Of a DNA stretch of 25,831 bases, positions 1 through 25,831 are shown piece by piece (within the stretch, counting starts at the first letter, position 1; every line of letters begins with the position of its first letter). The DNA is from a virus, in IMG/VR virus record IMGVR_UViG_3300045120_000160, positions 1-25,831 of that record; one strand, given 5' to 3'. The translations under genes were made by a program, and so were the position numbers. Under the pieces are notes generated by a model. That model ran no database searches, was not told the origin of the DNA, and worked only from the letters and a program-made list of their open reading frames with translations.

Positions 1-73
1 GACATATTCGAAGCGAGTGCGCGGGCGCGCGTCCGGGTTCAAACGGTGTTCTGTGTATCTTAGCATCCTATTT

Positions 74-88
74 TTACCTCCAGTGTAA
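74..88. repeat. dispersed palindrome copy 1 (TTACCTCCAGTGTAA)
   Basis: This copy has the outer TTAC...GTAA arms of the dispersed family with a less regular centre. The sequence GTTT and then an ATG at 93 follow it, the same 4-nt spacing as at late-gene starts. Confidence 0.7.
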
Positions 89-92
89 GTTT

Positions 93-179
93 ATGGAACC
101 AGCGACCGGCTGGCACGGTTTTTCTTGTAGAGTTGTATACTTCTGGTTGAACGATTTCAATGACTTACGAACTCTATAA
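93..179 (+). CDS. possible 28-codon mini-ORF or leader peptide
   Basis: This short frame begins MEPATGWHGF and ends LRTL with a TAA stop at 177-179. Its ATG lies 4 nt after palindrome copy 1, the spacing seen at four late-gene starts. The Shine-Dalgarno-like part of the arm is poor here (AGTG instead of GAGG). The frame runs across the first 18-bp direct repeat and ends inside the inverted arm at 170-185. It could be a leader peptide or chance. No family is recognised. Confidence 0.2.
   Translation: MEPATGWHGFSCRVVYFWLNDFNDLRTL
125..142 (+). repeat. 18-bp direct repeat, copy A
   Basis: TTGTAGAGTTGTATACTT is identical to 296-313, 171 bp downstream. A third partial copy (GTTGTATAC) lies at 473-481, 170 bp further on. 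GTAGAGTT at 127-134 is inverted as AACTCTAC at 178-185, so each copy heads a potential hairpin or an array of binding sites. Confidence 0.85.
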
Positions 180-224
180 CTCTACGTCGCAAAAACGACG
201 GCGCGTGTTAGGCGCTGTACAGGC

Positions 225-245
225 GTGCGCGTGACGCACGCGCAC
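225..245. repeat. 8-bp inverted repeat in CG/CA alternating tract
   Basis: GTGCGCGT (225-232) and ACGCGCAC (238-245) form a perfect stem around a 5-nt loop. They sit in a long run of alternating pyrimidine and purine steps that continues to about 273. No gene is visible here. Confidence 0.7.
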
Positions 246-295
246 ATGCGCCCGTGCGCGCGCGAGTGCGCGTAGTGGTTTATATATAAATATAG

Positions 296-313
296 TTGTA
301 GAGTTGTATACTT
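296..313 (+). repeat. 18-bp direct repeat, copy B
   Basis: This is an exact copy of 125-142. Its first ten bases (296-305) are perfectly inverted at 367-376 (AACTCTACAA). Both repeat units also share CGATTTCAA followed by GAACTCTA downstream, at 152-160/169-176 and at 357-365/366-373. The duplicated module is therefore longer than the 18-mer. Confidence 0.85.
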
Positions 314-373
314 AATTGATTGGCATCCAATAAATCGCTGATATTGTTGACGAATTCGATTTCAAGAACTCTA

Positions 374-405
374 CAAGGAACTATACACGAACTGTACGTT
401 CCTTG
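374..405. repeat. 8-bp inverted repeat
   Basis: CAAGGAAC (374-381) is inverted as GTTCCTTG (398-405), leaving a 16-nt loop. The left arm overlaps the inverted copy of the 18-bp repeat, so alternative foldings compete in this interval. Confidence 0.65.
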
Positions 406-430
406 CACCGGCTTAAAGTTGCTGTATGCG

Positions 431-451
431 ATCGCGGCCAGCGAGACATGC
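431..451 (+). repeat. 21-bp direct repeat, copy A
   Basis: ATCGCGGCCAGCGAG followed by ACATGC matches 513-533 at 20 of 21 positions, 82 bp away. A degenerate copy of the dispersed palindrome (about 459-472) lies between the two repeats. Confidence 0.8.
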
Positions 452-512
452 ATGGTAGGTACCTCGGTGTATGTTGTATACGAGCGACTTATATAGAAGC
501 CGACCGTGTACA

Positions 513-533
513 ATCGCGGCCAGCGAGCCATGC
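513..533 (+). repeat. 21-bp direct repeat, copy B
   Basis: This is the second copy of 431-451, differing only at the sixteenth base (C for A). It lies 33 bp before palindrome copy 2. Confidence 0.8.
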
Positions 534-566
534 GCCCCGACGAGTGCGCGGAGCGCATCACAAATC

Positions 567-581
567 TTACCTCGGTGGTAA
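567..581. repeat. dispersed palindrome copy 2 (TTACCTCGGTGGTAA)
   Basis: Flanking bases extend the stem to ATCTTACC/GGTAAGAT (564-571 and 577-584). It lies just beyond the terminator of the minus-strand gene. Confidence 0.85.
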
Positions 582-603
582 GATCCGTGGAAAAAAGAAC
601 GCG

Positions 604-640
604 AAAAAGCCCGGCCACCCTTTCGGGTGGCCGGGCGTTT
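604..640 (-). terminator. rho-independent terminator of the minus-strand gene
   Basis: A perfect 12-bp stem, GCCCGGCCACCC (609-620) with GGGTGGCCGGGC (625-636), encloses a TTTC loop. On the plus strand A runs precede it (604-608, then 591-596), so read on the minus strand the stem is followed by a T run. It lies about 25 bp after the stop of the gene at 661-1395. A short GTTT on the other side allows weak function on the plus strand. Confidence 0.9.
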
Positions 641-660
641 AGGTGGAAGGAAGGCGCGTG

Positions 661-1395
661 CTAGGCGGCCTTCTTGCGTGGCGCGTCATAGAAGGCGGCG
701 GCCGCCTTCGCGTCGTGGCCATTAAGCACAGCCGCGTCGATAAATTTCTGACGCTCGGCGTCCCCCTTCAAGAGCGAGACGATCGGCGCAAGAGCGGTGG
801 CGGCCGCCTTGTACGCTGCGGCATTGGCGGGAAACTCATCAGCCATCTTGTTTAGCTTCTTGACGATAGCATCAAGCGACTTGGTTTCATCAGTCTCGCT
901 TGCGCTAGGCGTCAGAGCGGCGCGCGCGCCCTTTTCGGTCAGCATGTTATCCATATCGTTCGCTTGCGCTCGCGCCACCTTGATAACAGCATCATACGTC
1001 TTGATGCTGTATTCTTTGTCAGCCTTGCGCATGTCACTATCAATGCCGCGAGCGAAAGGAACGATGTCGGGGCGCATCGCGGTGGCGCGAAACACCGCGC
1101 CAACCTCTGACGTCAGTTTGGAAACCGTACCTTCCTGCATGATGTCAGCCTTGCCCAATTGGGCAGTCTGCTTTTCGTTCCACTTTTCCACCGCGTGAGC
1201 GGCAAAGTGCGAGTGTGTCACCTTGCCCTTGCCCTTCGGCGCAACGTGGCGCAATTCCTTGGCCACGTACAATTCCGCCGCCTTGGCGATAAAATCAAGC
1301 TTGGCCATAAGGCCCTTGCCAGCGGTTGCGCCTAAATCCGACAGAACCTTGTCAGCGTTATTGAAGGCGACTTCGCTATTGCTACGCTCAACCAT
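661..1395 (-). CDS. hypothetical phage protein, 244 aa
   Basis: No family is recognised. The product is a soluble, Ala/Lys-rich, probably mostly helical protein with no signal peptide or membrane segment, ending in a basic tail (PRKKAA). The start at 1395 (MVERSNSE) is preferred because GGAAAGG lies 9 nt upstream on the minus strand. An earlier in-frame ATG at 1422 would add nine residues but has no good ribosome site. The gene stands alone on the minus strand with its own strong terminator at 604-640. Dispersed palindromes lie upstream (1457, 1502) and downstream (567), an arrangement typical of an independently controlled phage cargo gene. An internalised virion protein or a regulator are both possible; nothing in the sequence decides. 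Confidence 0.75.
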   Translation of the reverse strand: MVERSNSEVAFNNADKVLSDLGATAGKGLMAKLDFIAKAAELYVAKELRHVAPKGKGKVTHSHFAAHAVEKWNEKQTAQLGKADIMQEGTVSKLTSEVGAVFRATAMRPDIVPFARGIDSDMRKADKEYSIKTYDAVIKVARAQANDMDNMLTEKGARAALTPSASETDETKSLDAIVKKLNKMADEFPANAAAYKAAATALAPIVSLLKGDAERQKFIDAAVLNGHDAKAAAAFYDAPRKKAA

Positions 1396-1429
1396 AGGAC
1401 TAAACCTTTCCAGAGGCAACATTGCCTAC

Positions 1430-1446
1430 ATACTAGGCCTAGGTAT
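1430..1446. promoter_or_regulatory. palindrome upstream of the minus-strand gene
   Basis: TAGGCCTA (1434-1441) is a perfect 8-bp palindrome flanked by ATAC and GTAT, offset by one base. It lies about 35 bp upstream of the ATG at 1395. It may be an operator. No clear -35/-10 pair was seen. Confidence 0.35.
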
Positions 1447-1456
1447 TACTGTGGCT

Positions 1457-1471
1457 TTACTTCAGAGGTAA
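1457..1471. repeat. dispersed palindrome copy 3 (TTACTTCAGAGGTAA)
   Basis: It lies in the gap between the divergent genes starting at 1395 (minus) and 1658 (plus), 30 bp from copy 4. Confidence 0.85.
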
Positions 1472-1501
1472 CTATCTATACTGCGGGCATGGGGCACGGC
1501 C

Positions 1502-1516
1502 TTACCACCGTGGTAA
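1502..1516. repeat. dispersed palindrome copy 4 (TTACCACCGTGGTAA)
   Basis: This copy is a perfect odd-centred palindrome. One more base on each side also pairs (C1501/G1517). The A/T change at the fifth and eleventh bases is compensated on the other arm, which supports selection for symmetry. Confidence 0.85.
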
Positions 1517-1531
1517 GCCAGAGCAGGGCGC

Positions 1532-1566
1532 GGGGAGGGCATCTGGACAGGGGGAGGGGTGGGGGG
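1532..1566 (+). other. G-run cluster (possible G-quadruplex)
   Basis: G tracts of 4, 3, 5, 4 and 6 bases occur at 1532-1535, 1537-1539, 1550-1554, 1556-1559 and 1561-1566. They lie in the 262-bp divergent gap (1396-1657). Apart from these and palindrome copies 3 and 4, the gap shows nothing recognisable. Confidence 0.4.
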
Positions 1567-1657
1567 CCCAGCCTCTTTTAGGGGCTCCGTAAATAGCTGG
1601 CATGAAAAAAGTAAACGCCTACATAGACACACGCCCATAGAGTGCTAAAAAGATTGG

Positions 1658-1975
1658 ATGCGCGCCCCTCTGATCCTTGCCTTCGTTCTTCTCGCCGCCC
1701 CTGCTCACGCCCACTGTTACTCCCACTGGGCCTACCCCTACCCCCAAAGATGTACGCACGGGGTGGACAAGGCGGCCAAGGTGGCCAAGGTGGCCAAGGT
1801 AGATCCAGCGAAGATGAAGCTGGAGCCCATGCGGACAAAGATAGAACGCCCGGTGGCCCCGCCCCCTGCGGTCATCCCGGATATACCCGTAGGCCCGCTC
1901 CCGCCGCTGCGTGAGGAAGAAGAGCACGCGCTGGCCCTGACCGCCCTCAGAAATAACCTAGCAGGGCTGCATTAA
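1658..1975 (+). CDS. small secreted protein, 105 aa
   Basis: The N-terminus is a textbook signal peptide: a basic start (MRAP), a hydrophobic core (LILAFVLLAA), then an AHA cleavage site at about residues 16-18. The mature part has two Cys and is rich in Lys and Pro. An AKV tripeptide repeats three times, encoded by a 9-bp tandem repeat at 1774-1800. A Pro-rich stretch and an acidic Glu run (about residues 85-90) follow. The ribosome site is weak (AAAAAGATTGG). It opens the accessory cassette of exported proteins. Family and function are unknown; export to the periplasm or outside is inferred from the signal peptide. Confidence 0.6.
   Translation: MRAPLILAFVLLAAPAHAHCYSHWAYPYPQRCTHGVDKAAKVAKVAKVDPAKMKLEPMRTKIERPVAPPPAVIPDIPVGPLPPLREEEEHALALTALRNNLAGLH
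1774..1800 (+). repeat. 9-bp tandem repeat, three units
   Basis: GGCCAAGGT is repeated three times in frame inside the small secreted protein gene and encodes Ala-Lys-Val units. Copy number may vary by slippage without breaking the frame. Confidence 0.85.
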
Positions 1976-2051
1976 CGTCTTGTAATCTTCACGGCGCTAT
2001 GCTACCGACAACCACAGCCGCGCTCTGGCGGTTGAATTGGGGAGTACCAAA

Positions 2052-2762
2052 ATGAAGAACGCCCTGCTCATGGCTGCCTCCGCAGCCATTCTCGCGTGCG
2101 CCTCCGCGCCCGCCTCCGCTGCCAACACCGCCCTCACCCTCTGGAACGCAGCCAACCCGGGCGGCGCTGAAACCGCTACCGGCACCGACAGCGCCGATCT
2201 CAACTCGTCCAGCTTCAATGGCGTCAACGTCACCTTCTCGTTCGTCGACCGGACGACCGGCCCCAACAGCCTGACCGAAGGCAACGTGTTCATCACCAAC
2301 ACCACCAACACCGTCCAGGTCCTGCGGATCATCGCAGGCGCTAACGGCTATTTCGGCCCCGACAACCTGTTCAACGCCTCGGGCACGATCCTCACCGCTA
2401 TCGGCGGAGCGGAGCTTGCCGGCTCGTTCTTCGCCGACAACACCAACTTCCTCAACGGCTCCGGCCCGCTCACCGTCACCGGAACCGACATCGCCGACTT
2501 CGACAGCGGGCCGCTCTCCGGGCCGTTCTCGTTCTCGTCCAACGGGACGGCGGCGTTCGCCGTCGGCGCGACCTTCGGCATGGCCGAGAGCCTGACGCTC
2601 ACCCTGCAGCCGTTCGCCTTCGTCGCCGTGCAGTCGATCTCGATGGACGCCGCCAACGCCGTCCCCGAGCCGCGGACCTGGGCGATGTTCGGGATCGGGT
2701 TCGGTCTCATGGCGTTGATGGGCCTCAAGCGCGGCCGCAAGAACCGCCTCGCGACGCTCTGA
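2052..2762 (+). CDS. PEP-CTERM (PEPxxWA type) exported protein, 236 aa
   Basis: The protein has a signal peptide (MKNALL, hydrophobic core, ASA cleavage site near residue 23). An Asn/Thr/Ser/Gly-rich extracellular-type body follows. It ends in a PEP-CTERM sorting tail: VPEPRTWAMF from about residue 204, a hydrophobic segment, then a basic KRGRK end. In known systems an exosortase in the inner membrane recognises the PEP motif, cuts there, and the protein goes to the cell surface or extracellular matrix. The start at 2052 is chosen because GGGGAG lies 7 nt upstream; an in-frame ATG at 2037 would displace the signal peptide. It heads a compact group with the genes at 2765 and 2926. No exosortase is in the window, so processing would depend on the host. 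Confidence 0.85.
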   Translation: MKNALLMAASAAILACASAPASAANTALTLWNAANPGGAETATGTDSADLNSSSFNGVNVTFSFVDRTTGPNSLTEGNVFITNTTNTVQVLRIIAGANGYFGPDNLFNASGTILTAIGGAELAGSFFADNTNFLNGSGPLTVTGTDIADFDSGPLSGPFSFSSNGTAAFAVGATFGMAESLTLTLQPFAFVAVQSISMDAANAVPEPRTWAMFGIGFGLMALMGLKRGRKNRLATL

Positions 2763-2764
2763 TA

Positions 2765-2929
2765 ATGGCTCGCGCGGAGATGTGGAACGACGGCGACGAA
2801 GACTACGACGTCAGCTACCCGCCGCCGCTCCACCCGCTGCGCGAGCTGACGACAATGATTATCGCCGCGCTCCTCGTCCTGGCCCTGGCGGGCTGGGGAG
2901 TGTCGGCCCTCTGGGGACTGTTCAAATGA
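2765..2929 (+). CDS. small single-pass membrane protein, 54 aa
   Basis: The ATG lies two bases after the stop of the first PEP-CTERM gene, and the TGA overlaps the ATG of the second (ATGA at 2926-2929). The translation has an acidic N-terminal half (NDGDEDYD), a PPP turn, then one hydrophobic helix from about residue 31 to 52 (MIIAALLVLALAGWG) ending in GLFK. With no signal sequence and an acidic N-terminus its topology is unclear. Its position, coupled between two exosortase substrates, suggests a role in their export or anchoring; that is inference. No family is recognised. Confidence 0.65.
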   Translation: MARAEMWNDGDEDYDVSYPPPLHPLRELTTMIIAALLVLALAGWGVSALWGLFK

Positions 2930-3768
2930 AAATCAGCACCATCGCTTTCACGGCCGCCTGCGCGGGCGCGCTTGCCGGCTTCGCCGTCAACGACGCTCGC
3001 GCTGCCGGTTCCGGCACTCTGGCCGACCCGATCACCTCCGGCTGCGACGCTTCCGGCTCGTTCTGCATCCTGCCCGGCGGGCCCGACGCCGACGACGTGA
3101 AGATGTTCCTCGACAACGACAAGAACACCGACACCTTCTTTGGCTCGACCACCGGCAATGGCTCGCACTTCACCGACACCATCAAGATCAACACGATGGG
3201 GTTTGTCGACACGTCGAGCGGCTTCGCCACCATCAAGCCCATAAAAGACGGCTTGCTCACCGACGCCCTCTACACCCCGCAGGCTCCGAACCTGTTCGAC
3301 GGCTTCTTCACCCGCGGCCAGCTGGTCTACACGGACCCCAACCCATGCCCTGCCCACGGCCCTTGCGCCGCCCCGGCCGCGCCTCCCGCAGGAGCGACGG
3401 TCCTCATGCAGATCAATGGGACCGGGCCGATCTTCAGCTTCTTCGAGGGGCTGCCCGAGAGCAACGACTTCGCCGACATCGGCATCGACGAGCCGGGCGA
3501 GAACGAGACGCTGGCGGGCCTGATCTCCAGCGTCCACATCTGGGTGGCCACCCCAAATGTTTCGTTCTTCGAGCTCAAGCAGGCCAGCTGGTCGCCGTGC
3601 GAAGGTCTCGACACAGCTTGCGGCCTGGTCATCAACCCGACGGACGGCGCTGCGCCGGAGCCGTCGACCTGGGCGATGTTCATCGCCGGCTTCAGCCTGA
3701 TGGGCGCGCTGGCTTACTTCCGGGGTAAGAAAGCCAGCCCGGCTTCTCCAATTGCTGGAGCTGCCTAA
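2926..3768 (+). CDS. PEP-CTERM (PEPxxWA type) exported protein, 280 aa
   Basis: A signal peptide (MKISTIAF, cleavage after ARA near residue 26) leads into a secreted-type domain with several Cys (for example CDASGSFC after cleavage, and a PCPAHGPC cluster). The C-terminus is a sorting tail: APEPSTWAMF from about residue 243, a hydrophobic segment, then FRGKK and a short Ala/Pro tail. It starts by ATGA overlap with the small membrane gene. The frame is open upstream to 2782, but that extension is arginine-rich and overlaps the real 2765 gene, so it is rejected. Dispersed palindrome copy 5 lies in the codons just after the hydrophobic segment (3714-3728). Its function at the surface is unknown. 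Confidence 0.85.
   Translation: MKISTIAFTAACAGALAGFAVNDARAAGSGTLADPITSGCDASGSFCILPGGPDADDVKMFLDNDKNTDTFFGSTTGNGSHFTDTIKINTMGFVDTSSGFATIKPIKDGLLTDALYTPQAPNLFDGFFTRGQLVYTDPNPCPAHGPCAAPAAPPAGATVLMQINGTGPIFSFFEGLPESNDFADIGIDEPGENETLAGLISSVHIWVATPNVSFFELKQASWSPCEGLDTACGLVINPTDGAAPEPSTWAMFIAGFSLMGALAYFRGKKASPASPIAGAA
3714..3728. repeat. dispersed palindrome copy 5 (TTACTTCCGGGGTAA)
   Basis: It lies inside the second PEP-CTERM gene, spanning the AYFRGKK codons at the end of the sorting tail. It shows that this cassette carries the same element as the phage late genes. Confidence 0.85.
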
Positions 3769-3937
3769 AAGCGCCTGGGTCACATCCGCAGGGATCGTGA
3801 CCCTCGCTGTTTCCCTGGGAGCCCGCCACGCCACCGGCGGCCCCAGCGCCCTCGAACCGCTCGCCGCGGTCACCAGCTGGGCGGGCGCGCTCCTGATCAT
3901 CGTGGGGCTCGGGATGATGTTCTTTCTCGAGAGTTGA
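3752..3937 (+). CDS. possible small two-helix membrane protein, 61 aa
   Basis: A short frame beginning at TTG (3752) overlaps the end of the second PEP-CTERM gene by 17 bp. It encodes two hydrophobic segments, about residues 9-24 and 40-58 (ending MMFFLES). No ribosome site precedes the TTG; GTG at 3797 is an alternative start but would remove most of the first helix. The frame ends 53 bp before the terminator stem at 3991, consistent with a last gene of the cassette. It may be a small anchoring or holin-like protein, or a chance frame. Confidence 0.4.
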   Translation: MLELPKSAWVTSAGIVTLAVSLGARHATGGPSALEPLAAVTSWAGALLIIVGLGMMFFLES

Positions 3938-3990
3938 AGACCTGACGGGTTCTATGGCGTTCAAGGCCCCCTACGAGCGCCATGAACGGG

Positions 3991-4027
3991 GCCGCCGGCC
4001 CAGATCCCCATTGGGCTGGCGGCTTCC
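3991..4027 (+). terminator. terminator of the PEP-CTERM cassette
   Basis: GCCGCCGGCCCA (3991-4002) pairs with TGGGCTGGCGGC (4012-4023) with one G-T wobble around a 9-nt loop, followed by TTCCTTT. It lies between the plus-strand cassette and the end of the convergent terminase gene (stop at 4041). The T tract is interrupted, so efficiency is uncertain. Confidence 0.65.
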
Positions 4028-4040
4028 TTTCCCAATTCGG

Positions 4041-5492
4041 TCAAGTCCAGCCGGCGGCCGTTATCCGCTGCTCCGGCGACGTCCCGTAGCGCCTGTTCAT
4101 CCCCCTGATCCGCACCGCCATCGCGGGGTTTATCCCGTTCTGCACTGAGCAGGCGACATACTGCAGGTCGTCGTGCGGATGAGAGTAATCTCCGTTGTCC
4201 TTATCAGGCGTGGGCTTGGCCTGCCCGTGCCTCGTATGCGCGAAGCGGTAGCCCCCGGAAAACCCGCGCACCAGCGTGGGGCAGCGCTTCTTGTCGATCA
4301 GGAGCGCCGGGCCGGCGTTCGACGCGGCGATCAGGAAGCTCTCCACCGCCCTTATCCGCGGGTCGATGTCGTTGGTCGGCGCTGGGACGGCGTTGAAGCC
4401 GGCGCGCGCCAGCAGGTCGAACGCGGTTTCCTCGTAGAGGCTGTCCCTAAACCTTCCCGACGGGTCGCCGACGACAAGCGTGGGCAGGCCCATGTATCGC
4501 TCCTGCGCCATCGCCGGCCTCAAGTTCTGCCTTAAGTGCAGCTCGAGCCCGACGTCGCCGGGGACTTCCTCCAGCACGAGAAGTCGCCCTTTGCTGTCGA
4601 GCTGGCAGACGAGAGACCATGGGTTCCGCCCAAAATCCTGGCCGACGATGAGCGGAAGCCCCGGGTTGGGCTGAAGCTCGTCGGTGACATGCCAGTGCAG
4701 CTTGAAGGTCTCTTTGTAGACGGCGGTCCCGCTAGGGTCGTCGCCGTATTCAGCGTCGACATACCGGCGTCTCCAGGCGGGCGAGTGCTGTCGTGCGAGC
4801 CGCTCATAGTAGGTCCTCCCCTGGGCGATCCTCTTTTCGTCCGTCACCGGCAGCTTGATGGTTTCGGGCGTCTGGAGCAGGTTCGCCAGGTTCTCCGCGC
4901 CCACCGAAAGCCCGCCCGGCTGCTTCCACACGTCCCAGTCGGGAGGTTTATTCAGCTCCAGAAGCTCGTGCCACTCGCCGCCCTCGGTGGGGAAGTTGCC
5001 GTCGGCGATGATCCCGAACCAGCTGGCCCCGCCCGCGGCGGAGGGCGGATAGCGTCCGACACGACCCGCCATCGCAGGGAAGAGCGCCGGGTCGATCTCG
5101 GGGAATTCGTTGACCCAGATCCCGGTCAGCTGGGCCGACAGAAGCCTTTGTTGATCTCTTTCATCGTCTAACGGGATTAGATAAATCTCGCTGACGATGT
5201 CGCGCCACTTGAGGTGGATGGTGCTCTCGCTCACCCTGAAGTCTGTTACCGGGGCCACCCATGTATAAAACTCTTTCAAGACGGTTAATTTGATTTGTTG
5301 TAAAGTAGCACGAACAATAGCAAAGCGGGTACGTCGTATTCCATCAGGTCCTTTAGTTTGCTGTTGTGCTCTTTTAATTATCTCCATTAAACAACCAGTC
5401 GATTTACCACTACCAACTGGCCCCATTATTAGCCTGCAGAACGCTTCACTCTTCATAAAGCGTCCGATCGTGGGCGTCGCCGAATAGATCAT
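4041..5492 (-). CDS. terL: terminase large subunit
   Basis: This is the ATP-driven motor that threads DNA into the prohead through the portal and cuts it. Its 483 aa show an ATPase Walker A GPVGSGKST at residues 24-32 and a Walker B-like GIWVNEFPE at 124-132, with Glu129 as candidate catalytic residue. A C-terminal RNase H-like nuclease has acidic motifs GQDFG (Asp286), VGDPSG (Asp343) and HDDLQY (Asp441/442). The ATG overlaps the TerS stop (ATGA, 5489-5492), so the two are translationally coupled. DNA encoding the Walker A region (about 5271-5460) is unusually AT-rich compared with the rest of the gene. The pair is transcribed opposite to the portal and all other structural genes. Confidence 0.93.
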   Translation of the reverse strand: MIYSATPTIGRFMKSEAFCRLIMGPVGSGKSTGCLMEIIKRAQQQTKGPDGIRRTRFAIVRATLQQIKLTVLKEFYTWVAPVTDFRVSESTIHLKWRDIVSEIYLIPLDDERDQQRLLSAQLTGIWVNEFPEIDPALFPAMAGRVGRYPPSAAGGASWFGIIADGNFPTEGGEWHELLELNKPPDWDVWKQPGGLSVGAENLANLLQTPETIKLPVTDEKRIAQGRTYYERLARQHSPAWRRRYVDAEYGDDPSGTAVYKETFKLHWHVTDELQPNPGLPLIVGQDFGRNPWSLVCQLDSKGRLLVLEEVPGDVGLELHLRQNLRPAMAQERYMGLPTLVVGDPSGRFRDSLYEETAFDLLARAGFNAVPAPTNDIDPRIRAVESFLIAASNAGPALLIDKKRCPTLVRGFSGGYRFAHTRHGQAKPTPDKDNGDYSHPHDDLQYVACSVQNGINPAMAVRIRGMNRRYGTSPEQRITAAGWT

Positions 5493-6046
5493 TCGCCGTG
5501 CTTTCCTTCGACGTAGCCGGCCTTGAGGTCTTCGTTGAGCCCGTCGTTTCTTACTTCCGAGGTAAACTCGAACAGCTCGGTCCCCACCGTCCTTAAATTC
5601 TCGGGGCCTGGTGTGACGTCGATCACAGGGCCCCCTACCACCGTGCTGTCGTCGCCGATATTGATGGTGAGGGTGAATTTCTCCGGCGCGACCTCGTTCG
5701 GGTCGCGCTCACCGATCCCCGCCAGGACCCTTGCCAGCTTGTAGGCTTCGACACGGCTGGCCAAAGTCTCCCTGCTGTCCTTGGCCGACTGGAACAGGCT
5801 GGGGAGCCCGTCCTCCACCCCCGCGAGCGCCTTGAACTTGACCCGCTCGCGGGTGTTCATGGTCGATCCCCACTCGACGGTGATCTGCTCCATGAGCCTC
5901 TGGAAGCGTCCCATAGCCTGGATGCGGTCGAATTCCTCCCACGAAACACCGTAGCGCTTCAGGATGTCTTCGACCTCGTAGATCCCCATCGCCAGCTCGC
6001 GCGCCAGGATGGGAAGCTTGTCTTCGAGCATCAAAGTATCGGCCAT
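5489..6046 (-). CDS. terS: terminase small subunit
   Basis: The gene lies directly upstream of TerL with an ATGA overlap. The product (185 aa, starting MADTLMLEDK) has a helical N-terminal part with a YGVSWEEFDRI helix-turn-helix-like stretch (about residues 27-45), a central NTRERVKFKA helix region, and a charged C-terminus, as in phage small terminases that recognise the packaging site. The start at 6046 is set by GAGGAAG about 8 nt upstream on the minus strand; the longer frame to 6268 overlaps the divergent portal gene and is rejected. Palindrome copy 6 lies in the FTSEV codons near the C-terminus. Confidence 0.82.
   Translation of the reverse strand: MADTLMLEDKLPILARELAMGIYEVEDILKRYGVSWEEFDRIQAMGRFQRLMEQITVEWGSTMNTRERVKFKALAGVEDGLPSLFQSAKDSRETLASRVEAYKLARVLAGIGERDPNEVAPEKFTLTINIGDDSTVVGGPVIDVTPGPENLRTVGTELFEFTSEVRNDGLNEDLKAGYVEGKHGE
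5551..5565. repeat. dispersed palindrome copy 6 (TTACTTCCGAGGTAA)
   Basis: It is identical to copy 8 at 10100 but lies in a minus-strand gene, inside terS codons. The two occurrences are read in opposite orientations by their genes, so conservation is not explained by the protein sequence. Confidence 0.85.
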
Positions 6047-6088
6047 CGGGGCCCTTCCTCTCCACTTGAAACAAGCATATAGAAAACC

Positions 6089-8245
6089 ATGGCTGTGGAA
6101 AGCTTGCCTCAACGGGGAGTGTTGCGGGTTGTCTCGCCCGGACAGCTTTCCGCCTCCATGCAACAAGCTGCCGAGCAGAAAGCGACGCTCTCGTCGCCGA
6201 CCGATCCGCAGGTCGTCAACGCCCTTAGCCAGTTCATCAAAACCCAGTACGACATCATGCGCCGGCACAGGGACACTGTGGCGGCCGGGTGGTCTGAGAG
6301 ACTTCTCTCAGCCATGCGGATGTTCAACGGCGTCTACGACGCCACCAAGCTGCAGGAGATACGCAAATTCGGCGGCTCCGAAGTCTATGCGCGCATTGTC
6401 TCCATGAAGTGCAGAGGAGCCTCTTCCCTCTTACGCGACATTTACCTCGGCCCCGAAAGGCCCTGGGGCCTCTCGCCCGACGAAGACCCCAACATCCCGC
6501 CGGAAATCCTCGACGCGATCAGGACGCTGGTCACTCAAGAGAGTGACACGCTCTCGCAAACGGGCGCGCCGCCGCAGCCCGACAAGATCCGCGATCGCGT
6601 GACGATGCTGATCGAGGCCGCGCGCGACGCTGCCAAGCGACGAGCCAAGGACCAGGCGAAGATCTCCGAGGAGAAGCTCGACGAGATCCTGGTCGAGGGC
6701 AAGTTCTATGACGCGTTCGCCGAATTCCTGACCGACCTGCCTCTATTCCCCTACGCCGTCATCAAGGGGCCCGAAGTCCGGATCGTTCCGACCGTCAGCT
6801 GGCAAGGCCAGCGCGCCACCACCGCCAACAAGCCTCGTCTGTTCTGGAAGCGCTGCTCGCCGTTCGACGTTTACTGGACGCCCGGGGTCGCGAACATCGA
6901 GGACGCGAACGTCATTGAACGCACCAGGGTGACGCGCGCCGACATCAACGATCTGCTCGATCTTCCGGGCTACGATGTCGAGGCTGTCAGAAATGTTCTC
7001 GAGGCTTACGGCCGCGGCGGCCTCCAGGACAACTGGGATACAACCGATGCCGAACGCGCAGTCCAGGAGAACCGCGAAAATCCGAACTTCAACCAGAGCG
7101 GCTTGATCAGCTGCCTCGAATTCCACGGAAACGTGCAGGGCCGGACGCTCCTCGAAGGCGGCTTCCCGCCGGCGCAGATCGAAGACCCACTGCGAGATTA
7201 TTTCGTGCAGGCGTGGATGATCGGGCCCTACGTAGTGAAAGTACAGATGTCGCCGTCGCCCAGAAAGCGCCATCCGTACTACTCCACGAGCTTCGAAAAA
7301 GTCCCCGGGACGCCGGTTGGAAACGGTCTCCCCGACATCCTGAGCGACATTCAGGAAGTCGCCAACGCCACGCTGCGATCGCTGGTCAACAATCTCAGCA
7401 TCAGCTCAGGTCCGCAAGTCGTCATCCAGGTCGACAGGGTCGCGCCCGACGCCGACATCCAGAACCTCTACCCGTGGAAGCGCTGGTTGGTGACGAGCGA
7501 TCCCATGGGCAACAGCGCCCAGAAACCCGTCGACTTCTTCCAGCCCAACAGCGTCGCAGGCGACCTGATCCAGATTTACGGAAAGTTCAGCGACCTGGCC
7601 GACGAAATGTCCGCCATTCCTAAATACCTCTCGGGTAACTATTCCGGCGGAGCCGGTCGAACCGCTTCGGGTCTCGCCATGCTGATGGGCAACGCGAGCA
7701 AGATCCTGCAGACGGTGGCCGCCAACATCGACCGCGACGTCATCAAGCCGGCTCTCGACGTGCTCTACGACATGGTCATGCTTACCGATACTTCGGGGCT
7801 TCTTACGGGCGAAGAGAACGTCCGCGTGATGGGCGTGCAGGTCGCCGTGCAGAAAGAGACCATGCGCGCCCGCCAGATGGAGTTCCTGCAGGCCACGGGC
7901 AATCCGATCGACATGCAGATCATCGGCCCGCAAGGCCGTGCGTCTGTACTCAGGAGCGTGGCGCAAGGGATCGGTCTCGACGGCGAGGACATTGTTCCGA
8001 GCGAGAGCGAGATCCAGCAGAAAATGAACGCGGCTCCTCCTCCCGGCGGGCCGCCAGGCGCGCCCGGGCGGCCCTCCCCGCCCGGCGTGACGCCGGATCC
8101 GGGCGCGGGAGGTGGTGGATCCCAGCTCCCGCCCGGGGCTCAGAAAGAAATGCACCAGGCGGCGAACCCGCCGCAGCGCAACGACGCAAACTCGGGCATG
8201 TCGCGCGGCGGCATGGTCGACATGCAGCACACAAACATCACTTAG
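6089..8245 (+). CDS. portal protein
   Basis: This protein would form the dodecameric ring at the head vertex through which TerL loads DNA and to which connector proteins attach. At 718 aa it is in the size range of podovirus head-tail connectors. Visible features are a charged helical N-terminal half with PFDVYWTPGVANIEDAN (about residue 260), a central NGLPDILSDIQEVANATLRS helix (about 410-430), and GAGRTASGLAMLMGNASKIL (about 530-550), resembling the conserved helix region of such portals. A Pro/Gly-rich low-complexity tail spans about 648-690. It is the first gene of the plus-strand late operon, starting 42 bp from the divergent terS. Its ribosome site is poor (ATAGAAAACC). A degenerate palindrome copy lies at about 7624-7638. 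Confidence 0.85.
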   Translation: MAVESLPQRGVLRVVSPGQLSASMQQAAEQKATLSSPTDPQVVNALSQFIKTQYDIMRRHRDTVAAGWSERLLSAMRMFNGVYDATKLQEIRKFGGSEVYARIVSMKCRGASSLLRDIYLGPERPWGLSPDEDPNIPPEILDAIRTLVTQESDTLSQTGAPPQPDKIRDRVTMLIEAARDAAKRRAKDQAKISEEKLDEILVEGKFYDAFAEFLTDLPLFPYAVIKGPEVRIVPTVSWQGQRATTANKPRLFWKRCSPFDVYWTPGVANIEDANVIERTRVTRADINDLLDLPGYDVEAVRNVLEAYGRGGLQDNWDTTDAERAVQENRENPNFNQSGLISCLEFHGNVQGRTLLEGGFPPAQIEDPLRDYFVQAWMIGPYVVKVQMSPSPRKRHPYYSTSFEKVPGTPVGNGLPDILSDIQEVANATLRSLVNNLSISSGPQVVIQVDRVAPDADIQNLYPWKRWLVTSDPMGNSAQKPVDFFQPNSVAGDLIQIYGKFSDLADEMSAIPKYLSGNYSGGAGRTASGLAMLMGNASKILQTVAANIDRDVIKPALDVLYDMVMLTDTSGLLTGEENVRVMGVQVAVQKETMRARQMEFLQATGNPIDMQIIGPQGRASVLRSVAQGIGLDGEDIVPSESEIQQKMNAAPPPGGPPGAPGRPSPPGVTPDPGAGGGGSQLPPGAQKEMHQAANPPQRNDANSGMSRGGMVDMQHTNIT

Positions 8246-8254
8246 GAGACCCCT

Positions 8255-8437
8255 ATGGCTAAAGGCATTGCAGTTGCGACAGGCGCGAAGGGCGGCAAGA
8301 TGGCGGCCCCGTTCGCGGCTAAAGTTGGCTCCCCGTTCGCCGCCAAGGCTCCGCCCCCTCCCGGCCCCAAGTCGCCCAAGGGCATGACCGGGGCCGGCGG
8401 CGCGCCCGCGTTCAAGAAGGGCGGCAAGGTCAAATAG
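8255..8437 (+). CDS. small basic Gly/Ala/Lys-rich protein, 60 aa
   Basis: AGGAG lies 7 nt upstream of the ATG, and the gene sits 9 bp after the portal stop. The 60-aa product is of low complexity: PFAAKVG and PFAAKAP form an internal duplication, followed by a Pro/Gly stretch and a basic end (KKGGKVK). It has no membrane segment. The family is not recognised. Small basic proteins between portal and scaffold in such phages are usually of unknown role; a minor virion or DNA-binding role is possible. Confidence 0.65.
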   Translation: MAKGIAVATGAKGGKMAAPFAAKVGSPFAAKAPPPPGPKSPKGMTGAGGAPAFKKGGKVK

Positions 8438-8446
8438 GAGACCTCG

Positions 8447-8596
8447 ATGGCCAAGCTCAGCCCGAAAGCCGATATGGCGGCCGACAAGAAAGCTGGTATT
8501 AAGGAGGGGTCAAAGAAGGACCTTGCGCTTGACAAGAAGCGCGGGGTGATCAACGCCCCGATCCAGAAAGCTGCTCATAAGGGAGCAAAGCGATGA
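8447..8596 (+). CDS. small lysine-rich protein, 49 aa
   Basis: The ATG at 8447 has AGGAG 6 nt upstream, and the TGA overlaps the next start (ATGA at 8593-8596). The 49-aa product is highly charged, with about one quarter Lys, starting MAKLSPKADM. A central IKEGSKKDLALDKKRGV stretch is likely helical. It contains no Cys and no membrane segment. It is clearly part of the operon by spacing and ribosome site. The function is unknown. Confidence 0.7.
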   Translation: MAKLSPKADMAADKKAGIKEGSKKDLALDKKRGVINAPIQKAAHKGAKR

Positions 8597-8991
8597 CGCG
8601 AGAGTACCCCAAGAAGCACAACAACGATCACCACCGGACGGCTGATCATCCGTCCGACCACCCGCTTGCGGGGCAGACCGGGCCGCAGCGCGACAGGACG
8701 GTCCCGATCTCCATCATTCACGACGAGGAGGTCGAGAAGGCCAAGGCCGAGATCGCTGCGCTGGTTCAGAGGGCTCGCGAAGTTCAGCTGGAGCGCGAGG
8801 ACCCGCTCGCCGAAAAGCCGGAGATCGAGTTCATCAACGAGCTGCAGGATCTCTTCAAGCAGGTCCACAAGCTCAACGCCAGGTGGCTGGCGGACCCGGG
8901 ATACGAGTACGTGCCGCCTCCGGCCCCCCTTCCGCAGCCCGGTCTTGAGCCCGCCCCTCCGGCCCCGGTCGACGAGCCGGCTCCCATCTGA
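8593..8991 (+). CDS. hypothetical protein with coiled-coil core, 132 aa
   Basis: The start overlaps the previous stop by 4 nt, with GGGAG further upstream as ribosome site. The N-terminal third is His/Asp-rich (KKHNNDHHRTADHPSDHP) and could bind metal. The middle (about residues 45-95) is a charged helix with coiled-coil character (EEVEKAKAEIAALVQRA). The end is a Pro/Ala-rich tail. A palindrome copy lies immediately after the stop. The family is not recognised; a minor structural protein is plausible. Confidence 0.7.
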   Translation: MTREYPKKHNNDHHRTADHPSDHPLAGQTGPQRDRTVPISIIHDEEVEKAKAEIAALVQRAREVQLEREDPLAEKPEIEFINELQDLFKQVHKLNARWLADPGYEYVPPPAPLPQPGLEPAPPAPVDEPAPI

Positions 8992-8993
8992 GC

Positions 8994-9008
8994 TTACCTC
9001 GGGGGTAA
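8994..9008. repeat. dispersed palindrome copy 7 (TTACCTCGGGGGTAA)
   Basis: It starts two bases after the stop codon at 8989-8991, in the 42-bp gap before the gene at 9034. That gene has its own ribosome site (AAGGAG), so here the element is not the ribosome site. Confidence 0.85.
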
Positions 9009-9033
9009 AAGTCGAACATAAGGAGCGCGAACA

Positions 9034-9261
9034 ATGGCCGCGAGCGGCAAATCTAAAACTGAAAAGTCGTCAACTCCTTCTTTTGCGAAAGGAGGGTCTG
9101 GCCACATGTTCCCGAAGCAGCACGCCGGGACGAAGGCTCCGGGCGTGACCGGCAAGGTGACCACCGGCGACGGCGGCAAGTTCGCCTCCGGCGGCTCCGG
9201 CCACATGTTCGGCAAGCAGTCCGCCAACACCAAGGTGGCGGGCCAGACCGGGAAGCCGTGA
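9034..9261 (+). CDS. small Gly/Lys-rich protein with duplicated module, 75 aa
   Basis: AAGGAG lies 9 nt upstream. The protein is built of two copies of a short module: GGSGHMFPKQHAGTKAPGVTGK (about residues 20-41) and GGSGHMFGKQSANTKVAGQTGK (about 53-74). The nucleotide copies are also similar, which points to internal duplication. It has no membrane or signal segment. The GSGHMFxKQ motif with conserved His could be a small structural or metal-binding unit. The function is unknown. The stop overlaps the next start (TGATG at 9259-9263). Confidence 0.7.
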   Translation: MAASGKSKTEKSSTPSFAKGGSGHMFPKQHAGTKAPGVTGKVTTGDGGKFASGGSGHMFGKQSANTKVAGQTGKP

Positions 9262-9479
9262 TGGCCAAGATCCCTGGAGCCTGCAACCACACCGGCAAGT
9301 GCGCTCAGTCCGAGTTGCTGCCTAGCCGCCACGCGCTTGGCACGCTGACCAAGGGCGACCCGATGCGCCGCACGATCAACGACTACGCGAAAGCGTCGCC
9401 GGTCGGCGAGGGCGGTTTTGGCGGGTCGTCGATCATGTCGCTGCTGCAGCCGTCGGGCAAACTCAACCGGGTCGCATGA
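9261..9479 (+). CDS. hypothetical small protein, 72 aa
   Basis: The start overlaps the previous stop by one base; an upstream GTG at 9258 is only a frame extension. The N-terminus has CNHTGKC (about residues 8-14), a possible small zinc-binding turn, then a basic and polar body (MRRTINDYAK) and a Gly/Ser-rich end. No family is recognised. It is coupled to the next gene by an ATGA overlap at 9476-9479. Confidence 0.65.
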   Translation: MAKIPGACNHTGKCAQSELLPSRHALGTLTKGDPMRRTINDYAKASPVGEGGFGGSSIMSLLQPSGKLNRVA

Positions 9480-9721
9480 CGCCGGAACAGAACCTGATCG
9501 TCGCCGCGGCAAGGCTGGCGCACGCCGCGCCGGACAGCTGGGACGAGTACATCAAGGCGTTCCACGCCTATTCGTGGAGCCTGGCGGAGCACGTCGTCTC
9601 GAGCCCGCCCGACGTCCTTATCGTCAATCAGGGGCGCGCTCAGGGCGTCTCCGGGCTTGGGCGGCTGCTTGCGGACTGCCGCAAGACTGCGAACGCCATG
9701 GAAGAAGCCAAGAAGGTTTGA
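9476..9721 (+). CDS. hypothetical helical protein, 81 aa
   Basis: The gene starts by ATGA overlap and ends two bases before the scaffold ATG. The product begins MTPEQNLIVAAARLAH, contains SWDEYIKAFHAYSWSLAEHVV, and looks wholly helical. It could be a small capsid-assembly factor because of its tight coupling to the scaffold gene; that is inference only. Confidence 0.65.
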   Translation: MTPEQNLIVAAARLAHAAPDSWDEYIKAFHAYSWSLAEHVVSSPPDVLIVNQGRAQGVSGLGRLLADCRKTANAMEEAKKV

Positions 9722-9723
9722 GT

Positions 9724-10758
9724 ATGGTCCAGGTTGTCAGCCCCGCGCGCGAACGCCCGGTCGATCCCAACACGGTGATCCCGCCTGTCGTAGCCGCCAA
9801 CGCTGCTGTAGCTAACGCGCTTCAGGAGCAGTTCATCAAGGAACAGGCCGAGGCGAATAACGAAGAGCCTCCGAAGGAGCGCAGCGACGCTCCTGCCGAG
9901 CCGCCTGCTTTCCGGTCAGCCTCCCCCGCACCCGCACCCGCGCCTTCTGGCGAAGATGAGAGCTGGCAGAACCGCTATCATTCGATGAAGGGCCGCTACG
10001 ATCGGCAGGCCGAGCACATCAAGACGCTCAATGAAACGGTGCAGTCGCTGCAGCGGAGCATTGATCAGCTGTCGATGCAGCCGCGGCCGCAGGCCCAGGT
10101 TACTTCCGAGGTAAAACGGCTTCTGACCGACGAGGAAGTCAACGACTTCGGCCCCGAATTCCTCGACGTGGTTGGTCGGCGCGCCGAAGAGATCTTCATG
10201 CCGAGGGCGCAAGCCTACGAGGCGAAGATCAACCAGCTCGAAGCGCAGCTTCAGGGGGTAGGAGGCTTCGTTCAGCGCACCGGCCGCCAGGAGATGATGG
10301 ACGAGCTCGACCGTGACGTGCCTGGTTGGAGGGACATCAATCTTAGCGAGGAGTTCAAGTCCTGGCTGGCCTTGCCAGATCCTTTTACTGGCGCTATACG
10401 TCATGAGCAGTTGAAGGCCGCCTGGGGTCGTAACGCTACACCGCAGGCCAAAGCCTTCTTCAAAGGCTTCCTCGCTGAAGAGGCTGTCACGAACCCCGCG
10501 AGGGTTCAGCCGGCTCCCGGCCCGCGCTCCCGCTCCAACGGCAGCCCGAGGCCCTCGCTGGAGGACTTCGCGGCCCCTGGCAGAGCCAAGTCCGCGGCGA
10601 CTGGAAATGTCCCCGCAGAGAAGCCCGTCTACACCCGCGCCTTTATCTCGAAGTTCTACACGGACTGCGCCGCTGGAAAGTGGCGGGGCCGTGACGACGA
10701 GAGAAAACGTATCGACGCCGACATCTCGGCCGCGTCGATCGAAGGGCGCATCGCTTAA
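9724..10758 (+). CDS. putative capsid scaffolding protein, 344 aa
   Basis: The gene lies directly upstream of the major capsid gene, the usual place of a scaffold. The product has a Pro/Ala/Glu-rich disordered N-terminus (to about residue 80) and then coiled-coil stretches at about 84-117 and 163-178. A middle domain has a DVPGWRDINLSEEFKSWL motif, a Ser/Pro/Arg linker follows, and a basic C-terminal region (about 305-344) is of the kind that contacts coat protein. The start at 9724 has AAGAAGG 7-8 nt upstream; the frame is open back to 9418 but that part overlaps three real genes. Palindrome copy 8 lies in the VTSEVK codons. The role is inferred from position and composition. Confidence 0.75.
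   Translation: MVQVVSPARERPVDPNTVIPPVVAANAAVANALQEQFIKEQAEANNEEPPKERSDAPAEPPAFRSASPAPAPAPSGEDESWQNRYHSMKGRYDRQAEHIKTLNETVQSLQRSIDQLSMQPRPQAQVTSEVKRLLTDEEVNDFGPEFLDVVGRRAEEIFMPRAQAYEAKINQLEAQLQGVGGFVQRTGRQEMMDELDRDVPGWRDINLSEEFKSWLALPDPFTGAIRHEQLKAAWGRNATPQAKAFFKGFLAEEAVTNPARVQPAPGPRSRSNGSPRPSLEDFAAPGRAKSAATGNVPAEKPVYTRAFISKFYTDCAAGKWRGRDDERKRIDADISAASIEGRIA
10100..10114. repeat. dispersed palindrome copy 8 (TTACTTCCGAGGTAA)
   Basis: It lies inside the scaffold gene and is identical to copy 6 at 5551. Confidence 0.85.
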
Positions 10759-10798
10759 CCCGGGCTGTCGCAGGGCAGCCTAAGCAAGGGCTGCTCTC

Positions 10799-11788
10799 AT
10801 GGCATATCCCGTTTCCGGTACCCCATATCCGTCTGGCTCACCTGTAGCGACGCCGCCTTACTCGGGGACGTTCATCCCTGAAATCTGGTCGGGCAAGCTG
10901 ATCGAAAAGTTCTACGCGGCCACAGTGCTCGCGGCGATCTCGAACACCGACTACGAAGGCGAGATCAAGAACCATGGCGACAAGGTGCAGATCCGCACCA
11001 AGCCGACCATTCAGATCAATGACTACCAGGCCGACATGCCGCTCGCAGCTCAGCGCCCGGCGTCCGCCAACGTCACCCTGACGATCGACAAGGGCAAGTA
11101 TTTCAACTGCATTCTCGACGACGTGATGGAGATCCAGAGCGACATCAATATGATGTCGATGTGGTCTGACGACGCCGGCGAGCAGATGAAGATCGTCATC
11201 GACCGGCAAGTGCTCGGGGCGTCCGCCAACGGCGGGATCCTGCATCAGTCCGACGTCAAGAACATGGGCGTCGCTGCGGGTGCGGTCACCGGCAACATCA
11301 ACCTGGGAGTGACTGGCACGCCAGTGACCGTCGTCCCGCGCAACCCCACCGCTGGTCAGATCGAAATCACCGACATGGTCCTGCGGATGGGCCAGGCGCT
11401 CGACGAGCAGAATATCCCTGAAACAGGCCGATGGGTCGTGATCCCGACCTGGGCCGCCACCATGATCAAGAAGAGCGAGCTTCGCGACGCTGCGTTGACC
11501 GGCGACGGGGTTTCCATCCTGCGGAACGGCCGGCTGGGAATGCTCGACCGCTTCACGATCTACTCGTCGAACCTGCTCCCCAGCGGCGTTGCTGGCGGCT
11601 TGGCGGCCGGCGAATACGTGATGTATGCGGGCCATGCCCACGGCCTCACGTTCGCCTCGCAGATGACCAAGCTCGAGACCCTCCGCTCCGAGATGACCTT
11701 CGGCACCCTTCTCAGGGGCCTTCAGGTGTTCGGGACCAAGGTGCTCGACGGCAAGGCGATCTCGGAAGCGATCGTCGTCGGAGGCTGA
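10799..11788 (+). CDS. major capsid protein
   Basis: The 329-aa product has the pattern of HK97-fold coat proteins of environmental podophages. An N-terminal arm contains FIPEIWSGKLIEKFYAATVLAAI (about residues 24-46). A charged loop (NTDYEGEIKNHGDKVQIRTKP) precedes a helix-rich core (DDVMEIQSDINMMSMWSDDAGEQMK), and the C-terminal domain includes RWVVIPTWAATMIKKSELRDA and an ending with FGTKVLDGKAISEAIV. The gene follows the scaffold after a 40-bp gap, with AAGGG about 9 nt before the ATG. It would form the icosahedral shell. A palindrome follows its stop, before the first connector gene. Confidence 0.9.
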   Translation: MAYPVSGTPYPSGSPVATPPYSGTFIPEIWSGKLIEKFYAATVLAAISNTDYEGEIKNHGDKVQIRTKPTIQINDYQADMPLAAQRPASANVTLTIDKGKYFNCILDDVMEIQSDINMMSMWSDDAGEQMKIVIDRQVLGASANGGILHQSDVKNMGVAAGAVTGNINLGVTGTPVTVVPRNPTAGQIEITDMVLRMGQALDEQNIPETGRWVVIPTWAATMIKKSELRDAALTGDGVSILRNGRLGMLDRFTIYSSNLLPSGVAGGLAAGEYVMYAGHAHGLTFASQMTKLETLRSEMTFGTLLRGLQVFGTKVLDGKAISEAIVVGG

Positions 11789-11795
11789 TAGGGCC

Positions 11796-11811
11796 TTACT
11801 TCCCGGAGTAA
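11796..11811. repeat. dispersed palindrome copy 9 (TTACTTCCCGGAGTAA)
   Basis: This is a 16-bp variant between the capsid gene and the next gene; CC and GG flanks lengthen the stem (11794-11813). GGAG in its right arm is the only ribosome site for the GTG at 11816. Confidence 0.85.
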
Positions 11812-11815
11812 GGTC

Positions 11816-12178
11816 GTGGCCTTCTATCTGCAGAATGTGGATGGCATCGTGGGGGAGGCGCGCACGTTGTTGCAAGACACCGTCGCGCCTTACCGCTATT
11901 CCGACGCTGACCTGGTGACCGAGCTGAACGTCGCCATCTACGAGGCGCGGCGGATCCGGCCTGATCTCTTCCTGCAGTACCGGGGCAAGAACCCCTACCC
12001 GGGGTTCACCGAAACGGACATGCATGTGCCTGTGCCGTTCGAGGACGTCTATCGTCCGGCGCTGGTCTACTACATTGTCGGGAAATGCACGCTCCGCGAC
12101 GAGGAGGACACCGACGACAAGCGCGGTCTCGGCATGATACAGAAGTTCACCGCTCAGCTCATCTCGCTGCCGGGGTGA
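11816..12178 (+). CDS. putative head-tail adaptor protein, 120 aa
   Basis: The start is GTG, with its ribosome site (GGAG) inside palindrome copy 9, 7 nt upstream. The product is helical and has LLQDTVAPYRYSDADLV (about 18-34), EARRIRPDLFLQYRGK (about 43-58) and a VYRPALVYYIVGKC segment (about 78-91). From memory this resembles small adaptor proteins encoded just after the coat gene in related phages (a DUF6682-like pattern). It would sit between portal and tail. The position fits; the family assignment needs a profile search. Confidence 0.65.
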   Translation: MAFYLQNVDGIVGEARTLLQDTVAPYRYSDADLVTELNVAIYEARRIRPDLFLQYRGKNPYPGFTETDMHVPVPFEDVYRPALVYYIVGKCTLRDEEDTDDKRGLGMIQKFTAQLISLPG

Positions 12179-12181
12179 ACG

Positions 12182-12799
12182 ATGGAAAACGCTAGCGTCA
12201 CTCGGATCTTCGACACCGCCAGGCTCAGGCTCCCCGGCGCGACCGACGGCGTCATGCAGCTCGAATTCACCAACGTGGTGCAGGAGTTCTGCGTCACCAC
12301 CAACGCCTGGGTCGACGCTACCGACGTCGAGCTGCAGCCGAACACCAACCTCTACGACCTGGTACCGCCCGACGCCAACGGCGACATCAAGCGGATCATG
12401 TATGTCGAAAACCTCGATCGCGAAGCGCCGGCGTGGACTGCGCCAGCGTGGATGCCCGTTCCTGGCGTGATGCAGATCGGTTTCGTGCCGCAGGTCAAGC
12501 AGGACATCGTGGTGTTCGTCGCGCTGCAGCCGAACGAGCGGGGCTGCAAGCAGAGCATCCCGGGCGTGCCGGACTGGTTCTACACCGACTATACAAAGCA
12601 GCTCACCGACGGGCTGATCGGCTCCATGCTGGTCCAGCCGGCGAAGCCTTATTCAAACCCGCAGATGGGGCAGTTCTACCTCAAGCGGTTCCTCTCGGGC
12701 ATGTCGACCGTCCGCATCCAGGCCGATAACGGGCGTCGCTATGGAGGGCAGCACTGGGCTTTCCCGCAAGGCTTCGCGGTCAAGCGGAGGAAATACTGA
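12182..12799 (+). CDS. putative neck or connector protein, 205 aa
   Basis: The gene begins 3 bp after the previous stop, with GGGGTGA upstream. The product starts with a helical stretch (ENASVTRIFDTARLRL), continues with beta-type segments (LYDLVPPD..IKRIMYVENLD), and ends with a long helix region PDWFYTDYTKQLTDGLIG followed by KPYSNPQMGQFYLKRFLSGM. That last pattern recurs in connector or tail-tube-like proteins of podophages. It would bridge adaptor and tail. The stop overlaps the next ATG by one base. Confidence 0.6.
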   Translation: MENASVTRIFDTARLRLPGATDGVMQLEFTNVVQEFCVTTNAWVDATDVELQPNTNLYDLVPPDANGDIKRIMYVENLDREAPAWTAPAWMPVPGVMQIGFVPQVKQDIVVFVALQPNERGCKQSIPGVPDWFYTDYTKQLTDGLIGSMLVQPAKPYSNPQMGQFYLKRFLSGMSTVRIQADNGRRYGGQHWAFPQGFAVKRRKY

Positions 12800-13257
12800 T
12801 GATCACCAGCGGCGACGGGCTCATCTACAATGTTGCACGCTCTCACATGCTGACGAGCACGTTTCGCTGGACCGACCGCGACAAATTCGCTGTGCTCGCC
12901 GACACCGATTACAACTACAACGAACAGCACAAGACGTTTTACGACGTCGGCGCGTCGGCCCCGGCGTTGGAGTATGGCAGCAACGTCGTCCCCGGCTTGT
13001 TCGTCTCGGTCAATGCCTGGGCGGGGTCCGACCCGATCCAGTTTTCCGGCGAGAACTGGACGAAGCCGGTCGGATCGCTGCTGATCGCTCGGTACACCGG
13101 CGTGGTAGGGTCGGTCGCCGACGCTAACAACGGCGCGAAATATGAGCTGATCGCCTGCCTGACGGTGTTTCTTGGCGGGCCGATCTATCCTGACGGATCG
13201 CCGTTCAGCCTCACCTTCGATCAGAGCGGCGGCCAGCAAGGGTGGTTCCGTCCATGA
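12799..13257 (+). CDS. hypothetical virion protein, 152 aa
   Basis: GGAGG lies 9 nt upstream of an ATG that overlaps the preceding TGA by one base. The product is mixed, with aromatic and Gly-rich beta-type sequence (NYNEQHKTFYDVG, FSGENWTKPVGSLLIARY) and a Gly/Pro-rich end (GGPIYPDGSPF). No family is recognised. Its place between connector and fibre genes suggests a small tail or neck component. It ends with an ATGA overlap to the next gene. Confidence 0.65.
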   Translation: MITSGDGLIYNVARSHMLTSTFRWTDRDKFAVLADTDYNYNEQHKTFYDVGASAPALEYGSNVVPGLFVSVNAWAGSDPIQFSGENWTKPVGSLLIARYTGVVGSVADANNGAKYELIACLTVFLGGPIYPDGSPFSLTFDQSGGQQGWFRP

Positions 13258-13484
13258 GCATCGCTTTTGTCGCCGCCACCAACACTCTGCCGATCGACGG
13301 CTTCACCATTAACGGGTTCGGCATCACGGGCTTTCGCACCTTTGTGGCGGTGCCGGCGGACGCCGCTTTGTTCGCCGCCATAGGAAAGATCACTCCAGAG
13401 ACCGACGATGATTGTTGCACCGGCGTAATGGTCCCGCCGGCGAAGGCTCCCTTGAGAACGCCATGGGGGACCAGGCAATGGTAG
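13254..13484 (+). CDS. hypothetical small protein, 76 aa
   Basis: The ATG at 13254 overlaps the previous stop (ATGA); an in-frame ATG at 13242 is an upstream extension. The product begins MSIAFVAATNTLPIDGF and has a repeated Phe-Gly pattern (GFTINGFGITGF), a CC pair near residue 54, and a basic Pro-rich end. The function is unknown. Its end overlaps the start of the next gene by 7 bases. Confidence 0.55.
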   Translation: MSIAFVAATNTLPIDGFTINGFGITGFRTFVAVPADAALFAAIGKITPETDDDCCTGVMVPPAKAPLRTPWGTRQW

Positions 13485-13795
13485 CGTTGATCGCCCGATA
13501 CAACAAAACGCCGCTCGAGCGTCGGCAGCTGAAGTTCGATTATTCGAACTGGCTGTGCGACAGCGAGACCCTACGGAATTTCAACACCGAGGTTGAGCCG
13601 CAGCAGGACGACATTGACCCGACGCCGCTGACCGTCGACAGCGTGTTCGTGGTCAGCCCGACGGTGGCGAAGTTCTTCGTTCAGGGCGGCACCGAAGGGT
13701 TTCAGTACCGAATTCGTCTGCTTGCGCTGACCAGCGCTACCCAGCTCAAGGAGGACGGCGTCCTCTTCAACATTACACCCGGGGTAAGCGGATGA
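13478..13795 (+). CDS. putative fibre-tail adaptor protein, 105 aa
   Basis: The start at 13478 (MVALIARYNK) is preferred because GGGGA lies 7 nt upstream; ATG at 13463 in the same frame is possible. The product has KTPLERRQLKFDYSNWL near the start. The later part reads PLTVDSVFVV, KFFVQGGTEGFQYRIRLLALTS and EDGVLFNI, an immunoglobulin-like beta pattern seen in phage fibre-tail adaptor proteins. It lies just before the first fibre gene, which fits. Palindrome copy 10 spans its last codons, and its TGA overlaps the next ATG. Confidence 0.6.
   Translation: MVALIARYNKTPLERRQLKFDYSNWLCDSETLRNFNTEVEPQQDDIDPTPLTVDSVFVVSPTVAKFFVQGGTEGFQYRIRLLALTSATQLKEDGVLFNITPGVSG
13773..13787. repeat. dispersed palindrome copy 10 (TTACACCCGGGGTAA)
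   Basis: It spans the last codons of the adaptor gene. GGGG in its right arm lies 7 nt before the ATG at 13792, making it the likely ribosome site of the fibre gene. Confidence 0.85.
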
Positions 13796-14868
13796 AACTC
13801 CTCTTCGCCAACAACGTCGTTCAGTCGCTGGTCATAGCCGCGGCTTCCAACGATCAATATCTCACGGTCGACAACGGCGCGGTCTTCCCGGCTCCAGCGG
13901 TGGGCATAGAGGCGTTCTACGTCACGCTCCAAAGCCCGGGCGGGGGCGCGGTTGAGATCGCCCTGTGCACGGCGCGCGCCGGCAACGTGCTGACGGTTCA
14001 GCGCGGGGCCGACAGCACGGCTGCTCGTCCATGGGTTGTCGGCGACACGATCTCGATGCGGACGACCGCTGCGAACCTCAAGGACTTCTACGACGCCAAC
14101 TATCCGATCACCGGCGGCAATCTCCAGGGGCGGCTGTTCCTGGCGCTCGACCCGACAGTGCAGAACGAGGCGGCGACCAAGAACTACGTCGACGGCAAGA
14201 CGGCGAGCGTTTACGCCACGAACGCCGAGATCGACAGCAACACCCCGCCGAGTGACAAAGCGGTTTCAGCCAGCGGGCTGCGCTCGATCACTGCTGGCCA
14301 GCTTGTCACGCTGGCTACGACCACCAAGGCCGGCTTAATTCCGGCGATCAACGAACTGAGGGGTCTGATCTCTGGGGCCTTGTCCGGGGCGCAGTTCTGG
14401 GGCGTGTTCGACGCCAGCACCGGAGTAATATCCTGGAACCCAAGCTCGGGGCAGGGCGGCAACACGCTGCCCACGCCTGCGCCAAGCAATATAGGGCACT
14501 ACCTGATCGCTTCCAAAGGCGGTGCGTTGCCGCCTGGCGGCGCGCCCGCGGGCACCTACTATCCTGGCGACTGGTTGATTTCCGATGGCGCGAGCGTCTG
14601 GTATCACCTGATCACTGGCACCACAGGCACGGTCAACGCTTCGAGCGTGGTGGTGAACCCGACAGTCGGAGGGGCGTCCGACGTTCAGACGGCGCTGACC
14701 AGCATGTACACCGCTTCAGGGAACTTTCTTCAGGTGACCGGCGGGACGATGACGGCTGCTGGCAACATCACTTTCACGCTTCCTGCAGCCAAGACAGCGC
14801 GTCTCAACGGCAACAACGCGACGTTGAGCACGATCGACAACTTCGGGATCGACGCAGGAGTTTACTGA
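13792..14868 (+). CDS. tail fibre protein, 358 aa
   Basis: The N-terminal third (about residues 1-100) is a virion-attachment-type beta domain ending VGDTISMRTTAANLKDFYDAN. It is followed by the fibre pattern PITGGNLQGRLFLALDPTVQNEAATKNYVDGK, typical of phage fibre shafts. Later come Gly/Ser/Thr-rich repeats, then a second TGGTMTA-type unit and the end GIDAGVY. The end resembles that of the collagen-like fibre (LDAGTF), so the two may share an attachment or trimerisation tail. The ATG follows palindrome copy 10 by 4 nt. It probably binds the host surface or joins other fibres. The stop overlaps the next ATG. Confidence 0.8.
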   Translation: MKLLFANNVVQSLVIAAASNDQYLTVDNGAVFPAPAVGIEAFYVTLQSPGGGAVEIALCTARAGNVLTVQRGADSTAARPWVVGDTISMRTTAANLKDFYDANYPITGGNLQGRLFLALDPTVQNEAATKNYVDGKTASVYATNAEIDSNTPPSDKAVSASGLRSITAGQLVTLATTTKAGLIPAINELRGLISGALSGAQFWGVFDASTGVISWNPSSGQGGNTLPTPAPSNIGHYLIASKGGALPPGGAPAGTYYPGDWLISDGASVWYHLITGTTGTVNASSVVVNPTVGGASDVQTALTSMYTASGNFLQVTGGTMTAAGNITFTLPAAKTARLNGNNATLSTIDNFGIDAGVY

Positions 14869-16322
14869 TGACCAACATTCTCCAGACCCTGCGGACGAAT
14901 ACGCCGAACAAGGTGCCGGCGGCGGCGACGCGGCAGCCTGGCGAGTTGTGGATCAACCAGCCCGACAACCAGCTCGGCTTCATCGACACGACCCAGACCG
15001 CGGTGCCGCTGCTAGCGGTGCGGAATTTCGTTGCGACGACGGCCTATGTGTCGGGCGACTTCGTCGTTCAGGGCGGACATATCTGGAACGCCAAGGCGGC
15101 GGTCCCGGCGGGCGCGTTCAACGCTTCGCAATGGACCCAGCTCGCGTCGATGGCTGACGTCGCCGGGGCTTACCTGCCGTTGACCGGCGGGTCGCTGAGC
15201 GGCTCACTGTCGTGCACCCAAGCGTTTGGCATCAGCGGAACTACGGCAGCCAATCGCCAGATCACTGGGTACACTTCGGGCAGCGCGCGCTGGGCGGTGA
15301 CGCTCGGCACCGCCGGAGCTGAGAGCGGGGCGAACGCCGGTTCTGATTTCGGGATCACGGCTTTCTCCGACACCGGCGTGTTCCTGTCGAACCCGATCCT
15401 GATCACACGCAAGACTGGGACCGTCAACTTCGCCACGGTTCCTTACGCGCCTGGTTATGGGGTCGACGGCGCGGCTGGGACTTACCGCTCAGTGTCCGCC
15501 ACCACTGGCGGAAAAGCGCGTTGGACCATGGTCATGGGCGACGCTGCCGCCGAGACCGGGGGCAGCCTCGGGTCGAATTTCGTTTTGCAGAGTTTTGACG
15601 ACAACGGCACTTTTCTCAGAGCGCCGCTGACCATTCGTCGCTCGGACGGCGTCATAACTTTTGGCGCAACGACGGTCTGCACTTCCGGCGTGGTCATGTC
15701 GGCCGGCGACGCCAACCCGTCTTTCAACCTGACGAGCAGCGGGCAGAGTACGCTGGGGTACATGCGCTACGTCAACGGCTCCAACCTGCTCCAGTTGATC
15801 AACAACAGCGGCGTCGGGTCGGCGATGATCAACTCGGACACCAGCTTTCAGATCAACAGCGCGACCGCTTACAAGCCGGGCGGCGGGTCGTGGACCGCGC
15901 CATCGGACGCGCGCATCAAGGACGTCAAGGGCGATTACAAGAAGGGCCTCGACGACATCCTCAAGCTTAACCCGGTCGTCTACACCTACAAGGCCAACGA
16001 CACGCCGACCGACGACGTGAACGATGGGATCCTGCAAGAGGGCGAGGCGAAGCCGAAAGTTACTTCCGCGCCTTTCCCGGCCTCGGTGCACTACAACGTG
16101 GCGCTCGAGCAGACATCGTTCGTCGGCCTGGTGGCGCAAGCCACCGAGACAATCTTCCCCGACATCGTGTCCAAGACCGAGAGCCACATCGACGGTAAGA
16201 AGGTGGAGGATCTTCGCCACATCAACCCGTCGAACCTGATCTACGCGCTGATCAACGCGGTTAAAACGCTGAACGCGCGTATCGAAGTTCTCGAGGGAAC
16301 GGCGACTGGAAAGTCAGGATAA
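14868..16322 (+). CDS. tail fibre with S74 intramolecular chaperone domain, 484 aa
   Basis: The N-terminal part (RQPGELWINQPDNQLGFID, then a Tyr-Val-Ser-Gly-Asp binding-type module ending FNASQWTQL) is followed by beta-repeat shaft sequence. The C-terminus is a peptidase S74 chaperone domain starting PSDARIKD, with candidate catalytic Ser346 and Lys351. It continues through FVGLVAQATETIFPDIV, LIYALINAVKTLNARIEVLE and a final coiled coil. In known fibres this domain trimerises the protein and then cuts itself off at the Ser. The gene sits between the first fibre gene and the lysis genes. A half-copy of the palindrome (TTACTTCCG) lies near 16060. Confidence 0.88.
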   Translation: MTNILQTLRTNTPNKVPAAATRQPGELWINQPDNQLGFIDTTQTAVPLLAVRNFVATTAYVSGDFVVQGGHIWNAKAAVPAGAFNASQWTQLASMADVAGAYLPLTGGSLSGSLSCTQAFGISGTTAANRQITGYTSGSARWAVTLGTAGAESGANAGSDFGITAFSDTGVFLSNPILITRKTGTVNFATVPYAPGYGVDGAAGTYRSVSATTGGKARWTMVMGDAAAETGGSLGSNFVLQSFDDNGTFLRAPLTIRRSDGVITFGATTVCTSGVVMSAGDANPSFNLTSSGQSTLGYMRYVNGSNLLQLINNSGVGSAMINSDTSFQINSATAYKPGGGSWTAPSDARIKDVKGDYKKGLDDILKLNPVVYTYKANDTPTDDVNDGILQEGEAKPKVTSAPFPASVHYNVALEQTSFVGLVAQATETIFPDIVSKTESHIDGKKVEDLRHINPSNLIYALINAVKTLNARIEVLEGTATGKSG

Positions 16323-16594
16323 TGGGCGTCACCGAGGAAGCTGGCAAGGTTGGGCAAGCGGCGGTCAGCGCGATGGCCTCGACGCCGCTGGCGATCGCTT
16401 TGCTCGTGGTGAACGTCGGCTTTCTCGGTTTTGCTGGCTATGTGCTCGGTGAAGTCGCCGCCAACGCTTCCGAGCGTAACAAAGGCCAGATGGACCTGAT
16501 CGCCAAACTCGTCGGCGACATCCGCGACTGCCGCGGCGGGGTGCATCCGGACAAGTCCAGCCTGATTTATTATCCGCCGAGCCCGCTCGAATGA
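16322..16594 (+). CDS. holin-like small membrane protein, 90 aa
   Basis: The ATG overlaps the fibre stop by one base and the end overlaps the endolysin start (ATGA). One hydrophobic helix (about residues 22-44, PLAIALLVVNVGFLGF) is flanked by a short charged N-terminus and a longer polar C-terminal part (GQMDLIAKLVGDIRD). Coupling to an M15 peptidase gene is the main reason to call it a lysis protein. A holin or a pinholin-type protein are both possible; a spanin is less likely because no lipobox is seen. Confidence 0.65.
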   Translation: MGVTEEAGKVGQAAVSAMASTPLAIALLVVNVGFLGFAGYVLGEVAANASERNKGQMDLIAKLVGDIRDCRGGVHPDKSSLIYYPPSPLE

Positions 16595-17040
16595 CCAAGC
16601 TCACGACGCATTTCAGCTTGGAGGAGTTCACGGACAGCCAGACTGCGGCGCGCCGGGGCATCGACAATATGCCGGCGGACAGGAGCGATGAGATGAAAAA
16701 TCTCCAACGCACCGCCAAGACGATGGAGAAGGTTCGGAACGTCCTTAACAACGAGCCGATCTTGATCAGCTCAGGGTACCGCAATCAATGGCTCAACTCG
16801 GCGATCGGCGGGGCCAAGAACAGCGCCCACACGCATGGGCTTGCGGTCGACTTCACTTGTCCTGGCTTCGGTACGCCGCTCGCGATCTGCAAGGAGCTCG
16901 AACCGCACATGAAAGAGCTTCAGATTGACCAGCTCATCCATGAGTATAATACCTGGGTGCATCTTGGTCTGAGGGACAGCGCGCCGCGTCACGAGGCCCT
17001 GACCATCGACACGAACGGCACGCGGCTCGGCTTTGCTTAG
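16591..17040 (+). CDS. endolysin, M15-family D,D- or L,D-peptidase, 149 aa
   Basis: The protein is a single M15-type zinc peptidase domain without signal peptide. It shows FSLEEFTDSQTA at the N-terminus, LISSGYRNQWLNSAIGG (about 58-74), the zinc motif SAHTHGLAVDF with His80 and Asp87, the candidate catalytic Glu118 in LIHEYN, and the second His124 in WVHLGL. Such enzymes cut peptide stems of peptidoglycan. The gene directly follows the holin-like gene by ATGA overlap, the classic lysis pair. Palindrome copy 11 lies just after the stop. The long virion protein at 23314 carries a second M15-type domain. Confidence 0.9.
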   Translation: MTKLTTHFSLEEFTDSQTAARRGIDNMPADRSDEMKNLQRTAKTMEKVRNVLNNEPILISSGYRNQWLNSAIGGAKNSAHTHGLAVDFTCPGFGTPLAICKELEPHMKELQIDQLIHEYNTWVHLGLRDSAPRHEALTIDTNGTRLGFA

Positions 17041-17044
17041 AAAG

Positions 17045-17059
17045 TTACCTCGGAGGTAA
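17045..17059. repeat. dispersed palindrome copy 11 (TTACCTCGGAGGTAA)
   Basis: This copy is a perfect 7-bp stem around a single central base and is closest to the consensus. GGAGG in its right arm lies 7 nt before the ATG at 17064. Confidence 0.9.
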
Positions 17060-17063
17060 GCCT

Positions 17064-17408
17064 ATGACCAAGCGCTCGCAACGACGCAAATTGGAGATGT
17101 ACGGCTACACGAGCGATGGCCGCGCTCTGTCGAGCGTCACCGCGCCGGCGAACACTACGCTGCCGTCCCAGGTCGGGCCCGGCAAGGTTGGCGTGACGCA
17201 GGTTTGCAACCCTGGCGTCTGGACTGGCGCGTACGCCCGAACTTCCTATCAATGGAAGATCAACGGCGTCTCTATCCCAGGCGCGACTGCGGTCGGTTAC
17301 ACGCCCCAGGCGTCCGACGCGACCAAATCCCTGACTTGCGTTGTGACGGCTACGAACCCGGCGGGCTCGGTCCCGCTGGCGACTAACTCGGTAGTGGTGG
17401 TTCCATGA
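17064..17408 (+). CDS. Ig-like domain protein, 114 aa
   Basis: The C-terminal part is one immunoglobulin-like domain. Cys48 (VTQVCNPGVW) and Cys92 (SLTCVVTATN) are placed like the sheet-joining pair. Trp64 is in the core (SYQWKING), the D-strand is YTPQASD, and the end is SVVVVP. A basic N-terminus (TKRSQRRK) precedes it. Ig-like proteins in tailed phages decorate capsid, neck or fibres and bind weakly to surfaces. The ATG follows palindrome copy 11 by 4 nt, so its ribosome site is within that element. Its TGA overlaps the next ATG (17405). Confidence 0.8.
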   Translation: MTKRSQRRKLEMYGYTSDGRALSSVTAPANTTLPSQVGPGKVGVTQVCNPGVWTGAYARTSYQWKINGVSIPGATAVGYTPQASDATKSLTCVVTATNPAGSVPLATNSVVVVP

Positions 17409-17710
17409 GCAGCAAAAAGAAAGCCCAAGAGAACGACACTTTCGAGGAGGAGCTTGTCGAGACCCTTAAGCAGGACAAGCCGCCTGGCGCGTTCGAGGTC
17501 GTGGTCGAGGATTACGAGGCCGACGGGCCTTCGACCATGCAGGGTCCGACGATCGAGGCCGAGGACAAGGCGAAGGCGACCGACAACGAGTTCGGCGTCG
17601 ATCTCTCGCATCTCACGCCTTCAGCGCGCGAGCGCACGCTCGAGGAGATGCGGGCGGGCGCGGCCAAGGCAGGCCGGGGCGAGCACGATCCCAAGAAGAC
17701 GAAAGCGTAA
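17405..17710 (+). CDS. hypothetical acidic protein, 101 aa
   Basis: The gene starts by ATGA overlap with the Ig-like gene. The product is highly charged, with an acidic first half (FEEELVETLKQD, VVVEDYEADG) and a helical second half (SARERTLEEMRAGAAKAGRG) ending basic. It has no Cys and no membrane segment. No family is recognised. Its length and charge would suit an assembly chaperone for a neighbouring tail protein; that is a guess. Confidence 0.6.
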   Translation: MSSKKKAQENDTFEEELVETLKQDKPPGAFEVVVEDYEADGPSTMQGPTIEAEDKAKATDNEFGVDLSHLTPSARERTLEEMRAGAAKAGRGEHDPKKTKA

Positions 17711-17716
17711 TGCTCG

Positions 17717-19450
17717 ATGGCGCGCAAACCCCCGCTGGCGGTGGAAAAATTTGGAGGGATGATCCCGATCCTCGATGATCGGGCGCTGCCGGATCAGTTT
17801 GCCTCCAATTCCGAGAATTGCGCGCTCTACGGCCAGGTGCTTCAGGGCTTCAACATCCCGAACACCGTCCACACGATGGCTGCCCCGCATAAGCAGTACG
17901 CCTTCCGGGTTCCCAACGACTACACCAAGACCCAGCTTTACGACCCATCCACCTGGATGGAGTTCGTGCACCCGGACACTTCTGTCATCCACACGCCGAC
18001 GGTCGAGGACCAGTTCGATCGTTATTACTGGGTCGAGCCCGGGAAGCCGCCGCAATACAACACCGCGGACCGGATCCGCCTCGGGCAGCCGGCCTACCTC
18101 CTGGGCGTCACTACGCCTTCGGTTGCTCCCGGGGTGACGTCGTCGGGCGGCTCGGGGTCGGTCTTCGTCGCGCGTTCCTACGTCTACACCTGGGTCAGCG
18201 CCTATGGCGAAGAGGGCCCGCCGTCCCCTTACACATTGTGGAACGGGCAGGAAGACGACACCTGGTACATCACCCTGACCCCGCCGACGACGCAGGAGAA
18301 GGTCGGTCGGCCGCTGACCAACACCAACATCTACCGCACGATCACCAGCACCAACGGGGTCGCGACCTACTTCTATATCGGGCAGATCCCGATCGACCAG
18401 ACGACCTTCACCGACGGGTGGGCCGACGACATCATCAGCGGCAACGCCCAGCTGCAGAGCACCGACTGGGGCAAGCCGCCGGCGACGCTGCAGGGCATGG
18501 TCTCGATGCCGAACGGGATCATCATCGGCTGGGACGGCACCGACGTATGGTTCTGTGAGCCTTACAGGCCCCATGCGTGGCCTTCGGCCTACGGGCTGAC
18601 AGTCGACTATAACGTCGTCGGCGTGGGCGTGTACGGGCAATCTGGGGTGCTCTGCACCGAAAGCGAGCCCCACGTCGTGACCGGCAACCATCCTGCGGTC
18701 ATGACGATGCAGAAAATCAACGTCATCGAGCCTTGTCTTTCCAGGGGTTCGATCGTCGCCGGCACGCAGGGCGTCTATTACGCCTCGCCGAACGGGCTCG
18801 CGCTGGTCAATCCCGCGGGCGTGTCCCTGATCACCAAGGCGATTATCGGCACCCGGACGTGGCAGCAGCTGGTCGATCCTTACGGGCTCAGGGCTGTGCG
18901 CTACTCGGGCGTCTACATGGCGTTCGACTGCTCCACAGATCTCAACCAGTTCGGCGGGATCATCGACCCGACTGACCAGCGGGTAGCGTTCTGCCGGCTC
19001 TCCACCAAGGTTCCGGCCGACAACGTCCTTGTGGATGTGTGGAGCGGGCGGTTCATCGTTATGTCCGGCGGCGTCATCTATGAGTTCGACCCGCCCGACA
19101 CGGCCCAGCAGATCGTTTATTCGTGGAAATCAAAGCGTTTCCACACCAAGAAGAAAACCAATTTCGGCGTGGTGAAGGTCTATTTCGACGGGTTAGCGGC
19201 TACTCCTGTCGACGACGCCAATCCGTGGAGCGTAGCGAACCGCGCGGTTCTGCCTGTCAACGTGCCGCTGCAGTTCCGGTTGTGGGCCGACGACCGGCTT
19301 GTCTATGACCAACCACTCTACAAGTCCGGAGACCAGGTTTCGCTGCCGGGCGGGTTCAAGGCCGAGTGGTGGCAGTTCGAGATCATCGCGCAGGTGGATT
19401 GCGTGTCGGTGCATATGGGGGTGGACGCCAAGGATCTCGCCGCGGTGTGA
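17717..19450 (+). CDS. large tail structural protein, 577 aa
   Basis: The 577-aa product is rich in Gly, Pro, Trp and Tyr with a repeated beta pattern. Its N-terminus reads KFGGMIPILDDRALPDQFA. Segments such as SYVYTWVSAYGEEGPPS (Fn3-like), NGIIIGWDGTDVWFCEPY, GVLCTESEPHVV and GSIVAGTQGVYYASPNGLALV are consistent with a beta-propeller. The C-terminal region reads FHTKKKTNFGVVKVYFDG. Proteins of this size and look in podophages form the tail nozzle or hub, but T7 gp12-like or P22 gp10-like identity cannot be settled here. The start is 6 bp after the previous stop with no clear ribosome site. A palindrome follows the stop. Confidence 0.7.
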   Translation: MARKPPLAVEKFGGMIPILDDRALPDQFASNSENCALYGQVLQGFNIPNTVHTMAAPHKQYAFRVPNDYTKTQLYDPSTWMEFVHPDTSVIHTPTVEDQFDRYYWVEPGKPPQYNTADRIRLGQPAYLLGVTTPSVAPGVTSSGGSGSVFVARSYVYTWVSAYGEEGPPSPYTLWNGQEDDTWYITLTPPTTQEKVGRPLTNTNIYRTITSTNGVATYFYIGQIPIDQTTFTDGWADDIISGNAQLQSTDWGKPPATLQGMVSMPNGIIIGWDGTDVWFCEPYRPHAWPSAYGLTVDYNVVGVGVYGQSGVLCTESEPHVVTGNHPAVMTMQKINVIEPCLSRGSIVAGTQGVYYASPNGLALVNPAGVSLITKAIIGTRTWQQLVDPYGLRAVRYSGVYMAFDCSTDLNQFGGIIDPTDQRVAFCRLSTKVPADNVLVDVWSGRFIVMSGGVIYEFDPPDTAQQIVYSWKSKRFHTKKKTNFGVVKVYFDGLAATPVDDANPWSVANRAVLPVNVPLQFRLWADDRLVYDQPLYKSGDQVSLPGGFKAEWWQFEIIAQVDCVSVHMGVDAKDLAAV

Positions 19451-19453
19451 GGT

Positions 19454-19468
19454 TTACCTCGGGAGTAA
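19454..19468. repeat. dispersed palindrome copy 12 (TTACCTCGGGAGTAA)
   Basis: It lies in the 21-bp gap before the collagen-like gene. GGGAG in the right arm lies 6 nt before the TTG at 19472. Confidence 0.85.
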
Positions 19469-19471
19469 GTT

Positions 19472-21676
19472 TTGACGGCAGTCACAAAGATCGAACCGAC
19501 CTTCAGCCGCAAAGGGCTGTTCGCTGCGGTTCCGTCGCCCCAATCGTCGGTCGAGGGGCTGCTCAATGTCGTCGAGGCGCTGAAGATCGACGTCGAGCAA
19601 CTCATAGGCACGCGCGGCACCAACAGCACTTCGGCGGTGCTGTTCGGCGATCTGACCGGCCCGATGGACGCTCTCAAGGATAGTCTCGGAGGAGGCGGGG
19701 GAGGGGGAGGGTCAGGGCCGCCAGGGCCAGCTGGTCCGCCGGGACCGACAGGCGCGACAGGCCCAGCTGGGCCCAAGGGCGCGACAGGCGCAACGGGCGC
19801 GACAGGCGCAACCGGCCCGCAAGGCAGCCCCGGCCCGGCAGGTGCAGCTGGTCCGACTGGTCCGGCAGGCCCGACAGGGCCGCAAGGAGCGGCCGGCACC
19901 GGTATCAACGTCAAGGGCCAGGTGGCGACGGTCGGCGATCTGCCGATGACGGGGAACGCCGACGGCGACGCTTACATCGTCCAGTCTACCGGCGACATGT
20001 GGATCTGGGACGCCGAGACCGGGGCCTACATCAACGCTGGCCCGATCCAGGGCCCAAAGGGAGACACAGGGCCTGCTGGCCCGGCAGGTCCAACAGGCCC
20101 CACCGGCCCGCAAGGCGCGCAGGGCCCGATAGGCTTGACCGGCGCGACCGGCGCGCAGGGTCCGAAGGGCGACATTGGCGACACCGGCCTGACCGGGCCG
20201 CCAGGAGCGACGGGCGGTGTTGGCCCGGCTGGCCCGCAAGGCCCCATAGGCTTGACCGGCGCGACTGGCCCGCAGGGCCCGATAGGCTTGACCGGCGCGA
20301 CCGGTCCAGCTGGCGCTGACAGCACGGTCCCCGGCCCGACTGGGCCGCAAGGCCCCATAGGCTTGACCGGCCCGCAGGGCGCGAAAGGCGACACCGGCCT
20401 AACTGGGGCGACGGGTGCGACCGGCCCAGCTGGCGCTGACAGCACGGTCCCCGGCCCAGCAGGTCCGCAAGGCCCGATCGGTCTTACCGGCGCTCAAGGC
20501 CCGAAGGGCGACACTGGTCTTACCGGCGCTACTGGTCCAGCCGGCGCAGACAGCACGGTCCCCGGCCCGACCGGCCCGCAAGGTCCGATTGGTCTCACTG
20601 GCGCGACTGGCCCAGCAGGTCCGCAAGGCATACCGGGCACGGCTGGGGCGACCGGCGCGCAAGGCCCCAAGGGCGACACTGGCCTGACTGGCGCTACTGG
20701 TCCAGCTGGCGCGGATAGCACGGTGCCGGGACCGACAGGCCCGCAAGGCATACCGGGCACGGCTGGGGCGACCGGCCCCCAAGGGCCGAAAGGAGACACG
20801 GGTGCGACCGGCGCTACCGGCCCTGCTGGCAGCACAGTGGCGTCAGGCGTCACGTTCACGCCCACGGGCAACGTCGCTGCGACGAACGTGCAGGCCGCCA
20901 TTGCTGAAGTGGACAGCGAGAAAGTCGCCAAGGCCGGCGACACGATGACTGGCAGCTTGACCATCAACACGACGGGGCTTTCCCAGCTCGACCTTTGGCG
21001 CGTCGTCGGTCAGCGCGCCAACATCCGGGTCTTCGACCGGGCGTCGGGCACGCTTCGCTGGACAGACATCGTCGGCGATGAGACCGCTGAAGGCGGCTCC
21101 AACGCCGGGTCGAACAGGCAGCTGTACGCTCACGACGACACCGGGGCTGCGCTCGGCACCGTCTATTCGATCAATCGCGCGGCACGCACTTTCACGTTCA
21201 CCAACCAGCCGGTGATCCCCGGTTTCGCCACGCTTGCTTCGCCGACGTTCACCGGCGATCCGAAAGCGCCGACGCCCCTAGCCAGCGATAACGACACCAG
21301 CATCGCCACCACGGCGTTCGTGACCAGCGCGATTTCGACGGCGGGCGCGGGCTACGTTCACGACACCGGCGACACAATGACCGGCAATCTGAAGATCTCG
21401 GTCGCCAATGGCGCACTCGGTCTGTTGGTGGCAGGGCCGACCAAGGCGGCGCGCTTTGTAAGCAGCGCCGGCGGCTTCTCCATTGAAGGCGTCGATCAGA
21501 CCGGAGTGGGCTCATATCAGCCACTGTCGCTCATGGGGTCAGCGATCAATATCAATGCGCCCGTTACGGTTCTGGCGAACACGACCTTCACGCTTGGGCA
21601 AGACCCGGCGCTCGCCATGCAGGCGGCGACCAAGCAATATGTGGATAATGTCACTCTCGATGCCGGGACATTCTGA
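19472..21676 (+). CDS. collagen-like tail fibre protein, 734 aa
   Basis: The start is TTG, supported by GGGAG 6 nt upstream inside palindrome copy 12. An N-terminal attachment region (about residues 1-72) and a poly-Gly hinge (73-80) lead to collagen Gly-X-Y repeats at about 82-143 and 193-453. The two blocks are split by a non-collagen module (144-192, with [16 protein letters not shown]). The second block contains four copies of an ADSTVPGP interruption flanked by [10 protein letters not shown]-type units. The C-terminal fibre region (about 460-734) has two GDTMTG units, SPTFTGDP, and AATKQYVDN before the end LDAGTF. Phage collagen-like segments form trimeric rods. The stop overlaps the next ATG. 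Confidence 0.88.
19712..20830 (+). repeat. collagen-coding imperfect repeats
   Basis: Dense imperfect repeats of 9-bp Gly-X-Y codons span this stretch, including larger blocks around GCCCGATAGGCTTGACCGG and four copies of the ADSTVPGP-coding unit (about 20317, 20437, 20548 and 20716). Such DNA can recombine and change rod length. It is broken by a unique segment at about 19901-20047. Confidence 0.8.
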
Positions 21677-22119
21677 TGGGCATCATTTTCAACAAGCCCG
21701 AGTTCACCCGCGCGATCTGCGACAAGGCGCACGCGATCGTCAATATCGAGTTCGACGTCAGCTTCGCCAGCGTCGCCAACGGCAAGCTCCTGGGTGGAGT
21801 TGTCTTCACGGCATGGACCGGCCGCGGCGGCTCCGTGGGAGGACACGTTGCGTCGTGGCACCCGCGCTGGTTGACGCGCGATCTTCTCTTCGTGTCGTTC
21901 GACTACGCGTTCAACGGACTAGGGGTCAAAAAGATCTTTGGCACGGTGCCGTCGGACAACATCAAAGCGATCTCTCTCAACCGCCGCTGGGGCTATCGGG
22001 AAGAGGTCCGCATCTCCGGTGTTTATCCTGGCGCGGACATGGTACTCATGTCGCTGCAGCGGGAGGATTGCCGTTACCTCGGCTTGAAGTCGCGCTTTCG
22101 CGTGACGGAGGACGCATAG
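21676..22119 (+). CDS. GNAT-like N-acetyltransferase, 147 aa
   Basis: The fold pattern is that of a compact GNAT. A beta-strand LLGGVVFTAWTGRGGSVGGHV (about 38-58) is followed by the helix and strand FDYAFNGLGVKKIFGTVP (about 75-92), then the typical NxxAxxLxxxxGY ending, here DNIKAISLNRRWGYREE (94-110). The CoA-binding Gly loop is not clear. The enzyme would transfer acetyl groups from acetyl-CoA; its substrate is unknown. It is placed between the collagen-like fibre and an internal virion protein by one-base overlap, so it may modify a virion component or act on the host. Confidence 0.7.
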   Translation: MGIIFNKPEFTRAICDKAHAIVNIEFDVSFASVANGKLLGGVVFTAWTGRGGSVGGHVASWHPRWLTRDLLFVSFDYAFNGLGVKKIFGTVPSDNIKAISLNRRWGYREEVRISGVYPGADMVLMSLQREDCRYLGLKSRFRVTEDA

Positions 22120-23313
22120 ATGGGTTCGAAAGCTCCCGACCCTCCCGACTATACGCCGATCGCAATGGCGTCGATGCAAAATTCGGAAGCGGGTCAGCAG
22201 TTCGCGGAAGACCAGCTCGCCTGGTCGAAGCAGCAATATTACGACAACAAAGCGACGACCGACAAGATTGTCGACATGTCGCTGGCCAACGCGCAGATCC
22301 AGCAGGACGAAGCGAAAGCTGCTTACGACCGCTACCAGACTTCTTATCAACCGGTAGAAGACCAGCTCCTCGGCCAGGTCGAGGACTGGGCGTCACCGAC
22401 GCGCATCGCCCAGCAGGAAGGCGCAGCCGAAGCGACCGCCCAGCAGCAGGGCGCGCAAGCTCGTACAGCTTCGCAGCAGCAGCTCGAGAGCTTCGGCATC
22501 AATCCGTCGAGCACGCGCTATGCGGCGATGGACGTCGGCAATCGCACGGCGACCGGCGCGAGCGCGGCGGCCGCGGGCACCAACGCCGCGAACCTGGCGC
22601 AACAGCAGCAGCTCGGCCTCGAGAGCGAGGCGATCAATATCGGTCGTGGCTATCCCGGTCAGGTCTCAAACGAATTTACCGGATCGACCAGCGCCGGCGC
22701 GTCGGCCAACAACGCTCAGAACGCGACGTTCGCGACTGGCTCGACCGCCATGAATTCCGGCTTCTCGACCGGCATGGGCGTGTCGAACAACGCGCTGTCG
22801 ACCTGGGGCAACACGCTCAACATGGGTTACAGCAATGCGCTCAGCGCGTCGCAGCAAAGCTCGGGCATAGGCGGAGCTCTCGGCAGTATCGGCGGCGCGG
22901 TGCTGCCAATGATGATGGGCATGGCCGACGGCGGCGCGGTGCCGACGATGGGCTACGCTGGCGCTGGGCCGGTCGTTTCTTACCCCGGAGGTAACATCCC
23001 TCCTGCTGCTGCTGCTGCGCCTCCGGTCGACGGCGGCGCGGTCCCCACGGGCGCGCCTGGAGCCGCTCGGGCTCTTCCGCCCGGCGACACCGACACTACT
23101 CACGCGGCGCTCACGCCTGGCGAGTTCGTCATGCCGCTTAAAACCACACAATGGTATGGCGAGAAATTCTTTCAGGATCTGATCGCCAAGGCCGACAAAG
23201 CGCAGGCGCAGGCGAAGGCCAAACCGTCGCCCACGCCGTTGCCGCCTGGGCCGCCGACGTTCGTGTCCAAGCCAGGGCCGCCGCAAGGCGCAGTGCCGAT
23301 GGGGGCTGCTTAA
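22120..23313 (+). CDS. internal virion-type protein, 397 aa
   Basis: The ATG follows the previous stop directly. The N-terminus is MGSKAPDPPDYTPIAMAS. It is followed by a long Gln/Ala-rich helix region with QLAWSKQQYYDN, YQTSYQPVEDQLLGQVEDWASP and ESFGINPSSTRYAAMDVG, then SEAINIGRGYPGQV. This signature is common in phages between tail and ejection genes. The middle is Asn/Ser/Gly-rich, and the end holds MADGGAVP and ALTPGEFVMP, followed by a Pro/Ala/Lys tail. It is probably a virion protein ejected or located in the head-tail axis. Palindrome copy 13 lies in the SYPGGN codons. Its exact role is unproven. Confidence 0.7.
   Translation: MGSKAPDPPDYTPIAMASMQNSEAGQQFAEDQLAWSKQQYYDNKATTDKIVDMSLANAQIQQDEAKAAYDRYQTSYQPVEDQLLGQVEDWASPTRIAQQEGAAEATAQQQGAQARTASQQQLESFGINPSSTRYAAMDVGNRTATGASAAAAGTNAANLAQQQQLGLESEAINIGRGYPGQVSNEFTGSTSAGASANNAQNATFATGSTAMNSGFSTGMGVSNNALSTWGNTLNMGYSNALSASQQSSGIGGALGSIGGAVLPMMMGMADGGAVPTMGYAGAGPVVSYPGGNIPPAAAAAPPVDGGAVPTGAPGAARALPPGDTDTTHAALTPGEFVMPLKTTQWYGEKFFQDLIAKADKAQAQAKAKPSPTPLPPGPPTFVSKPGPPQGAVPMGAA
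22980..22994. repeat. dispersed palindrome copy 13 (TTACCCCGGAGGTAA)
   Basis: It is inside the internal virion-type gene, across the SYPGGN codons, and is read in a different frame from the copy in the scaffold gene. Confidence 0.85.
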
Positions 23314-25831
23314 ATGTCTCTCAGCGCAGAGCTCAAGGATTTCACGTCGGGCTTCAAGTCCAGCTTCGACATGTACACGAAGTACAAGCGCGAGAAGGAC
23401 CTGGCTGACTATCGCAAGGCCAAGCTTGCCGACCAGACGCTGCCGGCTGATTTTGGGCCGGGCGCTGGCGGCAGCGGCGGCGCATCAGGCGGTGCGAGCG
23501 GCGGGACTAAGCTGTCGCCCGACGAGCAGAAGCAGACGGCGCGCAAGATCTACTCGTCGCTGCTCGACAAGGGCTACAACACCAACGCGGCGGCGGGCAT
23601 CACCGGCAATCTCTGGCACGAGAGCGGCGGCTTCGGCGGCGGCTCGGGCGACAGCGGCAGCGCGCACGGCATCGCCCAGTGGCGCGGCGATCGCTGGACG
23701 AAGATGCAGGAGTTCGCCAAGGCGCGCGGCAAGGATCCGAACGACCTCAACACCCAGGTCGACTATCTCGATCAGGAACTGCGCACCGACTACAAGAGCG
23801 CCTACAATCTTCTGCAGCACGCGGGCGACGTCAAGACCGCGACCGGCATCTTTGCCGACCAGTACGAGAAGCCCGCAGGGTCGGGCAAAGGCAATTACAC
23901 CGGCATCAACGGCTGGGGCAGCCGGCTCAACTTCGCTAGCCAGGTCAGCAATTTTGGCGGCGGTGCGATTGGCACCAAATCAGCGGCGTCGCCGAGAGCG
24001 GCACCCGCGCTGCCTAAAGCCGCTGCGCCAGCGCCCAGGCAGAACGCTTCTGGCGGGATGACGGCGAGCCTGGGGACTGCTCCTCCGTCTGTGGCGACGG
24101 CTGCGCCATACATGGGCGCACCCCCGCCCGAGGCCCAGATCGGCCAGGACACGACGTCGAGCGCTACTGACGAGGATCAGAATGCGTTCGCGATGAACGA
24201 CCAGGATCAGGACCCGGAAGACGTTCAGGGCGCGGCGCGTGGTGGCCTGATCAAGGGCTACGCTCGGGGCGGCGCTGTCGAAGAGCCTGATTTCACCAAC
24301 GTCGAAAAAGGGGTCAACACCAATTACGCTCCGGCGTTTCGCAAGAGCCTGCTCAATCTGCAGCAGCAAGCTACGGCCGCCGGGATCAAGACAAAACTTA
24401 TCTCCGGGGTAAGAACGCTCCAGGATCAGAAAGAGCTCTACGCCAACATGCTGGCGGGCAAGGCCGGCAAGCCCTTGCCGTTCCCGAAGCGCGGCGCGGT
24501 CAAGGTCGCGGCCGTTCCCGGCACGTCGCCCCATGAGCGCGGCGTTGCGGCGGATCTCCTCGCGGTCGATCCGAAGCAGCAGGGGGCGCTCGACAAGCTG
24601 GCGGCGAAAGACCCGAACCTGCAGACGGTCGCCGGCGATCCTGGCCACTATCAGCTTAACTCCGGAGGTAAGGGCGGCGCGCCGGACACGGCAGTCGCGT
24701 CCGCCGGCAAGGTGCCGCCGCCTCCTCCGCAGGTCGAGGAAGAGCCGGAAGAAGATCTGACGTCGGCGAGCAGCGACGGCGGTCAACCGGAGGAAGAACG
24801 CTCGGGCAGCGGCGCTCAGGCAATGGCCGACGCCACCGAACGTGGCCGCGCTAACCAGACGTATATGGCGTCCGAGCAGGCGTACACTCACCAGCGAAAC
24901 ATGCAGGAGAGCGCGGCCAACGAGCAGGCGCTCAGCCAGGAAGCCGTGGCGCGCTCGACGCCGCCTCCCCCGGCCGCTCAAGCCCAGCCTCAAGAAGCCG
25001 AGGGCGCGGCGCGCGGCGGGCTGATCAAGGGCTACGCGCCCGGCGGCGTGGTCGACGCCACTGGCTACATCGCGCCGAGCACGGCCACACTGTCCTCCGC
25101 CACGCAGGCGCTCATGCCGGCTGTGGCTGCTGCGGCGCAGGCGACGCCCGCTTCGCCTGTGTCCGTACCCACGACGACGGCGGCCGTGCCGACGACCACC
25201 ACCGCTGCCCCTGCCGCAACGACTTCAGGCTCCTCTACCGCGCTGACGCCGGTCGCTGGCGCGGGCCAGGTCGAGAACACCTTCGGCAATGTCGAGCAGT
25301 CCGATCCCTACGGCGTTCAGGGCTACACGGATCCGGTTTCCGGCCGGTTGCTGCCGCGCGCCGCCGGGCAATTGCCGCAGGGCATGGACGCCCAGACGCA
25401 GGCGAGCATGATCGGTCCGCTCGGCATGGCGCATTTGCAGCAGGCCAGCACCGCTTCCAGTGAGGCCCCGGTTATCCCCGCCGTAACCGGCACTGATCGC
25501 GGCTCCGTATGGAACCCGACGACCAATCAATGGGAGGCGGGCGCAGGGTATACTTACGATCAGACCACCAAGGGATGGGTGCCCGCTTCTGGCAGCAACG
25601 CAGCCAAGACGGGCTACGCTGGAGGCGGCTCGGTCAGGGGCTACGCCGACGGCGGCGACGTCGTCGTTGACGACGAAGATGAAGGCGCGGTTTCCACTGC
25701 GCCCGCTCCAGCTCCTGTTGCGCCTGCTCCAGCCCCTGTTGCGCCCGCTCCCGCGCCTGCGGCTGTTCCTGCTCAGCCGACTGTGACCGGTGACGCGCGC
25801 ACTCGTGTGGGCGCGCCGAGCAACCTGAATG
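23314..25831 (+). CDS. long virion-associated lysin: tail lysozyme plus M15 peptidase (3' partial)
   Basis: The frame from the ATG at 23314 has no stop to the window end (at least 839 residues). A short N-terminal helix (about 1-40) and Gly/Ser linker lead to a phage tail-lysozyme domain (about 72-207): ARKIYSSLLDKG, GITGNLWHESGGF with candidate catalytic Glu103, and GSAHGIAQWRGDRW. A linker with GAARGGLIKGYARGG precedes an M15-type peptidase domain (about 325-448) with KLISGVRTLQDQKELY, SPHERGVAADL (His407, Asp414) and DPGHYQL (His445). A long Pro/Ala-rich tail repeats the GLIKGYA and GYAxGG units. It probably cuts the cell wall during DNA entry. Palindromes 14-16 lie within it. Confidence 0.85.
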   Translation, partial: MSLSAELKDFTSGFKSSFDMYTKYKREKDLADYRKAKLADQTLPADFGPGAGGSGGASGGASGGTKLSPDEQKQTARKIYSSLLDKGYNTNAAAGITGNLWHESGGFGGGSGDSGSAHGIAQWRGDRWTKMQEFAKARGKDPNDLNTQVDYLDQELRTDYKSAYNLLQHAGDVKTATGIFADQYEKPAGSGKGNYTGINGWGSRLNFASQVSNFGGGAIGTKSAASPRAAPALPKAAAPAPRQNASGGMTASLGTAPPSVATAAPYMGAPPPEAQIGQDTTSSATDEDQNAFAMNDQDQDPEDVQGAARGGLIKGYARGGAVEEPDFTNVEKGVNTNYAPAFRKSLLNLQQQATAAGIKTKLISGVRTLQDQKELYANMLAGKAGKPLPFPKRGAVKVAAVPGTSPHERGVAADLLAVDPKQQGALDKLAAKDPNLQTVAGDPGHYQLNSGGKGGAPDTAVASAGKVPPPPPQVEEEPEEDLTSASSDGGQPEEERSGSGAQAMADATERGRANQTYMASEQAYTHQRNMQESAANEQALSQEAVARSTPPPPAAQAQPQEAEGAARGGLIKGYAPGGVVDATGYIAPSTATLSSATQALMPAVAAAAQATPASPVSVPTTTAAVPTTTTAAPAATTSGSSTALTPVAGAGQVENTFGNVEQSDPYGVQGYTDPVSGRLLPRAAGQLPQGMDAQTQASMIGPLGMAHLQQASTASSEAPVIPAVTGTDRGSVWNPTTNQWEAGAGYTYDQTTKGWVPASGSNAAKTGYAGGGSVRGYADGGDVVVDDEDEGAVSTAPAPAPVAPAPAPVAPAPAPAAVPAQPTVTGDARTRVGAPSNLN
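24398..24412. repeat. dispersed palindrome copy 14 (TTATCTCCGGGGTAA)
   Basis: It lies in the M15-type domain codons KLISGVR of the long virion lysin gene. Confidence 0.75.
24656..24671. repeat. dispersed palindrome copy 15 (TTAACTCCGGAGGTAA)
   Basis: This 16-bp variant lies just after the HYQL zinc-site codons; CTCCGGAG in its centre is a perfect palindrome. Confidence 0.75.
25472..25486. repeat. dispersed palindrome copy 16, degenerate (TTATCCCCGCCGTAA)
   Basis: The centre fits poorly, but the flanks extend the arms to CCGGTTA (25468-25474) and TAACCGG (25484-25490). It lies in the Ala/Pro/Thr-rich tail of the virion lysin gene. Confidence 0.5.

Follow-up and report, generated by a model that had tools for sequence, protein, structure and literature searches.

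Why would a phage carry two genes whose products end in the sorting tail of exosortase substrates? PEP-CTERM proteins are treated as bacterial biofilm or exopolysaccharide proteins, and this locus raises the questions of whether its two candidates are genuine, whether they belong to the phage and how they might serve it. The window, as the whole stretch of DNA analysed here is called, spans an entire IMG/VR record (25,831 bases) from a virus of soil-type bacteria; it is a linear fragment, and the two genes (henceforth PEP1 and PEP2) lie near its left end.

Two secreted PEP-CTERM proteins encoded in a tight operon

The initial annotation had assigned both proteins a signal peptide and a PEPxTWAM tail, and both assignments hold. 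Sec-type signals, read from the sequence, end in AxA (...APASA before AN in PEP1, ...NDARA before AG in PEP2), and the C-terminal tails read VPEPRTWAMFGIGFGLMALMGLKRGRKNRLATL in PEP1 and APEPSTWAMFIAGFSLMGALAYFRGKKA... in PEP2. Against the Pfam PEP-CTERM model (cut-off 20.7), PEP2 scores 24.5 bits and PEP1 20.6 bits, the latter 0.1 bit below the cut-off; PEP1 is above the cut-off of TIGR02595 (18.3 vs 16). With the stricter PEPxxWA-CTERM model NF035944 both PEP1 (20.3 bits) and PEP2 (29.1 bits) stay below the cut-off of 35, and this model is matched at E<=0.01 by 23/23 members of F1, the phage family that includes PEP1. A degenerate DNA pattern for the tail finds exactly two sites in the window, the PEP1 and PEP2 tails; 100 shuffles give 0.00. 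Across viral loci, a crude score detects a Sec-like signal in 141 of 150 complete tail genes as against 120 of 761 other genes. By predicted signal and tail, PEP1 and PEP2 are real secreted PEP-CTERM proteins rather than chance likenesses.

The structure model of PEP1 gives a beta-sandwich mature domain (pLDDT 85); that of PEP2 (pLDDT 35) is unusable. A fold search with PEP1 returned jelly-roll or CBM-like matches whose TM scores do not exceed about 0.5, a level that does not allow sugar binding to be concluded from fold likeness. The F1 mature domain has no Pfam family match, the tail alone matching, and contains no catalytic domain.

On the plus strand, PEP1, a 54-aa ORF, PEP2 and a 61-aa ORF follow each other tightly and are succeeded by a hairpin (Table 1). 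A homologue of the 61-aa ORF stands directly after the PEP pair of another phage locus, L051 (43-49% identity, 5e-6). The arrangement had been described as convergent with terminase before a terminator: the convergence is confirmed, and in place of a clear terminator there is a strong hairpin with a weak T run that a simple terminator scan did not list. No sigma-70-like site was found upstream of the operon, and no integrase was seen in the window; relatives do have one. Just 5' of PEP1 lies a gene for a secreted 105-aa protein (1658-1975, AHCYSHWAYPYPQRC...), and short secreted proteins resembling its product are encoded in L051 (6372-6611) and L059 (2518-2796), with a weak match in L041. The left end of the window is AT-richer and holds GTAGAGTTGTATACTT at 127-142 and again at 298-313, as well as AACTCTAC at 178 and 367, so that it looks like a repeat-rich control region. 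At the other side of the window, collagen-like Gly-X-Y repeats (19695-20830) lie inside a probable tail fibre gene (19472-21676).

Table 1. Features of the PEP operon and its surroundings, with members of a small membrane protein family from other phage loci
Feature	Position	Strand	Remarks
PEP1, secreted PEP-CTERM protein	2052..2762	+	236 aa; ATG 2052; signal 1-23, beta-sandwich mature domain, tail 204-236; phage family F1
PEP1 PEP-CTERM sorting tail	2658..2759	+	VPEPRTWAMF + hydrophobic helix + RGRKNR
54-aa one-TM ORF	2765..2929	+	Stop overlaps PEP2 start (ATGA); homologue in phage locus L033 (53% identity, 2e-6)
PEP2, secreted PEP-CTERM protein	2926..3768	+	280 aa; ATG 2926; relatives in phage contigs L062, L076, weaker L058
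PEP2 PEP-CTERM sorting tail	3652..3765	+	APEPSTWAMF...FRGKKA
Palindrome copy, 15 bp, TTACYNCSGNGGTAA	3714..3728		Inside PEP2
61-aa ORF, hydrophobic small membrane protein	3752..3937	+	TTG start; overlaps PEP2 end
Hairpin, possible terminator	3984..4030 (about)	+	Between operon and convergent terminase; -31.8 kcal/mol, z -2.3; weak T run
Terminase large subunit	4041..5492	-	Convergent with PEP operon; context, outside cassette
Small-subunit-like terminase gene			Window
Portal	6089-8245	+	Window
Major head protein	10799-11788	+	Window
M15 endolysin	16591-17040	+	phrog_894; 13 kb from PEP genes
Two-TM family, examples	L088 2213-2377; L142 2561-2725; L037 10081-10206; L136 5762-5887; others

Relatives of the PEP proteins in uncultivated phages

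We searched IMG/VR contigs for a DNA pattern that encodes PEPxTWAM and obtained at least 119 stretches; among the matches listed, 115 loci carry a true C-terminal tail (helix and basic end). Clustering of the mature parts alone defined, again among the matches listed, families F1 (about 27 members, PEP1 included), F2 (17) and F3 (16), with PEP2 in a small family. The mature part of PEP1 shares 56-64% identity with phage loci L035, L051, L079 and L096. In 11/12 tested cases, genes found by the F1 profile sit well inside phage records of 20-78 kb (for example at 47.4 kb of 78 kb and at 31.4 kb of 44 kb), and the settings of F2 and F3 are similar.

The initial annotation had proposed a search for such tails near terminase genes of other phages, and they do occur there: the PEP gene and terminase are also convergent in L055, L070 and L075, and PEP neighbours match terminase PHROGs 2, 38, 4758 and 5573 and portal PHROGs 1216 and 146; further neighbours are helicase, DNA polymerase, RecE, Erf and endolysin. 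Because these terminase and portal neighbours differ, several unrelated phage lineages carry PEP genes, and by these comparisons the number of unrelated uncultivated phages with relatives of PEP1 and PEP2 is in the dozens at least. Within the portal-1216 lineage, F1 or F2 in turn occupy the slot beside the same portal and terminase. A gene that runs antisense to both of its large neighbours shows the classic sign of a moron; only a minority of the PEP genes (34/121) do so. Provirus-like records with genome-type IMG identifiers, which we take to be isolate genomes, have the PEP gene antisense among genes that we likewise read as tail, lysis or head genes (L194, L097, L178). Another provirus-like record, IMGVR_UViG_2751185896_000001, holds four PEP-CTERM genes in L166 and one in L171, near an apparent terminase gene.

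Pairing recurs as well. Adjacent PEP genes were found in nine phage contigs of a first set (the window, L028, L035, L037, L051, L058, L096, L105 and L136), with more in a second set; the first gene belongs to F1, and at least four types occur as its partner. A common motif close to FxE(I/L)K(H/Q)IE(F/I)S suggests that the PEP2 type and the L028/L037/L136 type form one wider family. Moreover, a family of small two-TM proteins (about 45-55 aa, ...LSLxxWRLTGN...) occurs 15 times, always on the same strand and less than 200 bp from a PEP-CTERM gene, and has no PHROG match. The 61-aa ORF of the window was considered as a member and rejected, the match being insignificant.

Phage ownership of the PEP genes

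The homologues in other phage contigs, the recurring layout and the distinct terminase and portal lineages make it well supported that the PEP genes belong to the phage, as the initial annotation had argued. Part of that argument was a palindrome copy inside PEP2, and the copy is real: TTACYNCSGNGGTAA gives 24 strand-matches in the window vs 0.05 expected, at 567, 1457, 1502, 3714, 5551, 8994, 10100, 13773, 17045, 19454, 22980, 24398 and 24657, thus spanning both sides of the window, 1-4040 included, and it is present twice in the close relative L006. The copies at 13773, 17045 and 19454 stop 4-5 bases short of a start codon, and the GGAGG/GGGG core of the palindrome could therefore serve there as the ribosome site; the palindrome is a possible operator or translational control element.

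In phages related by portal the terminase/portal arrangement is conserved, and other cargo, integrases included, takes the place of the PEP genes. The PEP genes are missing from these relatives, as expected of cargo, the nearest relative (L006, 90% portal) being too short to cover the place; they thus lie inside a phage genome and are absent from relatives, a pattern expected of a moron. A search for related loci with PEP1 alone or terminase alone as query found nothing. The two Bradyrhizobium that hold the nearest prophages by portal have no PEP gene beside the prophage, and exosortase is absent from both.

Cellular sources were sought with the F1 profile, which does find phage records. It gave 0 matches in genomes of the Bradyrhizobium family group (297), of the class to which that group belongs (385), of an order in which several members have an exosortase (299) and of a further family (18), the alphaproteobacterial samples being small at about 1,000 genomes; two of the exosortase-positive groups searched for hosts held only 1 and 18 genomes. 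F3 had 0 matches in 270 genomes, and PEP1 none in plasmids. The PEP1 family was thus not found as host genes in these small alphaproteobacterial samples, and it may have a distant cellular ancestor.

A chimera of host and phage DNA, raised at the outset for positions 1 to 4040, is ruled out by homologues deep inside independent phage contigs, by the convergent PEP/terminase layout of other contigs and by the phage palindrome throughout that interval, with one copy in PEP2. That an assembly error joined the genes to the phage from host DNA, or that they are the host flank of a provirus, is accordingly scarcely credible: the linear window with its PEP genes near the left end would allow it, and host flanks are possible among some IMG/VR matches, but the same three observations speak against it, as does the absence of F1 from the alphaproteobacterial genomes sampled.

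Processing and selection

Exosortase (PF09721) was present in 51/385 alphaproteobacteria sampled and in 0/50 PEP-carrying phage records. Because none of these phage records encodes the enzyme, processing would depend on the host, and it is sound to expect from the tails that a host exosortase would process PEP1 and PEP2, although the two Bradyrhizobium with the nearest prophages lack the enzyme.

In F3, dN/dS of the mature domain is about 0.05-0.18 (dN about 0.05-0.10 at dS 0.5-2), and dN is in most cases higher in the tail; a comparison of PEP1 with its closest relatives gives dN/dS of about 0.4. Since the F3 mature domain is constrained while its tail mostly drifts faster, the exported part appears to be what is selected; judged by these rates it is under constraint, most clearly in F3.

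A probable surface module that would borrow the host exosortase

We consider it probable that the PEP operon is a surface-remodelling accessory ('moron') module that borrows the host exosortase. The PEP1, mini-TM, PEP2 and mini-TM genes, laid out in this order, would be transcribed from their own strand against terminase; PEP1 and PEP2, which carry the signals for it, would be exported through Sec; the PEPxTWAM tail would be retained in the inner membrane for cleavage by the host exosortase. By analogy with bacterial PEP-CTERM proteins, the mature beta-sandwich domains would then reach the exopolysaccharide or outer surface of the infected or lysogenic cell, where they might benefit the phage by changing the matrix, aggregation or access to receptors; the foremost candidates are exclusion of superinfecting phages and altered aggregation. 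The small membrane proteins may act as partners or may have a membrane function of their own. A superinfection block or a change of biofilm by the PEP proteins, put forward in the initial annotation, is thus a plausible hypothesis. We suggest more tentatively, and would not presume, that one or two phage-specific PEP-CTERM proteins with a mini membrane protein form a shared mobile surface module of uncultivated phages with exosortase-positive hosts, which would move between unrelated phages and coat or re-wire the exopolysaccharide surface as a general exclusion or matrix-control system.

Other roles have to be weighed against surface remodelling. The exported tail-anchored proteins and their small membrane companions could be late lysis or release accessories that help virions through the envelope or exopolysaccharide, and we keep this role open because lysis genes adjoin PEP genes in some phages: the distance from the PEP gene is 93-866 bp for an M15 endolysin in L033, L056, L061 and L108 and 226-407 bp for an N-acetylmuramidase in L090 and L145, holin-like genes often stand alongside, and small two-TM proteins are found beside PEP genes. 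It is nevertheless unlikely, given that the endolysin of the window is remote from the operon, that the portal-1216 lineage has its PEP gene by portal and terminase, and that F1 is devoid of a catalytic domain. An exosortase decoy, which would saturate the host enzyme and deprive the cell surface of the host's PEP-CTERM proteins, themselves possible receptors, would suit two substrates from one operon and tails that stay intact while the partner protein differs between phages. Such a decoy needs the tail alone, yet in F3 strong purifying selection acts on the mature domain, and the tail mostly changes faster; we disfavour a decoy for this selection pattern and regard it as improbable.

Host-derived genes in transit, conferring no phage-specific benefit, would fit the frequent occurrence of PEP-CTERM genes among soil bacteria (Haft et al., 2006, PMC1569441), but the phage families were not found in the sampled cells, the pairing and the slot recur, and purifying selection acts, so that passive cargo is highly improbable. 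A role as structural or decoration proteins of the virion would suit the place of the PEP1 and PEP2 genes beside packaging genes. A Sec signal and a membrane tail would take them from the cytoplasm, where virions are assembled, and there is no structural PHROG match; we rejected PEP1 and PEP2 as virion proteins on these grounds, and this role is extremely improbable.

Relation to known systems and significance

PEP1 and PEP2 resemble bacterial substrates of the PEP-CTERM/exosortase system (EpsH, Xrt; PF07589, TIGR02595, NF035944; PMC1569441) in signal peptide, C-terminal PEP motif, hydrophobic helix, basic end and soil setting. They differ in being encoded by a phage, in an F1 mature domain that lacks a Pfam match and was not found in the sampled cellular genomes, and in that exosortase was found in none of the 50 phage records tested. 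PepA of Aquincola and Zoogloea, which is involved in floc formation, with fewer released and more bound polymers, is likewise an exported PEP-CTERM protein and offers a model for how one may act; joining of mature PEP-CTERM proteins to surface or matrix has been proposed for floc-forming bacteria (PMC9850573). Unlike the PEP genes, PepA is chromosomal, RpoN-controlled and near prsT (PMC9850573), and PEP1 matches NF033554 weakly, far below the family cut-off (20.6 vs 80).

Closest in logic is SasX, a protein borne by the staphylococcal prophage phiSPbeta and sorted by a host enzyme through LPXTG and sortase, although SasX belongs to Gram-positive bacteria, uses sortase A, is placed in the cell wall and has an unrelated tail type (PMC8655729). 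Phage surface exclusion proteins such as the Ltp lipoproteins (PMC3952083; reviewed in PMC11436027) are also prophage-expressed and exported and act at the surface against other phages; these are anchored as lipoproteins or in the membrane, and the review mentions neither PEP-CTERM nor sortase.

Searching 50,697 isolated phage records with PEP1, PEP2 or representatives of F1-F3 gave no meaningful match (two chance matches, E 3), and a generic 32-aa tail query, a short hydrophobic sequence that may be masked, found nothing among isolated phages. In open-access PMC text we found no paper describing phage-encoded PEP-CTERM proteins. Such proteins thus appear, from sequence comparison, to be common in uncultivated phages, with neither a match in the isolated phage records searched nor a report in open-access papers. 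If processed as predicted, PEP1 and PEP2 would be a Gram-negative counterpart of phage-borne sortase substrates, would tie exosortase biology to phage-host conflict, and would provide defined genes for testing PEP-CTERM function and phage control of biofilm surfaces. The PEP module points to an overlooked way in which phages may remodel the surface of the infected cell.
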